From positions 1 to 64,000 of the forward strand of contig CALHPJ010000015.1 of the NCBI GenBank assembly GCA_938036345.1: 64,000 bases of DNA, given 5' to 3'. Below, in pieces: positions 1 through 64,000 of this stretch (positions are counted from its first letter, which is position 1; each line of letters opens with the position of its first letter). The notes beneath the pieces were generated by a model, which had not been told where the DNA came from, did no database searches, and saw nothing but the letters and a program-made list of their open reading frames with translations. The stretch comes from an uncultured Thermofilaceae archaeon. Lineage in GTDB: Archaea; Thermoproteota; Thermoprotei; Thermofilales; Thermofilaceae. A program made the translations under genes and the position numbers.

Positions 1-179
1 TTCGGTGGGCTATAGCTGAGATCGAAAGCGAGGAATTGTCGCTAAGCAGGTACAACGACAAGGTCGTGCTGGCGGTTGCGAGAAGGCTCAGGGTGCCTTT
101 ACTCAGCTTCGATAAGCAGCTTCTGGCTCAAGCCGCCAAACACGGCGTCCAAGTGATCAACCCGTACGCTTCCGGCTAA
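1..179 (+). CDS. PIN-domain protein (VapC-type), C-terminal part only
   Basis: Only the last 58 codons are inside the window; the start lies upstream. The visible protein has the C-terminal pattern of a PIN-domain ribonuclease: an acidic residue followed by a helix (YNDKVVLAVARRLRVPLLSFD) would supply two of the metal-binding aspartates, and 'PLLSFDKQLLAQAAKHGV' is the usual final strand-helix of VapC-like proteins. PIN toxins cleave RNA and are normally partnered with a small antitoxin encoded just upstream, which cannot be seen here. A second, decayed vapBC pair occurs at about 14.7-15.3 kb. The family call is fairly secure; activity and partner are not. Confidence 0.7.
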   Translation, partial: RWAIAEIESEELSLSRYNDKVVLAVARRLRVPLLSFDKQLLAQAAKHGVQVINPYASG

Positions 180-443
180 ACCCCCGGCCTCGCAGCCGAG
201 CTGCTCGAGCCGCCGCCCCAATCTACCACTGCCGCTGCGGCCAGGCGATCAGCATGGGTTTAGCGACTTTCAAGACGGGGCCGCTCCGCACAGGCCTCGC
301 CATCGATTGCGTGCCGGTGAATGCCGCCGCACCGCCTACTCGGTGCCCCGCCATGCGGGGTTTCCCGCGCTTTTCACAGCGTACCTGGAGTAGGCACTGC
401 TTGCACTTAGCGTGGGGAGGAAAGCTTTCTCTCGGCGGCCCTC

Positions 444-2411
444 CTACTCAGTTATCGTGAACCTCCGCACGATTACCTTTTCGCGGCCGTCTTTCCGAAC
501 CCTTACGACAACCTCGCCCCACCGGTTTGGAGACGTGTACGTAGCGAAGTATCCCATCCGCACCTGCACGGGCTTGCCGTTCACCTCTACCTCCGCGCCC
601 TCCTCGCAGACGCCCCTCACTATGACCATCAGCGGCCCCCAGGCAATCGGCCTCCACTCCGGGGGCTCGGTTAGCACAAGGGCTAGCGGCCTCTCCCTCA
701 CCCTCAGTATCTCCCTGACTATTTCCTCCCGTACCTCCAGGAGCTTGGCGGGATCCCTAACGTAGCCGGTGATCGATGGGAGCGCCTTGCGACACAGCTC
801 GAGCGCCCTCCTCTCGAAAGGCAGCTCGAGGGCTTTCCCGCCCAGCTCCCTCTTCGCAGCCGCGATCTCCCTCTCGAGCAGCTTGAGAAGCTCGTAGTCC
901 TCCAGCCCGTCCCTCATAGCCTCCAGCCGCAGGCTCGGCAGGGGTCCCCGCTTGCCGGGGTAAACTATGTGTGTGTCGCCCGGCGGCAGCTGGGGGTTGA
1001 GCTCCCTGAAGGGGTCGCCGTGCCACCAGTTGTAGCCCCAGTGGAGGAAACCCCTCAGGTCGTAGGCGTAGTTAATCCAGTGGAGAATGCGGGTCTTCAG
1101 CAGCGGGAAGTCGATGAAGCGGTTCGGGTACCTACCCTGCGGGTTGAGGCACGTGTAAAACCACAGCTCCCTCCCCTCCCCCCTCGCCGCCTCGTATTCG
1201 TCCATCCACTGCTCGTAGTGGTGGAGCGTTGGTACCCAGATCTCCAGATCCCCGCCGAAGCCGACGGTCTCGATGGCGTCGATCCTGCGGAGGCCGGGGG
1301 CGAACTCCTTGACCATTCTCGAAACCCTCCTCCACTCCTCGATGCCGTCCTCCGTCGGCTCGTCAGCGACGTGGATGAGGGCCCTGTCGAGCCAGCCCCT
1401 CTCCTTGAGGTGCTCCTCCAAAGCCCTCAGCAGGTGGGGTAGCACGAGCTCTCCGGGCTCCGTCCTGGTATCGCCGGGCCCGTAAACCACTTGGAAGCTC
1501 CTCAACTCGATCTCGCGCCCGCCCCACTGCTTGAAGCCGGCGACGTGGGTGATCTCGATGAGCTCAGCCCCGCTCCTGAGGAGGATCTCCACGTACCTGT
1601 CGAAGACCGAGAAGTCGAACCTGTAGCCGTCGCCGCCCCTGTAGACCTTTATCGTCTCGAGCGGGACCCAGAACACGTTCTGCCGGTACTCGACCATGAA
1701 CTTCACCCAGCGCTCGAAGGGGCTCCAGAACCCCTCGCTCCAGAGCTCCACGCCGTGGATCTTGGCGATGTTCCAGACGCTGAACCAATTCGTAACGTAC
1801 AGGCTCCTCTCGCTCGGCAGCGTAACGGGGTGGACGAGCAGGGCCACCTCCATCCTCGCTTCAAGCTCCCCGGCCCTGGCCACCACGTAGCCCCTATACT
1901 CGCCCGGCTCCGCGTCCCGCGGGACGTAGATGCGCAGGTAGCACGGCTGAGTTACACCCGCCTCGAGGTCCACCTCCTCCGTCTCCTCGAGGATGGGGTC
2001 GGGGACCTCGCTGGGAGCCCTCCTCTCCAGCTCCTCCGGCGGCGCGGGCGAGTTGAAGGTGAGGGGTATTGAGCCGACGAAGAGCGCCTTCACGTTGCCG
2101 GCACCGATGACCCCCTTCTCCGACTTAAGGTCGGTTACCTCGAGCCGCAACCCCTTCAGGTTCTGGCTGCTCCAGACACCGAACATGCTGCCGACGTACT
2201 CGTTCCTCACAGCGGATAGCCTGAGCGCTTCGCCAACTCTCGACGGGGGTGTGTCCTTGTACACCCTCTCCAGAGGCCTCGCGGGGAAGACGATAATTTC
2301 CGCCGTGCCTCCCACCGCCCTTACCGCGCGCCTCTGGTAAAAAACAACTGCGGAAGCAGCGGCGAGCAGCAGGATTACCGCCCCCAATGGCCAAGCGGTT
2401 CTACGGCGCAC
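444..2411 (-). CDS. Membrane-anchored or secreted glycoside hydrolase, GH123/DUF4091-like
   Basis: A 655-residue protein with an N-terminal hydrophobic segment (about residues 8-26) that is a signal anchor or signal peptide, so the rest should be extracytoplasmic. After a beta-rich N-terminal half comes a TIM-barrel with the sequence HVADEPTEDG near residue 345; an adjacent Asp-Glu pair at this place is the catalytic pair of GH123 beta-N-acetylgalactosaminidases, and DUF4091 proteins share the fold. A C-terminal beta domain of about 60 residues follows. Starts at GTG 2411; a TATA-like stretch (gttaag) centred near 2438 is at leaderless distance. The exact sugar cannot be read from sequence; N-acetylhexosamine glycans are an inference from the family. 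Confidence 0.7.
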   Translation of the reverse strand: MRRRTAWPLGAVILLLAAASAVVFYQRRAVRAVGGTAEIIVFPARPLERVYKDTPPSRVGEALRLSAVRNEYVGSMFGVWSSQNLKGLRLEVTDLKSEKGVIGAGNVKALFVGSIPLTFNSPAPPEELERRAPSEVPDPILEETEEVDLEAGVTQPCYLRIYVPRDAEPGEYRGYVVARAGELEARMEVALLVHPVTLPSERSLYVTNWFSVWNIAKIHGVELWSEGFWSPFERWVKFMVEYRQNVFWVPLETIKVYRGGDGYRFDFSVFDRYVEILLRSGAELIEITHVAGFKQWGGREIELRSFQVVYGPGDTRTEPGELVLPHLLRALEEHLKERGWLDRALIHVADEPTEDGIEEWRRVSRMVKEFAPGLRRIDAIETVGFGGDLEIWVPTLHHYEQWMDEYEAARGEGRELWFYTCLNPQGRYPNRFIDFPLLKTRILHWINYAYDLRGFLHWGYNWWHGDPFRELNPQLPPGDTHIVYPGKRGPLPSLRLEAMRDGLEDYELLKLLEREIAAAKRELGGKALELPFERRALELCRKALPSITGYVRDPAKLLEVREEIVREILRVRERPLALVLTEPPEWRPIAWGPLMVIVRGVCEEGAEVEVNGKPVQVRMGYFATYTSPNRWGEVVVRVRKDGREKVIVRRFTITE

Positions 2412-2538
2412 GCCTCACCCCTGCCAATACATAGGACGGAGGTACTTAACGCGATCGCCCGGGGAAGCCGGCGCTGCCTTAGCTCGCATGCAGGCGGAGT
2501 GGCGGTAACCGGGTGCTGCCGCCCGAGGCTCGTACCCA

Positions 2539-3321
2539 TCAGGCGCGCCGGAGCCCCTGCTGGAGTGAGCCGCCGAACCTAGCCTTAAGGTACTCGAGCA
2601 TCCTCCTGGCGCTCTCGATGGAGTCGCCGGGTGGGTGATCGTGCTCGACGATGTACCACTCGGCGCCGGACTTCTCCGCCGCTGAAATCACCGCTTCGAA
2701 GTCGATTACCCCCTGCCCCACCTCCGCCATCTCCCTTGTCCGCTCGTCCTTCATATCCTTGAGGTGCAGGAGCGGGCACCTACCCCTAAGCGAGCTGATC
2801 ACGGCGACCGGGTCGAAACCGGCGTACTTGACCCAGTAGACGTCCGGCTGGAAGAAGACGTAGCGCGGATCCGTCTTCTCAACCAGGTGCCAGTAAATGG
2901 GCTTGCCCCCGATGCTGCGCTCGAACTGGACGGAGTGGTTGTGCATCGCCAGCCGCAGGCCGCGCTCGGCGGCCTCCATCCCCAGCCGGTCCATCTCAGC
3001 CGCCAGGCCGTCTAGCTCGCCCTCGCTCGAAATGCTCCTGGTATCCGGCTCGGTCACCACGAACTCCAAGCCGAGCTCGCTTGAGTAGCGGAGGACGCCG
3101 TCCGGGTTTTCACGCAGGCTCCGGTACGCGATGTGCGCCGAGACCGGCTGCAAGCCAACTTGCTCGAGGAAACCCTTGAGCTCCATTGCGCCCATGTTCA
3201 TGAAAGGGTGCCCCGCGAACTCAACGGCCCCGTAGCCGGCTTCAGCCACCCGCCTGAGCGCGCGCTGCCACTGGGCGGCGACCTGGTCCCTCACTGTGTA
3301 GAGCTGCAGGGCTACCCGCAC
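2539..3321 (-). CDS. Sugar phosphate isomerase/epimerase-like TIM-barrel protein
   Basis: 260 residues with the xylose-isomerase-like TIM-barrel (AP endonuclease 2 family) pattern: 'ALQLYTVRD' at the N-terminus, 'GYGAVEFAG', 'VSAHIAYR', 'AMHNHSVQF', 'VFFQPDVYWVKYAG' and 'LLHLKDMKD', ending with 'WYIVEHDHP'. The His, Asp and Glu residues in these segments are the usual divalent metal ligands. Such proteins isomerise or epimerise sugars, inositols or keto-sugars; substrate is unknown. GTG start at 3321 has a TATA-like box near 3347. It lies among glycoside-degrading genes, consistent with processing of a released sugar. Confidence 0.75.
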   Translation of the reverse strand: MRVALQLYTVRDQVAAQWQRALRRVAEAGYGAVEFAGHPFMNMGAMELKGFLEQVGLQPVSAHIAYRSLRENPDGVLRYSSELGLEFVVTEPDTRSISSEGELDGLAAEMDRLGMEAAERGLRLAMHNHSVQFERSIGGKPIYWHLVEKTDPRYVFFQPDVYWVKYAGFDPVAVISSLRGRCPLLHLKDMKDERTREMAEVGQGVIDFEAVISAAEKSGAEWYIVEHDHPPGDSIESARRMLEYLKARFGGSLQQGLRRA

Positions 3322-3392
3322 AACTCCAGCTGCAGCGGGTGGGTGAAAAGCGTTGCGGGCAGCTTAACCGGGCTTCGGCGGGAGGCGCCGGG

Positions 3393-4415
3393 TTAGACAA
3401 GCTCGACACGCACTTCCAGCCCCGTGAGCTTAGCGAAAGCCTCGGCCTTAGCGGCGAGGCGGGCTTGGTCTACGAGGCCGCGCTCGGCGCCGTTTACGAG
3501 CAGGACGAGTTTCGAACCCCTCTTCTCGGAGCCCACGTAGACACCCTCCCCCTCGTAGGCGTTCCCGAAGGTGTCGCCCAGCCGGATCGCCGCGGCGACG
3601 AGCTGCGCAGCCTCCCCCAGCTCGCGCAGGCTTTTATCGCCGAGCAGGTCCGTCTGCCTCCCGTGGTGGAGCACGGCCTTGGCCACGACCTCCGGGTTGC
3701 AGCACTCCCTCACCTCCTCCAGGTTCAGGGCGAACGCGGCTCCAACCTCGTGGTGCCGCTCCTCCCAGCCGAGCGCTCTGCCCACGTCGTGCAGCAGCCC
3801 GGCGGCGTAGGCGTCCCGGAGGTCGCCGGCGCTCAGTTTGAACGCGTCCCCCACGGCCTCGAGCGCGTCGAGGGCCACCCCAGCCACCGTTGAGGCGTGG
3901 TCGCCGTAGGCAGCCCAGTACCTGAGCGCTCCAACCCCCACCCTCTTTAAGCGCTCGACAACCCGGCCAATCCACTGAGCGCCGGCTAGCCTTCGAGCCC
4001 TGAGGAACCAGCGCAGAGCCAGAGCCTGGGACGGGGTTTCGCCCACGAAGCCCAGCCTGCGCACGCGGCTGACCACCTCCCCGTCCGGTAGGCCGTCCCT
4101 CAGGCACAGGAGCATGGCTACAGTGACCCCGCTCCTCCCTATACCCCCTCGGCAGTGCACGAGCACGCCGTCGCCAGCCCTGAGGCGCTTCAGAACGGGC
4201 AGCACGACGTCCGCCAGCACCCCCTCGAAAGCCCTGTAGGAGAAGTCGGGGATTGGGTACTCCAGCTTCTCCACGCCCGGCGGGAGCTCGTAGCTGCACT
4301 CGCCCTCCGTTAAGTCTACAACCAGCTTCACCCCCCTGCGCGCGAGCGCTGAGAGAAGCTCTGTCTCCGGGCACGAAGACCAGTAGAGGTTCCCCAGGTC
4401 CCTGAGCTTGGCCAC
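3393..4415 (-). CDS. Dual-specificity protein phosphatase fused to an HD phosphohydrolase domain
   Basis: 340 residues in two domains. Residues about 1-145 form a cysteine phosphatase: the P-loop HCRGGIGRS gives catalytic Cys88 and Arg94, and Asp57 in 'IPDFS' is a candidate general acid. Residues about 160-290 form an HD domain with His173, the His209-Asp210 pair (LLHDVGR), His221/222, His250/251 and Asp281 (RLGDTFG), a complete set of metal ligands. The first domain would dephosphorylate a protein or small molecule; HD domains hydrolyse nucleotides, cyclic nucleotides or phosphate esters. GTG start 4415 is preceded by a TATA box (ttatat) near 4440. Substrates are unknown; the fusion is uncommon as far as I know. 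Confidence 0.8.
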   Translation of the reverse strand: MAKLRDLGNLYWSSCPETELLSALARRGVKLVVDLTEGECSYELPPGVEKLEYPIPDFSYRAFEGVLADVVLPVLKRLRAGDGVLVHCRGGIGRSGVTVAMLLCLRDGLPDGEVVSRVRRLGFVGETPSQALALRWFLRARRLAGAQWIGRVVERLKRVGVGALRYWAAYGDHASTVAGVALDALEAVGDAFKLSAGDLRDAYAAGLLHDVGRALGWEERHHEVGAAFALNLEEVRECCNPEVVAKAVLHHGRQTDLLGDKSLRELGEAAQLVAAAIRLGDTFGNAYEGEGVYVGSEKRGSKLVLLVNGAERGLVDQARLAAKAEAFAKLTGLEVRVELV

Positions 4416-4471
4416 GGTGGGGAGTGCGGCGGCGCGATATAAAGCTGGCCTCGCCGCAGCCTGAGCCGGGC

Positions 4472-5833
4472 CTACTTCTTCACCATCTTGTACCTCTCGT
4501 ACAGCATCGTCACCTTGTCGCCCTCTATGAAGAACTCCGCCTCCACCCTCCTCCCGTACGAGACCGTGTAGAACAGCGCGTAGTCCTCCCCAACCTTCAC
4601 GGGCGCCAGCGGTGTGGAGCTCTCGGTTAGGAGGTCCCTGTACTCGAGCATCAGGAAGTCCCCGCGCCTCCTCACCTGGAGGCGGTAGGAGCCCCGGAAG
4701 GACTCGTAAGTGCCCTGGAGCTTGTCGAGCACCCTATCCACCTTTATCAGCGGGAGCTGCTCCGGGTCCCTGCCCAGCAGCGCCGAGAGCGCGTACACCC
4801 CGATAATCGAGAGCGGGTACCCCGACGAGTTGGCTAGGACGACTACGCCGGCGCGCTCCCTCGGCGCGTAGCCCATGAACGCCGTGTGGACAAGCACCGA
4901 GCCGCCGTGGTACACCAGGCGCGTATCCCAGAACCGGTCCGTGACGATGAGGCCGTACCCGTAGCCCTCGTCTCCGAAGAACCCTCCCGGGAAGCTCGCG
5001 TGCCTCGCCTCCATCAGCTCCACGGACTCGCGCGAGACCAGGCGCGCCCCCTCCAGCTCCCCCCTGTTCGCGAGCAACGCCACGTACCTGGACATGTCGA
5101 GGCAGTTGCTCAGCAGGCCGCCGTCCGCCGTAGGCCCGTAGGGGAACCTACTCCTAACGTGCTTCCCCTCGCGACTCAGGATGTACGGCGCCGCGGCGTC
5201 GGGGTCGCTCGCCACCTCGCTCTCGCTGAAGTAGCTCCGATTCATCTTGAGCGGCTTGAGGATCCTCTCCCGAACGAAGTCCTCGTAGCGCATCCCGCTC
5301 GCCCTGGAGACCACCATCCCCACCAAAGCGTACCCCTCGTTCAGGTAGAAGAACCGGGAGCCGGGCTCCGCGGCAACCCACTCCTCGTAGCCCGACATGT
5401 AGGAGAGCACGTCCTCGGGCGACGCTACCGGTGTCCAGACCGCGTCGAGCCCCAGGGAGCCCCTTATGAGGCCCTCGGCGTAGGCGAGCGCGGGGATGCC
5501 GCTCGTGTGGGTTAAAAGGTGGTGGATCGTCACCGGCTTACCCCTCACCCTCAGGTCAGCCGGCACGTGCTTGGAAACCGGGTCGTCGAGCGAGAGCCGC
5601 CCCTCCTCAGCCAGCATCATTACCGCCAGGGCCGTGAATGACTTCGTCACGGAGCCGATCCCGTAAACGGTCCCAGCCGTGGCCGGGAGCCCCTTCTCCA
5701 AGTCCCTGAAGCCGAAACCCCTCGCGTACGCGATCTCCTCCCCCTTGGTGAGCGCCAGGCTCAAACCCGGTATGCGGGTGGCCGACATCTTCTCCAGGAT
5801 GAACGACTCGACCTTAACTAGGGCGTCCGCCAC
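4472..5833 (-). CDS. Serine beta-lactamase-like hydrolase (class C / PBP-like, COG1680)
   Basis: 453 residues with all three serine beta-lactamase/transpeptidase motifs: SVTK (SxxK, nucleophile Ser and Lys), YLN (YxN, after 'RFFYLNEGY') and HGG (after 'RLVY'), plus a C-terminal beta domain of about 120 residues. In archaea this family contains peptidases and esterases; LACTB-like D-aminopeptidase or esterase activity is more likely than antibiotic hydrolysis. I chose the GTG at 5833 because the longer reading frame to 5992 codes for low-complexity basic sequence and would run into the divergent epimerase gene. No signal peptide is visible with this start. Neighbours are carbohydrate enzymes. 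Confidence 0.8.
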   Translation of the reverse strand: MADALVKVESFILEKMSATRIPGLSLALTKGEEIAYARGFGFRDLEKGLPATAGTVYGIGSVTKSFTALAVMMLAEEGRLSLDDPVSKHVPADLRVRGKPVTIHHLLTHTSGIPALAYAEGLIRGSLGLDAVWTPVASPEDVLSYMSGYEEWVAAEPGSRFFYLNEGYALVGMVVSRASGMRYEDFVRERILKPLKMNRSYFSESEVASDPDAAAPYILSREGKHVRSRFPYGPTADGGLLSNCLDMSRYVALLANRGELEGARLVSRESVELMEARHASFPGGFFGDEGYGYGLIVTDRFWDTRLVYHGGSVLVHTAFMGYAPRERAGVVVLANSSGYPLSIIGVYALSALLGRDPEQLPLIKVDRVLDKLQGTYESFRGSYRLQVRRRGDFLMLEYRDLLTESSTPLAPVKVGEDYALFYTVSYGRRVEAEFFIEGDKVTMLYERYKMVKK

Positions 5834-5897
5834 AGGGGAAGGGGGTTCGGCGGGTATAAGCGTTTTTGTCCCAGCGGGGCGCTGGCGGCAACGTTTT

Positions 5898-7142
5898 ATG
5901 GGCGTCTTTCTACTGCGGCACGTGGAGGGAAGCGAAATTGAACACCTGCTTGGGCTTAGGGGAAGGCTTGAGAGGATCCTCCGCGACAACATAATCCCGT
6001 TCTGGTACAGGACGATCGACAGGGAGGGCGGCGGCTACATCCTGAACCACGACATTGCGGGGAGGTCGCTCGGCGGGGGCACTAAGATGGTCGTGACCCA
6101 GGCGAGGATGGTTTGGTACTTCTCGATGCTGTACCGCAGCGGGTGGGCCGGGAAGGAAGCCCTGGAGGCCGCGGAGCACGGGGTGTCGTTCCTCAGGGAG
6201 AAAATGTGGGATGAGGAGCACGGGGGTTTCTACTGGGAAGTCGACGCGAAGGGCAACGTTATTCGGGACTTCAAGCACATGTACGGGCAGGCGTTCGGCC
6301 TCTACGGTTTATCCGAGTACGCGCTGGCCAGCGGCAAGAGGGAGGCGGCGGACTTCGCGAGAGAGGTTTTCGAGGTTATCGAGCGGGCGCACGATGGCGA
6401 GTACGGGGGGTACCGCGAGTTCTTCAACCGCGATTGGAGCCAGCCGCAGCAGGCGGGAAGCCCCGTGGGGCCCGCGGGCGCGAAGATGATGAACACGCAC
6501 CTGCACCTGATGGAGGCCTACACGGCGTTTTACGAGCTGACAGGGGACGAGCTCGCTAGGCAACGGCTCGCGGAGATGATCCTGATAATGGCCAGCACGG
6601 TGGTCGACATGCGCTCCGGCGCCTGCATAGACCTGCACGACTCGAGGTGGAGGCCCCTGCCCTCCGGGGACGAGCTCAGGGTTTCGTACGGACACAACCT
6701 GGAGGCGCTCTGGCTGGTGGCCGAGGCCTGCGGCTTCATAGGCGTACCGGTGGGGCTGCTGCTCAACTACTTCGAAACGGTCTACGACTACTGCGTGAGA
6801 TTCGGCTTCGACCACGAAAAGGGCGGGGTTTATGACAGCGGGCCGCTGAACCGGCCTGCGGATAAGCTGGAGAAGATCTGGTGGGTTCAGGCCGAGTCGC
6901 TGGTCGCGATGGCCTACCTCTACAAAATTACGCGCGAAAAGCGGTTTCTCCAGGACCTTGAAAAGCAGCTCCACTGGGTAGAGAGGTACCAGGTGGATTG
7001 GAGCAACGGGGACTGGTTCGAAGTCGTCCTGCCGGATGGGAGGCCGGCTGGCTCCAAGGCGCACATATGGAAGTCCGCGTACCACAACGGGAGGGCCATG
7101 GTGAAAACAATCCAGGTGATAGACTCCCTAGTCGGGAAGTAA
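5898..7142 (+). CDS. AGE-family (N-acylglucosamine 2-epimerase / cellobiose 2-epimerase) enzyme
   Basis: About 414 residues of an (alpha/alpha)6-barrel of the N-acylglucosamine 2-epimerase superfamily: 'FWYRTIDREGGGYI', 'TQARMVWYFSMLYRSG', 'EHGGFYWEVDAKGNV', 'HMYGQAFGLYGLSEY', 'NTHLHLMEAYTAFYE', 'VSYGHNLEALWLVAEA' and 'KGGVYDSGPLNRP' are all family landmarks, including the two catalytic histidines expected in these helices. The family epimerises C2 of free sugars such as GlcNAc, cellobiose or mannose. Start may be ATG 5898 or GTG 5922; 'gttttat' at 5893-5899 would suit a leaderless GTG 5922, 'gtataag' near 5856 suits 5898. A GH94 phosphorylase 2 kb downstream suggests joint disaccharide use. 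Confidence 0.8.
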   Translation: MGVFLLRHVEGSEIEHLLGLRGRLERILRDNIIPFWYRTIDREGGGYILNHDIAGRSLGGGTKMVVTQARMVWYFSMLYRSGWAGKEALEAAEHGVSFLREKMWDEEHGGFYWEVDAKGNVIRDFKHMYGQAFGLYGLSEYALASGKREAADFAREVFEVIERAHDGEYGGYREFFNRDWSQPQQAGSPVGPAGAKMMNTHLHLMEAYTAFYELTGDELARQRLAEMILIMASTVVDMRSGACIDLHDSRWRPLPSGDELRVSYGHNLEALWLVAEACGFIGVPVGLLLNYFETVYDYCVRFGFDHEKGGVYDSGPLNRPADKLEKIWWVQAESLVAMAYLYKITREKRFLQDLEKQLHWVERYQVDWSNGDWFEVVLPDGRPAGSKAHIWKSAYHNGRAMVKTIQVIDSLVGK

Positions 7143-7154
7143 AAAGATTCTTGC

Positions 7155-9227
7155 CTAGCGCTCTTTCTCGATAACGAACGCCTTCCCCTGGAATGGGTCC
7201 AGCCTAACTTTCAGGGATAACTCCCCTCCGCCCAGGGGTGCGCCCAGCTGCTCGCCGCTGAAGAAGTCCTTGACCGCGTACTCGCCCTCTGAGTTGACGC
7301 GAACGGTTACTGTGGACTCAGCCGGCTCCCTGAGGTGGTTGACCGCCAGCAGCATTAGCCGCCCTCCATCGGGCCTCCTCCAGACGCCCACCTCGACCGC
7401 CGGGTTGCTGGAGGTCGCCGGCGGGCGCACACCGGCTTCCCTAAGCGCGCTCATGACCATCTCTCGAACCGCCTCGTTCCAGCGGACTACGAAGGGGAAC
7501 ATCACGGCCAGGTCGTAGTAGCCCGGGTAGTTGGCGTAGTCGTAGCCGAGCATTGTGGCGGCTTTCACAACCATCCCTCTACCCCTCTTGGATACCACGA
7601 CCGCGGGCTCCCCGTCCTCGAACCTCGCGGCGACGGCGCCTCCGGCCGCGCTGAGGTTCTCGCACATACCGCTGACTCCGACCGGGATGACCTTCCCGCT
7701 CAAGTCGCTCAGCCAGGGGACGGCCGAGCTAACGGTGTAGGCTACGTGCTCGGCAGCCGGGCTGGAAACCAGCTCGGGGTACACCTGCTGGAATTCGCCG
7801 GTGCCCTCCCCCGCGTAGTCGAGGATCAGGGTACCGCCCCCCTCGACGAACTCGCGGATTTTGCCCGACACGTCGGGCGGGAGCGCCGGGCAGCCGACCG
7901 CGCAGAGCACTTTGTACCCGCGCCTCTCGAGGATGCCATCTAGGACCTGCTGCTCCGAGATTACGTCGACTGGCACGCTGCTCCGCGCCAGCAGGGTGTA
8001 GAACAGCAGGTTGTTCATGTAGTAGAGGTCGTTCCTCTTCATCTCCATGCTCGTCCAGGAGTATAGCAGGGCGACCTCGGCCCTCTGCATCTCGTACCCC
8101 TCCAGCTCCCTCACGAGAGCCTTGTAGATCTCGTTCGCCTCCTTCGTGGAGTACCAGAGGTCGAGGGCCCTCCAGTCAACCCACCAGACTATGCCGAGGG
8201 AGCCGTGTATGAGGCACGAGTAAACCTGCTCAACCGTGCTGCCGGGCGGGATCCTGTACCCCATCCACGAGTTGAAGGCCTGTCCGTTCGCGGTGTAGAG
8301 CTTATCGAAGCCCATCGCAGACCTAACCAGGTCCTTGATGTACTCGTAGACGTAGATCACGTACCGGTGGTCGAACTCGAGCGGGTACATGTCCTCGTGC
8401 CCGACGTCTATGACCCTGGCCATCCGGAATATGTCGTTGCCCGAGTACACGCACTGGTAAGTGCAGGGGTAGAAGTCGTTCAGCTCGTGCGTAGCCAGGA
8501 GCGGCGCGATGCTTTTCGCATACCTTATCAGCTCGTCGAGGAAGCTCGGGATCACCTCCGCGTGGTAGTCGAGCCACTCCTTCCACAGGCTGGGCCTCTC
8601 ATCGCTTCTCGGGGGCTCGAGCTCCTCCCAGCTCGCGTAGCCGGTCCCGTGCCTGGCGTTGAACCGCTCGATGGAGCCGTACTTCCTCTTCATAGCTTCC
8701 CTGAACTTCTCGGTGCAGTGCTTGCAGTAGCAGCAGGGCTTCAGCGGGCCCCCGCCGAACTCGGGCACGTCGTTCCTGTAGTAGGCCTCGTGGACGAAAC
8801 TGATGAGCGGCAGCCCGCCGATCCTGTACAGGGCGGGGTGGCTCCCGAACCTCTCCAGGAACTCCCTCACCAGCTTTTTGGCTGCCTCCATCAGGAAGGG
8901 GTGGTTAAAGCATCCGATGTTCCAGTACCTCGGGTCGTCCGACGTGGTACCGTCGTAGTTGACGATCTTCACCTCCGGGTGTTCCTCGATCGACACGTAA
9001 GGGTTCAGCACCGGCGTTACCCTTAACCCTAGGGAATAAGCCCTGTCGAGCATGTAGCCCAGTACGTCGTTCCCGGCGTCGGATATCAGCAGCCAGATGG
9101 ACGTGGCGCCCGCCTCCTTCACAGCGCTGAGGATCCTATCGACCTCGCTCCTAGCTCCCTCCTCTCTTCTCGGCACGAAAACGTAGGCGGCGACGATGGG
9201 GTCCCGGAAGTAGTCCCGAGGAACCAT
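7155..9227 (-). CDS. GH42-like protein with beta-galactosidase trimerisation domain
   Basis: 690 residues. An N-terminal TIM barrel (about 1-400) is followed by a glutamine-amidotransferase-like trimerisation domain (about 405-610) and a short C-terminal beta domain, the order seen in GH42. The Cys-rich stretch CCYCKHCTEKFREAMKRKYG matches the zinc site of the true GH42 at 53364 in this window. The acid/base Glu appears kept (FVHE), but where GH42 has its nucleophile Glu this protein reads 'LYTANGQAFN', so the normal retaining mechanism may be lost. I chose ATG 9227 over an upstream extension to 9299 because a TATA-like 'tatatta' lies at about 9262-9269. Probably acts on an oligosaccharide, but the activity is uncertain. 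Confidence 0.65.
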   Translation of the reverse strand: MVPRDYFRDPIVAAYVFVPRREEGARSEVDRILSAVKEAGATSIWLLISDAGNDVLGYMLDRAYSLGLRVTPVLNPYVSIEEHPEVKIVNYDGTTSDDPRYWNIGCFNHPFLMEAAKKLVREFLERFGSHPALYRIGGLPLISFVHEAYYRNDVPEFGGGPLKPCCYCKHCTEKFREAMKRKYGSIERFNARHGTGYASWEELEPPRSDERPSLWKEWLDYHAEVIPSFLDELIRYAKSIAPLLATHELNDFYPCTYQCVYSGNDIFRMARVIDVGHEDMYPLEFDHRYVIYVYEYIKDLVRSAMGFDKLYTANGQAFNSWMGYRIPPGSTVEQVYSCLIHGSLGIVWWVDWRALDLWYSTKEANEIYKALVRELEGYEMQRAEVALLYSWTSMEMKRNDLYYMNNLLFYTLLARSSVPVDVISEQQVLDGILERRGYKVLCAVGCPALPPDVSGKIREFVEGGGTLILDYAGEGTGEFQQVYPELVSSPAAEHVAYTVSSAVPWLSDLSGKVIPVGVSGMCENLSAAGGAVAARFEDGEPAVVVSKRGRGMVVKAATMLGYDYANYPGYYDLAVMFPFVVRWNEAVREMVMSALREAGVRPPATSSNPAVEVGVWRRPDGGRLMLLAVNHLREPAESTVTVRVNSEGEYAVKDFFSGEQLGAPLGGGELSLKVRLDPFQGKAFVIEKER

Positions 9228-9334
9228 CTCAAAGCACCCCTGGCAGAGGTCAGATGGTCGGTAATATACCTGCTTACCGCGGGGAGGCGCCGGCTCCACG
9301 GTCGCGCGCTCCCTGGCGCTAAGCGGCGATTCAG

Positions 9335-9344
9335 TTATATATTA
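9335..9344 (+). promoter_or_regulatory. TATA box of the GH94 gene
   Basis: TTATATATTA, centred 26 bp before the GTG start at 9365. At archaeal TATA-to-TSS spacing this places transcription start on or next to the start codon, so the mRNA is probably leaderless. Confidence 0.7.
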
Positions 9345-9364
9345 TTCCTGTGTAATATTGTGGC

Positions 9365-12190
9365 GTGCTGGAAGGCTGCGTTTGGAGCGGCGAAGAGCTG
9401 CTGAAAGCCCGCACGTTTCTGCAGCTTGTCGCACCGGATTTTGCCCAGGATACCGTAGCCGTGGCCGAGGAGGGGGCCGGGCGCACGCGCTTGAGGCTAA
9501 GCTTCCTCAAAGAGGGGAGGGTCGTTAACACCGTAGAGGTTTACGTAGTGCGGGACGGGGAGGGGAATATTGCCAGGGTAGAGCCGGCTGATGGACCCAC
9601 AGAGGGCGCCCCGGCCGCGCTAGGGAAGATCGAGGTGCTGAACTGGCACCACTACAACTCGCTCTCAGCCGTGGCAAAAAGGCTCATGGGTGTAGAGGTT
9701 ATATTCACCCTGCCGCCTCAGGAAGCCCGCAGGGCCAACAGGATCTTCAACCAAATCTTCCACGAGTGCCCCTTGACTCTCCAACCATACGGGTACTTCG
9801 ACAAAGCCACAGGCGAGTTCGTCATAACAAACCCCGAGACGCCTACGCCGTGGATAAACTACATCGGCCAGGGGGACTACGGGGGGATAGTGTCGAACAC
9901 GGGCGGGGGCTACTCCTTCGACCGGGATCCCCGCAACCGCAGGGTCACCAGGTACCGGTACAACGCGATCCCAGCCGACCAACCAGGGCGCTACGTGTAC
10001 ATCAGGGACGAGCTCACAGGCGACTTCTGGAGCCCCACCTGGCAGCCGGTGAAGAAGGAGCTCGACTGGTACGAGTGCAGGCACGGGCCCGGCTACACGA
10101 GGATCAGCAGCCTGTACAAGGGCGTTAGGGCTTCCATCCTCTACTTCGTCCCCCCAAACCCGCCCTTCGGCGAGTGCCCAGTCGAGCTGCACGTTCTAGA
10201 GCTGAGGAACGAGAGCGGGAGCGTCAAAAAGCTCAGGCTCTGGACTTACGAGGAGCTCTGCTACTGGGACGCGCTCATGGACCAGACGAACCTCGACTGG
10301 GCCCAGCAGATCGTCTCGAGCTACGTGAAGGACGGCATCATCGTGACGGGGGTCCAGTTCCGCCCCACCCGGACCTTCTTCGCGAGCAGCGAACCACCGG
10401 ACGGCTACGACACCGACCGCGAAGCCTTCGTCGGGGTGTACGGCGACCTCTCCAAGCCCCAGGTTGTCGTGAACGGTAGGTCGTGCCGCAGCCTGGCCTC
10501 GCGGGGGAACAACATCGCCTCGCTGAGCCACTACGTGGAGCTGAAGCCGGGGGAGGGGAGGAGGATAGTCTACATCCTCGGGATCACGGATAACCAGAGC
10601 TTGATAGAGAAAACCGTGGAGTACTACCGCGACTACAGGAACGTGGAGAAGGCGTTCGAGGACCTGAGGAGGAACTGGGAGGAGTACCTGGGCAAGCTGC
10701 GGGTTGAAACCCCGGACGAGGAGGTGAACGCGATGGTGAACTACTGGAACGCGATCCAGTGCCGCGCCAACCTCTACTGGTCCAGGTTCGTATCCCTCTA
10801 TGACACGGGGTTGAGCAGGGGGTTCGGGACGAGGGACTCGGCCCAGGACACACTCGGCACGGTGCACGCGGAGCCCGAGCGCGTGAGAAGGGTGCTGAAG
10901 ATGCTCTGGGGGCTGCAGTTCAAGGACGGGCACACCTGGCACCTAGTCTTCCCGCTGACGGGCGAGGGCGGGCCCGGGCACGCAGCCGAGATGCCGTGGA
11001 GGCCGCAGTGGTTCAGCGACGACCACCTGTGGCTCGTGTACGCCACCTGCAACTACGTACGCGAAACGGGCGACTTCGACTTCCTCAGCGAGAGGGTGCC
11101 CTACCAGGACGATAAGGGGGAGGAGGCCATCTGGGAGCACATGCAGAGGGCCGTGGAATTCACTCTGAGGAAGCGCGGCTCCCACGGCCTACCCCTGCTG
11201 GGCTTCGCTGACTGGGACGACACGATGAACCTGGACCACGGCTCGGAGACCGCCGAGAGCGTCTGGACAGGCATGCTGTTCTGCAGGGTGATGCTGGACC
11301 TCGCCGACCTCTGCAGGGCCCGCGGGGACCAGGCGGGCGCAGCGCGGTTTGAGCAGCTCCACAGGGAGATGGCCGAGGCCATAAACAGGGTCGCCTGGGA
11401 CGGCGAGTGGTACGCGAGGGCTTTCGACGACAAGGGTAGGCCCGTCGGCGTGAAGGGTGAGAAGTACCACTGGATAAGCCTGATCCCCCAGGCGTGGGCC
11501 GCCATCGCGGACCTCGGCAACCGCGAGAGGGCCAGGGAAGCGCTGGAGAGAGCGGTAGCGCACCTGAACACGCCCCTGGGGTTGAGGCTCATGAGGGACG
11601 CGATCAACAGCAAGAAGGCTAGCGTGGAGGAGATCGATTACGAGAGCCTGGACCGCTACGGCGGGACCGCCACCTACCCGCCCGGCCTCAAGGAGAACGG
11701 GGGCATCTTCAACCACGCCAACGCGTGGGCTGTGGTGGCCGCGGCCAAGCTCGGGTTGGCCGACCTCGCCTACAGGCTCTACCGCCAGATGCTACCCCTC
11801 GCCAGGAGGGACCAGGACACGCTGAAGGCTGAGCCCTACGTCTACTCCCAGAACGTGGCCGCCCCCGAGCACCCGCAGTACGGGTTGGCGCGGAACTCCT
11901 GGCTCACCGGGACCGCCTCCTGGGCGTACGTCGCCGTCACGCAGTGGATCCTGGGTATTAGGCCAACGTTCAACGGCTTGAAGGTAGCGCCCTGCATCCC
12001 CGAAAGCTGGAGCGGCTTCAGAGCCGTGCGAGTTTTCCGTGGCGTAACCTACCGGATCACTGTTAGGAGGGTGGGCAGGGGGAGCAAGGTTTCGCTGAAG
12101 GTCAACGGCGAGCCGGTCTCCGGCGACGTCGTGCCATTCCCGCCCGAGGGGGTGGACGTAGTCGACGTCGAGGTGGACCTCGGGGAGTAG
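9365..12190 (+). CDS. GH94-type glycoside phosphorylase (cellobiose/chitobiose phosphorylase-like)
   Basis: 941 residues. After an extra N-terminal domain of about 110 residues come GH94 signatures: 'YGYFDKATGEFVITNPETP', 'WINYIGQGDYGG', 'SNTGGGYSF', 'RVTRYRYN', 'DQPGRYVYIRD', 'FWSPTWQPV', 'YECRHGPGYT', and the catalytic-acid region 'GFADWDDTMN' with the general acid Asp. GH94 enzymes cleave beta-linked disaccharides (cellobiose, chitobiose, cellobionic acid) or beta-1,2-glucans with inorganic phosphate, giving a sugar 1-phosphate without ATP. Cytoplasmic, no signal peptide. GTG 9365 fits the TATA box. The specific substrate cannot be decided; the adjacent AGE epimerase would fit chitobiose or cello/manno-disaccharide use. 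Confidence 0.8.
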   Translation: MLEGCVWSGEELLKARTFLQLVAPDFAQDTVAVAEEGAGRTRLRLSFLKEGRVVNTVEVYVVRDGEGNIARVEPADGPTEGAPAALGKIEVLNWHHYNSLSAVAKRLMGVEVIFTLPPQEARRANRIFNQIFHECPLTLQPYGYFDKATGEFVITNPETPTPWINYIGQGDYGGIVSNTGGGYSFDRDPRNRRVTRYRYNAIPADQPGRYVYIRDELTGDFWSPTWQPVKKELDWYECRHGPGYTRISSLYKGVRASILYFVPPNPPFGECPVELHVLELRNESGSVKKLRLWTYEELCYWDALMDQTNLDWAQQIVSSYVKDGIIVTGVQFRPTRTFFASSEPPDGYDTDREAFVGVYGDLSKPQVVVNGRSCRSLASRGNNIASLSHYVELKPGEGRRIVYILGITDNQSLIEKTVEYYRDYRNVEKAFEDLRRNWEEYLGKLRVETPDEEVNAMVNYWNAIQCRANLYWSRFVSLYDTGLSRGFGTRDSAQDTLGTVHAEPERVRRVLKMLWGLQFKDGHTWHLVFPLTGEGGPGHAAEMPWRPQWFSDDHLWLVYATCNYVRETGDFDFLSERVPYQDDKGEEAIWEHMQRAVEFTLRKRGSHGLPLLGFADWDDTMNLDHGSETAESVWTGMLFCRVMLDLADLCRARGDQAGAARFEQLHREMAEAINRVAWDGEWYARAFDDKGRPVGVKGEKYHWISLIPQAWAAIADLGNRERAREALERAVAHLNTPLGLRLMRDAINSKKASVEEIDYESLDRYGGTATYPPGLKENGGIFNHANAWAVVAAAKLGLADLAYRLYRQMLPLARRDQDTLKAEPYVYSQNVAAPEHPQYGLARNSWLTGTASWAYVAVTQWILGIRPTFNGLKVAPCIPESWSGFRAVRVFRGVTYRITVRRVGRGSKVSLKVNGEPVSGDVVPFPPEGVDVVDVEVDLGE

Positions 12191-12191
12191 C

Positions 12192-12285
12192 TGCGCGGCG
12201 GGCGCTCAAGCCGGCTGTCTATTTTATGCAGTTTAGGGGAGGCTAAACTGCGCAAAATACCAACCCAAGGGGCGCCCGCGCCGCA
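12192..12285 (+). terminator. Nested long hairpin directly after the GH94 stop codon
   Basis: Two coaxial inverted repeats. The inner one pairs 12221-12236 with 12243-12258 (15 of 16 positions pair, six-base loop GGGAGG, outer ends T-rich then A-rich). The outer one pairs 12192-12205 with 12272-12285 (12 of 14). It begins one base after the stop codon. It may end transcription, protect the mRNA 3' end, or be a small structured RNA; the structure itself is plain but its role is inferred. Confidence 0.5.
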
Positions 12286-12365
12286 AGCTCTGGGAGCGGG
12301 GACTTTGAAACCGAGGCGGGGTGAGGGGCGGCAGAGATAAATGACCCGGCAGGCCTGAGCGGGCT

Positions 12366-13787
12366 GTGGCGAAGGAGTACGCTTTCGAGTGGATCGAGAG
12401 GAACGGGAACAGGCTCATCCAGATCTCCGATGCGATTTGGGAGTACGCGGAGCTCGGCTTAATGGAGTACAAGTCGTCGGAGCTCCTCGCCGACGAGCTT
12501 GAGAGGCACGGCTTCAGGGTGGAGCGCGGGGTCGCCGGTATGCCGACCGCCTTAGTAGCCACCTGGGGCGGCGGGAAGCCCGTCATCGGGATCATGGGGG
12601 AGTACGATGCCCTGCCGGGGCTCTCCCAGAAGGTCTCTCCGCGGAGGGAGCCACTCAAGCCGGGTGCCCCCGGTCACGGCTGCGGGCACAACATCCACGG
12701 CACCTCCGGGATGGCCGCGGCTATCGCGGTGAAAATTGCGATGGAGAAGAGCGGGGTAAGTGGCACGGTGAAGTTCTTCGGCTGCCCAGCCGAGGAGAAC
12801 TTCAGCGGCAAGGTGTTCATGGTTCGCGACGGGGTGTTTGACGGCGTGGACGCTGTGCTGAGCCACCATCCGGGTACTATGAACGCCGCTACGCTCAAGA
12901 GCAGCCTTGCGATAAACTCGGCTAAGTTCCACTTCTACGGGAGAGCGTCCCACGCCGGGGCTTCGCCCGAGGAGGGCAGGAGCGCCCTGGATGCCGTCGA
13001 GCTGATGAACATCGGCGTGGAGTTCATGCGCGAGCACATCTCGCAGGACGCCAGGATCCACTACGTTATAGAGAGGGGCGGCGAGCAGCCGAACGTTGTC
13101 CCTGAGTATGCCCGCTGCTGGTACTACGTGCGAGCCCCCGAGAGGGAGCAGGTGGAGCAGATATACGGCTGGGTGGTGGACATCGCTAAGGGCGCCGCTC
13201 TAATGACGCAAACGCTCCTCAAAGTCGAGTTCGTGGAGGGGATCTACAACCTCATCCCCAACAGGGTTCTGGCCGAGCTGGTGGTGAAGAACATGCGAGA
13301 GGTGGGGCTTCCCGAGTACAGCGAGGAGGATCTCAGGTTCGCCGAAGAGGTAGCCAAGACGATTCCCCGGGAGGCGAAAATCAACCAGTTGAGGAAATCC
13401 GGGAGACCCGGCTGGGAGAAGCTTATCGATAAGCTGATCGACGACGAGGTGCCGGATCCGTGGGGCGAGGGCGAGGTTAGCCACGGCTCTACAGACGTAG
13501 CGGACGTCAGCTGGCAAGCCCCGACCCTCGAGTTCAGCACGGCCGCCTGGGTTCTCGGAACCCCCGGGCACTCGTGGCAGAGCACGGCTCAATCAGCCGC
13601 CGGCATCGGGCATAAATCGCTCATTTTCGCATCGAAAGTCCTGGCAGCGGCGGTTCTGGACTTGCTCGCTCAACCTGAAATCCTGGAGAGGGCAAAGAGG
13701 GAGCACAGGGAGAGGCTTGCTGGCCGCACGTACAAGCCGCCGATACCACCCGACCATAAGCCGCCGCTGAACGCCTGGGGGGAGTAG
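12366..13787 (+). CDS. M20-family amidohydrolase/peptidase, AbgB-like
   Basis: 473 residues of a two-domain M20 metallohydrolase: 'GIMGEYDALPGLSQ', 'APGHGCGHNIHGTSGMAAAIAV' (metal-binding Cys/His cluster of the amidohydrolase branch), 'GCPAEEN' (Glu-Glu pair) and 'SHHPGTMNA', with a dimerisation insert around residues 200-320 and a late His in 'GTPGHSWQSTAQS'. Closest in pattern to the p-aminobenzoyl-glutamate hydrolase subunit B and other aminoacylase-like enzymes that remove an acyl or amino acid group. Starts at GTG 12366; 'gataaat' near 12339 is the probable TATA element. No partner subunit is encoded next to it, so it probably acts alone. Confidence 0.8.
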   Translation: MAKEYAFEWIERNGNRLIQISDAIWEYAELGLMEYKSSELLADELERHGFRVERGVAGMPTALVATWGGGKPVIGIMGEYDALPGLSQKVSPRREPLKPGAPGHGCGHNIHGTSGMAAAIAVKIAMEKSGVSGTVKFFGCPAEENFSGKVFMVRDGVFDGVDAVLSHHPGTMNAATLKSSLAINSAKFHFYGRASHAGASPEEGRSALDAVELMNIGVEFMREHISQDARIHYVIERGGEQPNVVPEYARCWYYVRAPEREQVEQIYGWVVDIAKGAALMTQTLLKVEFVEGIYNLIPNRVLAELVVKNMREVGLPEYSEEDLRFAEEVAKTIPREAKINQLRKSGRPGWEKLIDKLIDDEVPDPWGEGEVSHGSTDVADVSWQAPTLEFSTAAWVLGTPGHSWQSTAQSAAGIGHKSLIFASKVLAAAVLDLLAQPEILERAKREHRERLAGRTYKPPIPPDHKPPLNAWGE

Positions 13788-13987
13788 CCGCAGCGCGATC
13801 TCTTGCGCGAAACCCCAGCTCTACGTAACGCTTGTCGACCTCCTCTGCGGCTGGTGGGCTAGCTGATGCACGCCCAATGCGGTACAGCGGCGCCGGAAAC
13901 GCGTGGCAGCCGGCGGCTCGGTGGACTCCAATCCCGCTAGCGGAGGCTGCGATGCCCGGGAAGGCGTTTGCGGGAACGAGCTCGGAG

Positions 13988-14497
13988 CTAGCGCTTCCTC
14001 GCGTACCGGTTTAAGCGCTGGGCGAGCTCCCTCAAGCTAGCCGCGTGGGCTTTCGAAAGATCTTCTACGGATGCAAACTGGTTAACGTTCTGAACCGCAA
14101 AGTGCCCCACCGGCAGCATACCGAGGTTTGAGCATAGCTGCCTAAGCTCGCTTAGGACGCCGAAACCACCCCAGCCGGCCGACACGGTTACAAACCCCAC
14201 CGGTAGTTCCGCGTACTCTTCGTACAACGTGTCGAGGAGCATTTTCAGCTCGCCGGAGTAGCTTCGGTTGTACTCCGGTGAAACTATCACGAGGGCTTCA
14301 GCCTCGATTACCTCCTTCCTAAACCTCTCCACGAGGGCATCGCCGTCGCCCCTACGTGTGAAGCAAAGCGGGTAATCCCTGACGTCAATGAGGTCGGCGT
14401 CGATGCCCAGCTCCCTGAGACCCTCCATAACAAACCTCGCTACGAGTTCAGACTTGCGCCCATCCCTACCGGTTCCGAGAACGACCTTGACCTTCAC
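13988..14497 (-). CDS. NADPH-dependent FMN reductase-like flavoprotein
   Basis: 169 residues with a flavodoxin-like fold: 'VVLGTGRDGRKSELVARFV' is the FMN-phosphate loop, 'ALVIVSPEYNRSYSGELKMLLD' is the family signature (SPEYN) and 'PVGFVTVSAGWGGFGVL' binds the flavin ring. The group reduces FMN, quinones, azo dyes or metals with NAD(P)H in the cytoplasm and works as a homodimer or tetramer. Start ATG 14497. Monocistronic; the gene on its far side is the decayed vapBC locus. Physiological substrate unknown. Confidence 0.85.
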   Translation of the reverse strand: MKVKVVLGTGRDGRKSELVARFVMEGLRELGIDADLIDVRDYPLCFTRRGDGDALVERFRKEVIEAEALVIVSPEYNRSYSGELKMLLDTLYEEYAELPVGFVTVSAGWGGFGVLSELRQLCSNLGMLPVGHFAVQNVNQFASVEDLSKAHAASLRELAQRLNRYARKR

Positions 14498-14656
14498 CCG
14501 TGTACCCCTGCGGCAGGCGCCGGTGACCCCTCCCCTGCGGCGCCTTTAAACCTTAGCGTGCGCCGCAGCTGTAAGGCCTCCGGGCGCCAAGGCGGCGGAG
14601 ACCCTCCAACTGCCCGGGGAGGTAGCGGTTTCCAACCGGGTGCTCGCCGCTGCTCC

Positions 14657-15131
14657 TCAAGCCGCCCCCTCGATCCCCGCCGGGAACTCTAGGGGGAGCC
14701 GCTTGATTAGCTCCCTCTTCCTCAGCCTTTCCCTCTCGGGTTTAAGGGAGAGAGCCCTGCACCCCAGCCGCCGCTATCACGTAGCAATCGACGATCGCCA
14801 ACCCCAAGGTCTTCTTCAACCCGCCCGCTCTCAGCGCCACCCCTCCGCTAGCTGGGCAACGCTCGCCCTGGCAGTCAGCCAGAGAGCCAGGAGGAGAGCT
14901 TCCCCGTTGGGATCCCCGACGCCCGCGAGGGCGTAGATCTTGGAGGCTACGTAGAGCACTTCGCTCAGAGTCGGAAGCGTGACGTAAAGGGACACGCCGC
15001 CTTTGCGCGCATTCCCGAAGAGCTGCTCGACCCCCCTTGAACGGGGAGTTGGGGAGTATGCGCTCAACTACTACGTTCGTGTCCACCACGTACCCGGAGC
15101 AGCTGCTCGACCAGGCTCGGGTCCACGTCAA
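14657..15131 (-). pseudogene. Decayed VapC-type PIN-domain toxin
   Basis: Pieces of one PIN domain lie in order but in different frames. From about 15095 the strand reads 'GYVVDTNVVVERILPNSPFKGG' (first Asp), then another frame gives 'VEQLFGNARKGG..LPTLSEVLYVASKIYAL' (conserved Glu), then the first frame again 'GLAIVDCYVIAAA' (third Asp), then a further shift gives 'ALSLKPERERLRKRELIKRL..EFPAGIEG' before a stop at 14657. At least three frameshifts are needed to rebuild a protein of about 150 residues. The catalytic residues are all recognisable, so the loss is recent, or the assembly contains several indels. Confidence 0.7.
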
Positions 15132-15267
15132 CCTCTCTCGGCCTCAGGGGCTTTAGGACCACGAAGCCGGGGCCGCCTCGGCCAGAACTCGCCTATCCCT
15201 GCCGCTTGGCGCAGCGCCTTCGGCAGGATGGCCACGCCCTCCCCCCGACTTTCGGGATAACTCTCAC
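15064..15267 (-). pseudogene. Decayed AbrB-type VapB antitoxin
   Basis: Directly upstream of, and overlapping, the vapC remnant. Starting at GTG 15267 the strand gives 'VRVIPKVGGR', then after a shift 'VAILPKALRQAAGIGE', then after another shift 'GPGFVVLKPLRPREVDVDPSLVEQLL' to a stop at 15064. This is the swapped-hairpin AbrB order (beta, 'IPKALR' helix, beta, 'vvLkP'). 'ataataatc' near 15295-15303 could be its old promoter. Two frameshifts disrupt it. Confidence 0.6.
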
Positions 15268-15367
15268 GAACGGTTCTGTAAGATTGTTGAACCGATTATT
15301 ATGTTAACCCGAACTCGGAAGTGAACTCCGTGAGGGCTCACCCTCCACGTGCCGCGGGGCCTCAACC

Positions 15368-16555
15368 CTACCGGCTCGAGCGGGGTGCGCTGAGGATGTA
15401 TTCCAGCGCGTCCCTCGCCCCACTCTCCCTATCAAGCTGGGAGAGGTGCTGGTAGGCTCTCACCGCGTACACCGCTGCCGTGAGGAGCGCGTGCGCCAGC
15501 GCCGTGGTCAGCGCGTAGAACGGCCGGTTCAGCGCCGAGAACGCTACCGCGTAGATCAGGTACGTGTTCCTCCTCCCGTCGACCAGGGCGAACGTCCTGT
15601 CGAAGCGGGAGTACCTCTTCAGCGGGATCCCTGTAATAAGGGCGAACTGGTTGTAGATGTGGCGCACGAACGAGTCGATGACGAGGAAGAGGAGACCCAG
15701 GGTTAGCGCGCCGAACCCCCAGCCGCGGAGGGCTAGACCCACCGCGAAGGAGGCGTAGAGCGCCTGCTCGTAGAGCGCGTCAAAGGAGTGCTCGAGGCCG
15801 CCCAGCCTCGTTGCGATCCCCCGGACCCTGGCGAGCTTCCCATCGACGCCGTCTAGCACGCCTATGAAGTAGGAGAAGGCAGCGGCCTCGAGAAACCTAC
15901 CACCGAGGAACATGAGGATCGCCGGGATGGCGAGGAGGTTGACGAGGATTGTAACCCTATTCGGCGTCACGAGCCTGCTTCGGGCGACCAGCCTGACGAT
16001 GGCGTTCTCCACCGGTGCGTTAATGAGGGAGGTGAGGTGGACGCCCTTCTGGGCCCACTTTAGCAGCGCCGCCTCGGCTCCGGGCTCGCGCGCTGGAACG
16101 CAGGCTGGCCTGTGCCTGGGCTCGACCACCTCGTCCAGCTCCACCGAGGGAGCGGCGCGCTTCAGCGCGTCTAGCTCGTCCAGCCTAACCGCGGTGGACT
16201 CGCTAACTGGGATCTTCGCGATAACGGTGCGTCCCCTGTGCACCCCCACAGCGCCGGTTTCAGCCTCTAGGATGCGCCGCACGGCTTCGGGCGCTACGAG
16301 GAAGGATGAGTCCACGAGAACGACCTCGGGGGGTTCGAGGTTGAGTACGCCGTCGCACTCAGTGACGGACACGGGCAGGTTGTTGAGCATCGACAGCAGC
16401 TCCTTGACGCCCTGCAAGGCTTCGCGCTCGGCCACGATGCGTATCTCGCCCGCGCCGAACTCCCTCACAAGCAGGATCCACCGGAGGAGCAGTGGTGTCC
16501 GGTAGTGCCTCAGCAGGGACTCGCTACCCGCGAGAATGTAGGCTCTAGCTGCCAT
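15368..16555 (-). CDS. CDP-alcohol phosphatidyltransferase with a degenerate nucleotidyltransferase-like N-terminus
   Basis: 395 residues. Residues about 1-150 have the layout of a nucleotidyltransferase ('AYILAGSESLLRHYRTPLLLRW') but lack its G-rich NTP loop and are probably inactive. A linker 'SLINAPVENAIVRLVARSRLVTPNRVT' leads to a membrane domain of about six helices with the CDP-alcohol transferase motif 'DGVDGKLARVRG', followed by 'RLGGLEHSFD', where the usual GxxxDxxxD has His in place of the third Asp. Such enzymes make phosphatidyl-linked polar head groups, for example di-myo-inositol phosphate phosphate or archaetidylinositol phosphate, by displacing CMP at the membrane. It overlaps the gene upstream by 11 bp, implying coupled translation and a joint product. 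Confidence 0.7.
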   Translation of the reverse strand: MAARAYILAGSESLLRHYRTPLLLRWILLVREFGAGEIRIVAEREALQGVKELLSMLNNLPVSVTECDGVLNLEPPEVVLVDSSFLVAPEAVRRILEAETGAVGVHRGRTVIAKIPVSESTAVRLDELDALKRAAPSVELDEVVEPRHRPACVPAREPGAEAALLKWAQKGVHLTSLINAPVENAIVRLVARSRLVTPNRVTILVNLLAIPAILMFLGGRFLEAAAFSYFIGVLDGVDGKLARVRGIATRLGGLEHSFDALYEQALYASFAVGLALRGWGFGALTLGLLFLVIDSFVRHIYNQFALITGIPLKRYSRFDRTFALVDGRRNTYLIYAVAFSALNRPFYALTTALAHALLTAAVYAVRAYQHLSQLDRESGARDALEYILSAPRSSR

Positions 16556-18401
16556 GCTCGACCACCGAGGCCACTCTGCTGGCGAGCAGCCTGAGTAACC
16601 CCTTGAACGTCCTGCGCAGCTCCTTGATGAAGCTGTAGAGCAGGAGCGAGGTTAATGCGAGAAGCGTTAGCGCGGCAGCCGTTGAGAGGAAGGCGCCGAA
16701 CGAAGGCGCACTACGCAGCGCCGGAGGTATGTAGAGAAGCGCTAGGACGCTGATTGCCAAGTACAGGAGGTTTGTCGCAATACCCCTGGCGGAGCTCTCG
16801 GTAACTCTGAGGAGGGAAGACAGCTTAGCGGAGAGGACGTCGACGAGGCCCCGAACTCCGACCAGGATGCGGTACCCGTAGTAGATGACTAGGACAAGCC
16901 AACACATAGAGAAGAGGTCGTCCGTTGTAAGGGCGAGAGCCCCAAAGCTGAGGGGCAGCCCCCTCAGCGCGTGCTGGGCGAGCCACAGCAACGTTAGAGC
17001 GATGGCTAGCTTGAGGCTGTTGACCACCACGATCTCCACGCATCGTTCAACTGGGCTAGGCTGCTTTTCAACGCGCGGAGTCGGCGGCACCTTGCGCACG
17101 CTGGCTTGCGGCAGGGTAGTGAACAGGCTGGCTGCCGAGGCGATGCCGGATGCGAGCCAGAGCAAGAGGAAGAGGGGCCACTGCCCAATAAGCGGGGCGA
17201 AAACCGCCGAGAGGAGCAGCAGAGGACGGTCCGCGATTGCCGCTAGCGGACTCTGGGCAGCCGCAAGCCGCTTCGTGGCCTCCGACACGGTGGCGCTGGC
17301 AAGCCCCAGCAGGGCTAGGAGTTGAGCCGGACCCTGGAACCAGCCTTGCCCGAGCCAAGCTACGGTTGCCAGCAGCGCCGCGTTATAGAAGACAGACGCG
17401 GCCAGGGATAGAGCCTTCAACGACCCGCTGTCGCCATGCAGCGACACCAGCAGCTCCCGGGTGTCTGCCAGAAGCAGGGCGGCGTACGAGAGCGCTGGTA
17501 GTAGGGGCGCGACGGCGTTGAGGGCGGCGAGCGCGAAGGTGAGCGCGGCTAGCGCGACCTCGGCGAAAGCCAGCTTTACGGCGGCTTCAACCCTTGACTG
17601 CGCGTTTACCCTAAGCGCTATGATCCGGCTGATTGGCCTGACTAGCAAGCTCGTTACCGGTTCCACGCTAGCCTTATCCAGCTCCCTAATCGCGATAATG
17701 GGGTAGAGCCGCCTAGCTTCGAGCAGGTCCTCCGGTGTGTCGACATCCTTCCACAGTAGCCCGGTTACGTCCACGAAGTCCAGGTCCCCCTGCTTCGCCG
17801 CTAGGTCGAGCGCCTCCCCGATCGTTGCTTGGGGCCCTCTCTCCTCGATAACCTTCTCTATGTAGCGGAGCGCGCCTTCCCTCACTACGATGAGGCCCGT
17901 ATCGATCCCGAACCTCGACTCCAGCGCCTTCCCCACGGCGACGATCCTACCGCCCTCTATTCTCACCTTGAGGCCTTCCCATGTGTCCAGCGCCGGGGGC
18001 TCCCGGTCGAGGCAGAGCGTGAAGGCCTTGCCGGACGGGTGCTTTAGCAGGCGCTCGAGCATCGCGTACTCGAAGATGTGGTCTGACATCGCAACGAGGA
18101 ACGGGGGTTTAACGAACTTTAGCGCTGTGTAAACAGTGTAAAGGTTGCCAAACTCCTTTTCATCCACGAGCAGTATCCGGGCGCTACCGCCGAGTTCCTC
18201 GGCGAGCTTCTCGGCGAACTCCCTCCTGGTAACCAAGTATATGGGTCTCAGCCCGGCTCTGCGCAGCCTATCGAGGATGAACTTCGCCAGCGGGAGGCGC
18301 GGCTCAAGCTCCATCAAGGTCTTCGGCAGCCCGCTCGAGTAGGGGCGGAGCCTGCTGGCTACGCCAGCGGCGACGATGACGGCCGGCATCGGCGAAGGCA
18401 T
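16545..18401 (-). CDS. Sugar/inositol-phosphate nucleotidyltransferase fused to a degenerate CDP-alcohol transferase-like membrane region
   Basis: 618 residues. The N-terminal 230 are an intact nucleotidyltransferase: 'PAVIVAAGVASRLRPYSSGLPKTLMEL' (GxxxR..P loop and Lys), 'LVAMSDHIFE' (metal-binding Asp), 'FGIDTGLIVVREG' and 'WKDVDTPEDL' (second metal Asp). This is close to inositol-1-phosphate cytidylyltransferases. Then 'SLLVRPISRIIALRVN' resembles the linker that joins IPCT to DIPPS in bifunctional enzymes, but the membrane helices that follow (about 10) lack the DGxxAR motif; 'ADTRELLVSLHGDSGS' sits where it should be. Likely makes CDP-inositol or another CDP/UDP-activated head group for the overlapping downstream gene. 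A TATA-like 'aatatta' near 18430 fits ATG 18401. Confidence 0.7.
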   Translation of the reverse strand: MPSPMPAVIVAAGVASRLRPYSSGLPKTLMELEPRLPLAKFILDRLRRAGLRPIYLVTRREFAEKLAEELGGSARILLVDEKEFGNLYTVYTALKFVKPPFLVAMSDHIFEYAMLERLLKHPSGKAFTLCLDREPPALDTWEGLKVRIEGGRIVAVGKALESRFGIDTGLIVVREGALRYIEKVIEERGPQATIGEALDLAAKQGDLDFVDVTGLLWKDVDTPEDLLEARRLYPIIAIRELDKASVEPVTSLLVRPISRIIALRVNAQSRVEAAVKLAFAEVALAALTFALAALNAVAPLLPALSYAALLLADTRELLVSLHGDSGSLKALSLAASVFYNAALLATVAWLGQGWFQGPAQLLALLGLASATVSEATKRLAAAQSPLAAIADRPLLLLSAVFAPLIGQWPLFLLLWLASGIASAASLFTTLPQASVRKVPPTPRVEKQPSPVERCVEIVVVNSLKLAIALTLLWLAQHALRGLPLSFGALALTTDDLFSMCWLVLVIYYGYRILVGVRGLVDVLSAKLSSLLRVTESSARGIATNLLYLAISVLALLYIPPALRSAPSFGAFLSTAAALTLLALTSLLLYSFIKELRRTFKGLLRLLASRVASVVEHGS

Positions 18402-18483
18402 TTATCCACAGAAGCCGCAGCTCCTTTAATATTCTTTGCGCGTTAGAGCGCGTGCGCGGCGGCCATTGCAGCCCCTGTAAAGC

Positions 18484-18491
18484 TTATATAT
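18484..18491 (+). promoter_or_regulatory. TATA box of the suf operon
   Basis: TTATATAT centred about 24 bp before the GTG start of sufC (18512). Spacing implies a leaderless operon mRNA. A second AT motif (gtatatga, 18494-18501) lies just inside. Confidence 0.75.
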
Positions 18492-18511
18492 GGTATATGA
18501 CATAGGAATCT

Positions 18512-19231
18512 GTGAGCGGTTTAGAGGTAGAGGGAATCCACGTCAGAGTAAACGAGGAGCTGGTACTGAAGGGTGTCACCCTGAGGGTTCCGAACTCGAG
18601 CGTTGTCGTGCTGATGGGGCCGAACGGGAGCGGTAAGAGCACGCTAGCGTACGCTGTAATGGGGCACCCCCGCTACCGCGTTGAGAAGGGTAGGATCCTG
18701 CTCGACGGTGACGACGTTACCGGCCTGAAACCCGAGGAGCGGGCTCTTAGGGGCCTCTTTCTAGCCTTTCAATCCCCGCCTACGGTGGAGAGCGTAAGGG
18801 TTGGAACCCTTATCCGGGAAGCTTTAGCCCGCAGGGGGTTTCCCTTCAGCGAGTCCGAGGCAATCGCCCTACTGGAGAGGGTGGGCTTGAATCGCAGCTA
18901 CCTCCCCCGCGGGGTGCACGACGGCTTTTCGGGCGGCGAAAGAAAAAGGTTGGAGCTGGCCCAGGCCTTGATTCTCAAGCCTCGGTTCGTCGTGATGGAC
19001 GAGCCCGATTCCGGCTTGGACGTCGAAGGGGTTAAGCTGCTCGCGTCAGAAGTTGCGGGGTTGGCCGAATCGGGTGCAGCCGTGCTAGTTATAACGCACA
19101 ACCCAAGGACCGCGGAGATCTTGGCGCCCGATAGGGTTGCCGTGCTGGTGTCGGGGAGAATCGTGGCTGAGGGAGGGTTGGAGCTGGTCCGCGAGATCGG
19201 CGAAAGGGGCTACGAGGTGGTCGCGGGTTGA
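18512..19231 (+). CDS. sufC: Fe-S cluster assembly ATPase SufC
   Basis: 239 residues of an ABC ATPase: Walker A 'GPNGSGKST' at about 35-43, Q-loop 'AFQSPP', signature 'FSGGERKRLELAQ', Walker B and catalytic Glu 'FVVMDEPDSGLD', H-loop 'VITHNPR'. The 'MDEPDSGLDVEG' form is diagnostic for SufC. SufC dimerises on SufB-SufD (or SufB2) in the cytosol and uses ATP to open the scaffold that builds [4Fe-4S] clusters. First gene of a three-gene operon; its stop overlaps the TTG start of sufB (TTGA). Confidence 0.95.
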   Translation: MSGLEVEGIHVRVNEELVLKGVTLRVPNSSVVVLMGPNGSGKSTLAYAVMGHPRYRVEKGRILLDGDDVTGLKPEERALRGLFLAFQSPPTVESVRVGTLIREALARRGFPFSESEAIALLERVGLNRSYLPRGVHDGFSGGERKRLELAQALILKPRFVVMDEPDSGLDVEGVKLLASEVAGLAESGAAVLVITHNPRTAEILAPDRVAVLVSGRIVAEGGLELVREIGERGYEVVAG

Positions 19232-20646
19232 GCTGGAGGCCGATACCGGGCGAAGTTGCTGTAGAGGCGCCCCCTATAAAGCCCAAGCTGGAGCTGAAGG
19301 GAAGGATCTCGAGGAGCCTCGTCGAGGAGATCTCCAGGGCTAAGGGGGAGCCTGAGTGGATGCTGCGCCTGCGGTTGAGGAGCTTGGAGCTTTTCGAGAA
19401 GCTTCCGACGCCCAGCTGGCTCACCGGCGTGGAGGAGCTGGACTTGGAGGAGCTGGCCCACTACGTGCACCCGGATTTCGAGAGAGCAGCATCTTGGGAG
19501 GACCTACCGGAGCCCATCAGGGCGGTCTACGAGAAGCTCGGGTTGCCGGAGGCTGAGAGGAAAGCGCTCGCCGGGCTAGCGGCTCAGCTGGAGAGCGAGA
19601 CTGTCTACCTTTCCTTCCGGAAGTACCTAGAGGGGAGGGGGGTTATCCTAATGGATATGGGGGAGGCGGTCCAGAGGTACCCAGATCTGGTGAAGAGGTA
19701 CTTTATGAGGCTGTTCCCGCCGAGCGACCACAAGTTTGCCGCGCTTCACGGCGCGCTTTGGAGCGGAGGGGTTTTCCTCTACGTTCCAGAGGGGGTCGAG
19801 CTCGAGGCCCCGATTGAGGCCTTTTTCTTCGTAGCCAGCGACCTGCTTAGCCAGTTCGAGCACTCGATTATTGTGGCGGGGGACCGCAGCAGCGTGCACT
19901 TCATCGAGGGCTGCGCAGCGCCTATGCTTAGGAGGTACAGCTTCCACGACGGAATGGTCGAGGTCTACGTGGGGGAGGGGGCGAGGGCTAAGTTCACTAC
20001 GCTGCAGAACTGGAGTAGAAACATCATCAACTTTAACAACAAGCGGGCTCTCCTGGAAAGAGGCGGCAGCATCGAGTGGGTCGAGATCGCTCTAGGCAGC
20101 AAGGTAACCTACACCTACCCGTCTGTCATCCTGCGTGGGGAGGGGGCGAAAGCCTCGATCTACAGCCTGACTTTCGCGAGGGCGGGCGATTGGAAGGATA
20201 CCGGAGCGAAGGTTCTACACCTGGCCCCTAGGACCAGCAGCGAAGTTGTCAGCAAGAGCGTCAGCGTGGAGGGGGGAGTTAGCGTGTACAGGGGTCTCGT
20301 GAGAGTGGCTGAGGGTGCTAAGGGGTCGATAGCCTCGGTCAAGTGCGAGAGCCTGGTGCTGGATAGGGAATCGCGCGCCTATACGTACCCGCGTAACGAG
20401 GTTGAAGAGGCGGAGGCGACCGTAGTACACGAGGCCAGCGTAGGTAGATTGAGCGACGACGTGCTCTTCTACTTGAGGTCGCGCGGGCTTCGCGAGCCGG
20501 ACGCCAGGAAGCTGGTTGTTTTGGGGTACGTGGGCGACTTTATTGACCGGCTGAAGGACTCGATGAGCGGCCTGTTCTTGGAGTACTATGCCGTTCTGAA
20601 AAGGGTTCTCGAAACGGAGTTCGAGGAGATGGGTGGCTACGGTTGA
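19228..20646 (+). CDS. sufB: Fe-S cluster scaffold protein SufB
   Basis: 472 residues. The N-terminal helical part is followed by the long right-handed beta-helix typical of SufB ('GVFLYVPEGVELEAPIEAFF', 'HSIIVAGDRSSVHFIEGCAAP', 'HDGMVEVYVGEGARAKFTTLQNWS') and the C-terminal helical domain 'HEASVGRLSDDVLFYLRSRGL'. The Cys in 'FIEGCAAP' and 'SVKCESLVL' are candidates for the sulfur path and cluster ligation. It starts at TTG 19228 with a four-base overlap with sufC, so translation is coupled. No cysteine desulfurase gene is nearby, as in many archaea with a minimal Suf set. Confidence 0.93.
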   Translation: MSWRPIPGEVAVEAPPIKPKLELKGRISRSLVEEISRAKGEPEWMLRLRLRSLELFEKLPTPSWLTGVEELDLEELAHYVHPDFERAASWEDLPEPIRAVYEKLGLPEAERKALAGLAAQLESETVYLSFRKYLEGRGVILMDMGEAVQRYPDLVKRYFMRLFPPSDHKFAALHGALWSGGVFLYVPEGVELEAPIEAFFFVASDLLSQFEHSIIVAGDRSSVHFIEGCAAPMLRRYSFHDGMVEVYVGEGARAKFTTLQNWSRNIINFNNKRALLERGGSIEWVEIALGSKVTYTYPSVILRGEGAKASIYSLTFARAGDWKDTGAKVLHLAPRTSSEVVSKSVSVEGGVSVYRGLVRVAEGAKGSIASVKCESLVLDRESRAYTYPRNEVEEAEATVVHEASVGRLSDDVLFYLRSRGLREPDARKLVVLGYVGDFIDRLKDSMSGLFLEYYAVLKRVLETEFEEMGGYG

Positions 20647-21743
20647 TGGCGCTTAGCTCGATCCCCTACCAGAGGCTAGCCGACTCACCCACCGTAAAGT
20701 ACTACACGGATTGGAGGGCCTTCCAACCCTACCTTGAAAAGCCGAGGCAACCTACGCGGGGGGTTGTCGACAAAAAACTGCTGTCCCTCCTGGGGTTGAG
20801 CGCCGACGCCGTCCTGGGGGTGGCGGAGCGGGGCGGCGTAGCGGGCCTGGAGGGCCTAGAGGCGGATGGATTGAGGCTGCTGGAGCTGCACAGGAGGAAT
20901 TTGAGTTTAGCCAGGGAGCTGAGGGTAGCGGGCGAGTACACGCTCCTCGTTGAGAAACCCCTAGATGGTGTAAAGTCGTCCCACCTGGAGGTTGAGCTCC
21001 TGGATCAATCGCACTTCAACCTCCTCCTGCTCTCCCCCGAGCGGGCCGGCGGTCTCCACACGCTCACGGTCGACGTCAAGCTAAAGCCGGGTTCCCAGGC
21101 CTCCCTCGCTGTTTTTGTTTTCGACTCGCTTCAAGCTCCGGGTTTCCTCGTGCTGCACTCCGACGTTCCGCGGGGCGCCAGCTTATCCAGCTTGATCGTG
21201 GTTGCCAGGGGCTCCATGTCCCACGTTGAGAACCATGCAGCGGCCGGTGAAGGGAGTTCAGTGAGCGTTTGCGGGCTTCTTGCGGCAGGCCCCGGCTCCA
21301 GGGCTACGTTGGTTACGAATACGAAACAGAGCGAGCCCAAGTCGCGCGTGTCTGTTGACGTTCTCGGATTTGCGGCCAGCGGGGTCCTGGCACACAAGGG
21401 CTTGGCTAGGGTGGAGAAGGGGGCTTGGGGTTCCTCGCTTGTGGTTAGGTCGCGCCTAACCCCGCTGACCCCAACCTCGAAAGTCTACGCGATGCCCACG
21501 CTCGAAGTGACCTCTAACGAGGTGGTTGAAGCTGCGCACTCGGCCTCGCATGCCCCGGTAAGCGACGATGTTCTCTTCTACCTGCGCTCCAGGGGGCTCG
21601 AGTTGCGCGACGCCTTGAGGCTCGTAATCGAGGGCAGCTACCTGGCACAGCTGGAGAAGTTTCCCCGGGCCCGGCAACCTGCGGAGAGGTTGATACCGGA
21701 GTTATCTCGAGGTTTGCTTGCCACCCCGAGTTTAGATGCATAA
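20646..21743 (+). CDS. sufD: SufD-like / second SufB-family scaffold subunit
   Basis: 365 residues, a shorter SufB-family paralogue without the SufB N-terminal extension. The central beta-helix ('LHTLTVDVKLKPGSQASLAVFVFDS', 'MSHVENHAAAGEGSSVSVCGLLAAG') and the C-terminal 'HSASHAPVSDDVLFYLRSRGLELRDALRLVIEGSYL' are the SufD pattern; the His in 'AAHSASHAPVSDD' is the conserved interface residue. Forms the heterodimer with SufB on which SufC acts. ATG 20646 overlaps the sufB stop (TGATG); a TTG three bases earlier is the other option. Confidence 0.9.
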   Translation: MALSSIPYQRLADSPTVKYYTDWRAFQPYLEKPRQPTRGVVDKKLLSLLGLSADAVLGVAERGGVAGLEGLEADGLRLLELHRRNLSLARELRVAGEYTLLVEKPLDGVKSSHLEVELLDQSHFNLLLLSPERAGGLHTLTVDVKLKPGSQASLAVFVFDSLQAPGFLVLHSDVPRGASLSSLIVVARGSMSHVENHAAAGEGSSVSVCGLLAAGPGSRATLVTNTKQSEPKSRVSVDVLGFAASGVLAHKGLARVEKGAWGSSLVVRSRLTPLTPTSKVYAMPTLEVTSNEVVEAAHSASHAPVSDDVLFYLRSRGLELRDALRLVIEGSYLAQLEKFPRARQPAERLIPELSRGLLATPSLDA

Positions 21744-21893
21744 GGGTTCCCGCGGCCCTTGAGCGCCTAATCGGTTCGCAGGGAGCTCGCGAGTCCCCTT
21801 TTGCCTTTGAAGCAGGGCCGGGGGAATGCCGCTTGGGCGAAGCGGCCTCCCCGCGGCAGGTTAACTGAGGAAGAGCCCCCTAGCCTTTGAGGC

Positions 21894-22562
21894 TTAACTT
21901 CCCTTACGCCCCTCCCTCCTCCTAAGCTCCTCCGCGATCCTAGCTGCCTTCAGCATGATTCTAACCCTCTCGAGTTCCTCCCTGAGCCTCTTAACCTCCT
22001 TCATCTTCTCCAGGTAAAGCGAATGGTACTCATCCGCCTTTCTTCTCGCGAACGCCCTCTGCTTTACCAGCTTTTTCATTTCCTCCTTGAGCTGGGTAGC
22101 CCGGGCCTTCCCCATCTCCGCTGCGCTTTTCGCCGATAAGTGCCTGCTCACCGCCTCCTCGATGCGCGCGCTGAGCGTTTTAAGCTCCCCCTCCAGCTTC
22201 GCATAGGCTCTAAGCTTCTCCCTCAGCTCCTCCCTCTCGCGCTGAGTTGCGCCTTTCTCGGCCTTTGCAAGAAGCTCGCGGATCTGCCTGCGCAGCTCCT
22301 CGACCTCCCGCGACTTCCGAGCCTTCTCCTCCGAAAGCTCCCTAATGGTTTCCAGGTAGCCGGTCGGCTCTACCGCCCCCCTCTCCTTCTGTAGCTCCTC
22401 GTACCCCCTCATTAGGCGCTTAATCTCCTCACCCAGCTTCCTCGCCTCGGCGTTTAGCGCGTCCCTCTTCGACTTTAGCTCCTCAGCCTCTATTTCTGCG
22501 TCCGTGAGCTTACTCTGGATTTCCCGGAGCTTCTCCCTGAGCACTTGAACATCTTCTAACAT
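21894..22562 (-). CDS. Archaeal coiled-coil protein (COG1340-like)
   Basis: 222 residues that are almost wholly heptad-rich, charged alpha helix (Leu/Glu/Lys/Arg/Ala) with no hydrophobic segment and no other domain, except for a short break near residue 85 ('GAVEPTGYLETIRELS') and a basic C-terminus. Archaea carry a conserved family of such proteins with an unknown, possibly structural or DNA-related, function. The ATG at 22562 lies about 27 bp from a TATA-like 'attttag' near 22590. Convergent with sufD. No function can be given. Confidence 0.75.
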   Translation of the reverse strand: MLEDVQVLREKLREIQSKLTDAEIEAEELKSKRDALNAEARKLGEEIKRLMRGYEELQKERGAVEPTGYLETIRELSEEKARKSREVEELRRQIRELLAKAEKGATQREREELREKLRAYAKLEGELKTLSARIEEAVSRHLSAKSAAEMGKARATQLKEEMKKLVKQRAFARRKADEYHSLYLEKMKEVKRLREELERVRIMLKAARIAEELRRREGRKGS

Positions 22563-22691
22563 GGTATAGAGAACCGTCTAAACAGCCTAAAATTTTTCGG
22601 AATTCTGCGAGCGCGGGAGTTTCAAGGTTTCCAGGAGCCCGCGGCAGATGGAGTACCCCTAGGGCTCGAAGCACAGTGCCCGGAGCTCCGG

Positions 22692-23537
22692 CTAACCCAG
22701 GCCCAGCTCCTCCACCAGCTTCCGGAGGAACGCCCCACCCCGCCTCAGGGACTCGACTACGTCGCGCCCAGTCTCGTCCTCAAGGGCCAGCCAGCCGCTG
22801 AAGCCGGCCGCCTTAAGCTCCAACAGGTACTCGCGCCACGGCACAAGCCCCTCGCCGACCGTTGCACGCCCGGTCCTCGGGTTGTGGTCCTTAGCGTGCG
22901 TGTGGACAATCCACGGCCCCAGCAGCCTAACCCCTCTGACAACCTCCTCCCTGCCGTAGCCCATGAGGAGGTTTGCCGGGTCGAAGTTCACCTTGACCGC
23001 TGGGCTACTCAAGTCGATGAGGAAGTCGCGCAGCACGCTAGCCGGCTCCATGCCGGTTTCAATGCAGAAGTACGCGCCCACGTCTTCAGCGAACTTGGCC
23101 ACCCTTAGCAGCGAGCTTCTGATTAGGGCGTAGGCTGGGTCGCCGCGGTCCTCGGGGATCCTTCCCGGGTGCGTCGTAACGATCGGCGCACCCAGCTCGG
23201 ACGCCATCTCCAGCACCTTGCAGGTCTTCGCTATCCGGTCCTCAAGCCCCTCCGGGTCGTCGAACCCGCCGAACCTCCGCGGACTGCTTAGCTGGGCGCA
23301 AAGGGCCGATAGCTCGAGCCCGTACGAGTCCAGGAGTTCGGTTACGCGCTCCCTGCAGCTGCGGCCGCAGCGATCCGGGTCGAGGAGACACGCCTCGCGC
23401 GGGCTGTAGTCCACAGCCCAGAGCTGCACCCCTTCGGCTCCCACCTCCTTTACCTTGGCAAGCTGGTCCTCAAAGCTCCTCCAATCCCTCGTAGCGCCTA
23501 GGGACCATATCGCGACGCCAATCTTGAAGCCTACCAC
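22692..23537 (-). CDS. Sugar phosphate isomerase/epimerase-like TIM-barrel protein
   Basis: 281 residues of the xylose-isomerase-like TIM-barrel family: 'FKIGVAIWSLGATRDW', 'VGAEGVQLWAVD', 'PIVTTHPGRIPED', 'AYFCIETGMEPASVL', 'VKVNFDPANLLMGYG', 'IVHTHAKDHNP' and 'WLALEDETGRD'. The Glu, Asp, His and Glu in the last four segments are the expected metal ligands. Substrate unknown. I chose GTG 23537 because 'attttac' near 23560 is at leaderless TATA distance; the upstream extension to 23588 (MDCCPALSIL...) would cross that box. It is divergent from a LctP-type permease. Confidence 0.75.
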   Translation of the reverse strand: MVGFKIGVAIWSLGATRDWRSFEDQLAKVKEVGAEGVQLWAVDYSPREACLLDPDRCGRSCRERVTELLDSYGLELSALCAQLSSPRRFGGFDDPEGLEDRIAKTCKVLEMASELGAPIVTTHPGRIPEDRGDPAYALIRSSLLRVAKFAEDVGAYFCIETGMEPASVLRDFLIDLSSPAVKVNFDPANLLMGYGREEVVRGVRLLGPWIVHTHAKDHNPRTGRATVGEGLVPWREYLLELKAAGFSGWLALEDETGRDVVESLRRGGAFLRKLVEELGLG

Positions 23538-23613
23538 GGGGCTACGGGGAACACTACGTAAAATGCTTAATGCCGGGCAACAATCCAAATAAGCCCTCCA
23601 TCAAGCGGGGACT

Positions 23614-24963
23614 GTGGCGTGGCTAGCTGCGCAAGGCCTGATCGTGGTATCGCTCCCGCTTATCATCATAGCCGTCCTGAAGAAGGGGGTGCTCCACGCA
23701 TCGATTCTAACTCTGGCGTACACCTTGGTGGTTTTCACCCTCGCTAACGGAACCGGTCCCGCCGGAGAAGCCGTGCTGAGCGGCTTGGTGACAGGCCTGC
23801 AGATATCCTCGATAATATTCACCACAATATACTTTTACAACATTCAAAGAGAGCTGGGGCTGGAGGACCGCTTAAAGCTCGTCCTCGGCGGCTCCGGGCA
23901 GTCGAGCCTGTTCATAGCCACCTTCTTCTCAGGCTTTATCGAGAGCGTGTCCGGGTACGGGGTGTCCCCAGCCGTTACAGCGCCGCTGCTCTTGAGCGCG
24001 GGCTTAGAGCCGGCAGCCGCGGTCGCGGGAGCGACGATCGGGCACACGTGGGCAGTACCTTTCGCTAGCATAGGTATACCGACCGCAGTTTTAGCCAGCA
24101 TGACCGGCGTAAGCTCGGAGCGGCTGGCTGAAGCAACCGCCGCTTTCGTTTCCCTATCCTTAGCCGCAATAGTAGCTACCCTTTCTGTGAAGTACGTCCA
24201 AGCGGGCGCAAAGCCGCTCGCCGTCGGGCTGGCGCTAGCCGCGCTCTTGGCCGCCTCCTCCCCGCTCGTCGGCACCTACTCGGCGGCTGTTTTCGGCTTA
24301 GCCGGGGTTATGGCCGGCCTACTCCTATCCAGAGGCGTTAATGGTGTTTTGGAGGCGTGCAGGGTGCTAAGGTACTACCTCCTCCTAGTCTCGCTCCTGC
24401 TCGTAGCCAGCGCCCTGGGATTCGGCGGGCTCCGCTACACCTCTCTCACAGTCCTGGCGGCCGCGGCCGTGGTGCAAATTCTGGAGAGGCGGGTGGTTAA
24501 GGGCGCGGTTAGGCGCACGGTGTCCATGACCGCCCGTTCGATACTCTCGGTGATCCTCTTCGCTATTGTAGCTGAGCTCGTCAGCAGGGGCGGATACATG
24601 CGCAGCCTCGCAGAGCTGGCCGCTGCGGCTACGGGCCCCTCCTATCTCCTCCTCGTCCCGGTAGTGGGCGGTTTAGGGGCTTACGCCACGGGCAGCGCGA
24701 CCACGAGCAACATGGTTTTCTCCACGCTCCAAAGGGGGTACGCGGAGGCGGTGGGGCTGGATCCCGTGAATGTTTTAGCGCTGCAGAACGTGGGGGGAGG
24801 TTTAGGCGGCATGATCTCGCCAGCGAAGATCGCGGTGGCTGCCTCCACCGTCGGGGGAAGGGAGCTTGAACCCAAGGTGTTCAGGGAGGGGTTGAAAGCG
24901 TTCGTCTGTGCGGTAGCCCCGCAGGTAGCTATAGCTTTGGCGCTCGTGCTCCTGCAAGCGTAA
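23614..24963 (+). CDS. LctP-family (L-lactate/glycolate permease-like) membrane transporter
   Basis: 449 residues with about 12 transmembrane helices. Family landmarks are 'FSGFIESVSGYGVSPAVTAPLLLSAGLEP', 'AVPFASIGIPTAVLA', 'GSATTSNMVFSTLQR' and 'NVGGGLGGMISPAKIAVAASTVGG'. LctP proteins import 2-hydroxymonocarboxylates (lactate, glycolate) with protons. The gene is shorter than the usual 550 or so residues. GTG 23614 follows 'caaataag' at 23586-23593. The neighbouring 2-hydroxyacid dehydrogenase and HpcH/HpaI aldolase handle 2-hydroxy or 2-oxo acids, which fits this substrate range. Confidence 0.8.
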   Translation: MAWLAAQGLIVVSLPLIIIAVLKKGVLHASILTLAYTLVVFTLANGTGPAGEAVLSGLVTGLQISSIIFTTIYFYNIQRELGLEDRLKLVLGGSGQSSLFIATFFSGFIESVSGYGVSPAVTAPLLLSAGLEPAAAVAGATIGHTWAVPFASIGIPTAVLASMTGVSSERLAEATAAFVSLSLAAIVATLSVKYVQAGAKPLAVGLALAALLAASSPLVGTYSAAVFGLAGVMAGLLLSRGVNGVLEACRVLRYYLLLVSLLLVASALGFGGLRYTSLTVLAAAAVVQILERRVVKGAVRRTVSMTARSILSVILFAIVAELVSRGGYMRSLAELAAAATGPSYLLLVPVVGGLGAYATGSATTSNMVFSTLQRGYAEAVGLDPVNVLALQNVGGGLGGMISPAKIAVAASTVGGRELEPKVFREGLKAFVCAVAPQVAIALALVLLQA

Positions 24964-24996
24964 CGGCTCCCGGCGGGCGCCTAACTTTGCTTCGCG

Positions 24997-26313
24997 CTAC
25001 AGGCCTGCAGCCCGGTTCACCCTGAACCAGTAAACAGCGTAGGCTGGGTTGAAGCCCCTTTCGGGTTTGGCGGACGACAGCCATTTCCCGTCGATTGAGG
25101 CCCCCATCTCGAAGGCCTGCTTTGTAAGCGAAGCCAGCTCGCCAGCGTCCGCCTCGCCGTCCAGGTAGCTTAAGCGCAGCTGCTCCGCCCTTTTAACTAG
25201 GTCCGCCTCGGCTGCGCTTATTTCGGAGCGAATGCGCGGCGCGTATCTTGGGTAGCTGTGTAGAAGCAACCTCTGCAGCTTCTCGTGGCGCCACCAGTAG
25301 CTCTCATGGTCATACCGCCCACCCGGCTTAGGCCCGAGGTCGGGGAGCCCAGCTTCGAAGAAGAACGGCTTGTAGAGGGAGATGCAGGGGCTGGAGGTCC
25401 CTGTAACCCAGACGATGGGGCACCGCTCGTAGAGAACCGCGATCATGGACCCCGCGGTCTGGCTGGGCCTCGTCAACCCGCCTGCGTGCATGCACACGTC
25501 CTTCATTGAACCCTTAGCGGGCGAGTAGCCCTCCTCGAAGCTGTGCGACCTCATGATGCTGGCAGCTGCGGAGAAGTCGATCCCCCCTCTCCTGCGCTCG
25601 AGCGCGCTTTGGGTGAACCTCTGCCTGTAGCGGCCTTTAGCCACAGCCGTGTAAAACCTATCCGAGTAGCATTTGGCGAAACTGAAGTCGCGCTCGTCTT
25701 TGCACCAGCCGCGCTCGACCGCGTACTCTACAACCCCCTTGCTCGCCATCTGCCAGCTCCTCTCGATGCTTAAAGCGTTCGAGATGCTGCGCACTTCCTC
25801 CACCTTTTCTGCAACCCAGAATCTACCCGCTGTCTCGAGAACCCAGGCTTCGTGGGGGTCGGCGATGATAAAGGAGTTGTGGTAGTACAGCTTACCCGTA
25901 GCGCTGCAGTTGCCCCCCTGGCCGTACTCCTCCAGCAGGCTGATTATCCAGCGGAGAGCCTCACTGGCGCTTCTCGAGCGCTCTAAAGCTAGGCGGAGCA
26001 TGTCCATGCCCGTTAACCCGACCCTCTCTCTGGGAAGCTTCGTGAACACAGCTTCGTTGCCGATGGCTACGCCGAACTCGTTAACCCCCATCTCCGCCCC
26101 CCACATCCAGTAAGGGCGGGAGAGGAGCACGGCGTAGGTTTGCTTCACGCTCGCCACCTTGATGTACGTGCACTGCACCTCATCCTCGTCGTGCTCCATG
26201 CGGGGCACGTACTCCAGGAGCTGGGCCTCGTTCGGCTCCCTGTCACTGTTCTTGGCGAAAATTGTCGCCCCAACCCCGGTAGCAGCAGGCAGGGCTACAA
26301 TCGTGTCGCACAC
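24997..26313 (-). CDS. C69-family dipeptidase / secernin-like Ntn hydrolase
   Basis: 438 residues beginning 'MCDTIVALPAATGVGATIFAKNSDREPNEAQ'. The Cys after the initiator methionine becomes the N-terminal nucleophile once Met is removed, and the KNSDR segment is the family hallmark. Other landmarks are 'GVNEFGVAIGNEAVFTK', 'SFIIADPHEAWVLETAGRFW' and 'HAGGLTRPSQTAGSMIAVL'. No propeptide precedes Cys2, so the enzyme is likely active without self-cleavage, as in secernins and some dipeptidases. Cytoplasmic. GTG 26313 has 'cttatcc' at 26 bp upstream. Confidence 0.88.
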   Translation of the reverse strand: MCDTIVALPAATGVGATIFAKNSDREPNEAQLLEYVPRMEHDEDEVQCTYIKVASVKQTYAVLLSRPYWMWGAEMGVNEFGVAIGNEAVFTKLPRERVGLTGMDMLRLALERSRSASEALRWIISLLEEYGQGGNCSATGKLYYHNSFIIADPHEAWVLETAGRFWVAEKVEEVRSISNALSIERSWQMASKGVVEYAVERGWCKDERDFSFAKCYSDRFYTAVAKGRYRQRFTQSALERRRGGIDFSAAASIMRSHSFEEGYSPAKGSMKDVCMHAGGLTRPSQTAGSMIAVLYERCPIVWVTGTSSPCISLYKPFFFEAGLPDLGPKPGGRYDHESYWWRHEKLQRLLLHSYPRYAPRIRSEISAAEADLVKRAEQLRLSYLDGEADAGELASLTKQAFEMGASIDGKWLSSAKPERGFNPAYAVYWFRVNRAAGL

Positions 26314-26351
26314 GCCTCCACGGCGAGCGCGGGCGGATAAGCTTTCCGCCG

Positions 26352-27401
26352 CTAGCCGGGCGGCGGGTGCTTACCGCTCGGGGCGGTGAGCTTCGCTCTA
26401 GTCCCCCTTTCGAGCACCTCCGGGTTTACAAGGTACTCTGAGGGGGGCTCACCCCGGATTACGCGGATTATGGCGTCGACGTTCGATTCGGCCATCCCGC
26501 GCAGCCCCTCCCTGGTGTTAGCCCCGATATGGGGGGTGATCACAACGTTCTCGAAGGCTAGTAGGGGGTGCTCGGAGCCTATAGGCTCCCCCTCGACAAC
26601 GTCGAGGCCGGCTCCGGAGACCTTCCCGCTCTCCAGAGCCTTGGTAAGGGCTTGCGTATCTATGACCTCGCCCCGAGCTGTGTTAACGATAACGACGCCG
26701 TCCTTCATCTTGGAAAACTCTCGTTCACCTATCATATGGTATGTGCTCTCCGTGAGCGGCACGTGTATGGTAATTATGTCGGACTCCCTCAGGAGGGTGT
26801 CAAGGTCGACAAGGCGCGCGCCGCACCTAGCGGCGTCCTCAGGTTTAACGTAGGGGTCGTACGCGAGCACTTGAGCATTGAAACCCCTCGAGTATATCTC
26901 AGCGACCCTGCTCCCGATGTTCCCGAGACCGATCACACCCACCTTCTTGCCGGCCACGTTGAAGCCGATGATCCTCCCCCGCTCGCTCCACTTCCCGGCT
27001 TTCACGAGCTGGTGCGAGAGGCTGACCTTCCTAATCACGGCTAAAGCTAGCGCAACAGCGAGCTCGGCTACGGCGTCCCTCTCCTTGAAACCCGGAACCC
27101 TGGCGACCATCACCCCCTCCACCGTCGCCGCCTCGATGCATATGTTGTCCACGCCTATCCCGTGCCTGGCTATTAAGAGCAGCTCCCGCTGGTGCTTGAA
27201 GAACTCCGCGTCGTATGTTGGAGTGACGCTTGCCACCACGAAATGATACCCCCGCAACGCCTCAGCCAACTGCCGGCCCCTTAGCGCCTTACCCACGTCG
27301 AGGAAGTCCACCTCGGCGTACTGCCTCAACTTTTCAATAAGGTCGGGTGAGCCGGCTCCAAAGGATTTCGAGTTCACCACGGCGACCCTGTACTTATTCA
27401 T
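26352..27401 (-). CDS. D-isomer-specific 2-hydroxyacid dehydrogenase (phosphoglycerate dehydrogenase-like)
   Basis: 349 residues: an N-terminal substrate domain, the NAD(P)-binding loop 'KVGVIGLGNIGSRVAEIY', 'DIITIHVPLTESTYHMIG', the catalytic Arg in 'IVNTARGEVID', Glu in 'GLDVVEGEP' and His in 'NVVITPHIGANT'. No ACT domain is present, so it is not the long serine-biosynthetic form. Substrate could be 3-phosphoglycerate, glyoxylate/hydroxypyruvate or a sugar-derived 2-keto acid. It is divergent from an HpcH/HpaI aldolase gene, with 84 bp and one TATA box for each strand between them, which suggests shared use. Confidence 0.88.
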   Translation of the reverse strand: MNKYRVAVVNSKSFGAGSPDLIEKLRQYAEVDFLDVGKALRGRQLAEALRGYHFVVASVTPTYDAEFFKHQRELLLIARHGIGVDNICIEAATVEGVMVARVPGFKERDAVAELAVALALAVIRKVSLSHQLVKAGKWSERGRIIGFNVAGKKVGVIGLGNIGSRVAEIYSRGFNAQVLAYDPYVKPEDAARCGARLVDLDTLLRESDIITIHVPLTESTYHMIGEREFSKMKDGVVIVNTARGEVIDTQALTKALESGKVSGAGLDVVEGEPIGSEHPLLAFENVVITPHIGANTREGLRGMAESNVDAIIRVIRGEPPSEYLVNPEVLERGTRAKLTAPSGKHPPPG

Positions 27402-27485
27402 TAATTGGGCCGTTGAAGTCCCCGGTTATATTTTTTCAACTGCGTCCGGCGAAAAGCTAATATCCGGCTGGGTGCGCTCGCACAA

Positions 27486-28277
27486 GTGTTCGGCAAGCTA
27501 CCGGGGCTCCTGAAGGAGCGCAAGGTCGCGTTTGGCTCGTGGGTTACCATCGCGAACCCCGAGGTCGTCGAGATGCTCTCCCTCAGCGGTTTCGACTGGC
27601 TCCTCTTCGACATGGAGCATGCCCCCCTGGACTACCAAACCCTGGAGCACATGCTCATGGCGGTGAGGGGGGATGCGACGCCGCTGGTTCGGGTCCCCTT
27701 CAACAACCCCGTCTACGTCAAGCGCGTGCTCGACCTGGGGGCGGCCGGCATCCTCTTCCCTCTAATCAACGACAAGGAGGAAGCGAAGCTGGCCGTTAAG
27801 TCGACAAGGTACCCGCCGGAGGGGATTAGGGGCGTCGGGCCTAGGAGAGCCGCCTCTTACGGCTTAAAGACCGAGGAGTACTACTCGCTGGCCGAGAGCG
27901 TTATGGTGGTGGTGCAGATTGAGACGCGGGACGCCGTGAAAAACATCCACGAAATCTTAAGCGTTGAAGGAGTTAGCGCGTTCTTCATCGGCCCCAACGA
28001 CCTCTCCTTCTCCTACGGCTGCAGGTCGTGGAGAGAGGAGCCAGTTAAGAGGGCGATCGAGGGGCTGGCCGCCGCCTCCGAGGATACCGGTGTGCCGGGA
28101 GGGATGTACTGCTCGGATGACGAGTCGTTAAAATTCGCCCTGCAGCTTGGCTTCAAGCTGATAGCGCTTGGCAGCGATTACCGCTTCCTAATGTGGGGTA
28201 TAAGGGATAGGCTGAGAAGGGCTCAGGCCCTTCTGGAAGGCTCGCGTGCACCCAACTCCACTGGGCAGACTTCGTAG
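27486..28277 (+). CDS. HpcH/HpaI aldolase (2-dehydro-3-deoxyglucarate / 4-hydroxy-2-oxo acid aldolase type)
   Basis: 263 residues of a class II pyruvate aldolase: 'KVAFGSWVTIANPEVVEMLSLSGFDWLLFDMEHAPLD' (catalytic His in the HA loop), 'PLVRVPFNNPVYVKRVLDLGAAGILFPLINDKEEA', 'VVVQIETRDAVKNIHEIL' (metal Glu) and 'AFFIGPNDLSFS' (metal Asp). It cleaves 4-hydroxy-2-oxo acids to pyruvate plus an aldehyde such as tartronate semialdehyde. With the divergent hydroxyacid dehydrogenase and the LctP-like permease this could form a small hydroxyacid or aldarate pathway; that link is inference. GTG 27486 follows 'ctaatat' near 27460. Confidence 0.88.
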   Translation: MFGKLPGLLKERKVAFGSWVTIANPEVVEMLSLSGFDWLLFDMEHAPLDYQTLEHMLMAVRGDATPLVRVPFNNPVYVKRVLDLGAAGILFPLINDKEEAKLAVKSTRYPPEGIRGVGPRRAASYGLKTEEYYSLAESVMVVVQIETRDAVKNIHEILSVEGVSAFFIGPNDLSFSYGCRSWREEPVKRAIEGLAAASEDTGVPGGMYCSDDESLKFALQLGFKLIALGSDYRFLMWGIRDRLRRAQALLEGSRAPNSTGQTS

Positions 28278-28412
28278 CGGCTTTCCTCCGGAAGCGCTCG
28301 AAAGCTGGGGTCGCGCACCGCTATTAGTTCCTAAAACACCGGATTCTGCAGGGGAAGCGGTCGGGAAGTAAACCTAGAATAACGCTTATTTTCTTCAACT
28401 AGAAAGATAGGC

Positions 28413-29138
28413 GTGGGAACGCATGTGAGGCTCGTAGTCCCTGCGGTGAGTGCCCGGGAGCTGTACCTGGCGGCTAGGTACGGGCCTGATAGGGTAGGCG
28501 AGAGAGGAAAGGCCGCCGCCAGGTTCCTCGAATCGCTAGGGTTGGCCAACTTCGAGAAAAGCGAGGGGGAGTTTTACGAAGCCCTCCTGTCGACGCTCCT
28601 CGACAAGCTGGGGTTCTCGAAGGCTTTAGAGCTCGTCTCCTCGAGAGCGGGGTGCGTCAGCCCTGCCGCGCTCGCTGAGGCGGCTAGGAAAGCGGGCACC
28701 GACCTCTCGAAAACATCGGCTAGGAACCTCTTCAGGCTCTTCGTGCAGCTGGGCGTCGTATCTAAGCTCGGGACGTGGGCCGCCTACACCCCGAAGCTGG
28801 AGGACGCGATCCTAGCCGCGGTAGCCGCAAAAGGCGAAATTAGAATTAGAGATATCGAAAGGAGATTCGGCTCTGGCGTCAGGGAGGCGGTGCTCAAGCT
28901 GTGGGCGCGGGGGCTTGTGGAGATCGAGGGGAACCCGCGCGGCCCCCTCCGCGGGCCTTTAAGCTTGCCGAGGGAGCTGGTACTCGAGCGCGGGATCGAG
29001 TACCCGGAAGACCTGGTGGAGCAGATGGGCCTTGAGGGGGACCCGCGGCTGGAGAGATTTGTCGAGCGGGAGACCGGCCGGGTCAAGTACTCCATCGCGG
29101 TTAGGGGAGATGATAGGGTGAGAATCGTTGTCCGGTAG
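28413..29138 (+). CDS. Unrecognised protein with winged-helix-like segments, first gene of a two-gene unit
   Basis: 241 residues that I do not recognise as a family. There is no signal peptide or membrane segment. The stretches around residues 75-120 ('VSPAALAEAARKAGTDLSKTSARNLFRLFVQLGVVSK') and 128-165 ('LAAVAAKGEIRIRDIERRFGSGVREAVLKLWARGLVEIEG') both read as helix-turn-helix/winged-helix units. Starts at GTG 28413, 25 bp after 'cttatttt'. Its last 11 bases overlap the start of the ATPase gene, so the two products very likely act together. It may recognise DNA or serve as an adaptor. Confidence 0.6.
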   Translation: MGTHVRLVVPAVSARELYLAARYGPDRVGERGKAAARFLESLGLANFEKSEGEFYEALLSTLLDKLGFSKALELVSSRAGCVSPAALAEAARKAGTDLSKTSARNLFRLFVQLGVVSKLGTWAAYTPKLEDAILAAVAAKGEIRIRDIERRFGSGVREAVLKLWARGLVEIEGNPRGPLRGPLSLPRELVLERGIEYPEDLVEQMGLEGDPRLERFVERETGRVKYSIAVRGDDRVRIVVR

Positions 29139-30975
29139 ACCCAGGGTTACCGCAAGCAGTATCATGGAGAGGGTAACGCGGCTTGAGGGGGTTCTGAAGT
29201 CGGATGATGTCAACTACATAGTAGCGCGCTGGCTGCAGGGCAGGGCGCTGGAGCTCCCTCTAGCTAAGGTCGAAAGCCTCCTGCTTAGGCCGAGGGAGGT
29301 TAAGGCAACCGTAGAAGAGGCGGTTAAAAGGATACTCGCGTGCCTCGAATCCCCTTATGGGGGCGTCCAGATCTTCTCTATTGAGTCGCCCAGGCGGCTG
29401 TACGGCACGGGTAAAACCCAGATAGCTTACTTTGTGTACAAGGAGCTGGAGAGCAGGGGAGTGCCGGTGGAGTACCTCACTGCGAGCGTAGGCGACGTCG
29501 AGAGCGGGAGCTTCAGAGCGAGGCTCTGGGAGGCTGGGAAGTCGAAGGCTGAAGCCGCCATCTTCGTCGATGAAGTAGACGTCCTTGTCTCGCCCGAGCT
29601 GGGGGAGGAGAGGCAGGCGAAAGTCATAGAGGCTTTCGCCAACGCGGTCATAGAGTACTCGGAGGGGCTCTCCCAGTCCAAAGAGTGCAACCAAGCCTTA
29701 GTGCTTGTGCTCAGCTTTAAGGCTAAGGAGGGTATAGAGAGAGTCGCTCAAGACAGGCTCGGGAGGAGGATCATGAACGCGCTCGTTGAGGTCGACGTCA
29801 GCCTAACCAGGGACGATGTTTTCGGGATCTTTGCATCGGCGTCGGCGCTCGCGACGATGTACATGAGCCTTAGGGGGGAGACGATATGGCTTCTTCTGAC
29901 AGAGTTCGCGAACGATTTCGGCCGCTGCCTGTGGAGAGACTCCGACTTGGCTAGCCTCTCAGTGGGTCAAGCTGTAGCATCGGCGCTAAACCTCACGTTA
30001 AGGTTCTCGCGCGGGCTGAGGCGCTCAGACCCCAAGAAAGTACTGCAAGGTTCGCTTGACTCAGCTACGCTGGGCACGAGAGTCGAGAAGACAGTTATAA
30101 GTACGCTGAGCAGAGTGCTGCCGAGCTACACCTTCGAGGTTAGGGACCTGCAACAGACAGTTGAGTGCGTGATCAGCCAGACCCCTATCAGGGTTGGCAA
30201 CTTCCGAGCGGACATGCACTACGCGATCAGGCTCGGAAGGTTGGAGGTGGGCAAGTGCCTGGTCGAAGTTACGGCGGAGCGCGAGCTAAGCTCCAGGAAG
30301 AGGGAGCAGTTGAGGGCGTTTGCCGTCGAATACCCCACGATACTGGTGTACGCTTACGAGCAACCCTCTCAGTTCGAAGAAATAAGAGAGTTTATCGAAG
30401 AACTCCCCGGCCACGGAGTCGTACCGGTAGACCTCCCGCTCCCCCTGTTCAAGTACCCCGCGGCTCTCGAGGAGTACGGCGAGGAGCTCGCGTACAGGCT
30501 TGCCAGGGAGATTAAGCTGCAAGCATCTCTTGAAGCCGCACTGCGAAAGTTAGCTGGCGCAGTGGTGTACACCTGGTTTGCCGTTGAAAAAGCGAGGGAG
30601 GCGCATGCAAAACCTGAAAAAGAGAGGGAGAAAGGGTTGGAGGAAGCTCTGAGAGGCTCCCTGAAGGGGGCACTCCAGCACCTCTTCGCCGCCTCCAGTA
30701 AGAGAGCCGAGAAGACGATCACGGAGTGCTTCGAAAACGCCTTGAGGAAGATCTCCCCCGAAATAGAGAGAAGCTACGTTGCCGTATACACTAAGGACGT
30801 AGTCAAAGAGTGGGCCGACGCAGGACTAGGGAAACTCGGGGAAAAGTTTTTCATCAAATCGGATAGCTGGGATGAAGAGAAAGCCGTTGAAATAGCGGTT
30901 TCGGTTTTTGCACCCCGCTTGTTAAAAATCAGAACTCCAACTGGATTGGAAAATTTCCTGCCAGAACCGAGTTAG
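29128..30975 (+). CDS. Unrecognised P-loop ATPase with a possible nuclease-like C-terminal domain
   Basis: 615 residues. Residues about 60-300 form an AAA-like P-loop ATPase: Walker A 'YGTGKTQ' (92-98), Walker B 'AIFVDEVDVL' (144-153) and a sensor-like 'LVLVLSF' (191-197). Residues about 315-415 have the layout of a PD-(D/E)xK fold: Glu320 in a helix, Asp362 (RADMHY), then 'CLVEVTAE' with Glu380 but Thr at the usual Lys position, and a helix with 'SSRKREQLRAFA'. The last 200 residues are helical. Not similar to any archaeal ATPase family I know by eye. Starts at TTG 29128 (ATG 29164 is possible) and overlaps the upstream gene. Followed by the 31012-31170 rod repeat. Confidence 0.65.
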   Translation: MSGRPRVTASSIMERVTRLEGVLKSDDVNYIVARWLQGRALELPLAKVESLLLRPREVKATVEEAVKRILACLESPYGGVQIFSIESPRRLYGTGKTQIAYFVYKELESRGVPVEYLTASVGDVESGSFRARLWEAGKSKAEAAIFVDEVDVLVSPELGEERQAKVIEAFANAVIEYSEGLSQSKECNQALVLVLSFKAKEGIERVAQDRLGRRIMNALVEVDVSLTRDDVFGIFASASALATMYMSLRGETIWLLLTEFANDFGRCLWRDSDLASLSVGQAVASALNLTLRFSRGLRRSDPKKVLQGSLDSATLGTRVEKTVISTLSRVLPSYTFEVRDLQQTVECVISQTPIRVGNFRADMHYAIRLGRLEVGKCLVEVTAERELSSRKREQLRAFAVEYPTILVYAYEQPSQFEEIREFIEELPGHGVVPVDLPLPLFKYPAALEEYGEELAYRLAREIKLQASLEAALRKLAGAVVYTWFAVEKAREAHAKPEKEREKGLEEALRGSLKGALQHLFAASSKRAEKTITECFENALRKISPEIERSYVAVYTKDVVKEWADAGLGKLGEKFFIKSDSWDEEKAVEIAVSVFAPRLLKIRTPTGLENFLPEPS

Positions 30976-30985
30976 CACCCTAGTG

Positions 30986-30993
30986 CCATATTA
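30986..30993 (+). promoter_or_regulatory. TATA-like box upstream of the rod repeat
   Basis: CCATATTA, centred near 30990 and 11 bp after the ATPase stop. The predicted start site 22-27 bp downstream coincides with the first paired base of the rod (31012), which supports an independent RNA. Confidence 0.5.
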
Positions 30994-31011
30994 GCGCAGA
31001 GGGGAGAAGCG

Positions 31012-31170
31012 GCCGGGCGGGGTCTGTTGGTGGGTTGGCGCTAGCGGTGTGTTGCTGTTGGTTGCCCGCTTCGGGTGAGCCTCTGAGCCTATGCCCAGGG
31101 GCTTCCCGCTTCGGGCAGCCTCCAGCTCCACACCCTCGAGGCCATCCCACCAGCAGGCTTCCCGCCCGGC
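31012..31170 (+). ncRNA. Candidate rod-like non-coding RNA (159-nt imperfect inverted repeat)
   Basis: The whole segment folds on itself around a CTAT loop at 31089-31092. Paired blocks from the base inward: 31012-31021 with 31161-31170 (10 of 10); 31024-31034 with 31146-31156 (11 including one G-U); 31036-31039 with 31141-31144; 31046-31051 with 31129-31134 (6); 31054-31057 with 31123-31126; 31060-31068 with 31112-31120 (9, one G-U); 31072-31075 with 31105-31108; 31078-31088 with 31093-31103 (10 of 11). Small symmetric internal loops separate them. I see no SRP domain IV motif, no RNase P core and no tRNA features. No open frame. Could also be a miniature inverted-repeat element, but the TATA-like box and stepwise compensating pairs favour RNA. 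Confidence 0.5.
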
Positions 31171-31730
31171 AAGTATTACTTATCAGCAATGGTTAAAATA
31201 CACTCCGCCAAACAACGAAACTTTCAAGCACCTAAACATCTTCAGCATACTCCATGCTTTTTAAGTAAAACCCTACCGATCTTTACAGAGGTTGCGCGGG
31301 TGGAAAGCCTCTTCGGCTACCGTGGGCGGTCCCTCAGCCCAGAACGCAGCCGACCGCGAAGGCGTCTGAGTAACACGCTGTAAAGAAAGCTGAAACTGGG
31401 CCGGTTTTCCTCCGCTCCCTCAAGCACAGCTCTAGCGGCCTCGACCGCCTTAACCAGCTCCGCTTTAAGGGGTTCAGTATCCGCCTTCCCCCCGATGTTT
31501 TTCCTCTCCTTTGGATTTAGTAGGTGGCTACCTTCTTCGTGCACCTCATCCATCTAAACTCAGCTTTGATTTTTCTCAGGCTGTTTTAGACTAACGCTTA
31601 AAATCGGGTCCCTGGTGCGTATACCATTTTTTAAGGGAACCCGCTTTACGTCCAAAACGTCACACGAGTGCTGAGTAAAAAACTGCCGATACTCGACTGA
31701 GACGATCGTTTCCTGGTTATTAACCGAGAG
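31171..31730. other. Gap between the rod repeat and the ABC exporter genes
   Basis: About 560 bp with no convincing gene. The only frame of note is on the minus strand at 31317-31553 (listed separately). AT-rich stretches occur near 31190-31270 and 31560-31700 (for example TTTTTTAAGG around 31627-31636). No repeat or RNA structure comparable with the rod was seen. Confidence 0.4.
31317..31553 (-). CDS. Small hypothetical protein, doubtful
   Basis: 78 residues starting 'MDEVHEEGSHLLNPKERKN' with a central amphipathic helix 'PLKAELVKAVEAARAVLEGAEE' and a very Arg-rich tail that is likely out of the true frame. The first 55 residues have protein-like composition and 'attttaag' lies upstream near 31595, but the last part looks like random GC-rich translation. 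It may be the start of a broken gene. No family recognised. Confidence 0.2.
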   Translation of the reverse strand: MDEVHEEGSHLLNPKERKNIGGKADTEPLKAELVKAVEAARAVLEGAEENRPSFSFLYSVLLRRLRGRLRSGLRDRPR

Positions 31731-32459
31731 TTACTCGTGACCCCACTTGAACCGGTACTTCATCAAGGTGAATGTTATAGCTGTCCAGAGGACAATGCTC
31801 GCGGCGGAAAGCCATACCGGGTAAGCGGCGGCTTGACCCGACAGAGCCCTACCCAGGTCGACTAGGGCCGTCGTTGGGATCGCCGCGCAGGCAGTTCGTA
31901 AAGGCTCGGGAAACAGGAGGGGTGTATAGTACACCGGGGGCAGCATAGTTGTGAGGGTCTGCAGCGGGTTTGTCACCGCAGATATGTTCATCGGGTTCCG
32001 AATTCTAAGCACGACTGAGAGCGAAAGGAATAGCCCTAGGAACGTGGCAACGAGGGAGAGCAGGATAAGCAGCAGAATCCCTTGAACTCTTATACCTGCC
32101 ATGGTGGCGAATAGCACAACTAGGGGGATATCTGACACGAAGAACGGTATAAACGCGCCTAAAACCGAACCCAACAGGTATTCAAGCGGCGTTAGGGGTG
32201 AGGCAACGCGCCTTTCGTACTCGTTTGATACCCTATCCCAACCGATCGACTGCGCTGAAATGTTTAAACCCACGCTCCAGCCGGTGATGACTAGGAGGAC
32301 CACAGCCATGTGCCTCAGCGCTTCCCACCCTCCCCACATGCTGAAAATCACGACCAACCCCACCGTTGAGAGGAGGGACTGGGCGATCCACATCCACTGC
32401 CTTCTGAAAACTACGAGCTGCCCGTAAGCCACTCCCAAGATCCTCCAAACGAACTTCAC
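31731..32459 (-). CDS. ABC-2-type exporter, membrane subunit
   Basis: 242 residues with about six transmembrane helices in the ABC-2 layout: an N-terminal cytoplasmic stretch 'MKFVWRILGVAYGQLVVFRRQW', 'NEYERRVASPLTPLEYLLGSVLGAF' (coupling segment) and 'PLQTLTTMLPPVYYTPLLFPEPLRTA'. Works as a homodimer with the ATPase encoded immediately upstream; the ATPase stop and this start are adjacent with no gap. Substrates of such small exporters (antibiotics, lipids, polysaccharide) cannot be told. A final short helix ends in 'RFKWGHE' in the cytoplasm. Confidence 0.85.
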   Translation of the reverse strand: MKFVWRILGVAYGQLVVFRRQWMWIAQSLLSTVGLVVIFSMWGGWEALRHMAVVLLVITGWSVGLNISAQSIGWDRVSNEYERRVASPLTPLEYLLGSVLGAFIPFFVSDIPLVVLFATMAGIRVQGILLLILLSLVATFLGLFLSLSVVLRIRNPMNISAVTNPLQTLTTMLPPVYYTPLLFPEPLRTACAAIPTTALVDLGRALSGQAAAYPVWLSAASIVLWTAITFTLMKYRFKWGHE

Positions 32460-33335
32460 CTACCTCACCTTCACGGCGTTCAAGTAAGCGTCCTCTAAAT
32501 CGACCTCGCGCATCTCGTGAATGCTTGTCCTCAGCTCCTCAACGATGCCGTACAGCTCGCCTCTAGTCCTAGCGTAGATGACCACTTTATCACCGAGGTC
32601 TATGCATCGGATGCCCTCGGGGAGGTGGTTCCGCTTATCTACGACCGCCTTAAATTTGTAGGGTAAAGCTTCCACTAGAGTGGAGGGCTTCCCCGAAGCT
32701 ATCGTGGTGCCGGAATTTACGAAGAATACCTCGTCCGCAGCTACCTGCGCCTCTGCTAGATTGTGAGTCGTCATAAAAACGGTGGCACCACTGGATGCAA
32801 CCTCCCTCACCGCTTTAAGCACAGCGTACCGCCCTTCCACATCCACACCTGCGGTGGGCTCATCCAGGAAGTAGACGGACGCCGGCACCGCTAGCGCGGA
32901 TGCGACGACCGCCCTCCTTCTTTCACCGCCGCTTAGAACCCAGGCTCTCCTGCCTCTGATCTCCCAAATGCCTAGAGCCTCAAGCCACCTTCTGGCTTCC
33001 CTTCTAGCTTCAAAGTAGCTGAAGCCCCTTGTCATTAGGGCGGATACAACGAACTCCTCCGGTGTCACGTCGCCGCCCATGCCGTAGCCCTGGGGCAGGT
33101 ACGAGATGACTTTCCTTACCTCGCGGTACTCCTTTACGACGTCGAAACCCTCGACGCGAGCCCAACCCTTATCCGGCTTAAAGAAGGTCGTCAGGATTCT
33201 CGTGGTAGTGGTTTTACCTGCGCCGTTGGGCCCGGCGAGCACCGCAACGGACCCCTTGCCTACGGATAGCGTGATGTTTTTCGCTCCCCAGGTTTCGCCG
33301 AACTTCTTCCCCAGCTCAAAGGCTTCCACGCTCAT
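32460..33335 (-). CDS. ABC-2-type exporter, ATPase subunit
   Basis: 291 residues: Walker A 'GPNGAGKTTT', Q-loop 'SYLPQGYG', signature 'LSGGERRRAVVASAL', Walker B 'VYFLDEPTAGVD', H-loop 'MTTHNLAEA', then a C-terminal 70-residue domain common in CcmA/DRA-type exporters ('SIHEMREVDLEDAYL'). Drives export with the adjacent permease. ATG 33335; a GGTG-rich stretch just upstream may bind ribosomes. Its promoter region contains the palindrome at 33370-33400, a possible operator. Confidence 0.9.
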   Translation of the reverse strand: MSVEAFELGKKFGETWGAKNITLSVGKGSVAVLAGPNGAGKTTTTRILTTFFKPDKGWARVEGFDVVKEYREVRKVISYLPQGYGMGGDVTPEEFVVSALMTRGFSYFEARREARRWLEALGIWEIRGRRAWVLSGGERRRAVVASALAVPASVYFLDEPTAGVDVEGRYAVLKAVREVASSGATVFMTTHNLAEAQVAADEVFFVNSGTTIASGKPSTLVEALPYKFKAVVDKRNHLPEGIRCIDLGDKVVIYARTRGELYGIVEELRTSIHEMREVDLEDAYLNAVKVR

Positions 33336-33369
33336 CTGCGCGCACCTTCACCAGGTGTTTTCCCCGGAT

Positions 33370-33400
33370 GCTTATCCTATACTCACAATTTGTGATAAGC
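33370..33400. promoter_or_regulatory. Nested palindrome overlapping the promoter of the ABC exporter operon
   Basis: GCTTATC (33370-33376) is inverted as GATAAGC (33394-33400), and inside lies TCACAA-T-TTGTGA (33383-33395). The minus-strand TATA-like element (tataggat, 33374-33381) is within it, about 40 bp before the ATPase start at 33335. A regulator bound here would block TBP, so an operator is the natural reading. No regulator gene is adjacent. Confidence 0.4.
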
Positions 33401-33687
33401 GACCTAGGTAGACCTTCGCTAACCTTTGCGTGCATGCGGCTGAGATCACTCACCACGATTCCCCCGCTTCGATCCCCGGTTTCTCCCGATTCCCAGCATC
33501 CTTCTCGTCTCCTCATCAGGCGTTACGACTTATTGCTCAAAGGGATAAGCTTTCAGTGCAGAAAGTGGCCGAAATCGAAGCGCCCCAAAGGCGGAAACTG
33601 GCCACGGAGCCTCAGCTACTGCTCAACTCGAACTCCGTACGCGGCGGTGGAGGCAAGCAAATTAAGCAGCGGAAGGCTCTGCAGAGC

Positions 33688-34614
33688 GTGGCTTGGAGCG
33701 GCGTAGCCGAGGAGCTGGGAGGGGAGGTCGTAAAGTGCAGAAAACTGAATGGGTTTGGCAACGAGTGCTACAAGCTGGACGTGCGCTCGGGTTCCCGTAC
33801 GTCGAGTTTCGCGGTTAAAATCTACTCGGGTAGGGATGCCAAGCTCAAAGCGGAGAGGGAGTTCGAACTTTTCAAGGTCATGCCGACGTACAGCATGAAA
33901 GCCCCGGAGGTGCGCTTGGCAGACGTAGATGGCAGGATTACGGGTAAACCTCTACTGGCCTGGAGGTGGATCGAGGGGGTTCCCGCCGGCAAGCTTCTCG
34001 AAAAGAGGGGGCTTGAAGGCCTCGTATCGCGCATGCTTGCAGCAGCGCTGGCAAAGTTCCACAGGATCCCTTGGTCCCAGCTGAACCCGGATGTTTTCCA
34101 TAGGAAATTGAGGATTTGGGAGGAGGAGCTTTACGCTCTGCGCTTGCTGGCTAAGCTAGCCGGGTTTGGGGACAGCGAGCTAGCACCCCTCACAACTGCA
34201 CTGGAGGAGGTGGAGAGGCCAACTCTTGTGCACGGCGACTTTAATCCGGGAAACGTGCTGGTGGGTGAAGACGGCGTCTACGTTATTGATCTAGAGGGCT
34301 CGTTCGTGGGCGATCCCCTCTACGACGTAGTCTACGCTTTCGCTTTCATCTCGTTCGGGGGGCGCTGGAGCGCTGCCTTGTCCTTCGCCCGGGAGTACTT
34401 TAGGCTAAGCGGCTTCAGCTTGCGCTCATTCGCTCCAAAGCTGAGGGTGACCGCGGCCAAGCTGTGCTTCTTCCTTAGCCTAGATGAAGTGAAGAGCTTG
34501 GTCAAGGCGAAAGGCATACCGCTACCCCTTGCCGAAGCAGTGTTCCTAAAACCGTTCAGAAAGCATTTGGAGAACGTATTTTCGCGTGGGGTACTAGCTG
34601 CGCGGCAGCTCTAA
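33688..34614 (+). CDS. APH-like phosphotransferase (small-molecule kinase)
   Basis: 308 residues of the aminoglycoside phosphotransferase/choline kinase fold: ATP-binding Lys in 'SSFAVKIYSG', the catalytic loop 'LVHGDFNPGNVLV' (Asp and Asn), and the metal-binding 'VYVIDLEGSFVGDPLYDVVYAF'. The family phosphorylates hydroxyls of small molecules such as aminoglycosides, choline, homoserine, sugars or methylthioribose. The reading frame runs back to 33430, but that part is Ser/Pro/Gln-rich non-protein-like; GTG 33688 is 27 bp after 'aaattaag', giving a leaderless start. Substrate unknown. Confidence 0.75.
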   Translation: MAWSGVAEELGGEVVKCRKLNGFGNECYKLDVRSGSRTSSFAVKIYSGRDAKLKAEREFELFKVMPTYSMKAPEVRLADVDGRITGKPLLAWRWIEGVPAGKLLEKRGLEGLVSRMLAAALAKFHRIPWSQLNPDVFHRKLRIWEEELYALRLLAKLAGFGDSELAPLTTALEEVERPTLVHGDFNPGNVLVGEDGVYVIDLEGSFVGDPLYDVVYAFAFISFGGRWSAALSFAREYFRLSGFSLRSFAPKLRVTAAKLCFFLSLDEVKSLVKAKGIPLPLAEAVFLKPFRKHLENVFSRGVLAARQL

Positions 34615-34672
34615 ATCGCGCTTTGTTCCGCGCTACTTGAGGCAAGTTTTTATCCTCTGCAGGCCGTAGGCG

Positions 34673-35326
34673 TTGAAGAGAAACGTCATGCAGGGAGAGA
34701 AGCTGCCCAGGCTGATATCGAGCAACAGGATTAAAGCCCTCCTCTCGGAGGAGGGGGACCTCCTCTGCCTAGAGCTGGATGGGAAAACGTACGAGGGGTT
34801 CGGCTATTTCGCCCCAATACCCGTGTTCGAGCTCGAAGACCTCAAGCTGAGCGATATCCCGGAGGACGTTTACATCGAGCCGGTGAAACGCATCAAAGAC
34901 GGGGTTATCCAGGGGCTTAGCCTAGGCGAAGTATTCAGCTACTCCGTCCGCCTTTCGAAAGGCGTAGCCGAAGTCGAGGTGCTGGACTTGGTAACTGGGT
35001 GGGATAGGGTGATAAACCCCCTCGTCTACTGCAAAGCACTGGTCTCGGTGGTCAGGGAGCTAGAGAAAGCCGGCGTCGTGGATGGATACGAGGTGGAAGC
35101 CGAGGACGCGTGGTTTTCGCTCAGCTTCACCCTTAGGATCCCCGAGGATTTAACGGTGTATAAAACACTGTCTCTAATAAGGAGAATCGTGTGGGAGATT
35201 GAGGCGGAGATTGAGTACAGGGTGGCGCTTCTAGCATTCAAGGAGGCGAGAAGGAGGCTAGCTAGCTTGTGGAAGCCCGGGGAAAAGGTTTCTGAAAGGG
35301 TTAAAAAACTCCTAATAAGCGTATAG
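34673..35326 (+). CDS. Conserved-looking hypothetical protein
   Basis: 217 residues, soluble, acidic N-terminal beta-rich part ('LLCLELDGKTYEGFGYFAPIPVFELEDLKLSDIPEDVYIEPV') and a helical C-terminus ending in a basic helix ('AFKEARRRLASLWKPGEKVSERVKKLLISV'). No motif that I can assign. Codon use and the strong 'gtttttatc' box near 34651 support a real gene. TTG 34673 suits a leaderless start; ATG 34688 is the alternative. It stands alone between the kinase-like gene and the GNAT gene. Confidence 0.55.
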   Translation: MKRNVMQGEKLPRLISSNRIKALLSEEGDLLCLELDGKTYEGFGYFAPIPVFELEDLKLSDIPEDVYIEPVKRIKDGVIQGLSLGEVFSYSVRLSKGVAEVEVLDLVTGWDRVINPLVYCKALVSVVRELEKAGVVDGYEVEAEDAWFSLSFTLRIPEDLTVYKTLSLIRRIVWEIEAEIEYRVALLAFKEARRRLASLWKPGEKVSERVKKLLISV

Positions 35327-35457
35327 CCGGGGCCCTACGCGCCGGGCAATTGGCGAAAGCTCCGGTGCGCAAGCTGCAGTTTTTAAAGGTGCGGCTCTAA
35401 CTTACCTAGCTTCCCCCTAGCGAATCGCCACAGAGAGGCGGGACCCCTGCAGTGCGC

Positions 35458-36063
35458 TTACCGGGCTGCTGCTAGGTCTCGGCAATTTAGGGGTTTAACC
35501 ATTAATACGTAGAGCCTGCCGAGGAAGGGTACGGTTTGGAGGGGCCTAAAGCCCCTCTTCACGTAAAATATCAGCGCCCTATTCTCTGCATCAACCTCGA
35601 GCGTGACGTGGTTGCAGGCGTGCTTACAGCACCATTCCTCGACTAGTCTAAGCAGCCTCGAACCATAGCCCCTGCCCGGCGCGATAGACGCGATGAAATG
35701 CAGGTGGCAGGTACAGTCAAACTCCCGTAAAGCCGATATGTAGCGCCGGAGGTACGGCAAAAAGGCTAGGATTTTGGCAACTCCTTTCAAGCTAGCTATG
35801 GCGGCCAGCCTCAAAGCTACCGGTAGGAGGCGGATCCCTAGGCGGCTAACGCCGCCCTTTGAAACGACAGCTACCGCAACCGCGCGCTCGCGATCCCTCA
35901 GGCATAGCACGCTGAAAGCGCCAAACTCGCCGCACTCCAACAGAGTTTTGAAAAAGGAATAAATACCGCTGCTCCCCCTGAACGCCGCCCTCAGCGTGGG
36001 GTCTCTCCTGAATCCCCAGTAGAGTACTTTGACGGCTTCAGGCTCCACTCTTTGCTGGCGCAC
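35458..36063 (-). CDS. GNAT-family N-acetyltransferase
   Basis: 201 residues. The acetyl-CoA-binding motif A is 'HFIASIAPGRGYGSRLLRLVEEWC' (the R-G-Y-G-S form of QxxGxG), followed by motif B 'VTLEVDAENRALIFYVKRGFRPLQ'. Transfers an acyl group to an amine of an unknown substrate. A hydrophobic segment near residues 80-100 ('GIRLLPVALRLAAIASLKGVAK') may touch the membrane. GTG start at 36063. Monocistronic. Confidence 0.8.
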   Translation of the reverse strand: MRQQRVEPEAVKVLYWGFRRDPTLRAAFRGSSGIYSFFKTLLECGEFGAFSVLCLRDRERAVAVAVVSKGGVSRLGIRLLPVALRLAAIASLKGVAKILAFLPYLRRYISALREFDCTCHLHFIASIAPGRGYGSRLLRLVEEWCCKHACNHVTLEVDAENRALIFYVKRGFRPLQTVPFLGRLYVLMVKPLNCRDLAAAR

Positions 36064-36214
36064 TGATCTGTGAAATGCTTTTCGCGACTCGTACGTTCAG
36101 TGAGGCATGATTACCTGGAGCGGTGCAGCTGCTTGAAGGCTGTGTGAGGTGGTTAAAGCAGCGGAGGCTCCCCGTTCTCCGCGGCAGGTTTTTCTGGAGC
36201 TCCCTCAGCCGCGT

Positions 36215-36614
36215 ATGGCGAAACTCGAGTACAGGAGGAACCCGGAGTTGGAGCGCCTTATCCACGGCATAGCTGGGGCGCTAGGCTTCTCGTGGGTTAG
36301 GGAAGAGGGCGCGCGGGTTGTCGAAAGCCGGGGCTCGAGAGGGCGCGCAGTAGCCCGAATCCACTGGTTCCCCAGGGTTTTCCAGGTAGCCTACGGGTTA
36401 CCACCTATGTACGTAATTGAGGTAATCTCTGAAAGGTTCAGCAAGCTAAGTGAGGGGGAGAGTAAAGGTGCTGATTCACGAGCTCCTACACGTGCCGCGC
36501 AGCTTTGGCGGCGCGCTGAGAGGCCACGGGAAGCACGTTAACGATGAAAAGGTGGACGGGTTTTACAGAATCTACGCCGGCGGGAGCGCAACGGGGCGCC
36601 GCGGGAATACTTAA
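36215..36614 (+). pseudogene. HExxH putative metallopeptidase interrupted by one frameshift
   Basis: From ATG 36215 the frame encodes 'MAKLEYRRNPELERLIHGI' through 'YVIEVISERFSKLSEGE', then leaves the family pattern. The next frame continues at once with 'RVKVLIHELLHVPRSFGGALRGHGKHVND' and ends at 36614. HELLHVP plus the distal His is the zinc site of a small archaeal/phage metallopeptidase-like family. Removing one G from the run of five at 36454-36458 restores a single protein of about 132 residues. Either a recent loss, a sequencing slip in the homopolymer, or a programmed shift. Confidence 0.7.
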
Positions 36615-36853
36615 GCGCGCTGCTAGGGTTTGATTCGATATCATCTCAGCTTTAGGCAAACTGTTTTCGGGTTCGCGTATTGGAGTCTTCACAACTCGGC
36701 GGGGTAGCCTGCGCCTCCAATGCTCGGCTGTTGAACCGACACAGGCGGCAGCCCTCTCAGGCTGGTTCTCCTATTGGTAATTTAGCATTCTTTTACTCGA
36801 CAGGCTTTGCGAATAAAAAAATTACAATGAAAACAATCGTTAGCTAATTAAGG

Positions 36854-36861
36854 TTTATATA
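36854..36861 (+). promoter_or_regulatory. TATA box of the PEP carboxylase gene
   Basis: TTTATATA about 32 bp before ATG 36889. Upstream 36780-36850 is an AT-rich tract in a GC-rich genome, fitting a strong promoter region. Confidence 0.7.
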
Positions 36862-36888
36862 CGCAGGCGTGACAGGCCGGGGGCGTGG

Positions 36889-38472
36889 ATGGTTCGGGCA
36901 GCGAGGAGGAAAATTCCGAGAACCATGTCGACCCAACACCCGGATAATGCCTCCCTCCCAAGCTGGGTAAGCGGAGACGTCATCCAAGGAGACGCCGAGA
37001 TCGAGGAGGCTCTCTTCGCATACAGGGAACTCGGCTGCATGGAGGTCATGTGGGACTCGGAGGGCAAGGACGTGGATACCCACGTTGTCAGAAAGCTTCT
37101 AAGCAAGTACGGCGAATTTTTCAGAGAGCGTGTCCTGGGCGAGGATGTATTCCTAACCTACCGCGTGCCGAACCCTAGGGTTGAAGTGACCGAGCGCAAA
37201 ATCCTTCTGGAGACGCTGGCCAGCATTCCAGTCGCCCACGATGTCGCAAGCGCCTTCTATAGGCGGGATGTCTCACCAATCTTTGAGGTTATTCTGCCGT
37301 TCACGACGAGTGGCAATGAGCTCCTTTGGTTGCTGAGGTACTACGAGAAAACCATAGCTGGGGCCGGAAAAGTGCGGCTGAACGACTCCCTGATCGTGGA
37401 GGATTGGATTGGCCCATTCAAGCCGGGGACGATAGAGGTCATCCCCCTGCTGGAGGATATGGAGAGCATAGTAAGGACCTGCGACATCTTAGGATCGTAT
37501 CTGGAAGCGGTCAAGCCAAAATACATTCGGGTTTTCATAGCCCGCTCCGACCCGGCCCTGAACTACGGGCTCGTCTGCGCCGTGCTGCTGTGCAAGCTGG
37601 CCCTCTCGCAGCTAAGGGGCCTCAGGGAAAAGTCTGGCGTGGAGGTATACCCTATAGTCGGCGTTGGAACAATGCCCTTCAGGGGGCACTTAACCCCCGG
37701 GAACCTGGAGAGGTTCATGGAGGAGTACCCCGGGGTCTGCACGGTGACTATTCAGTCAGCCCTAAAGTATGATTACCCACTGGAGGATGTGAGGCGTCTA
37801 GTTGCAACTTTGAACGAATGTCTCCCGTGCGGCGAGCCCCCGGCGATGGAGCCCCACGAAGTCGGGCTTCTTAAAAGCATCCTGGCCAAATTCAAGGCGG
37901 AGTACCAGAGGGTTGTGGAGAGGCTCGCCCCCCTGGTAAACGCGGTAGCGGCGCACGTTCCGCAGAGGCGGGCTAGGAAACTCCACATAGGCCTCTTCGG
38001 CTACAGCCGGAGCGTTGAAGGGGTTTCCCTCCCAAGAGCCATACCCTTCGCGGCGGCGTTTTACTCGCTCGGTGTTCCACCGGAACTTATAGGCATGAAA
38101 GCTCTGAGCAGCCTCAGCGATGCTGAGTGGGAAATTCTAGACAAGTATTACGTTAACCTCGAACACGACCTGGAAGTCGCCGCGGCTTTCGTTTCTTTGC
38201 GAAACCTGAGCATGCTGGCGGACGTGTGCGGTGAGATTGCCAGCATAGCAGGTGCAAACCGTGAGGAGCTCCGCCTCGGAATAGCGGATCTCACCAGAGA
38301 CCTGGAAACGGTTGAGGAGGAGCTCTCAATCAAGCTCGGGCCGAGGAGTTTGACGCAGCGTAAGTACGAAAACATGGTCAATGACTTTCTCATAGCTTTC
38401 CTCGAGCAGGACAGCCAGGGAGCTAAAAAATACCTCGTTGAAGCGGCTAAGATCCGCAAATGCCTTGGCTAG
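36889..38472 (+). CDS. ppcA: Archaeal-type phosphoenolpyruvate carboxylase
   Basis: 527 residues, the length of the archaeal PEPC (about 500) rather than the 900-residue bacterial/plant type. It opens with the family signature 'KIPRTMSTQHPDN', followed by 'WDSEGKDVDTHVVRKLLSKYGEFF', 'VEVIPLLEDMESIVRTCDIL', 'VFIARSDPALNYG', 'GVGTMPFRGHLTPGN' and 'RRARKLHIGLFGYSR'. Catalyses PEP plus bicarbonate to oxaloacetate, the anaplerotic feed for the citric acid cycle or a carbon-fixation cycle. A pyruvate kinase gene converges from the other strand, so both users of PEP sit side by side. Confidence 0.95.
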   Translation: MVRAARRKIPRTMSTQHPDNASLPSWVSGDVIQGDAEIEEALFAYRELGCMEVMWDSEGKDVDTHVVRKLLSKYGEFFRERVLGEDVFLTYRVPNPRVEVTERKILLETLASIPVAHDVASAFYRRDVSPIFEVILPFTTSGNELLWLLRYYEKTIAGAGKVRLNDSLIVEDWIGPFKPGTIEVIPLLEDMESIVRTCDILGSYLEAVKPKYIRVFIARSDPALNYGLVCAVLLCKLALSQLRGLREKSGVEVYPIVGVGTMPFRGHLTPGNLERFMEEYPGVCTVTIQSALKYDYPLEDVRRLVATLNECLPCGEPPAMEPHEVGLLKSILAKFKAEYQRVVERLAPLVNAVAAHVPQRRARKLHIGLFGYSRSVEGVSLPRAIPFAAAFYSLGVPPELIGMKALSSLSDAEWEILDKYYVNLEHDLEVAAAFVSLRNLSMLADVCGEIASIAGANREELRLGIADLTRDLETVEEELSIKLGPRSLTQRKYENMVNDFLIAFLEQDSQGAKKYLVEAAKIRKCLG

Positions 38473-38540
38473 GCGCTCTTACCGAAGTGGCTCACGCCCG
38501 CGCGTATCCGCAACCAGTCGCCACGGCTAAGTAACTGCCT

Positions 38541-39956
38541 CTACCTGTTACCCGCTCTCTTGATTATAATCCTCTGCTCCGGCTCCCTGAGACCGTAGGC
38601 CAGGACTACGACTTCGCCCTCAGCTACGCACCCCCTTTTCATAAATTCTTCGAAGGCACCCTTCAACCCCTCCTCGTAGCTCTGAGCGCGGACAGTTAAC
38701 GGGTGTAGGCCCCACAGGATAGCTAGCTTCCTAGCCAGCCTTTGGTTCGGTACTCCGACGTAGACCGGCACGCTGGGTCTGAGCGTGGACACCTTGTACG
38801 CCATCCGGCCTTTCACGCTGTAAAGCACCAGCTTGGCCTCCATGCTTTCAGCTAGCTCTATCACCCCGCGAGCGAAGCGATCATCGGCGCAAAGGCTGCG
38901 GGACCGGGTTTTGGCGCGCACGTGGTCGATCTCCTCGCTGAGAACCTTCTTTTCAGTGAAGGCTATCAGCCTCCCCAGCCACTCAACCGCTTGAAGCGGG
39001 TATTTCCCTACCGAGGTTTCGTTTGTCAGCATTATCGCGTCCACGCCCTCGGTCACAGCTTGCGCGACGTCCACCACCTCGGCCCTAGTAGGTGAGTCAT
39101 TGTCGACCATCGACGCGAGGAATTGCGTAGCTACGATAACTGGCTTGCCGGCTTTCAGGCACTTGTCCACGATGAGCTTCTGGTAGTACGGTACCTCCTC
39201 CAGGCTCAGCCTTACACCCAGGTCGCCCCTAGCCACTAGAACGACATCGCTTTCCTCGATAATTGGGTCGAGGTTCCTAAGCGCGTTCAGCGTCTCTATC
39301 TTCGAGATCACCCACGCGTCGGAGCCGAAGCTCCTTAGAATCCTTTTCACCTCCTCCACGTCCCCTGCATCCCTCACGTGGCTCAAGCCCACGAAGTCAA
39401 ACCCCTCAGCCGCCGCGAACTTGAGGGCGAACATATCCCTCTCATTGAGCAGGGGCGCCTCCAACTCCTTACCCCTGATTGAAACGCTCTTACCTCCTTC
39501 TATCGAGGAGTCGGTGAGAGCCACACACTCCAACGCGTCGCTCCTAACGCCCACGACTTGGAGCCTAACCCTGCCGTCGTCTATGAGAACCTCGTCCCCC
39601 ACCTCTGCAACTTCGAAGAGGTTCGCCGCTGGCACGGGAATCGTCGCAGACCCCGCTGTGCCGCTTGACTGCGCTATGAGGACCCTATCCCCAGCTTTCA
39701 CCTGGAGCGGGTTTTGAAGAGCGCCAACCCGCACCGAGGGGCCCTTAAGGTCGCCGATCATCGCCAAAGGCTTGCCGAGCCTCTCCTCCGCAAGTCTCAC
39801 CGCCTTCAACCTCCTAAGCCAGACCTCCGGGTCGCCGTGGGCGAAGTTGGTTCTGAAGGCGACGGCCCCGCGCTCGGCCATGCGAACGACGAGCTCCTCG
39901 TCCGTGCTGCTAGGGCCCAGGGAGACGATCATTTTGACGAAGAAGCCCCTACCCAT
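38541..39956 (-). CDS. pyk: Pyruvate kinase
   Basis: 471 residues: 'KMIVSLGPSSTDEELVVRMAERGAVAFRTNFAHG' (N-terminal barrel, Arg and Asn of the active site), 'LAMIGDLKGPSVRVG', 'VLIDDGRV' in the B domain, 'DAWVISKIETLNALRNLDPII' (Lys and metal Glu), 'VLVARGDLGV' (metal Asp), 'QFLASMVDNDSPTRAEVVDVAQAVTEGVDAIMLTNETSVGKYP'. Converts PEP and ADP to pyruvate and ATP at the end of glycolysis. The N-terminus 'SLGPSS' differs slightly from the common TxGPxS form. ATG 39956; 'ttttaaa' near 39979 is the probable TATA box. Confidence 0.95.
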   Translation of the reverse strand: MGRGFFVKMIVSLGPSSTDEELVVRMAERGAVAFRTNFAHGDPEVWLRRLKAVRLAEERLGKPLAMIGDLKGPSVRVGALQNPLQVKAGDRVLIAQSSGTAGSATIPVPAANLFEVAEVGDEVLIDDGRVRLQVVGVRSDALECVALTDSSIEGGKSVSIRGKELEAPLLNERDMFALKFAAAEGFDFVGLSHVRDAGDVEEVKRILRSFGSDAWVISKIETLNALRNLDPIIEESDVVLVARGDLGVRLSLEEVPYYQKLIVDKCLKAGKPVIVATQFLASMVDNDSPTRAEVVDVAQAVTEGVDAIMLTNETSVGKYPLQAVEWLGRLIAFTEKKVLSEEIDHVRAKTRSRSLCADDRFARGVIELAESMEAKLVLYSVKGRMAYKVSTLRPSVPVYVGVPNQRLARKLAILWGLHPLTVRAQSYEEGLKGAFEEFMKRGCVAEGEVVVLAYGLREPEQRIIIKRAGNR

Positions 39957-40036
39957 GGACCCGTTAACCGGGCCGGTTTAAAAACATTATAATCCAGCTA
40001 CGCTCCTCGCTGGCGGCTTCAGGGCGTTGGCACGAG

Positions 40037-40795
40037 CTAGGCCGAGCCCGGAGCCTCTCGGACCGCTTGCATCTGCTTGAACCTTTGCGCGTCCTGGGCC
40101 ATGTACACGTTGTTGAACATGACGTAGAGCGTGCGACCGCTTCCCAGATGTCCGCCAACAATTTCCGAGAGCTTAGCTAGATCCCCGTCCGTGTACTTGT
40201 AGCGGTAGTTTAACCTGTCGCCCCCCATGCCGTGCAGCCTGAAGTACACCACCTCCTTCGCCACTGCTGGCTGGGCTTGGAAGGGGTCCACGATGTGGAT
40301 GACGTTTTTAAAGCTGGAGACCAGCTCCGCCACCTTATCCGGGTGCTGGACCCACGTTCCCCGCGGCTCCCAGCCGATTATGAAGCCGCCTGTCTCGGCG
40401 GTTGAGAAGAACTCGAGAGCATTTCTGTAGTTCTCCTCGCTGTAGCCGAAGCTGGGCGGCGTTTGAACTACCACCACCCTCGCGCCCAGCGCCTTAGCGG
40501 CGTCCGCAACCAGGCTCCAAGCCTCGAGAACCTCCCTCGTCGGCCTGAGGAAACCGTACCTACCAGCCTCTGGCCTCTTCTTAGCCCGCTTCCAGGTGGG
40601 GGAGTCTAAGGGGTGCGTAATGGCCTGCCAAGCCTTCATGGTGAACGCGAAGCCGGGGGGTGCTTCCGAGGCCAGTTTCCGAAGCTTCTCCGGATCGGGT
40701 GGGTCGTAGAAGGTGTCCTGCAGCTCGATCGCGTTGAAGGCTGCGTAGTACTTCCCCCTCCCTATACACCAACCGCAGCAGCCAATGTAGAGCAT
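40037..40795 (-). CDS. DUF72 family protein
   Basis: 252 residues of the DUF72 TIM-barrel: 'LYIGCCGWCIGRGKYYAAFNAIELQDTFYDPP', 'FAFTMKAWQAITHP', 'VVVVQTPPSF', 'IIGWEPRGTW' and 'YFRLHGMGGDRLNYRYKYTD'. Function unresolved; the family is sometimes linked to nucleases or nucleotide metabolism. ATG 40795 is 26 bp from 'tttatag', so I chose it over a long upstream extension which crosses the divergent HMA gene. It encodes one of two DUF72 proteins in this window (the other at 43709). Confidence 0.8.
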   Translation of the reverse strand: MLYIGCCGWCIGRGKYYAAFNAIELQDTFYDPPDPEKLRKLASEAPPGFAFTMKAWQAITHPLDSPTWKRAKKRPEAGRYGFLRPTREVLEAWSLVADAAKALGARVVVVQTPPSFGYSEENYRNALEFFSTAETGGFIIGWEPRGTWVQHPDKVAELVSSFKNVIHIVDPFQAQPAVAKEVVYFRLHGMGGDRLNYRYKYTDGDLAKLSEIVGGHLGSGRTLYVMFNNVYMAQDAQRFKQMQAVREAPGSA

Positions 40796-40817
40796 GTGGT
40801 ATACGCTGTACCGCCCC

Positions 40818-40824
40818 CTATAAA
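40818..40824 (-). promoter_or_regulatory. TATA box for the DUF72 gene in a divergent intergenic region
   Basis: On the minus strand this reads TTTATAG, 26 bp from ATG 40795. The 66-bp region also serves the divergent HMA-like gene (start 40862), whose own box is probably 'ctttaac' at 40831-40837. Confidence 0.5.
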
Positions 40825-40861
40825 CCAAGCCTTTAACAAGCCCGTCGGCGGGTTTCAGGCT

Positions 40862-41092
40862 GTGAGGAGAGCGATCCTCAAGATTGCCGGGGTCGGCTGC
40901 GAGGGATGCGTAGCGCCGAGCAAGGAGAGGTTCCTGAAAGTCAGGGGGGTCAAAGCCGTTCGCGTCCTCGGATCCCGTGTGGAGGTTTTCTACGATGAGA
41001 GGGATGTCGCTTTGAGCGAACTGGTGAGGGCTAGCGGCGTCGAAAACTACTACTTTGTCACGGTCATCGGTGATGAGGAGGTCAGTGCGTAG
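40862..41092 (+). CDS. Small HMA-like (heavy-metal-associated) protein with a CxxC motif
   Basis: 76 residues with the ferredoxin-like order beta-alpha-beta-beta-alpha-beta: 'AILKIAGVGCEGCVAPSKERFLKVRGVKAVRVLGSRVEVFYDE' and a last strand 'YYFVTVIGDEE'. The CEGC pair replaces the usual MxCxxC of metallochaperones and may bind Cu(I), Zn or Ag, or serve a redox role. GTG 40862 is 28 bp after 'ctttaac'. No P-type ATPase is near; the divergent neighbour is a DUF72 gene. Confidence 0.65.
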   Translation: MRRAILKIAGVGCEGCVAPSKERFLKVRGVKAVRVLGSRVEVFYDERDVALSELVRASGVENYYFVTVIGDEEVSA

Positions 41093-41182
41093 TGGGCTTG
41101 GCCAGACTGGGCGTAGACTAAGCGGCAACTGCGACGCTGCATAGGGTACCAGCCCGGGCGTGGGGCCGCTCCAGACATCGAA

Positions 41183-41207
41183 TTTTTGCATGCACGCATG
41201 CAAAAAA
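41183..41207. terminator. AT-flanked palindrome between convergent genes
   Basis: TTTTTGCATGC (41183-41193), two bases AC, then GCATGCAAAAA (41196-41206): eleven perfectly paired bases. It lies between the 3' ends of the HMA gene (41092) and the alpha/beta hydrolase gene (41239), so a bidirectional terminator is likely, though a protein-binding palindrome is possible. Confidence 0.5.
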
Positions 41208-41238
41208 GGTTGAACTCCGCAAGGGTCGACCGACTGAG

Positions 41239-41997
41239 TTAGAGGTGCCCTTTGACCCAGGCTAGGACTTCCTTCTCGATTTCGCGCCTCACGTGGTAGT
41301 CGTCGAACACGTGACCGGCTCTGACCTCGAGGAACTTCTTCTCAACCTTCAGCTTCTCGTAAAACCTCTTCGCCTGGCTTATGGGGACGACCTGGTCGTC
41401 GACTGCGTGGACGATTAGCGTGGGGGCCTTTATCTGCTCCGCCAGGTGCATGACCGAGAACCTCATGGACTCGGCGATTTTCTCAACGCGCATCCTGTTC
41501 GGACCCATGTAGACGTAACCCTCCCTCACCGGTGGGGGTTGGGATAACCTCTGGGCCAGCTCGGGCCAGTCGAGCGCAGGGGCGAGCAGCACGAGCGCGG
41601 CGATGTCGTCCCTACCAGCGGCCAAGTTTGCTGCAACCCCTCCCCCCATGCTCAAGCCGATAACTGCGAAGCGGGACGCGTCAACCTCTGCGAGCGTTTT
41701 CAGGAAGTTTGCAGCGTTCAGCGCGTCCTCCACAGCGTAGGATATCGCGAATTCCTCGAAGGGCAGCGGCGAATCCCCGTGGCAGCGGAAATCGAACCGG
41801 AGCGCGGCAAAGCCGTTCGCGCACAGCACCCTGGCCATGTCCGTGTAGAGCCTCCCAGCCTCGCTTTTGTTGCCCGTGAAGCCGTGCAGGAACAGCACGG
41901 GTTTCGGCTTAGAGACGCCGGCAGGCAGGTGCAGAACACCGGCGAGCTCGAAACCGGCGCTCGGCACCTTGACGAACTCTTCTCGTGGGTTGCTCAC
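41239..41997 (-). CDS. Alpha/beta hydrolase (esterase / peptidase type)
   Basis: 252 residues with the alpha/beta-hydrolase set: oxyanion 'LFLHGFTGNKSEAGRLY', 'LRFDFRCHGDSP', nucleophile elbow GLSMGG, catalytic Asp in 'IVHAVDDQVVP' and His in 'RAGHVFDD'. A cap of about 40 residues sits between strands. Acts on an ester, amide or thioester of unknown identity in the cytoplasm. I chose GTG 41997, about 27 bp from 'attttag' (42020-42027); the longer frame to 42036 adds 13 residues. Confidence 0.85.
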   Translation of the reverse strand: MSNPREEFVKVPSAGFELAGVLHLPAGVSKPKPVLFLHGFTGNKSEAGRLYTDMARVLCANGFAALRFDFRCHGDSPLPFEEFAISYAVEDALNAANFLKTLAEVDASRFAVIGLSMGGGVAANLAAGRDDIAALVLLAPALDWPELAQRLSQPPPVREGYVYMGPNRMRVEKIAESMRFSVMHLAEQIKAPTLIVHAVDDQVVPISQAKRFYEKLKVEKKFLEVRAGHVFDDYHVRREIEKEVLAWVKGHL

Positions 41998-42393
41998 GAA
42001 AAACACGAATAGATTCTTGCTAAAATGGATTGCCAATCGACTCCGGCAACAAGGGCTCCGCCACCCATTTCAATCCTACGCGCGGGGATACCGAGGTACC
42101 TCGCTGCCTCCAGGCGATCTTTACAGCATTGCGTGAATGGCTTTGGCACAGCGCCCCAATCGAGAAACTATTTTGTTGAGAACCGTTGTTGTGTGGGTTT
42201 CAAACGTTCAATCTGAAATGCGTTAACGGTCATGCGGGACATCCAGGCCTTCAGGACGCGAGTGAAGGTTTCCGCGCTTTCGTGGCGTGAGCTTCGGGCC
42301 CCTAGTATGCGTGCTATGCTGCTGTTTGGCGGAACGCTAAGGCCCTTTAGTGCAGGCGCGCCAGTAAGTGCTGCGCTCACTGGCGGTGCTAAG
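41998..42393. other. Intergenic stretch without a gene
   Basis: About 400 bp. It holds the hydrolase promoter (near 42024) and a small perfect hairpin, CGCCAGT at 42359-42365 with ACTGGCG at 42379-42385. Short frames here have no protein-like composition. Nothing else seen. Confidence 0.4.
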
Positions 42394-42591
42394 TCAGCTT
42401 ATTTTCTTGTAGCGCGCAAGTGGTAGCTGTAGAAGTCTAGGAAAGTTCCCGCACCAGCGTAGAGAAGGACGGGTTAAAAACAGCGGTTGGAGGTCGAGCA
42501 TTGTACTGACAGAACCATATCTCGCGTTAACGGTCGCCCCATCCATGCGCAGGCTCAGTGCCTCGGCACCGGCGGTTAGCAAGCTGAGCAC
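42394..42591 (-). CDS. Small hypothetical protein, fourth in a decayed membrane-protein cluster
   Basis: 65 residues from GTG 42591, which overlaps by one base the TAG that would end the preceding broken gene. The first 38 residues ('LSLLTAGAEALSLRMDGATVNARYGSVSTMLDLQPLF') look like real protein; afterwards the adjacent frame 'NPSFSTLVRELS' followed by a stop fits better, suggesting one more indel. Unknown function; probably part of a former operon 43531 to 42440. Confidence 0.35.
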   Translation of the reverse strand: MLSLLTAGAEALSLRMDGATVNARYGSVSTMLDLQPLFLTRPSLRWCGNFPRLLQLPLARYKKIS

Positions 42592-42891
42592 TAGAAACTA
42601 GGGATGTTAAAGAGCCTGCCGGGTAGCCTGAGAAACGGGCTGGGAGGAGAATCGCTGGTAAGCGGGGATGCTGCCCCCAGGGCCATCGCGAAGAGGGGGA
42701 GAAATGGAGCCAAGGGTAAAATAATCTTGGGAAACGACTAATTGGATTCCTGCTAAGCGGCCAATTATGTATTGGGCTAGCAGGGGCGAGAGGTAGGTCC
42801 ATGCGAGGAATGACAGAGCTCCCCCTACTCCTCCAATCGCTCTGAGCGCGACGAAAGCTATTCGCCTAACCCTACCCCCTCGATGCTCCAT
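42591..42891 (-). pseudogene. Broken small membrane protein gene
   Basis: From ATG 42891, preceded by a good ribosome site (GAGGTGAGAG), the frame gives a transmembrane N-terminus 'MEHRGGRVRRIAFVALRAIGG..LSFLAWTYLSPLLAQYIIGRLAGIQLVV' and then loses sense near 42725. The next frame continues with 'ILPLAPFLPLFAMALGAASPLTSDS', a plausible second membrane helix, and stops at 42591. One frameshift restores about 98 residues with two to three helices. Family not recognised. Confidence 0.55.
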
Positions 42892-42928
42892 TCTCTCACC
42901 TCGATTCCAACCTTGTACAACCCGGCGA

Positions 42929-43271
42929 TTAGGGCCTGAACTCGGCGTTAAGCCTCGCGCCCGGCTTCATCTCGACTTCCAGGGAAATTGTATCCCCAGG
43001 CTTTAGCGCTTCACCACGAACCTCTACGGGGGGTGCGGGCAGAGCATTGAGGTTCGAACCTTAATGTATACTGCCTCAGTGGAACGGAGACCAGGTATGT
43101 TAAGTCGAGGGCGATTTTCACGCGATCCCCGTTTACGCCCTTTAGCTGCGGCCTCAAGATGAAGGCCCTACCACTGGATAGGTCCTGGAGCAATTCCACT
43201 AGCGGCAGGAAAGCATAAGCAATCGCCGCAAGCAGGAGGGCGAGGGTAAAAAGTCTTAACCACGCAGTCAA
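42929..43271 (-). pseudogene. Broken LEA-like/membrane-anchored protein gene
   Basis: From 43271 the frame encodes a membrane anchor 'MTAWLRLFTLALLLAAIAYAFLPLVELL' and 'GDRVKIALDLTYLVSVPL'; after that the adjacent frame reads 'TEAVYIKVRTSML' and, past the run of six C at 43016-43022, a third frame reads 'APPVEVRGEALKPGDTISLEVEMKPGARLNAEFRP' to a stop at 42929. Two indels separate what looks like one 110-residue protein with an extracellular beta domain. Its start overlaps the stop of the gene upstream (ATGA at 43268-43271). Confidence 0.55.
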
Positions 43272-43531
43272 TCCACTCTCCTTACCTCCTTTGAAACCCC
43301 AATCCTTAACAGCTGAACCCCAGCCGCAAGAGCAAGAGGGAGGAAAGCCAGCTTGGCTAATAGGTAAAGCACTTCGCTCACCAGCTTGCTAATTCCAGCT
43401 TCAGGGCTAGAGGGCGGGGAGAAACGCTGGTAGCTGGTGGCAAAGTAGATGGCGATTGCGGAAAACGCGGTTATCATCGAGAGCCCGAGAGCCGGTAGGA
43501 ACTTCCCCATTACGCTGGAACTCAATGCCAT
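43268..43531 (-). CDS. Small two-helix membrane protein, first gene of the decayed cluster
   Basis: 87 residues with two hydrophobic segments ('LPALGLSMITAFSAIAIYFAT' and 'LLAKLAFLPLALAAGVQLLRIG') and a basic cytoplasmic tail. No family recognised. It overlaps the next gene by four bases, typical of a working operon, yet at least two of the following genes are frameshifted. Start at 43531 is likely but no clear promoter was identified; the AT-rich segment 43540-43580 lies upstream. Confidence 0.5.
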   Translation of the reverse strand: MALSSSVMGKFLPALGLSMITAFSAIAIYFATSYQRFSPPSSPEAGISKLVSEVLYLLAKLAFLPLALAAGVQLLRIGVSKEVRRVD

Positions 43532-43675
43532 TGATCATGAAACCTTGTCATAATCACAATTTCTTGCGTATTTTTTACTGGAAAGCATCCTCATTCAAGA
43601 CGTAGCTGTGGGAGATGTGGGCCGCTCTCAGCGTTTGCGAGGGAGCAGCTATGCCGGCTTACACGATCGGAAGCG

Positions 43676-43685
43676 TTTAATATAT
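43676..43685 (+). promoter_or_regulatory. TATA box of the DUF72-SWIM gene
   Basis: TTTAATATAT, centred 28 bp before the GTG start at 43709; a clean example of the leaderless arrangement seen throughout the window. Confidence 0.7.
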
Positions 43686-43708
43686 GGCCCGCGCAGCGAG
43701 TTTACCCC

Positions 43709-44890
43709 GTGTCCCTCGACGAGTACATCGACGCCAGCCCTGGCTTGAAGTCGAGGGTGAGAATCGGGACCTCCGGTTGGGATTACGACGACTGGGTTGG
43801 GCCCTTCTACGATTACGAGAAGGGGATGCTCTCCATCTACACGCGGATCTTCAATACCGTTGAGGTGAACTCTTCCTTCTACACGTTGCTCAACGAGAGG
43901 TTCTTCGAGGGGCTCGCTAGGGCTTCTCCCCCCGGCTTCCTCTTCTCTGTGAAGATGTATAGGGGTGTAACGCACAAGAAGGGGTTGAACCCGAAGCTCG
44001 CTGGCGGGGAACTGAACGCGTTCTTCAAGTCCATTGAGCCGCTCCGCAAGCACGGGAAGCTGGGAGCCGTGCTTGTCCAGCTCCCCCCTTGGAGGAGGGA
44101 GGAGGTGCCGTGGTTTGAGGACTTCCTGGCTGAGCTGCCGAAGGGGGTGAGGGTCGCTGTCGAGTTCAGGGATCCAAGCTGGCTCGCTAGCGACGTGCTC
44201 GGCATGCTGAGGAGATACGAGGCGGCCCTGGTTGCCGTCGACGAGCCGCTGTTGCCCCCGGTGGTGGAGCTGACGGCCGACTTCCTGTACGTGAGGTGGC
44301 ACGGGAGAGGGGAGAGGCCGTGGTACTACTACCACTACTCGCCGAGTGAGCTCGCTCCCTGGGCCGAGAAACTGAAAAACCTTGCCAGCGAGGTAGAATT
44401 GATACTGGGATACTTCAACAACCACTTCAGGGGCTTCGCCCCCCACAACGCGCTCCAGATGCTAATGCTGCTTGGGATCGTGGAGCGCAGGCACCGGGAG
44501 CTGCTAGCCAGGATGGACAGATACTTTGCAGCAGCCCCTTCCCTGAGAGTCGGTGTGCTGGAGAGCCTCAAAAGCGGCGAGGTGGAGGAGGCGTTAAAAG
44601 CTTTGGCCGGGGAGAGGAGGTTTCAGCGAGGCTTAGAGATCAGCGGGTCGGAGGTGGGGTACAAGTTGACCGAGCGTGGGCTAATCGCCCGCGTGAGGAA
44701 CTACCGCGTGGAGGTCGATAGGGTTGAGAGGAGGATTGCCCACGATTGCGAGGATTGGAAGAAGTCCGCCGAGTCGAAGAGGTTTTGCAAGCACATGGTG
44801 AGGCTCTTCCTCAGCCTGCCCCGGGAGGCTTCCAGGGAGCTTTTAGAGGACCTCCTATCCAACTTCGAGGAGTGGAGCTTCGAGTACTAG
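43709..44890 (+). CDS. DUF72 protein fused to a SWIM-like zinc-binding C-terminus
   Basis: 393 residues. Residues about 15-255 are DUF72: 'VRIGTSGWDYDDWVGPFY', 'FNTVEVNSSFYTLL', 'FLFSVKMYRGVTHKK', 'GAVLVQLPPW', 'VAVEFRDPSWL', 'YVRWHGRG', 'ILGYFNNHFRGFAPHNA'. Residues about 315-375 contain 'RIAHDCEDWKKSAESKRFCKHMVRLFL', with Cys, Cys and His spaced as in SWIM zinc motifs (CxC...CxH-like). SWIM domains bind DNA or protein and occur with SWI2/SNF2 ATPases and recombination mediators. FEN1 follows 28 bp downstream on the same strand, hinting at a DNA-related role for the pair. Confidence 0.75.
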   Translation: MSLDEYIDASPGLKSRVRIGTSGWDYDDWVGPFYDYEKGMLSIYTRIFNTVEVNSSFYTLLNERFFEGLARASPPGFLFSVKMYRGVTHKKGLNPKLAGGELNAFFKSIEPLRKHGKLGAVLVQLPPWRREEVPWFEDFLAELPKGVRVAVEFRDPSWLASDVLGMLRRYEAALVAVDEPLLPPVVELTADFLYVRWHGRGERPWYYYHYSPSELAPWAEKLKNLASEVELILGYFNNHFRGFAPHNALQMLMLLGIVERRHRELLARMDRYFAAAPSLRVGVLESLKSGEVEEALKALAGERRFQRGLEISGSEVGYKLTERGLIARVRNYRVEVDRVERRIAHDCEDWKKSAESKRFCKHMVRLFLSLPREASRELLEDLLSNFEEWSFEY

Positions 44891-44918
44891 CGTTTCTCCA
44901 CCGCGCCGGTGGGGAGGA

Positions 44919-45953
44919 ATGGGGGCGAACCTAACGCCGCTGGTGCCTAGGGAGAAGATCGGGTTGGAGGGGGTAGCCGGCAAGACCTTAGCCGTCGACG
45001 CACTGAACGCAGTGTACCAGTTCCTCGCGCTCGTCAGGGACCGGAGGGGAGAGCTCATGAGGAACGAAAGGGGGTTAGTGACGTCCCACCTGATCGGCTT
45101 GGCCACCAGGTACTCGAAGCTTGCGCTCGAGAACAAGTGCAGGTTCATCTTCGTGTTTGACGGACCCCCTCACCCCCTGAAGAGGGTGGAAATCGAGAGG
45201 AGGAGGGAGATCAGGGAGAGAGCGCTGGAGGAGTACAAGCGGCTCATCGAGGCGGGGGACTACGAGAGGGCTTTCTCGAAAGCCGTCGTGGCCGCCAGCG
45301 TGGATGAATGGATCATCGATAGTAGCAGGAAGCTGATCCAGCTGATGGGCTTTCCCGTAGTTGACGCGCCAGCCGACGCCGAAGCCCAGGCCGCTTTCAT
45401 CGTCTCCCGGGGGGAGGCGTGGGCTGTCAGCAGCCAGGACTGGGATTCGCTGCTCTATGGCTCGCCGAGGCTCGTAAGGTACCTCACACTCACGGGCTTC
45501 GAGTGGCTGCCGAGCAAGCGGGTGGCGAGGAGGCTGGAGCCCGAGCTGGTCGAGCTGGAGAGGGTTCTCGCCGCCCTCGGCATCTCCCGCAGGCAGCTGG
45601 TAGAGATCGCCGTCCTCTCCGGCACGGACTTCAACCGAGGGGTTAAGGGCGTAGGGCCCCGCAGGGCTTACAAGCTTGTCAAAACGTATGGGAGCCTCGA
45701 CCGGCTGCCGAGCGATATACGCAGGGCGCTCCCCGAAAACTACCTGGAGGTTGTTGAACTCTTCCTCAACCCGCCCGTCAGGGTGGATTATGGCATAGAG
45801 TTCCGGGAGCCCGACGAGGAGGGGCTCTACAGGTTTCTCGTCGAGGAGAACAACTTCTCGCGGAAGCGCGCCGAGCTCGTTGTGGAGAGGCTGAGGAGGG
45901 CATGGAGGGAAGCTGGGCTGAGCCAGAGGGGGCTTGAGGAGTACTTCGACTGA
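44919..45953 (+). CDS. fen: Flap endonuclease 1 (FEN1/XPG family)
   Basis: 344 residues: N-domain 'MGANLTPLVPREKI', 'LAVDALNAVYQFL' (metal Asp), 'CRFIFVFDGPPHPLK' (second Asp), I-domain 'VVDAPADAEAQAAF' (Glu/Asp cluster), 'AVSSQDWDSLLYGS' (Asp pair), 'GTDFNRGVKGVGPRRAYKLV' (metal Asp and helix-hairpin-helix). The C-terminus 'QRGLEEYF' is a PIP box for PCNA binding. Removes 5' flaps in Okazaki-fragment maturation and repair. GGGAGG at 44911-44916 lies just before ATG 44919, so it is probably translated from the upstream mRNA. A 23-bp piece of this gene is repeated at 47174-47196. Confidence 0.95.
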   Translation: MGANLTPLVPREKIGLEGVAGKTLAVDALNAVYQFLALVRDRRGELMRNERGLVTSHLIGLATRYSKLALENKCRFIFVFDGPPHPLKRVEIERRREIRERALEEYKRLIEAGDYERAFSKAVVAASVDEWIIDSSRKLIQLMGFPVVDAPADAEAQAAFIVSRGEAWAVSSQDWDSLLYGSPRLVRYLTLTGFEWLPSKRVARRLEPELVELERVLAALGISRRQLVEIAVLSGTDFNRGVKGVGPRRAYKLVKTYGSLDRLPSDIRRALPENYLEVVELFLNPPVRVDYGIEFREPDEEGLYRFLVEENNFSRKRAELVVERLRRAWREAGLSQRGLEEYFD

Positions 45954-46163
45954 GCGTTGCAGCAAAGCCCGACAATCAAGCGATGCCCCGTACGCGGCTG
46001 CCATCCGTCTATGTATGTGGGGCGGGCTCTTTTCAGAGGAAACCGTGAGAAGCACTCGCGGAATTAAGGTGTAGTCCAATGGGCATGGGCACCGCGGTTT
46101 ACGCGTTAGCGGTGAAAAGTGTTGAAGCGCTACTGGGCGTGCTACGTGAGATTTGACTTTAAA

Positions 46164-46206
46164 CTTATATTTAGGCTATCGTTCTAGTTAACTTGAAGAG
46201 GTGGGA
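46164..46206 (+). promoter_or_regulatory. Promoter and ribosome-binding site of the OsmC gene
   Basis: TATA-like CTTATATT (46164-46171) and the purine-rich GAGGTGGGA (46198-46206) placed just before ATG 46209. The leadered layout differs from the mostly leaderless genes around it. Confidence 0.55.
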
Positions 46207-46208
46207 AT

Positions 46209-46625
46209 ATGGCTAAACTTTACGCGTCGGCAAAGCTGGTCAAGAATCTAAGGATAGACGTCGATGATGGCAGAAAACACGCCTATTGCCTTGATTTGCC
46301 TTTAGACCTGGGAGGAACAGACATGGGGCCTTCAGCCCTTGAACTCGCCTTGATGAGCTTTGCTGGCTGCTACGCAACAATTTTCACTTTTATAGCTAAA
46401 AAAATGAAAATCACGTTAAATGATTTAGAAGTTAAGATGGAGGCTGTTAAACCAGAGGAAGTTGGAACTATAACCGAAGTTAATGCTGAAGTCTCGGTCA
46501 AAACTGATGTCCCGCTAGACGTGATTCAAAAGATTCATAGTAAAACGTTGGAAAACTGTCCTGTTGGAATGCTCTTTGAAAAGGCAGGAGTTAAGATAAG
46601 TTACAATTTGAAGATCGAAAAATAA
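46209..46625 (+). CDS. OsmC/Ohr-family thiol peroxidase-like protein
   Basis: 138 residues with the OsmC pattern: 'GGTDMGPSALELALMSFAGCYATIF' (first reactive Cys in AGC) and 'TLENCPVGMLF' (second Cys). These proteins reduce organic hydroperoxides with the two cysteines, or act on related thiol substrates. Its DNA is clearly AT-richer than its neighbours and uses many AAA, GAA and TTT codons, while the flanking genes use GC-ending codons, so recent acquisition is likely. It has its own promoter and Shine-Dalgarno and sits between FEN1 and rearranged sequence. Confidence 0.88.
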   Translation: MAKLYASAKLVKNLRIDVDDGRKHAYCLDLPLDLGGTDMGPSALELALMSFAGCYATIFTFIAKKMKITLNDLEVKMEAVKPEEVGTITEVNAEVSVKTDVPLDVIQKIHSKTLENCPVGMLFEKAGVKISYNLKIEK

Positions 46626-47243
46626 TATTACACATTATTGATCGCGGCTCATTTGCTATTTTCGTTTAAGTCATTTTTTCGATTAGCGCCTTACCTTCCC
46701 CCTTACTTCGCGACTCCCCCACTTTCTCGAGGGCTTGCCCCTCGGATCTTCGTTTCCCAGTTACCACTTTTCTCCTCGAGAGCGCAGACCCCTCCGGCTC
46801 CAGTGGGACCTTATTCGCGGAGCTCGAACCTGTTTTTCTCGACCAGGTAGGCTATGTCCCTCGCAGGCTTTTGCTGCAGATTCTTCGGCTTATTGTAGAA
46901 GTGTAGCTTGGGGTTTTCCGCACGCTTCCTCTGCGGCCTTAACCGGGCTTCTCCAGCTTTGGCATGGGCGGGAGTTGCCCACGGCCTCGATCCGCGCATA
47001 CTTGAGGGGGTTTCCGACACCCAGATAACCCCTGAGCACGTAGGTGGTGCGCCTTTAGGAGTCGGCGTCCCCACCTGTAGCTCACTGAGATCTCCACCTC
47101 TTTTCCAACGATCCAGCTGTGCCCCATCCGCGCGAGGAAGAGTGGGTTGCCGGAGATCTCGACGGATGGCTCCGAGAACAACTTCTCGCGGAAGCGGGCT
47201 CAGCTGCGAGCAAGCATTTAACCTTGTTTTGCAGTAAAAGCCT
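46626..47243. other. Rearranged debris between the OsmC and MDR dehydrogenase genes
   Basis: No intact gene. T-rich sequence after the OsmC stop (46660-46680) may end its transcript. From 46816 to 46854 there is an inverted copy of the 5' end of the dehydrogenase gene (see repeat), and 47174-47196 repeats part of the FEN1 gene. Between them broken minus-strand frames (for example 'ARMGHSWIVGKEVEISVSYRWG') look like fragments of real coding sequence but cannot be assigned. Confidence 0.55.
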
Positions 47244-47295
47244 GTGAGAGGAAGAGTAGCCTACCTGGCCGAGAAAAACAGGTTCGAGCTCCGCG
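46816..47295. repeat. 39-bp inverted repeat bounding rearranged DNA
   Basis: 46816-46854 is the reverse complement of 47257-47295 with one mismatch. The right arm is inside the start of the MDR dehydrogenase gene (encoding AYLAEKNRFELRE); the left arm encodes AYLVEKNRFELRE on the minus strand. The arms bound about 400 bp that also contain the FEN1 fragment, consistent with duplication and inversion by recombination. No transposase or terminal motif is present. Confidence 0.75.
47174..47196 (+). repeat. 23-bp direct copy of an internal FEN1 segment
   Basis: Identical to 45846-45868 of the FEN1 gene (encoding ENNFSRKR). It continues for about 12 further codons with lower match ('AQLRASI' then stop) and stops matching upstream. 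A fragment of a duplicated FEN1 gene. Confidence 0.7.
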
Positions 47296-48188
47296 AGGAG
47301 GATGTTCCCCGGTTGGGCGAGAAGGATCTCCTGGTAAAGGTTAAAGCGTGCGGGATTTGCACAGGCGACATTTACGCTTTCCTCGGCTACCCTACCTGGT
47401 TCGCCCTCCCGGCCGCGCTGGGCCACGAGCCCTCGGGTGAGGTTGTAGAGGTAGGGCCGAAGGTTTCCAGGTTTAAGCCAGGTGACCGCGTAACGGTCCT
47501 CGGAGGCCCTGGTTACTCGGACTACGTTGTGGTGGAGGAGAGCTACGCTGAACCTATTCCGCCGAACGTGCCCTTTGAGCACGCGATAGGCGAACCGCTG
47601 GCCTGCGCGGTCAACGGCATAAGGCTAGCTGCCCCCAGCTTCGGCGACAGGGTCGCGGTTGTCGGCGTGGGTTTCATGGGCCTCCTCCTCGTTCAAGCTC
47701 TAAGCAGGATGCACCTCGACTCCCTCGTAGCCGTGGATGTGAGGGAGGACAGGCTAAGGCTCGCGAAAGAGTTTGGAGCGGACGTTGCGGTGAACCCGCA
47801 GCGCGAAGACCTGGATAGCGTGGTAGCCGAGCTGGAGGGAGGGTGCGACATCGTGATCGAGGCCACCGGCTCGCCCAAGGGCGTGGACGTTGCGACAAAG
47901 CTTGTGAGGAGGAGGGGCAGGCTCTGCATCTTCAGCTACCACCCGCTCCCCGTGCCGGTCGACCTGAGGACCTGGGATGCTAAGGGGCTCGAGGTGGTGA
48001 TGACGAACCCTAACAGGGCGGAGGATATGCGCGTGAACCTGCGCACTGCGATGAAGAGCTTAAGCCGGGGCGTTTTCAGGATGGAGAAGCTGGTCACGCA
48101 CAGGTGGCCGCTAGCCGAAATCCAGAGGGCTTTCGAGTACGCATCATCGAAGCCAGTAGACTACATAAAGGGAGTTATCGTGCCGTAA
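47244..48188 (+). CDS. MDR-family zinc alcohol/polyol dehydrogenase lacking the structural zinc lobe
   Basis: 314 residues: catalytic-zinc ligands Cys in 'KACGICTGD', His-Glu in 'LGHEPSGEVV', and 'IGEPLACAVNG'; NAD(P)-binding 'VAVVGVGFMGLLLVQA' and 'VDVREDRLRLAKEFGADV'. The four-Cys structural zinc loop is absent, unlike the longer homologue at 58092. Oxidises a secondary alcohol, polyol or threonine-like substrate. GTG 47244. Its first 13 codons are duplicated in inverted form at 46816-46854. Confidence 0.85.
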   Translation: MRGRVAYLAEKNRFELREEDVPRLGEKDLLVKVKACGICTGDIYAFLGYPTWFALPAALGHEPSGEVVEVGPKVSRFKPGDRVTVLGGPGYSDYVVVEESYAEPIPPNVPFEHAIGEPLACAVNGIRLAAPSFGDRVAVVGVGFMGLLLVQALSRMHLDSLVAVDVREDRLRLAKEFGADVAVNPQREDLDSVVAELEGGCDIVIEATGSPKGVDVATKLVRRRGRLCIFSYHPLPVPVDLRTWDAKGLEVVMTNPNRAEDMRVNLRTAMKSLSRGVFRMEKLVTHRWPLAEIQRAFEYASSKPVDYIKGVIVP

Positions 48189-48259
48189 GTTCTCAGTATC
48201 GGGACGAAGCACAATCCGCTCCCCGTTACGTATTAAACTGCCCGGTTTATCGCTGCTTC

Positions 48260-49708
48260 ATGCCGAAGAGAACCTCACTCCTTTTAGCGGCGTCCTTGGC
48301 CGCTTACGCGGCGCTTACAGCGTGCTTGGGCGTGCTGGAGTCCAGCGTGGTGGAGAGATCGGGTTATGTAAGCGTGCAGGGTGTTTCAGTCTACTTCACC
48401 GAGTGGGCTCCCAGAAGTGCGGCGGTTAAGGGCACGGCCGTGCTTCTACACGGCTTAGGGGGGAGCTTGGAAATGATGAGGTGGCTGGGAGTGGAGCTGG
48501 CTAGGAACGGTTACCGCGCCATAGCCTACGATAACGCCGGCCATGGGAGAAGCTCGAGGGCTGGGGCTTATTTCAACTCGACACAGGCCTTCAATATTTA
48601 TGGCGCGGTGCTAGACGCGCTAGGAGTCCCCAAGGGGGAGGAAATCGTGCTGGTGGGTCACAGCATGGGTGGCTTCTTTGCCCAGGAGTTCGCCGCAATG
48701 GATCCGAGGGTAGAGAAGCTCTTCATCCTAGCTTCACGGCCCTACGTGAACGCTACAGGAGCCGCTAGAGTCGCCATCTACGCTGCCCGCGACGAGATCT
48801 TCGTCCCAACGCTAGCCGAGGGATGGGAGGTTGCCGTGCTCCCCTACGATAACCACCTCACCATCCTTTACAACCCGGTGCTCGCCGACCTCGTACTGGG
48901 GAAAGTCGCCGGCGAGGGATACGTAAACCTCTCGGCTCCGCGCCTCTACGTAGCTGTAGCGAGAAGCGCCTCCGCGTTTTCGGCGATGATTCTGGCCTTC
49001 TGTGCAATCGCCTCGCTGCTGGGCGGGGGAACAGAGGCCAAGCACGCTAGCCCTCCCCGCTACACCCTGTTGCTGCTTTCCACCATTGCCGCGGCCCCGC
49101 TGGCGTTCCCAATGTACACGGCTACTTCACGGCTGGTATCGCTAATAGCCGGGTACGTTCTCGCGGTGTTGTACTCCCAAGCGGTTGGGCTTGCGGCGGC
49201 CTTACGGCTCCGGATCGGCGGTGCTAGAACGATACGGCTCCACTCGAAAGAGCTGCTGCGCGAAGCTGCCGTAGGCGCGCTACTCGCCGCCGTGGCGTAC
49301 GCCAGCGTCCACGAAGCTCTCCAGCCGTTCTTCAACGTTGAACTCAGCCCCTTCAGGTTTGGGCTCTTCGCAGGGGTTTTAGCCCTGTCGCTTCCACCGG
49401 TAGCGGTTTTCGAAGCCGCGTTTAGAGGGGGGCTGCGGTGCCTCCCCCTTCACCGGGGATTGGCTGCAACAGTAGCCTTACGCTTAGCGAGCTTCGCCTC
49501 GGCCTACGCTACAGCTAGGTTGCTGCTAGGCGCTCAAGGGGTAGCCGGCTACTTGCTCATAGTCACGTACGTCAGCCTAGTGCTGCTTCTACCGCTGGAT
49601 GCTGCGGCTCAGGTGTGGTTGAGGCGCACGGGTTCTTGGAGCGAAAATGTTCTTTGGCTCGCCGTAGTTTACAGCGCACTGCTGGCTGCGGTATCCCCGC
49701 TGCTCTAG
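48260..49708 (+). CDS. Alpha/beta hydrolase fused to a polytopic membrane domain
   Basis: 482 residues. An N-terminal hydrophobic helix (8-28) is followed by an alpha/beta hydrolase that should face outside: 'VLLHGLGGSLEMMRWLGVEL', 'AYDNAGHGRSS', nucleophile GHSMGG, 'YAARDEIFVP' (Asp) and 'PYDNHLTIL' (His). From about residue 225 there are eight or so transmembrane helices with no known family. ATG 48260 lies 26 bp after 'tattaaac'; the frame extends further upstream over the dehydrogenase but without protein-like sequence. May be a lipid or lipoprotein-like ester hydrolase tied to its membrane substrate; that is a guess. Confidence 0.7.
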   Translation: MPKRTSLLLAASLAAYAALTACLGVLESSVVERSGYVSVQGVSVYFTEWAPRSAAVKGTAVLLHGLGGSLEMMRWLGVELARNGYRAIAYDNAGHGRSSRAGAYFNSTQAFNIYGAVLDALGVPKGEEIVLVGHSMGGFFAQEFAAMDPRVEKLFILASRPYVNATGAARVAIYAARDEIFVPTLAEGWEVAVLPYDNHLTILYNPVLADLVLGKVAGEGYVNLSAPRLYVAVARSASAFSAMILAFCAIASLLGGGTEAKHASPPRYTLLLLSTIAAAPLAFPMYTATSRLVSLIAGYVLAVLYSQAVGLAAALRLRIGGARTIRLHSKELLREAAVGALLAAVAYASVHEALQPFFNVELSPFRFGLFAGVLALSLPPVAVFEAAFRGGLRCLPLHRGLAATVALRLASFASAYATARLLLGAQGVAGYLLIVTYVSLVLLLPLDAAAQVWLRRTGSWSENVLWLAVVYSALLAAVSPLL

Positions 49709-49849
49709 GTTTCAGCAATTATATCATAAAAATCTGTGGTTTATTAAATCTGAATAAATTTATCTTAGAATTTTTAATTATGTTAAAATGGTTAAAACTA
49801 TAGGAAAGCTTTAAATACCGAAATTTCAATAGTTAAGAGAGGAAAAGAA

Positions 49850-51241
49850 ATGAAAATAAAATCTAATATAGCCGAGATTGCTCTTTGTTTTCTAATCTCC
49901 ATCATCATGCTTTCACTGTTTTCCAATTTAGTAGTAAATTCTTATGCTCAAGACAACACTAATGAAAACTACGAGAAAGTTTTAACCTTGTTAAACAACA
50001 TAAGGGCTTCCGAGTATTGTATCTCGTCCAGCGAGGGGGGTGGAGGCTGTATCGCTTTCCGGGTTCTAGGCGAAGGGCAAGTAGGGGGAGAGAGCGCTTG
50101 GAAGGTCGAGTGGAGTGTTAAAGGCGACCAGGGCGAAAGCAGAATGATTCTATGGATTTCGAAATCCACCGGGATGTGCACCCAGCTTGAAGTGAACGGC
50201 GAAGTGCTCTCAGGCGAGTACGCGGCGTACGCGGGATATACAGTTCTATCGCTGTGGTTCTCGTGGATTGAGTCTAACGCGGAACCCTTCAAGCTCGAGG
50301 GGATCGGGCAATGGGAGGAGGCAGTAGGCTACGGCAGGCTTCTCTTCCTCGGAAGCGAGCTAAGGAACATTGGGTCCAGCCAGCTACTGGTTTACAAGTG
50401 GAGGTGGGAGGGATACCCCACGGCCCCAGAAAGCTATCGCGGCGTCGCGGACTTCTGGCTGGCTCCAACAAGCTTTGGATCAGTACCAGTCAAAATCCGC
50501 GTGGAGACGTATGAGCCCGCGCAGTGGGGGGAGATCGCGCTCGTAAACATTGAGCTCGCGGAACCTCAACCATTGCCGAACGTGGTGGTTGACGCAAGGA
50601 TCGAGCGAACGGGCTTAAAGCCGGGGGAGCAAGTTAAGGTGGATATCCTGTACTCCAACACTGGAAACGCCATCGGAGCCGTTAACGTGACGCTGTACGC
50701 GGATAACGTCGCGCTAAAAAGCTGGTTGATTACGCCGAAAGCGGGCGAGAGCGGTACCTTAACCTACTTACTCTCATTCGACAGCGAGGGAACTCATGTC
50801 GTGAAAGTCGGCGATCGCGTCTTCACGGTAGCGGTATCCGCTGCTGCTCAACCCGCTAGATTTGAAGTCACCGAGCTAAGCGTAAGCCCGGCTTCGCCGA
50901 AAGCCGGTGAAGCGGTCAGCATCTCGGTTAAAGTTACGAACACGGGTGGGGAATCGGGCTCGTACGACGTGGCCTTGAAGATTGATGGACAGCGCGTAGG
51001 CACGAAGGCGGTGAACCTGGGGCCAGGCGAGTCGGCAACCGTTGCGTTTTCCTATACTCCGGCGAGCGGAAGAGTATACAGCATCGAAGTCGACGGGTTG
51101 TCCGGGACATTTACGGCTGCCGGAGCGGGAGAGCAAGGTGCATTGGCGGGAGGGGTGCAGTGGCTATACATTGCGATCATCGCAGTAGCGGCAGTCGTAG
51201 CTGCGGTTTTCCTCCTAGCGAGGAGGAGGGCAGTCACGTAG
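49850..51241 (+). CDS. Secreted/anchored surface protein with CARDB-like domains
   Basis: 463 residues. Signal peptide at about 8-34 ending 'VNSYAQD'; a beta-rich domain of about 200 residues; two CARDB-like Ig repeats ('VVVDARIERTGLKPGEQVKVDILYSNTGNAIG' and 'RFEVTELSVSPASPKAGEAVSISVKVTNTGGESG'); and a C-terminal membrane anchor 'WLYIAIIAVAAVVAAVFLLARRR'. Likely displayed on the outer face of the membrane, binding or scaffolding partners. The first 160 bp of the gene and its promoter are AT-rich whereas the rest is GC-rich, so the 5' end may have been acquired. 'ctttaaatac' at 49807-49816 and a GAGAGGAAAAG ribosome site precede ATG 49850. Confidence 0.75.
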   Translation: MKIKSNIAEIALCFLISIIMLSLFSNLVVNSYAQDNTNENYEKVLTLLNNIRASEYCISSSEGGGGCIAFRVLGEGQVGGESAWKVEWSVKGDQGESRMILWISKSTGMCTQLEVNGEVLSGEYAAYAGYTVLSLWFSWIESNAEPFKLEGIGQWEEAVGYGRLLFLGSELRNIGSSQLLVYKWRWEGYPTAPESYRGVADFWLAPTSFGSVPVKIRVETYEPAQWGEIALVNIELAEPQPLPNVVVDARIERTGLKPGEQVKVDILYSNTGNAIGAVNVTLYADNVALKSWLITPKAGESGTLTYLLSFDSEGTHVVKVGDRVFTVAVSAAAQPARFEVTELSVSPASPKAGEAVSISVKVTNTGGESGSYDVALKIDGQRVGTKAVNLGPGESATVAFSYTPASGRVYSIEVDGLSGTFTAAGAGEQGALAGGVQWLYIAIIAVAAVVAAVFLLARRRAVT

Positions 51242-51249
51242 CAGGAAAG

Positions 51250-51298
51250 AATTTAAAAAATAACTATAATTTTATTTATTTTTATTTTACACTTAAAC
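51250..51298. terminator. Bidirectional T/A-rich terminator between convergent genes
   Basis: Between the surface-protein stop (51241) and the hydrolase stop (51325). The plus strand carries TTTATTTATTTTTATTTTAC (51273-51292), and the minus strand carries a TTTTTT run (51256-51261), the U-rich signals that end archaeal transcription on either strand. Confidence 0.6.
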
Positions 51299-51324
51299 AA
51301 TCTCGACTCCGCACTCGTTTTTAG

Positions 51325-52545
51325 TCAGCCAGCTTTCATGGAACTAAAGAGCGCTTGAAAGTGGTCCCAAGCGTTCGAGGAGTCGAGGCCCCCATCCCAG
51401 AAAACGACCAAGTCCTCGCCGCCGAGCCTCCGGACCACCAGTGCCTGCTTAATCCAATTTAGAGCGGGGTACCCCCTCAGCTCCCAGCCGATTATAATTA
51501 TCGGCTTAGTTTTAAGCCCCTTCGTCGAGGCGAAAATTTCGCTGACCCAGGACTCCAGCACTCGATCGTCGGCTGTGTAAGCCATGAACGTGAGGTAGTC
51601 GAAATCTTCCAGCTTAACCCAGTCGATGCCGAAGGCCTTCCTGCTCCACTCTAAGCTCACAGACGCGGCTAGCGAGACTTCGACATGTGGTTTAACCCTC
51701 TTCACAGCCGTAACCAGCTCCCTGGTGATGTTCCCCACTAGGCTGCACTTGTACTCCACCCAGAGGTCATGGTATCTGCCGAGCGCGTCAAGCGGCCAAT
51801 CGAAACTTCCCACACCACGTTGCGCGAGGAAGCGGGCGAAGTTCTCACGGTTTATCTCGTCGAAGCTGAAATTCTCGCCGCAGTAGCCGAAGCCGTAGTC
51901 GTCTTCGAAGTTCACCCCGTCGACCTCGTACCTTGACACGAGGTCGACTAGCGCTTGCTTCCAGAACTCAACCACCTCTCTGTTAGCCGGGTTCAGCACA
52001 TAGAATCTCTCGCCGCCGGGGGCGCACGGTTTCTCCAGCGTCGTTTCGCCGGTGGGCCACACGGCTGCCCAGCTCGGGTGCCGCTCTAGTAAGCTCCTGT
52101 AGCCCATGAAGCCGAACCAAGCCCACACCTTCAACCCCCTCTCGTGCGCCCTTTCAACGAGGTAGGCCAGGAGGTCCTCCTCACAGGCTTCACCGCACGG
52201 GAAGAAGTCGGTTCTATACTGGGCGGTAACGCCCTCGGGACCCCTTCGCGGGTTGACAAACCATATTACGAGGTTGAAGCCCGATCTAGCGGCTTTCTCC
52301 ACCAGCGCGTCGATACCTGCGCGGGTTCCAGCGGAGCTGTACACCCCCCTCAGCCTGAAAACCGTATGGGTTGAAGCCTCCTGCAGAATCTCTTCCATTG
52401 CTCTATTTCCCGAGCTCCAGGTTATTAAGTGTATTACAACTCCAGTGGTCGCTAAAGCCAGCGCCAAAGCCAGCGCGGAGGGCATCTTCACTCGGAGCCC
52501 CCGGCGGGGGGCTCCAAGGCGTTGGTGTACCCGCCGGCTTACCAT
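51325..52545 (-). CDS. Membrane-anchored glycoside hydrolase-like TIM barrel (GHL10-like)
   Basis: About 406 residues: a short basic N-terminus, a hydrophobic anchor ('ALALALALATTGVVIHLITW') and an extracytoplasmic TIM barrel with 'RLRGVYSSAGTRAGIDALVEKAARSGFNLVIWF', 'WAWFGFMGYRSLLERHPSW', 'YVLNPANREVVEFWKQALVDLVSRYEVDGVNFEDDYGFG', 'VEVSLAASVSLEW' and 'FDYLTFMAYTADD'. This is the layout of GHL10/DUF4015-type putative glycosidases, with Glu/Asp at 'VNFEDD' as likely catalytic acids. I chose ATG 52545; the frame opens at 52590 and an internal GTG 52491 is also possible. Shares a divergent region with the cyclase gene. Confidence 0.65.
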   Translation of the reverse strand: MVSRRVHQRLGAPRRGLRVKMPSALALALALATTGVVIHLITWSSGNRAMEEILQEASTHTVFRLRGVYSSAGTRAGIDALVEKAARSGFNLVIWFVNPRRGPEGVTAQYRTDFFPCGEACEEDLLAYLVERAHERGLKVWAWFGFMGYRSLLERHPSWAAVWPTGETTLEKPCAPGGERFYVLNPANREVVEFWKQALVDLVSRYEVDGVNFEDDYGFGYCGENFSFDEINRENFARFLAQRGVGSFDWPLDALGRYHDLWVEYKCSLVGNITRELVTAVKRVKPHVEVSLAASVSLEWSRKAFGIDWVKLEDFDYLTFMAYTADDRVLESWVSEIFASTKGLKTKPIIIIGWELRGYPALNWIKQALVVRRLGGEDLVVFWDGGLDSSNAWDHFQALFSSMKAG

Positions 52546-52634
52546 GTTCTCAGTTACTGGGCGGGTGCTGCCTATAGAGTGTTTTGACACGCTCGGAGTT
52601 CAGGCTAGTGCCAGGGCGGTGCCGCACCGCAGCA

Positions 52635-52643
52635 ACGTTTTAA
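52635..52643. promoter_or_regulatory. TATA-like element in a divergent promoter region
   Basis: CGTTTTAAT on the plus strand sits about 29 bp before GTG 52668 of the cyclase gene. Read on the minus strand it is ATTAAAACG and could also serve the hydrolase gene beginning at or below 52590. Confidence 0.45.
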
Positions 52644-52667
52644 TCGGCGAAATTGCACTCTTCACGC

Positions 52668-53312
52668 GTGAGGATTGTCGACCTCTCGATGGAGCTTAGG
52701 ACAGGCACCCCGGTATTCCCCGGCTACCCCACCCCCATCGTTCACGTCTGGACGAGCATCGACGAGCACGGCTACTACAGCAACCTACTGGTGCTGGATG
52801 AGCATACGGGAACGCATGTCGACGCTCCAGCCCACTTCATAAAGGGTGCGGCCACGATAGACGAGGTTCCTCCGGAGCGTTTCATGGGGGAAGGGGTGGT
52901 CATCGACGTTTCAGGCCTGCCTCCTAAAGCCGCAATCACGGAGGAGCTGATACGGGAGGCCCTTAAAGGCGCTAGCGTTGGACCCGGTTGGGTAATCCTA
53001 TTCAGAACCGGCTACGACAAGAGAGCGGGGACCCCCGACTGGTTTGACCACCCCGGTCTGGACGAGGGGGCGGCTAGCTACCTGGCCTCGCTTAACGTGA
53101 ACGCCGTGGGCACTGATGCCCCGAGCATCGACCAGCAGCCTTTCCCCGCCCACAGGATTCTGCTTGCGAAAGGCATACCTATCTACGAGAACCTTACGAA
53201 CTTAGCCGAGATCTCCGGGAAGAAGTTCAAGTTCTACGGAATCCCGCTCAGGATCCGGAAGGGCTCTGCCAGCCCCGTGCGCCCCATCGCGGTGGTTGCC
53301 GAGCCGCTTTAA
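52668..53312 (+). CDS. Cyclase/kynurenine formamidase-like metallohydrolase
   Basis: 214 residues of the cyclase family: 'MELRTGTPVFPGYP', the metal motif HTGTHVDAPAHF, 'LFRTGYDKRAGTPDWFDHPGLDEGAASYLAS' and 'GTDAPSIDQQPFPAHRILL'. Members hydrolyse N-formylkynurenine, isatin or lactone-like compounds with Zn or Mn. GTG 52668 is chosen because the TATA-like box at 52635-52643 puts the transcript start on it. Role here unknown; GH42 follows 51 bp downstream on the same strand. Confidence 0.85.
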   Translation: MRIVDLSMELRTGTPVFPGYPTPIVHVWTSIDEHGYYSNLLVLDEHTGTHVDAPAHFIKGAATIDEVPPERFMGEGVVIDVSGLPPKAAITEELIREALKGASVGPGWVILFRTGYDKRAGTPDWFDHPGLDEGAASYLASLNVNAVGTDAPSIDQQPFPAHRILLAKGIPIYENLTNLAEISGKKFKFYGIPLRIRKGSASPVRPIAVVAEPL

Positions 53313-53363
53313 TTCCCAGGAAGGTGCCGCTAACCATTTAGCCTGGGTAGGCCCGCCAACCTG

Positions 53364-55388
53364 ATGGCTAGCCGCGGGCTCTTCTTCGGCGTAGACTACT
53401 ACCCGGAGCACTGGCCTAGGGAGCGGTGGCCCTTAGACGCCAAGCTGATGGGTGAGGCGAAGTTCAACGTCGTCCGGCTCGCGGAGTTCGCATGGTGCAG
53501 GCTCGAGCCGAAGCCCAACGTGTTCAACTTCGCGTGGCTTGACGATGTCTTGGAAATACTCGCGAGCAGGGGCCTGAAAGCCGTCCTGGGTACACCCACC
53601 GCCGCCCCTCCCCCATGGCTGGTTAAGCAGCACCCCGACATCCTACCGGTCGACTTCAACGGGCATCCCATGCCTCCAGTGGCCCGGCGGCACTACTGCC
53701 CCAATAACCCCAACTACAGGGAAGCCACCGAGAGGATAGTGACGAAACTCGCCGAGCGCTACCGGGATGATGAGCGGGTGATCGGCTACCAAGTGGATAA
53801 CGAACTCTCCATGAGCGAGGAGTACTGCTACTGCAGGCACTGCGTGGAGGGGTTCCGCGAGTGGCTTAAAGGGAGGTACGGCGACATTGAAGCGCTGAAC
53901 AAGGCTTACGGCACAGTTTTCTGGAGCCAGGAGTACGGCGATTGGAGCGAAATACACCCGCCGACGCCGCCCTTCGGCAACTGTAACAGGGCTTTAGCCC
54001 TCGACTGGTTCAGGTTTAGGTCGGAGTCGATGGTGGGGTACCTCGAGCTCCAGGTGGAGATTCTGAAGAAGATGAGCCCCGGTAAGTTCGTGACAACCAA
54101 CCTCCCAGGCGCTCTTCACAGCAGCGTAAACTGCTTCGACATGGGATCTAGGTTAGACTTTATGTCGTGGGACTGCTACCCGCGCTTCGCCGGCGGGGGC
54201 GAGGCGGCTCAAACCTCGCTCCAGCACGACGCCGCGAGGATGATGAGCAGGGACGGCAGGTTCTGGGTTATGGAGCTCCAGGCTGGGCCCACCGACGGCT
54301 ACCATAGCTTCCCCATCGGCTACACGCCGGAGCCCGGCGAACTGAGGAAGTGGGCGTACCAGGCAATCGCGCACGGGGCCGAGGGGGTCGTCTACTTCAG
54401 GTGGAGAACTGCCTGCTTCGGTAGAGAGCAGTACTGGCATGGGATACTGAACCACGACGGCGAGGTAAACCGCAGGTACCTGGAGGTGAAGGGGCTTGGA
54501 GAGGAGCTGGAAAGAATTGCGGGGGAGGTGGCTGGAACGCGTTTCGACAGCGAAGTGGCTGTGCTTTTCTCCTACGATTCCCTCTGGGCAACTTTGATAG
54601 AGAGGGGCTTCTACTACGCCGATTACTACTCGCAGGTGCTCGCCTCGTACAGGGAGCTGTGGAAGCTGGGGGTAAACATCGACGTTATCCCGCCTACGGC
54701 CGACCTGTCGAGATACAGGGTTGTGTTCGCCCCCTTCCTCTACTTAACGGATAGGGGGGTAAACGCGAGGCTCAGGGACTACGTCGAGAGGGGCGGCTTT
54801 CTCGTAGCCTCCGCCCGGACCTCTGTCAAAGACGAAAACAACAACGTGTACTGCGATGGGTTACCCGGGGGGTTGGTGGACCTTTTCGGAGCTCGGGTTG
54901 TGGACTACACTCCGGTGAGCAACGATGAGAGGGCTATAATAGCGGTCGGGAACCGCGCACTTCAGGCATTCGGCTGGCTGGAGGAGCTTAAACCAACGAC
55001 AGCTGAAGTTATCGGCTTTCACGAGTTCTCTTGGCTTAAAGGTAAGCCGGCCATCACTATTAACCGATTCGGTAAGGGCTTGGCCGTTTACGTGGGGAGC
55101 TTCCTAACGCCGGAGCTGGCCAGCTACACCGCAAGCCTTGCATTAAAGAAAGGCAACGTTAAACTACCGGCGAATGTTGGAGGGGCCGCGCTGGAAGTAA
55201 CTCTGCGGCACGGGGACGGTTACGCGCTGCTTTTCCTGATAAACCATGCTTCAAGCGAATGCCGGGCCACTGTAGCTCTGCCCGAGCCCCGCTGGGTTAA
55301 GGGACTTCTGACTGGAGTCAGAAGCGATGACGGTAAGGTGAAAGTGAGCCTAGGGCCCCATGGGGTGGAGATTCTAAAGCTAGTTTAA
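53364..55388 (+). CDS. GH42 beta-galactosidase
   Basis: 674 residues with the full GH42 set: 'FFGVDYYPEHWPRERWPLDAKLM', 'NVVRLAEFAWCRLEP', acid/base Glu in 'YQVDNELSMSEEYC', the Cys cluster CYCRHCVEGFREWL (zinc), nucleophile Glu in 'VMELQAGPTDGY', then the trimerisation domain ('VAVLFSYDSLWATLIERGFYYADYY', 'RVVFAPFLYLTDRGV') and a C-terminal beta domain. Cytoplasmic; hydrolyses beta-galactosides, often small galacto-oligosaccharides or pectic galactan fragments. ATG 53364. It is the complete counterpart of the GH42-like protein at 7155. Confidence 0.92.
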   Translation: MASRGLFFGVDYYPEHWPRERWPLDAKLMGEAKFNVVRLAEFAWCRLEPKPNVFNFAWLDDVLEILASRGLKAVLGTPTAAPPPWLVKQHPDILPVDFNGHPMPPVARRHYCPNNPNYREATERIVTKLAERYRDDERVIGYQVDNELSMSEEYCYCRHCVEGFREWLKGRYGDIEALNKAYGTVFWSQEYGDWSEIHPPTPPFGNCNRALALDWFRFRSESMVGYLELQVEILKKMSPGKFVTTNLPGALHSSVNCFDMGSRLDFMSWDCYPRFAGGGEAAQTSLQHDAARMMSRDGRFWVMELQAGPTDGYHSFPIGYTPEPGELRKWAYQAIAHGAEGVVYFRWRTACFGREQYWHGILNHDGEVNRRYLEVKGLGEELERIAGEVAGTRFDSEVAVLFSYDSLWATLIERGFYYADYYSQVLASYRELWKLGVNIDVIPPTADLSRYRVVFAPFLYLTDRGVNARLRDYVERGGFLVASARTSVKDENNNVYCDGLPGGLVDLFGARVVDYTPVSNDERAIIAVGNRALQAFGWLEELKPTTAEVIGFHEFSWLKGKPAITINRFGKGLAVYVGSFLTPELASYTASLALKKGNVKLPANVGGAALEVTLRHGDGYALLFLINHASSECRATVALPEPRWVKGLLTGVRSDDGKVKVSLGPHGVEILKLV

Positions 55389-55402
55389 AAACAGCAACCG
55401 GG

Positions 55403-55828
55403 CTAATCTTTGCTTTTGTTTTCCATTTTGCGCGGCTGCTCGTCCCACGATAGGATTGTGTGCGTGAACGTGCGGTCCTCGTCTTCGATCCCGCGCTCTA
55501 TTTCGGTTATGTGGGCGTAGCTTGCGTTTAAGCTCCTCAGTATGTACTCGAGCGCCTCCTCCGGCTTAGATTTAGTACCGCACACGTAAACGTCCACCGC
55601 TGCGTACCCCTTCTCCGGCCAAGTGTGTACTGAGATGTGCGACTGGGAAACCACCAGGATCCCGCTGACACCCCTAGGCGTGAACCGGTAAAAGTACGCT
55701 TGACGCACATCCATTAAACCTATCTTAGCCGCTTCCAGCATTATTCTCTTTAGCTCGTTTGGGTCCTCCAGTATCCTAGGATCGCAGCCCGAAGCCTCGG
55801 CCACGTAGTGGTAGCCTATCGTATCCAC
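55403..55828 (-). CDS. speD: S-adenosylmethionine (or arginine) decarboxylase proenzyme, pyruvoyl type
   Basis: 141 residues. Aligned with the Thermotoga enzyme the key residues fall at the same numbers: Ser63 (becomes pyruvoyl), Ser55, His68 and Cys83, in 'SGILVVSQSHISVHTWPEKGYAAVDVYVCGT'. The residue before the cleavage Ser is Gln62 instead of the common Glu. Self-cleavage gives beta and alpha chains that decarboxylate AdoMet for spermidine synthesis; crenarchaeal arginine decarboxylases are close relatives and cannot be excluded. GTG 55828 is 27 bp from the TATA box AAATATAAAG (minus strand, 55851-55860). Confidence 0.85.
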   Translation of the reverse strand: MDTIGYHYVAEASGCDPRILEDPNELKRIMLEAAKIGLMDVRQAYFYRFTPRGVSGILVVSQSHISVHTWPEKGYAAVDVYVCGTKSKPEEALEYILRSLNASYAHITEIERGIEDEDRTFTHTILSWDEQPRKMENKSKD

Positions 55829-55850
55829 GCCTATCGCGAGGAAAACCTCC

Positions 55851-55860
55851 CTTTATATTT
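55851..55860 (-). promoter_or_regulatory. TATA box of the decarboxylase gene
   Basis: AAATATAAAG on the minus strand, 27 bp from GTG 55828; leaderless arrangement. Confidence 0.7.
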
Positions 55861-55990
55861 AACCCCTCGGGTAACCGCTCGTTGTTTTCAGCGCAGCAGG
55901 AATCCTTTAAACGAAACAAAAAAAGCCTTAAGAAAAACAAAATTTTATTTTTATACCTCATCCCCTATTTCGGTTGTATTGATAAAGATA

Positions 55991-56000
55991 TGGTATAAAA
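55991..56000 (+). promoter_or_regulatory. TATA box of the Hef-like helicase gene
   Basis: TGGTATAAAA, about 38 bp before ATG 56034, leaving a leader of roughly 12 nt. The 55910-55990 region between the two divergent genes is strongly AT-rich. Confidence 0.6.
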
Positions 56001-56033
56001 ACCCCCTACCACACGTCACCGGGTAAACAGAGG

Positions 56034-58079
56034 ATGAAGAGCAAGCTGAGGCCCTACCAACGCGAAGCCCTCGACTGGGCCCTGAGAGTGGCAGAAGCCC
56101 GCGGCGGTGCCGTAGTTTGCTTGCCAACCGGTACAGGTAAAACCCTTGTCGCAGTCTCCTTCGCGGAGCACTACTTGCGCAGCCTCCGAAGCGGTGAGAA
56201 AATACTGGTGCTAGAGCCCACACGCTTCCTAGTCGAGCAAACCGCGAAAAGGTTCAGGTACGAGGGGTTCTCCGTCTCAATGATCCACTCCGGCGTTAAG
56301 GAGCGCGACTGGAGCCAGAGTATCGTGGTCGCAACACCTGAATCGGCTCTAAGCTACCTCGACCGCAAGTACGGCAGGCTGCAGTGGGAGAAAGCCCGCG
56401 AGCTAGCCTCCAGGGAGTTCCCCGTAGTGGTTATCGACGAGTGCCACCACACGGTAGGTAAGGACCCGTTCGCCGTGATCATGAACCTCCTTTCCGGCTC
56501 AATCAAGCTCGGCCTTTCGGCCCTAGTGCCTTCAAGTAGGATCGGTGAGATTGAAGAGTACATAGGGGTTATACGCAAGTGGAGCTTCAGCGAGCTGGAG
56601 GGGAAGGGTTACGAGAAACCCTACATGATCGCGGAGGTGTACGAGTCCCCCTTCAGGCGGCAGGAGGAGGAACTCTACGCGAAGCTGTACAACCTGTGGT
56701 TGAGCGGAGGCCCCTCTTCCAACTTCGCCGCTTTAGCATTAACCACGCTTAGTAGAGACGGCAGCGACGCGCTCATTGATTCAGCGGCCAAGCCGACAGC
56801 GTTCGCGCGCTTCCTCAGCGAGGTCGCACCGGTTCTCGATCTACCGCGGGAATCCCATAAGTTGCCGGTGCTCCAAAGCATCCTGAGGGATTACGAAGGG
56901 AACTACGCCAAGGCCCTTGTATTCGTTAACAGGAGATGCACAGCCGAGCTTATAGCGGAGAACTTTGCGCATTTGAAACCGGTTAAAATCATCGGCGGAA
57001 GGGAGGCGGCCGACCCGGAGGCTAGGAGAAGCCTCCTGGAGGAGGCGAGGAAGCCCGAGGTCAAGTTGATCATCGCCACTTCAGCGGGGGACGAGGGCAT
57101 CGACGTGCCGGAGGTCGACCTAGTAGTTTTCTGGTCGCACGTCTCCTCGCCCCTACGCCTGTACCAGAGACTCGGTAGAGCGCTTCGCCCGGCCCCGGGT
57201 AGAGTAAAGTACGCCGTCTTCGTTGTAACCCCCGGTACCCGAGACTACGACGCGCTACCGGAAAGCCTCGTAGCGCTGGCCAGAGAGGGGATAGACGTGT
57301 CCGGCATCTTCGACGACGTGGAGTCGCCTATTCTGGGGGAGGGGATGGTCATGGCTAGGAGAGTGAGGGAAGTTTCCCAAACGCTTGGCGTTAAGGGTTT
57401 GCACCGGGAAACGCTCTTGAGTGCGCTGAGCTCAGGTCAGTGGGCGCAGAGGGCTAAGCGGAGAATCGCCGCCGAACTGGACGAGAGCGTCAAGATGGGT
57501 GCGCTTCTGTACTACTACGACGTAGGGGAATTGTACTCCGAGATCCAGAGCTGGGTCGAGTCCGGCGTTAGTGAGCTGTACCTGAGGCTGGAGCCCTCTC
57601 ACAGGAGGTACTTAACCGTCGAGGAGGCAGAAGAGGCGGCTAGAAACTATCCTGAAAACTTTCTCGATGGACGGCTCTGCTTCGATCCATTCGACGATTT
57701 GAGGGTGAAGGGGGCCAGCAAGGAAAGCGTCAATTCGCTAGTCATTAGCTTCGTTAAGCTGTTGTCCTCCGGGGCTAAGGCTACGCAGCTGGCCGGGGTT
57801 TTCTCTACGCTCGCCGAGGAGTGTCCGACCGCCGTAGTTAAGTGGAGAATCAGGTTGAGCGAAGCGTTGTTCCCCGTGAACGGTAGGGTTCTCCGGCTCT
57901 CCGTCACCGCGGAGTACGGCCCCTACATGGTTCGCAACGTGAGACAAATTGCCTTGTCTATGCGAAACGCCGCTGCCATATGGAACCTCATCACCCAGCT
58001 GGTGAGCGGCTCTGAGGGGGTAGGCTACTGTGACAGGCTTCTCAGGGCTTCCGGGAGCGTAAATATAAACCCAAGTTAA
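56034..58079 (+). CDS. Superfamily 2 DExH helicase, Hef/FANCM-like
   Basis: 681 residues. N-terminal RecA core: 'LRPYQREALDWALRV' (Q motif), Walker A 'LPTGTGKTLVAV', 'VLEPTRFLVEQTAKRF', 'MIHSGVKERDWSQSIVVATPESALSYL', DECHH Walker B, 'LGLSALVPSS' (motif III position). An insert of about 150 residues precedes the second core: 'KALVFVNRRCTAELIAENF', 'IIATSAGDEGIDVPEVDLVVFW', 'LRLYQRLGRALRPAPGR'. The DECHH form and helical insert are like archaeal Hef and eukaryotic FANCM. No XPF-type nuclease domain is at the C-terminus; residues 440-681 are unassigned. Probably remodels branched DNA at stalled forks. Confidence 0.82.
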   Translation: MKSKLRPYQREALDWALRVAEARGGAVVCLPTGTGKTLVAVSFAEHYLRSLRSGEKILVLEPTRFLVEQTAKRFRYEGFSVSMIHSGVKERDWSQSIVVATPESALSYLDRKYGRLQWEKARELASREFPVVVIDECHHTVGKDPFAVIMNLLSGSIKLGLSALVPSSRIGEIEEYIGVIRKWSFSELEGKGYEKPYMIAEVYESPFRRQEEELYAKLYNLWLSGGPSSNFAALALTTLSRDGSDALIDSAAKPTAFARFLSEVAPVLDLPRESHKLPVLQSILRDYEGNYAKALVFVNRRCTAELIAENFAHLKPVKIIGGREAADPEARRSLLEEARKPEVKLIIATSAGDEGIDVPEVDLVVFWSHVSSPLRLYQRLGRALRPAPGRVKYAVFVVTPGTRDYDALPESLVALAREGIDVSGIFDDVESPILGEGMVMARRVREVSQTLGVKGLHRETLLSALSSGQWAQRAKRRIAAELDESVKMGALLYYYDVGELYSEIQSWVESGVSELYLRLEPSHRRYLTVEEAEEAARNYPENFLDGRLCFDPFDDLRVKGASKESVNSLVISFVKLLSSGAKATQLAGVFSTLAEECPTAVVKWRIRLSEALFPVNGRVLRLSVTAEYGPYMVRNVRQIALSMRNAAAIWNLITQLVSGSEGVGYCDRLLRASGSVNINPS

Positions 58080-58091
58080 CCTAGCAATACC

Positions 58092-59114
58092 ATGAAAGCG
58101 CTCGTACTCTACGGTGTTAGGGATTTAAGGCTTGAAGAAGCTCCGATTCCCCGGGTCAGCGACGGGGAGGTTCTGATCAGGGTGGGCTCCTGCGGCATAT
58201 GCGGCACCGACCTCCATTTCTACAGAGGCGAGTGGAGGGTTAAGCTCCCCCTAATCCCAGGTCACGAGTTCTCCGGTACTGTGGAGGAAACTGGACCGGG
58301 GGTGAGCTGGCTTAGAGAGGATGTGAAGGTGGTTGCTGAGCCGAACATAACCTGCGGGCACTGCTACCACTGCCGCTCAAAGGATCGAAACTTCTATTGT
58401 GCAAACGTGAGGGCTGTCGGCGTGGACGTAGACGGTGCTTTCGCGGAGTACGTGAAGGTTCCTGCGAGCAACGTTTACGAGGTACCGTCGTGGATGAGCT
58501 ACGAGGAGGCGGCTCTGATCGAGCCCATAGCGTGCTGCCTCAGGGGGCTCTACAACGTCCGCCTGGAGGCGGGGGACACGGTAGCGGTTGTGGGCGCGGG
58601 GCCCATAGGCCTGTTAATGATTCAACTGACCAAGCTGTGGGGGGCTTCGAAGGTATACGCCGTGGACCTCGTCGAGAAAAGGCTCGCACTAGCCAGGGAG
58701 CTGGGAGCTGATATGGTGGTTAACGCCAGCCGCGAAAACCCTGTTGAGGCCATATTCAGCGACTCGGATGGGCTCGGCGTGGACGTAGCCATAGAGGCGG
58801 TTGGCAGCTCGAAGGCTATTGAAACCGCCATCAAGGTGGCACGGAGGGGTGGTAGGGTGCTAGTCTTCGGCGTGGCGCCCGAAAACGACGTACTGCAGGT
58901 GAGGCCTTTCGAGCTTTACGAGAAGGAGCTTGCTATATACTCGTCTTACAGGAGCCCGTACACTTTCCAGCGCGCGGTGAGGGTAGCGGCTTCACGTAGG
59001 CTTGCGTTGCGCCCAATCATAAGCCACGTCTTACCGCTCGGGAAGGGACCGGATGCATTCAGGATGCTCGACGAGAGGAGGGAGGAGGCCGTTAAGGTCG
59101 TGTTGAAGCCTTAA
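58092..59114 (+). CDS. Zinc-containing alcohol/sorbitol/threonine-type dehydrogenase (MDR)
   Basis: 340 residues: catalytic zinc ligands in 'GSCGICGTDLHFYRGEW' and 'PGHEFSGTVEETG'; structural zinc Cys in 'NITCGHCYHCRSKDRNFYC'; third catalytic ligand region 'ALIEPIACCLRG'; coenzyme fold 'VAVVGAGPIGLLMIQL' and 'YAVDLVEKRLALARELGAD' (Asp suggests NAD). Oxidises a polyol, secondary alcohol or L-threonine. Only 12 bp separate it from the helicase stop, so co-transcription is likely though the functions are unrelated. ATG 58092. Confidence 0.9.
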   Translation: MKALVLYGVRDLRLEEAPIPRVSDGEVLIRVGSCGICGTDLHFYRGEWRVKLPLIPGHEFSGTVEETGPGVSWLREDVKVVAEPNITCGHCYHCRSKDRNFYCANVRAVGVDVDGAFAEYVKVPASNVYEVPSWMSYEEAALIEPIACCLRGLYNVRLEAGDTVAVVGAGPIGLLMIQLTKLWGASKVYAVDLVEKRLALARELGADMVVNASRENPVEAIFSDSDGLGVDVAIEAVGSSKAIETAIKVARRGGRVLVFGVAPENDVLQVRPFELYEKELAIYSSYRSPYTFQRAVRVAASRRLALRPIISHVLPLGKGPDAFRMLDERREEAVKVVLKP

Positions 59115-59162
59115 AGCCCCGCTAGGTTTAGCAAGATAACGTTGGGGGTTGCTTTGCCGGCG

Positions 59163-60914
59163 GTGATTAAGGAGGTAATCCTGGAGAACTTCATGTCGTA
59201 CAGGTATGCTAGGATACCGCTTTCTCCGGGCATCAACATCATCACGGGGCCCAATGGGTCGGGTAAGTCAAGCATACTCCTGGGCATAGCCGTGGCGCTC
59301 GGCCAGACGTACACCGAGCGCGGTAGGAGGCTGAGCGATCTAATCAGAAGGGGGGAGGAGGTAGCCAGGGTCACCGTGGTCTTCGACAACAGGCCATCTG
59401 ATGGCCGCAGGCCGTTCCCTCAGTTCAGGAGCGACGACGTATTCTTCACGAGGTACGTCAGGTCGGACGGCGAGTACTGGCATGAAGTTAACGGGAGGCC
59501 GGTTTCCAAGCTTGAGGTGCGGAGGTATCTTTCCAGCGTGGGGCTCGACCCGGACAACGCGCTGATAATCATGCACCAGAGCATGGTGGAGGAGTTCGCC
59601 TTTGTAACGCCGGAGGAGAGGCTGCAGCTACTGGAGGGCGCTGTCGGGCTTAAGGGCTACAGGGATCGGGTTCTCTCAGCCATCAAAATGTTGGAGTCCA
59701 TCGGCAGGGAGGAGGCGGAGGTTAAGGAGACTTTAGAGAGAGCTCGCGACGCGCTCAGTCGCTGGAGTGAGCTTTACGAGAAGTACAAGGCAAGGAGGGA
59801 GCTTGAGGGGAAGCTGGCTAAGCTGAACGCGGAGCTGGCATGGGCCCGGGTGCGGGACGCGGCTGCGGAGCTGAGCGACGTGGAGGCCGCGATGGGGGAG
59901 CTGGAGAGGGAGCTGCAGGGTATCGAGGAGGAGATCGGCAAACTGAGAGTTAAGGAGGGGGAAGTCAGGGAGTTGATCGAGAGAGGGGAGGGGGACATCC
60001 TGAGGGGGGCGATCGAGCTTAGAGAGGGGTTGAGAAGGCTCAGGGGCCTCTGGGGCGAGCTCGTTGAGCTGGTATCGAGCACTAGAGTTAAGGAGTTCGA
60101 GAAAAGGCTTATCCTCACCGAGCTGGAGGGGTTGAAGGTTAAGCGCCGCCGACTTGCCGAGAGGGTTGAGGCGCTTAGGGCGAAGGCAATCGAAGCGGGG
60201 GAGGAGGTTTCGACCAACCGGGCTATTGAGGAGATCGAGGAGGAGGTTAGAAGGGTTGAGCTGGAGATAGCGGCTCTAGGCTCTGTACCGGTGGAGGTCG
60301 AGGAGGTTTACTCGAAGTACAGGGAGTCCTACGAAGACCTGCTTAGAAGACTCGAGGAGCTGGAGGCCAACAAGAAGAAGCTTTCCGAGGAGCTCGAGAA
60401 GAGGGTCGGCATATGGAGGGAGAAGATCGAGGCGGTGGTCTCGGACGTGGACGCCACTTTCAGGAAAATGCTCGAGAGCGTGGGTGCCTCGGGGGGCGTG
60501 CGGTTAGTGTACGAGCATGGGGTGGAGAAAGCCGGCTTGGAGATTCAGGCGGGTTTCGGTGAAGCTAAACCCGTTCCCTTCAACCCCCTAGCCTTGAGCG
60601 GAGGCGAGAGAACAACAGTTATTATGTGCTTTTTCCTAGCTTTGCAAAACCACGTTAAATCCCCTCTGAGGGCCATCGACGAGTTCGACGTACACATGGA
60701 CCCGCGCAACAGGGATGCCGTGCTGGCGATGATATTCGAGCTCGCCTCCGCGAACCCGGGTACACAGTACGTGGTGATCACCCCGGGGCTGCTAACCAGG
60801 TTGCCTCAAGGCGCCAACGTGATAATAGCGCAAAAAGTTAAGGGTAGGTCGCTGGTATCCGTTGCTAAGGTGCCCGGCGGTGTCGGCGGAGGAAAGGCTG
60901 AGAGAGCTGCTTAG
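59163..60914 (+). CDS. Compact SMC-like ATPase with very short coiled coil
   Basis: 583 residues. N-terminal head: 'VIKEVILENFMSYRYARIPLSPGINIITGPNGSGKSS' (Walker A 29-36), 'YTERGRRLSDLIRRGEEVARVTVVF', 'IIMHQSMVEEF' (Q-loop) and 'LLEGAVGLKGYRDRV' (SMC D-box neighbourhood). Coiled coil about 158-430 in two arms, too short for the usual hinge and with no CxxC zinc hook, so not Rad50. C-terminal head: 'VEEVYSKYRESYEDLLRRLEEL', signature LSGGERT (478-484), Walker B 'LRAIDEFDVHMD'. The 'GQTYTERGRRLSDLIR' form resembles Smc5/6 more than condensin. GTG 59163 sits about 27 bp after 'agataac'. It overlaps the next gene by 35 bp. Confidence 0.75.
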   Translation: MIKEVILENFMSYRYARIPLSPGINIITGPNGSGKSSILLGIAVALGQTYTERGRRLSDLIRRGEEVARVTVVFDNRPSDGRRPFPQFRSDDVFFTRYVRSDGEYWHEVNGRPVSKLEVRRYLSSVGLDPDNALIIMHQSMVEEFAFVTPEERLQLLEGAVGLKGYRDRVLSAIKMLESIGREEAEVKETLERARDALSRWSELYEKYKARRELEGKLAKLNAELAWARVRDAAAELSDVEAAMGELERELQGIEEEIGKLRVKEGEVRELIERGEGDILRGAIELREGLRRLRGLWGELVELVSSTRVKEFEKRLILTELEGLKVKRRRLAERVEALRAKAIEAGEEVSTNRAIEEIEEEVRRVELEIAALGSVPVEVEEVYSKYRESYEDLLRRLEELEANKKKLSEELEKRVGIWREKIEAVVSDVDATFRKMLESVGASGGVRLVYEHGVEKAGLEIQAGFGEAKPVPFNPLALSGGERTTVIMCFFLALQNHVKSPLRAIDEFDVHMDPRNRDAVLAMIFELASANPGTQYVVITPGLLTRLPQGANVIIAQKVKGRSLVSVAKVPGGVGGGKAERAA

Positions 60915-61620
60915 CGAGCTCGTAGAAACAGTTAAGGCCTCGCCAGACCCCTTCAAGGTGAGAGTACGCGAGTTTCTAGAGGAGCTAGCGAGACTTTTAC
61001 CGCGGGCAGATCTGGAGGGGCTTCAGCTGGACGCGGAGGTGCTCTACAGGCTTGCCGAGGTTGTCCAGAGGCAGGAAAAGTGGCTCGTAAGTGAGGCTAC
61101 CGCGTTCGCTTTGGGTAGGTTCCTGGCGGCGCTCAAGGTGCGCGTCCTCAGCGAAAGCGAGCTCGCGGAGGGGCTTCTCGAGGCCTGGAGGCCCATCGTC
61201 GAGCTCGAGCAGGTCACTTACGCGGAGATCTTAAGGGCGTTCGAGTACGTGGAGGGTAGCAGGAAGTTCGCGCTTGAGCCAGAGGAGGAGCCCGCTAAGT
61301 TGCTGAGCTTCGATGATGTAGCTGGGCTGGGGGTTCTCTCAGAGAGGGAGTTCGCGGAGCTGCTAGAGGAGGTAAGGGAGAAACTGAACAGTTTGATAAG
61401 CGGGCGGGACGTAGTCAAGTACAGCGAGGCCGTGAGGGGGGGAGATTTCTACGAGACGTACGTGCGGGCTTACGCCCTCTCTTACCTTTCAACTTTAGGC
61501 GAATTCGACGTAGTGTACGACCCCTTCAGCGACGAGTTTTACGTAGCGAGAGCCGGAGCAGAGGGGGAGTTCTCATCCGTTGCTATACACCTGGGAAAGG
61601 TCGTTGGCAATGCCGGCTAG
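60880..61620 (+). CDS. Unrecognised protein encoded with the SMC-like ATPase (kleisin-like candidate)
   Basis: 246 residues, mainly helical and acidic. It has an N-terminal helical bundle ('SAEERLRELLSELVETVKASPDPFKVRVREFLEELARLLP'), a central 'LLEAWRPIVELEQVTYAEILRAFEYVEGSRKF' and an alpha/beta C-terminus ('ETYVRAYALSYLSTLGEFDVVYDPFSDEFYV'). No motif assigns it to a known family. GTG 60880 lies inside the SMC-like gene and its stop at 61620 lies inside the next gene, so the three are translationally coupled. Between an SMC and a winged-helix gene, the position is that of a kleisin in smc-scpA-scpB operons; this is an analogy from context only. Confidence 0.6.
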   Translation: MSAEERLRELLSELVETVKASPDPFKVRVREFLEELARLLPRADLEGLQLDAEVLYRLAEVVQRQEKWLVSEATAFALGRFLAALKVRVLSESELAEGLLEAWRPIVELEQVTYAEILRAFEYVEGSRKFALEPEEEPAKLLSFDDVAGLGVLSEREFAELLEEVREKLNSLISGRDVVKYSEAVRGGDFYETYVRAYALSYLSTLGEFDVVYDPFSDEFYVARAGAEGEFSSVAIHLGKVVGNAG

Positions 61621-62194
61621 AGTTCCCTCAGAAAAGCTGAGGAGGGCGGCGAAGCTGCTGCTGTACAGAAGTAGGGCGAAGCCGGGGGTGCGCGGCTGGG
61701 AGCTGGCCAAGCTCGTCGGCAAGGATTACCTGGATGTCGTGAAGGCCTTGAACACCCTCCTCGACACCCTGGGCCTCGAGGTGATCGCTATCGACGACGA
61801 AGGTAAGAGGCTGAAGCTCGAGGGCGACCCGCGCAGCGCCCTTTTCCTAGTCGTGTTAAAGGAGCCTCTAACCCTCCAGGAGGCAAGGAGTGTTGGCTGG
61901 CGAGTAGACGATTTAGCGGTGCTGTCCGCCTCTCTGCTTTACCTACTCGCTAAAGGCGGTAAAGCCCCGCGGGGCGATCTTGTAAACATGCTGAAAGCCA
62001 AGTTCCGCGGACCGAGGCTCAGCTACGCACTGGACAGGCTCTTCAGGCTCGGCTACCTCGAGGAGGAGGACGAGCAGGTGAAAATCGGCTGGCGGTCGAG
62101 AGTAGAGGTTAACCTCGACAAGCTCGTGGGCTTCAGCGGGCTCCCGAGCGGCGGGCAAGCCCCTCGAGAGAGCTCCGAATCCTCTCCTTCCTAG
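61610..62194 (+). CDS. Winged-helix protein encoded with the SMC-like ATPase (ScpB/KITE-like candidate)
   Basis: 194 residues with two winged-helix-like units: residues 5-75 ('SEKLRRAAKLLLYRSRAKPGVRGWELAKLVGKDYLDVVKALNTLLDTLGLEVIAID') and 100-175 ('LSASLLYLLAKGGKAPRGDLVNMLKAKFRGPRLSYALDRLFRLGYLEEEDEQVKIG'). Tandem winged helices are the architecture of ScpB, MukE and Nse1/Nse3 (KITE) subunits of SMC complexes. The Ser/Pro-rich tail may be disordered. ATG 61610 overlaps the preceding gene by 11 bp; its 3' end overlaps the convergent lhr gene by 62 bp. Confidence 0.65.
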   Translation: MPARVPSEKLRRAAKLLLYRSRAKPGVRGWELAKLVGKDYLDVVKALNTLLDTLGLEVIAIDDEGKRLKLEGDPRSALFLVVLKEPLTLQEARSVGWRVDDLAVLSASLLYLLAKGGKAPRGDLVNMLKAKFRGPRLSYALDRLFRLGYLEEEDEQVKIGWRSRVEVNLDKLVGFSGLPSGGQAPRESSESSPS

Positions 62195-64000
62195 CGACCC
62201 ATATGGCTTTGAAAAGCGCTTCCCTATCCCCTCTAAAGCCTGAAAGCAGCTTCCCAATCTCTCTGAAGCTTAGGCCAGCCGCCCTGGCCAAGACGCCGTA
62301 GCTTTTGAAGTTCCGCAGGATTTCGACGCTTGCCCAGAAGGACCTGCAGCCCCGCCCCCTCCTAGCCTTTAAGCACCTGCTAGCCTTAGCCGCTATCTCC
62401 TCCTCAGACACGGTATCGAATGCCAGCTCGCCCGAGCCGCAGTGAGGGCACTCGATATCTCTCTCGAGCTCTGCGATGGGGCGCTCGAACACCGCTCCAC
62501 ACTCTACGCAGCAGAAGGCGGCAAAGGACTGCAGGAGCTTGGCCTTGAATAGCGCATAGGATAGGAGCTCTCTCCTCTCCGGCAGAGACGGCTCCAAACC
62601 CTCTCTAAGCGTTCTCTCGCTCTCCACGGCCAGCGGTGTAGGCCCCTTAACCGCCGCTATCGCAATCCCCCCCTTTGCCACCTCGGATACCACCCTCAAG
62701 GCGTTGTCAATGTCCAGATCCTTCTGCATGACCTCCTTTAGGGCCTCCTCATACACAGGGGTGTCCTTCAGCGCGGCCGCGATTCTATCCAGGTCGCCTC
62801 GTGTCAACCTGGCATCCGGAGCTATCACGCCCATCCTCCTGGCAACCTGCTGCAGCCTCCATCTGAAGGCTCTGCTATCCTCTACGGCCGCCCTGAGGTT
62901 TCTTACGAAATCCTCCTCGCTGACCTCCTTCAGCGCGCGTGCAACCTCCTCTGCCCCGATGCCCTCGCACCTGACGACTATCCTGTAGGGTTTCTCGGAC
63001 GAGTAGACGGGGATGCCGACCCTGCGTGCTAGCTTGTACGCCAGGTACTTCCCCAAAGCCCTGTTCACCCTATTGCCGAAGTGCGCATGCACAACCACCA
63101 TCCCCTCCTTCACCTCTTCAACAAGTATCAGCTTGTCGCTGGGCACGGGGAATCCCTTAATCGCGGTCTCGTACACGGGTCTCAGCGCCTTCTCGAAAAC
63201 TCTTGGGCTCACCCCGTAATCGCCAGCCAGCTGCTCCGCCAGGTCCCTAAGCGGGACGCCTTGAAGAGCCTTCTCGCCAGCGAGGCCCCTGAGCTGCCCA
63301 ACCTCCCTGGCCACCTCTATGGGGACCGGTATCTCCTCGCCTACCCAGCTGGGAATAGCGCTGCTGTAATCGTCGACTGGCTCAACGTACACGGCATCCT
63401 CCGACAGCAATACCACCTCCCACGGCCTACCGGCGACTATGAAGCGGGCTCCGACCTCGCAGTACTCCGAGACGAAGTAGTCGTCCAGGATCCCTACCGG
63501 GTCCCCGGTGGACCGGTCTATCACATAGTACTGCTTTACGTCGGGTATCGTTGAGAGAGCTGAGAAAAAGTACTCGTAGCTCCTCCTGCCCGCTGGTCTT
63601 AACCGCCCACCGGCAGTTCGCAGCAGGCCGATGCTTTCCATGAACTCGATAACCCGCTTCAGCTCCTCGAACTCAAGGCTCCTGAACGGCTCCGAGGAGG
63701 TTGCGATTTCATAGGCCTCGTCCATGGTCACCGAGTCAGAGATCGCCAAGCCAACCAGCTCGTGCGCCAGCACGTCCAGCGGCTTTGAGGGCGCTTGGGA
63801 CGGCTCCACCAGCTCCTTCTCCAGTCTGGCCTTCAGCACTATGCTTTCGAGCGCGTCGTCGCTATCACCGACAACGATCACGCCGTGGCTTAGCTTGTCC
63901 AGGCTGTGCCCTGCTCTGCCAACCCTCTGAACAAGCCTCCGAACCTCGTGCGGCGAGTTGTACTGGACCACCAGGTCCACGTAGCCTATGTCTATCCCCA
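62133..64000 (-). CDS. lhr: Lhr-type large helicase, C-terminal two thirds (5' end outside window)
   Basis: About 621 residues are visible. The first ones, 'GIDIGYVDLVVQYNSPHEVRRLVQRVGRAGHS', are helicase motifs V and VI in the Lhr form, so the motor's first RecA domain lies beyond 64000. Then come winged-helix and Lhr-core regions ('DEAYEIATSSEPFRSLEFEELKRVIEFMESIGLL', 'DRSTGDPVGILDDYFVSEYCEVGARFIVAGRPWEVV', 'LVEEVKEGMVVVHAHFGNRVNRALGKYLA') and a C-terminal zinc ribbon 'CVECGAVFERPIAELERDIECPHCGS'. Lhr unwinds branched DNA and RNA:DNA hybrids with 3'-5' polarity and is linked to repair. Convergent and overlapping with the winged-helix gene. Confidence 0.92.
   Translation of the reverse strand, partial: GIDIGYVDLVVQYNSPHEVRRLVQRVGRAGHSLDKLSHGVIVVGDSDDALESIVLKARLEKELVEPSQAPSKPLDVLAHELVGLAISDSVTMDEAYEIATSSEPFRSLEFEELKRVIEFMESIGLLRTAGGRLRPAGRRSYEYFFSALSTIPDVKQYYVIDRSTGDPVGILDDYFVSEYCEVGARFIVAGRPWEVVLLSEDAVYVEPVDDYSSAIPSWVGEEIPVPIEVAREVGQLRGLAGEKALQGVPLRDLAEQLAGDYGVSPRVFEKALRPVYETAIKGFPVPSDKLILVEEVKEGMVVVHAHFGNRVNRALGKYLAYKLARRVGIPVYSSEKPYRIVVRCEGIGAEEVARALKEVSEEDFVRNLRAAVEDSRAFRWRLQQVARRMGVIAPDARLTRGDLDRIAAALKDTPVYEEALKEVMQKDLDIDNALRVVSEVAKGGIAIAAVKGPTPLAVESERTLREGLEPSLPERRELLSYALFKAKLLQSFAAFCCVECGAVFERPIAELERDIECPHCGSGELAFDTVSEEEIAAKASRCLKARRGRGCRSFWASVEILRNFKSYGVLARAAGLSFREIGKLLSGFRGDREALFKAIWVARKERIRSSLEGLARRSGAR

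What the first reader, a model, noticed from the sequence alone, without database searches (positions are those of the whole stretch)
31012..31170. 159-nt rod-shaped inverted repeat with its own TATA-like box: candidate new ncRNA
About 60 of the bases on each arm pair in eight blocks separated by small, nearly symmetric internal loops, with three G-U wobbles, ending in a 4-nt loop at 31089-31092. CCATATTA at 30986-30993 would start transcription at the first paired base. I see no SRP domain IV, RNase P, tRNA or C/D-box signals and no reading frame. It follows directly after the unknown ATPase gene at 29128-30975. Rods this long are unusual; alternatives are a MITE or an attachment-type element.
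Basis: seen in the sequence. Interest (0 to 1): 0.75.

Follow-up and report, generated by a model that had tools for sequence, protein, structure and literature searches.

The report
Conserved rod-shaped RNA gene in archaea
A 159-base stretch of an archaeal genome that folds into one long hairpin belongs to a small, uncatalogued family with its own conserved promoter-like region, so it is probably a new non-coding RNA gene, read from the opposite strand to the one first proposed.

Summary
The hairpin is real: 31012-31170 folds at -121 kcal/mol, z -10.7, with no Rfam match at gathering score. DNA search finds one copy in this genome. Covariance models found six more loci in four genomes of the same family: seven loci, six distinct sequences, 127-159 nt. 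Pairing is kept through double changes (34 of 63 pairs; 0 of 500 shuffles). On the minus-strand upstream side a GAAA(C/G)TTTC-type motif lies exactly 55 nt before the rod in all, and a TATA-like box 27-29 nt before it in five of six distinct sequences; a pyrimidine-rich tract follows the other end. Two sites are syntenic between genomes, and one genome carries two identical 232-bp copies. Against a simple RNA reading: opposed G-U and A-C mismatches show no strand bias (19:24), unlike SRP RNA (57:18). No transcript evidence is on hand. The molecular role is a guess: a protein-binding rod.

The parts
31012..31170 (-). rod-shaped hairpin; putative RNA, 5' end at 31170, 3' end near 31012
   Evidence: Fold z -10.7 (+ strand), -8.2 (- strand with flanks); six further loci by covariance model; covariation. 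Strand inferred from the promoter-like region.
31085..31096 (-). apical stem-loop, GGGC-NNAG-GCUC on the minus strand: the most conserved stretch of the rod
   Evidence: Columns 78-81 and 84-89 invariant in 5 of 5 rows of A5, including a G-U pair kept in 5 of 5 (an A-C mismatch on the plus strand). The sixth sequence, G013 site B, not in A5, reads AGGCGAAGGCTT: outer pair changed to A-U, G-U kept.
31191..31200 (-). TATA-like box (TATTTTAACC on the minus strand), T-run about 28 nt before the rod
   Evidence: A T-run 27-29 nt before the rod in 5 of 6 distinct members; absent at that place in G014.
31216..31226 (-). upstream near-palindrome (TGAAAGTTTCG on the minus strand)
   Evidence: GAAA(C/G)TT(T/A)C exactly 55 nt before the rod start in the six rows; the seventh locus, G013 site B, has GAAAGTTTT in the same ungapped register. 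Best 11-column block 59 of 66 against a shuffled maximum of 45 in 2000.
31232..31245 (-). second, weaker conserved upstream block (CTGAAGATGTTTAG on the minus strand)
   Evidence: Ungapped register: positions -72, -66 and -63 identical in 6 of 6 distinct members.
30998..31011 (-). pyrimidine-rich tract directly after the rod (CGCTTCTCCCCTCT on the minus strand), terminator-like
   Evidence: C/T-rich stretch at or near this place in the downstream listing (7 loci); termination inferred, not shown.
30986..30993 (+).
   Evidence: Present but no counterpart at this place in the other loci.
29128..30975 (+). neighbouring AAA-type ATPase gene (615 aa), convergent with the putative RNA; not functionally tied to it
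   Evidence: Pfam AAA E 6.1e-06; orthologue in G006 without a rod behind it.

Best explanation
The segment is a gene for an independently transcribed, structured non-coding RNA of about 130-160 nt, read from the minus strand of the window. Transcription would start at the first paired base (31170), set by a TATA-like box about 28 nt upstream and a factor-binding near-palindrome 55 nt upstream, and end in the pyrimidine tract just past 31012. The RNA folds into one long imperfect rod with a conserved apical hairpin (GGGC-NNAG-GCUC). My best guess at how it works is that the rod is a stable scaffold and the apical hairpin the binding site of a protein, so that it acts as a ribonucleoprotein or as a regulator that holds a protein. 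Shown: the rod, its homologues, compensatory changes, fixed spacing of upstream elements, synteny. Inferred: transcription, strand, start and end. Guessed: protein binding and function.
For: Fold far outside chance. Homologous rods: R1 finds own and 3 further genomes of 31 searched, R2 own and 4 of 81, R3 own and 4 of 31, with 7 loci. In a five-row alignment 34 of 63 pairs show a change on both sides with pairing kept, 83% of cells paired; no shuffle of 500 and no slid register reaches this; row identities are 37-61%. G009 lacks matching pieces of both arms. Upstream motif at exactly 55 nt in six rows and in register in the seventh locus; T-run at 27-29 nt in 5 of 6 distinct sequences. The same kind of box lies some 30 nt before SRP RNA genes of several relatives (upstream stretches printed, read by eye); a TATA box 26 nt before the SRP RNA start is reported for Thermoproteus (PMC4731332, passages seen). 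Synteny: site B (between an HD-domain gene and glycerol kinase) holds a rod in G006, G009 and G013, the three of four genus-g7 genomes in which the HD gene was found; site A (beside an MFS gene) in G013 and G009 with both flanking proteins homologous (67% and 40%), and in G014 beside MFS fragments.
Against: No transcript data. In the rods, opposed G-U (19) and A-C (24) mismatches are equally common in the minus-strand reading, while 20 SRP RNAs of relatives handled much the same way give 57:18 (Fisher p 0.0007). The minus strand folds better in 3 of 5 sequences compared, the plus strand in 2 of 5, the window being one of these two; SRP RNA folds better in sense in 20 of 20. So the base pairs do not tell an RNA strand, and DNA-level or mutational maintenance of the palindrome is not excluded. 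Distribution is patchy: 5 of the 17 genomes of the family (own plus 16), though not all candidates were scored (as few as 93 of 1557). The G014 copy has a broken palindrome and no TATA-like box in place.
Confidence: 0.58

Rival explanations
1. A small, slowly mobile palindromic DNA element (MITE- or ERIC-like) that carries a promoter-like region; the rod is its palindrome.
For: Long imperfect palindrome in intergenic DNA; loci at three different places (sites A, B and the window); two identical 232-bp copies in G009 in unrelated surroundings; no strand bias of mismatches.
Against: One copy in this genome and one or two in the others; no obvious target-site duplication at the borders of the 232-bp block (read by eye); sites A and B are shared between genomes; the identical G009 block can equally be gene conversion between two standing loci.
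Confidence: 0.2
2. A DNA-level site: the 11-bp motif, the AT-rich box and the hairpin form a recognition complex (replication, partition or recombination), acting as cruciform or duplex DNA.
For: No strand bias of mismatches; fixed 55-bp spacing suits a DNA complex as well; compensatory changes also keep a DNA cruciform.
Against: The AT-rich box has TATA-box form and lies at the usual promoter distance from the rod's first base; the other end runs into a pyrimidine tract as a terminator would; a G-U pair in the apical stem is kept in all six distinct sequences. Copy number and place vary, and 12 of 17 family genomes show none.
Confidence: 0.15
3. A palindrome kept up by template-switch (quasi-palindrome) mutation between its arms, without function of its own.
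For: Such correction produces paired changes without strand bias (mechanism recalled), as seen.
Against: Does not explain the conserved upstream motif at fixed spacing, the conserved ends and apical hairpin, or synteny across genomes.
Confidence: 0.05
4. A divergent known RNA (SRP RNA, RNase P RNA, tRNA).
For: No Archaea_SRP or RNaseP_arch match was found elsewhere in this genome.
Against: No Rfam hit at gathering score in the window; at E up to 10 only two miRNA-precursor models well below their cut-offs; no tRNA; three other carriers of rods (G006, G009, G014) have SRP RNA matches elsewhere.
Confidence: 0.02

Closest known systems
Bacterial 6S RNA (recalled; titles and abstract openings seen)
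   Same: Rod-shaped RNA of similar length from its own gene.
   Different: 6S RNA has a large central bubble that mimics an open promoter (recalled); no shared bubble here, the G006 rod being nearly paired throughout. No Rfam hit.
ERIC/REP-type extragenic palindromes and MITEs
   Same: Imperfect palindrome in intergenic DNA.
   Different: REPs are 14-40 nt in E. [quoted passage not shown] here 127-159 nt, one or two copies, with a conserved upstream region of about 80 nt.
Archaeal SRP RNA (RF01857)
   Same: Has long rod portions (recalled); TATA-like box some 30 nt upstream in several relatives.
   Different: No match of the model to the rod; mismatches strongly strand-biased in SRP RNA, not here.

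Membership tests
Independently transcribed structured ncRNA (general kind) | Conserved secondary structure with compensatory changes | tested here: met
   34 of 63 pairs, 0 of 500 shuffles; the alignment has 5 rows and the structure was derived from it. With the window's own structure on 4 rows: 23 of 64 pairs, 0 of 500.
Independently transcribed structured ncRNA (general kind) | Own promoter at fixed distance | tested here: met
   Motif at 55 nt in 6 of 6 distinct sequences, T-run at 27-29 nt in 5 of 6. Sequence evidence only; promoter activity not tested.
Independently transcribed structured ncRNA (general kind) | G-U rather than A-C on the transcribed strand | tested here: not met
   19 G-U against 24 A-C; SRP control 57:18.
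Independently transcribed structured ncRNA (general kind) | A transcript | not testable with these tools
   No RNA data on hand.
MITE / ERIC / REP | Many dispersed copies in a genome | tested here: not met
   1 copy in own genome; 1-2 in four others.
MITE / ERIC / REP | Target-site duplication | tested here: inconclusive
   None obvious at the ends of the G009 232-bp block, read by eye.
SRP RNA (RF01857) | Match to the covariance model | tested here: not met
RNase P RNA (RF00373) | Match to the covariance model | tested here: not met
   the type T model was not searched genome-wide.
microRNA precursors MIR1144 / MIR1858 | Score above gathering cut-off | tested here: not met
   27.7 of 90 bits and 27.4 of 137 bits, and both strands match: generic rod similarity.
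6S RNA | Central open-promoter-like bubble | tested here: not met
   No bubble shared by the six folds or by the consensus, judged by eye; the feature itself is recalled.

The most novel reading that the evidence does not exclude
A new archaeal RNA class: a nearly fully double-stranded, self-promoted rod RNA that works by its long duplex and apical hairpin, for instance as a global decoy or regulator of a nucleic-acid-binding protein or of RNA polymerase, in function an archaeal counterpart of 6S RNA, kept in one or two loci that exchange sequence by gene conversion.
Probability: 0.1. Interest if true: 0.85.

Novelty: new variant of a known kind. Interest (0 to 1): 0.55.

Why it matters
If transcribed, it adds a lineage-restricted RNA family with an unusually long duplex and a dedicated upstream promoter element to archaea, in which few structured regulatory RNAs are known (recalled). 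The fixed upstream motif also gives a handle on an unknown transcription factor, and the two loci that are identical in one genome may be a case of concerted evolution of an RNA gene.

Tried and rejected
Known RNAs: Rfam at gathering score on the whole window gave nothing; at E up to 10 only generic miRNA-precursor rods; the stretch to the right gave noise. tRNA scan empty. The bacterial-type promoter scan found none and the two terminator-like sites are as expected by chance.

ATPase link: rejected, since the orthologous pair in G006 has no rod behind it; one further relative of the ATPase was found in an Asgard-group contig, not examined for rods.

DNA similarity as a way to homologues failed; only covariance models worked. 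Phage and plasmid collections: no match for the rod nor, in phages, for the ATPase. Viral contigs: two exact patterns gave 84 and 97 stretches, of which the 80 listed each time were scanned with R3; nothing in the first set and best scores of 17.2 bits in the second, so no member.

Strand by wobble pairs: tried, no bias; reported as evidence against.

Literature: searches 'Thermofilum + small RNA + hairpin', '6S RNA + archaea + rod', 'archaea + non-coding RNA + Thermoproteales + RNA-seq + intergenic', 'miniature inverted-repeat + Thermofilum', 'novel RNA families + archaea + structured non-coding RNA + hyperthermophilic' and 'Thermofilaceae + non-coding RNA' showed nothing that describes this element in the listings and abstract openings that I saw. 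I read passages of PMC12306157 and PMC4731332 only. The library lacks most subscription journals.

Full report
What is there. It is the most stable place in the window. The genome is archaeal: 17 of the 31 genomes compared carry an archaeal SRP RNA above the curated cut-off, though this genome itself shows none. I believe the family is Thermofilaceae, from recall only.

Known families. No Rfam family reaches its gathering score anywhere in the window. With a lax threshold only two microRNA-precursor models match, on both strands and far below their cut-offs, which says only that it is a rod.

Relatives. DNA search finds one copy in the genome and none elsewhere in 81 class genomes apart from a 29-base match of E 0.006 in G044. 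A covariance model built from the window sequence alone (R1) found rods of 155-158 nt in G006, G013 and G014, out of 31 genomes searched. A four-sequence model (R2) over 81 genomes gave own, G006, G009, G013 and G014. A five-sequence model in minus-strand orientation (R3) over 31 genomes gave seven loci in these five genomes, the new one being a second copy in G013. All five belong to one family of 17 genomes (own plus 16): 3 of 4 in genus g7, 1 of 7 in g6, 1 of 1 in g1, 0 of 5 in the other genera. The negatives are soft, because the first look scored only part of the candidates in many genomes. The two G009 copies are identical, so there are six distinct sequences.

Covariation. On the five-row alignment (G013 site B, found later, is not in it) 34 of 63 pairs show double changes that keep pairing; 0 of 500 shuffles reach this, and sliding the partners by one to three columns lowers the covariation score from 0.456 to 0.163 or less. 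The structure was derived from the same alignment, which favours it. On the earlier four-row alignment with the structure of the window alone, 23 of 64 pairs show double changes, again 0 of 500. Rows are 37-61% identical. G009 lacks matching pieces of both arms.

Promoter and strand. Aligned without gaps from the rod's outer end on the window's right side, the members share GAAA(C/G)TT(T/A)C exactly 55 nt before the rod in all six rows, and GAAAGTTTT in the same register in G013 site B. The best 11-column block scores 59 of 66; the highest of 2000 shuffles is 45 (these shuffles keep base composition only and ignore relatedness). A T-run of TATA-box form lies 27-29 nt before the rod in five of six distinct sequences; G014 lacks it, and its palindrome is broken. 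On the other side there is a pyrimidine-rich tract and no shared TATA-like box. This is the lay-out of an archaeal promoter, a start at the first paired base, and a terminator, on the minus strand. A TATA box 26 nt before the start is reported for the Thermoproteus SRP RNA (PMC4731332, passages).

Synteny. Site B, between an HD-domain gene and glycerol kinase, has a rod in G006, G009 and G013. I gave 17 of the 30 HD-gene loci to R3 (L093, L094 and L096-L106 were not given); 3 of the 17 hold a rod, these three. Site A, beside an MFS transporter, has one in G013 and G009, with both neighbouring proteins homologous, and in G014 beside MFS fragments that match in pieces. In G009 the copies at A and B are identical over 232 bp, from about 85 nt upstream of the rod to about 15 nt after it, while the flanks differ. 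That is either gene conversion or a duplicated unit that comprises promoter, rod and tail.

Evidence against. If a transcript were selected for pairing, G-U should outnumber A-C among opposed mismatches on its strand. In folds without G-U the six rods give 19 G-U and 24 A-C in the minus-strand reading; 20 SRP RNAs of the relatives, treated much the same way (the loop walk in the script was different, and two of the rods branched in that fold), give 57 and 18 (Fisher p 0.0007). Full folds favour the minus strand in G013 site A, G014 and G009 and the plus strand in the window and G006 (G013 site B was not compared). One G-U pair in the apical stem is kept in six of six, but overall the pairs do not point to a strand. 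DNA-level or mutational upkeep of the palindrome remains possible.

Judgement. I put 0.58 on an independently transcribed RNA gene on the minus strand, 0.2 on a rare mobile palindromic element, 0.15 on a DNA-level site. The function is a guess: rod as scaffold, apical hairpin as protein site. It is a real, conserved feature, undescribed as far as the searches show, and of a known general kind.

Noticed in passing
window 28413-29138 and 29128-30975: A two-gene pair (241-aa protein with no Pfam match, then a 615-aa AAA-type ATPase) is rare: in 61 genomes searched only G006 has a close copy of the ATPase (43%, with a similar gene in front), and one Asgard-group contig (L027) a distant one (26%). 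No PADLOC hit, no match in the phage collection.
   Followed up: partly
whole genome G000: No Archaea_SRP or RNaseP_arch match in this 92%-complete assembly, although most family members have an SRP RNA match; G013 lacks one too. Assembly gap, divergence or a permuted gene are all possible.
   Followed up: no
G028:C5:12077-12250: The SRP RNA match covers only model positions 99-273, as a permuted gene of the Thermoproteus type might (PMC4731332 seen in passages).
   Followed up: no
window 31317-31553 (minus): A 78-aa open frame in the same direction as the putative RNA, between it and an ABC transporter pair; not tested as a gene.
   Followed up: no
window 31286-31400 (plus): GC-rich stretch after an AT-rich TATA-like run (CTTTTTAAG) that looks RNA-like by eye; only noise in Rfam.
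   Followed up: partly
L052 (G014:C1) about 1800-2430: The MFS gene next to the rod matches only in fragments, and this rod's upstream motif is also decayed.
   Followed up: partly

Follow-up and report, generated by a model that had tools for sequence, protein, structure and literature searches.

A hinge-less SMC ATPase encoded with a predicted kleisin and a probable kite: a putative archaeal complex of the Smc5/6 type

Background

In SMC complexes generally, ATP engages two heads, a kleisin bridges the neck and the cap, and kite subunits sit on the kleisin. The hinge is regarded as essential in SMC-type machines. Eukaryotic Smc5/6 (Smc5, Smc6, Nse4, Nse1, Nse3) contains two SMCs, which form a heterodimer joined by the hinge, and two kites. 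In the canonical archaeal and bacterial SMC-ScpA-ScpB complex the SMC measures about 1180 aa, carries a Pfam hinge and has condensin-type heads, and its partners belong to the ScpA and ScpB families. The ASRPs (coalescin ClsN, Sph) are short archaeal SMC-superfamily ATPases of about 600 aa, mostly zinc-hooked and encoded without conserved neighbours (PMC9389158).

Archaea of the crenarchaeal type have been said to lack SMC complexes (PMC7055376, PMC12153180); the latter paper, published in 2025, states that these complexes are absent from the Thermoproteota and that an SMC duplication would be unprecedented among prokaryotes. A "hinge-less" SMC has been described from oceanic actinobacteria (PMC12153180). 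It shares with the protein considered here the heads, the coiled coil and the absence of both hinge and CxxC hook, but it is bacterial, comes from ocean metagenomes, has no described partners and is not related to Smc5/6. An archaeal SMC called "SMC5/6-related" (Yoshinaga and Inagaki 2021), in a study concerned with SMC phylogeny, is named in PMC9389158; the portion of the PMC9389158 text that was available mentions neither a missing hinge nor partner genes for it. That SMC and ours probably belong to the same head family, although the sequence sets have not been compared and the 2021 paper is known to us only at second hand. No report of the missing hinge, the kleisin or the kite was found in the literature available, which does not include the 2021 paper.

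Results and Discussion

The operon

The window is a stretch of 64,000 nucleotides from an uncultured, heat-loving Thermofilaceae archaeon (GCA_938036345.1, CALHPJ010000015.1:1-64000). It contains three overlapping genes:

59163..60914, plus strand, hinge-less Smc5/6-type SMC ATPase (P0001), 583 aa, GTG start; Pfam SMC_N 5.2e-33, best profile matches to SMC5/SMC6
60880..60914, plus strand, overlap of the SMC and kleisin reading frames, 35 bp
60880..61620, plus strand, predicted Nse4-type kleisin (P0002), 246 aa
61610..61620, plus strand, overlap of the kleisin and kite reading frames, 11 bp
61610..62194, plus strand, probable Nse1/Nse3 (MAGE)-type kite (P0003), 194 aa; best matches of family members, MAGE 2e-5 and SMC_Nse1 6.5e-4

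We consider it very likely that the product of this operon is an archaeal SMC-kleisin-kite complex of the Smc5/6 type, its interfaces, stoichiometry and activity being inferred. Like eukaryotic Smc5/6, it combines an Nse4_C-type kleisin and an Nse1/MAGE-type kite, as predicted, with SMC heads carrying the QSGGER, DEFDVxMD and ITP signature. Unlike it, the operon has a single gene each for SMC and kite where eukaryotes have two, its SMC has no hinge and arms of only about 117-154 residues, and genes for Nse2, Nse5, Nse6 or a RING protein are absent from it. With the canonical SMC-ScpA-ScpB operon it shares the gene order and an SMC fold with a joint-like break in the arm.

The SMC ATPase

The first gene encodes a true SMC with intact ATPase motifs:

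59247..59273, plus strand, Walker A GPNGSGKSS, residues 29-37 (G29-S37); K35 and S36 invariant in 63/63 family members
59577..59579, plus strand, Q-loop glutamine Q139, invariant
59652..60002, plus strand, N-terminal arm helix, residues 164-280 (AlphaFold model)
60003..60017, plus strand, arm tip, a 5-residue hairpin turn (281-285) replacing the hinge (AlphaFold model; Pfam hinge not listed, control positive)
60018..60479, plus strand, C-terminal arm, residues 286-439, with joint-like breaks at 346-354 and 373-378 (AlphaFold model)
60594..60608, plus strand, ABC signature LSGGE, residues 478-482; family consensus QSGGER, as in yeast Smc5
60666..60704, plus strand, Walker B and D-loop region LRAIDEFDVHMDP, residues 502-514; Walker B is D506-E507
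60777..60785, plus strand, ITP motif, residues 539-541, Smc5/6-like; ITL or ISL in canonical SMCs of the phylum

The positions of Walker A, LSGGE and Walker B, as well as the gene coordinates and overlaps, agree with the first-pass annotation. In the family of this ATPase, hereafter mini-SMC, the Walker A, Q-loop, SGGE and D-E residues are invariant in all 63 aligned members, and the consensus features QSGGER (Q in 44/63), DEFDVHMDPxNR and ITP (62/63). In the Walker B and D-loop region of the ATPase itself, DEFDVxMD is common to SMC6 and the MDxRN stretch to SMC5.

The AlphaFold2 model, built from the 63-row alignment (mean pLDDT 88.5), features an SMC head and a coiled-coil arm with a break resembling the SMC joint. 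Foldseek ranks a Pyrococcus Smc structure comprising head, coiled coil and joint (5xei, 4e-27) first. The stretch between the heads had been put at about 270 residues, too few for a normal hinge; we count about 276 (164-439), almost wholly coiled coil in the model, and at the tip the model has a bare hairpin turn only, at residues 281-285. The Pfam hinge, SMC_hinge (PF06470), is not among the 25 most frequent families listed for the 63 mini-SMC members, whereas two canonical SMCs score 1e-20 to 1e-23 in the same search. A CxxC zinc hook between the heads occurs in 0/63 aligned members, as the first-pass annotation had inferred for this protein. Hence the ATPase has neither hinge nor hook. Across the 63 members the inter-head stretch varies from 242 to 341 residues, and in some lineages, e.g. 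the Bathyarchaeia, the arm tip carries an insert of up to about 55 residues; judged by eye, these inserts look helical.

Given its size, close to that of the 593-position ASRP model, the protein might be taken for a repair ATPase of the Rad50, RecN or ASRP (coalescin/Sph) kind whose partners are mere lookalikes of kleisin and kite. It does have weak matches to these families, 75.6 bits to the ASRP model NF045487 and 72.3 bits to Rad50; both are far below the respective cut-offs of 300 and 700. The best 50 Foldseek matches are SMC heads except for two Rad50 chains, and neither RecN nor RecF is among them, so that a placement in RecN- or RecF-like ABC families, which would have overturned the initial reading, did not emerge. 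Moreover, most ASRPs have the zinc hook that no mini-SMC member has, their genes have no conserved neighbours (PMC9389158) whereas the mini-SMC has two near-obligate ones, and the genome of the window encodes separate arcadin-4-like and Rad50-like proteins. The fold matches, the missing hook and the scores below the cut-offs largely refute the repair-ATPase explanation, which we regard as most improbable.

The kleisin

The second gene had been described as encoding a helical protein of unknown family. The family can now be named: by sequence and predicted fold it is a kleisin of the Nse4 type, although contact with the SMC has not been shown. Its parts are:

60880..61257, plus strand, N-terminal helical domain, residues 1-126, with a 45-residue helix 45-89 (AlphaFold); SMC-neck binder by inference from other kleisins
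61258..61308, plus strand, linker, residues 127-143, pLDDT 45-68 (AlphaFold model); inferred kite-binding stretch
61342..61551, plus strand, C-terminal winged helix, residues 155-224 (AlphaFold; sequence); expected to bind the SMC head cap

The Pfam family Nse4_C is matched by 38/64 members of the gene-2 family (best 5.6e-9). In the profile search against PDB, human EID3, a paralogue of NSE4, and yeast Nse4 come out on top (6e-5 to 2e-4), followed by ScpA. The AlphaFold model (pLDDT 85) consists of the helical N-domain, the low-confidence linker and the C-terminal winged helix; the nine best matches of the fold search are all kleisins with Nse4 at the top, at E-values of about 1e-3. The winged helix superimposes on the ScpA C-WHD of 4i99 at 2.5 A (TM 0.78).

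The probable kite

The third gene is probably a kite of the Nse1/Nse3 type, as far as can be judged from sequence. The two commonest Pfam families in its family are SMC_Nse1 (9 members) and MAGE (6 members), at modest E-values, and the profile search against PDB yields human Nse1 as the best match, if a designed repeat protein is left aside. No match to ScpB was produced by hhalign (probability 4.5). One further feature was delineated:

61901..62104, plus strand, predicted second winged-helix region, residues ~98-165, ending in GWRxRxE aligned with Nse1 GRAILEME (sequence alignment)

Since the matches to SMC_Nse1, MAGE and Nse1 are modest, the assignment is graded as merely probable. They agree with the tandem winged-helix protein proposed in the first-pass annotation, without any structural evidence to add.

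An apparent fusion of the second and third genes at locus L071 (397 aa) is an artefact, as a run of N bridges both frames.

Conservation and distribution

We collected 80 loci from the Thermofilales, other Thermoprotei, Methanomethylicota, Bathyarchaeota, Nitrososphaeria (including Caldarchaeum-type lineages), Geothermarchaeota and Hadarchaeota; the Asgard archaea, the nearest prokaryotic kin of eukaryotes, were left out. The mini-SMC homologues are of the same length class, with a median ORF of 590 aa. The kleisin gene accompanies 76/80 of them, mostly starting a few bases from the SMC stop, and so does the kite gene (76/80).

Among 299 Thermoproteota genomes that are 85% or more complete, the mini-SMC is present in 121, the kleisin in 120 and the kite in 119. 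The three sets are fully nested, the exceptions being G090, where the SMC match is itself partial, and G170, where the kleisin match reaches the contig end; no genome of the 299 has a kleisin or a kite without a mini-SMC. All three genes are retained even in several genomes where the SMC gene lies at a distance from its partners or on a different contig, and at locus L142, where other genes stand between kleisin and kite. The three-gene set is thus far from a chance arrangement. Its absence from related genomes would have spoken against the initial proposal; instead, it is kept well beyond the Thermofilales. In the Hadarchaeota, 21/28 genomes have the mini-SMC family.

A canonical SMC is found in 123/299 genomes, in 52 of them together with the mini-SMC and in 71 without it; the mini-SMC stands alone in 69. 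In the genome of the window no canonical SMC was found. In genomes of this kind, no SMC-kleisin complex would be known besides the one proposed here. These counts qualify both statements of PMC12153180: many Thermoproteota do have genes for an SMC complex, 69 of the genomes having the mini-SMC alone, and the 52 genomes with two kinds bear on the claim that such a duplication has no prokaryotic precedent.

The mini-SMC is single-copy in each genome and present in 63/131 genera, and its lineage-wise distribution suggests vertical inheritance. Phage and plasmid records contain no match to it, and viral contigs none that is close. This bears on the idea of a defence or mobile-element SMC system resembling Wadjet or Lamassu, to which PADLOC lends some support by listing mads_3 and LmuB among the ATPase matches of the SMC. 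However, neither the second nor the third gene matches any defence model in PADLOC, the operon has no nuclease gene, and the copy number and spread over genera speak against such a system. We reject this possibility, for which only a very slight chance remains.

Relationship to Smc5/6 and to canonical SMC

The profile of the mini-SMC family, when compared to all PDB sequences, scores highest with SMC5/SMC6 (205-236 bits). Lower scores are obtained for the archaeal Smc of Pyrococcus (183), SMC2 (158-164), SMC3 (108-137), SMC1 (72-133) and SMC4 (109-123 bits). In the control, a profile built from the phylum's canonical SMCs, the order is reversed, SMC1-4 scoring up to 339 bits and SMC5 about 60. 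The Smc5/6 signal is located in the C-head, which alone prefers SMC5/6, while the N-head by itself scores about equally with SMC5 (62 bits) and SMC2 (65 bits).

The head tree separates the mini-SMC, yeast SMC5 and human SMC6 from the canonical SMCs and human SMC2 with support 100/97. Thus, profiles, C-head and tree agree that SMC5/SMC6 are the closest SMC relatives of the ATPase, which the first-pass annotation had suggested only as a possibility. The phylogeny of the heads answers that suggestion in part: the split is well supported, but the placement within the Smc5/6 side is unresolved, since SMC5/SMC6 may be sister to the archaeal group or nested in it (AU p 0.10-0.30). The eukaryotic sequences in the tree are few and long-branched, and the Asgard archaea are not included. 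In an earlier tree with arcadin-4-like and Rad50-like outgroups the support for the group of mini-SMC, SMC5 and SMC6 was just 87/52, because of long branches and mis-trimmed N-termini, and the tree was remade without those outgroups. The affinity to Smc5/6 is observed independently in all three proteins, being weakest in the third.

It is still conceivable that the system is a reduced offshoot of the canonical archaeal SMC-ScpA-ScpB (condensin type) that has lost its hinge and has no specific relation to Smc5/6. The smc-kleisin-kite gene order is the same as in the canonical operons of the phylum, the N-head taken alone is as near to SMC2 as to SMC5, the canonical SMC of the Hadarchaeota did lose its hinge, and the gene-2 family matches ScpA of the same phylum with 95% in hhalign, over the C-terminal half. 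On the other hand, the two SMC kinds coexist in 52 genomes, the profile rankings are reversed between them, and the Pfam matches of the partners are to Nse4_C and Nse1/MAGE rather than to ScpA and ScpB. The ATPase scores 191 and 149 bits with the canonical models TIGR02169 and TIGR02168, below the cut-offs of 729 and 567. Finally, the tree split (100/97) leaves the short Hadarchaeal SMC on the canonical side. We therefore consider a canonical offshoot unlikely and retain the Smc5/6-type assignment.

The canonical smc-scpA-scpB operon of the Hadarchaeota deserves separate mention. Its SMC has 760-775 aa and no Pfam hinge, while its ScpA and ScpB are ordinary. As the tree places this SMC among the canonical ones, the hinge has been lost at least two times in archaea, and the two losses are independent, unless the ancestor of one of the families never had a hinge.

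Proposed complex

The complex is of the Smc5/6 type by kinship of the SMC and the predicted kleisin, and probably of the kite, and its heads probably work as in Smc5/6. The first-pass proposal of a reduced complex with two partner subunits is thereby largely upheld. It is not strictly Smc5/6, as the hinge and the heterodimer are absent: a heterodimer of two SMCs joined by a hinge is not found, each genome having a single SMC gene of this family. The SMC is presumably a homodimer with arms of about 17 nm, and the kite likewise may be a homodimer, located on the kleisin linker. ATP would bring the two heads together, the kleisin would link the two, binding one at its neck and the other at its cap, and DNA would be gripped in a head-kleisin-kite clamp, to be released upon hydrolysis. 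Such a clamp is expected because the catalytic residues and the three subunit types are all present. Head engagement without a hinge is feasible, since engineered hinge-less subcomplexes of yeast Smc5 and Smc6 retain ATP-dependent head engagement (PMC8327961). Without the hinge the usual large ring could not be closed at the arm tips, and therefore the complex should act as an open-armed DNA clamp or a short-step translocase. Its most likely role, inferred from the kinship with Smc5/6, would be in DNA repair or in fork or chromosome maintenance; both loop extrusion and the repair role remain inference.

A broader hypothesis, which we put forward tentatively and do not favour outright, is that this is Smc5/6 as it was in archaea before the duplications, with an SMC homodimer, one kleisin and a kite homodimer; that many archaea rely on it as their main or sole SMC complex; and that the hinge is dispensable for ATP-dependent gripping of DNA and perhaps for translocation or loop extrusion.

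In this operon, which brings together all three core subunit types, Smc5/6 gains a plausible archaeal counterpart, and the mini-SMC set could reveal the origin of Smc5/6 and the purpose of the hinge. Being natural hinge deletions, as is the Hadarchaeal SMC-ScpAB, these complexes make the need for the hinge and for ring closure in DNA capture and loop extrusion testable.

As for the genomic surroundings, a convergent gene for an Lhr-type helicase adjoins the operon in 45/80 loci, which gives only a mild hint at function.

Variation at the arm tip and loss of the hinge

In some members of the hinge-less Smc5/6-type mini-SMC family, from the Bathyarchaeia and other lineages, up to about 55 extra residues are inserted exactly at the hairpin tip, at the position of residue 284 of the mini-SMC ATPase from the window. 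The insertion could lengthen the arms or form a small domain at their tip.

A shortened canonical SMC is encoded in two smc-scpA-scpB operons of the Hadarchaeota.

L231:663-4122, canonical smc-scpA-scpB operon with shortened SMC, Hadarchaeota
L230:3-3317, canonical smc-scpA-scpB operon with shortened SMC, Hadarchaeota

The SMC in these operons is only 760-775 aa long and has no Pfam hinge match, while ScpA and ScpB are normal; another Hadarchaeota genome, G315, has a frame of 1144 aa. The missing hinge is an independent loss.

A further SMC-superfamily protein has a hook. Its best match is arcadin-4, at 287.6 bits, which falls short of the cut-off of 860.

G000:C17 (L139:1045-3450), SMC-superfamily protein, 801 aa, CPVC hook

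Gene neighbourhood

Two genes separate the kleisin and kite genes in one related locus; the kind of protein they encode was judged by eye.

L142:2065-3691, two pilin/archaellin-like membrane-anchored protein genes

The kleisin-kite fusion at L071:1790-2983 is only apparent: the contig contains a run of N that creates it.

A conserved gene lies near the SMC gene in 39 of the 80 related loci, mostly upstream and on the opposite strand. Its product has no Pfam or NCBIfam match, and it is not seen close to the triplet in the window.

L142:11516-12202, minus strand, conserved protein of about 230 aa

Two helicase genes surround the triplet in the window.

56034-58079, plus strand, SF2 helicase (ResIII/Helicase_C), 681 aa, two genes upstream
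62133-63980, minus strand, large Lhr-type helicase, immediately downstream of the kite gene and convergent with it

The closest NCBIfam model for the former is Hef, with a score far below the cut-off. The convergent arrangement of the latter, with an Lhr-type gene directly 3' of the kite gene, recurs across many lineages and was seen in 45 of the 80 related loci.
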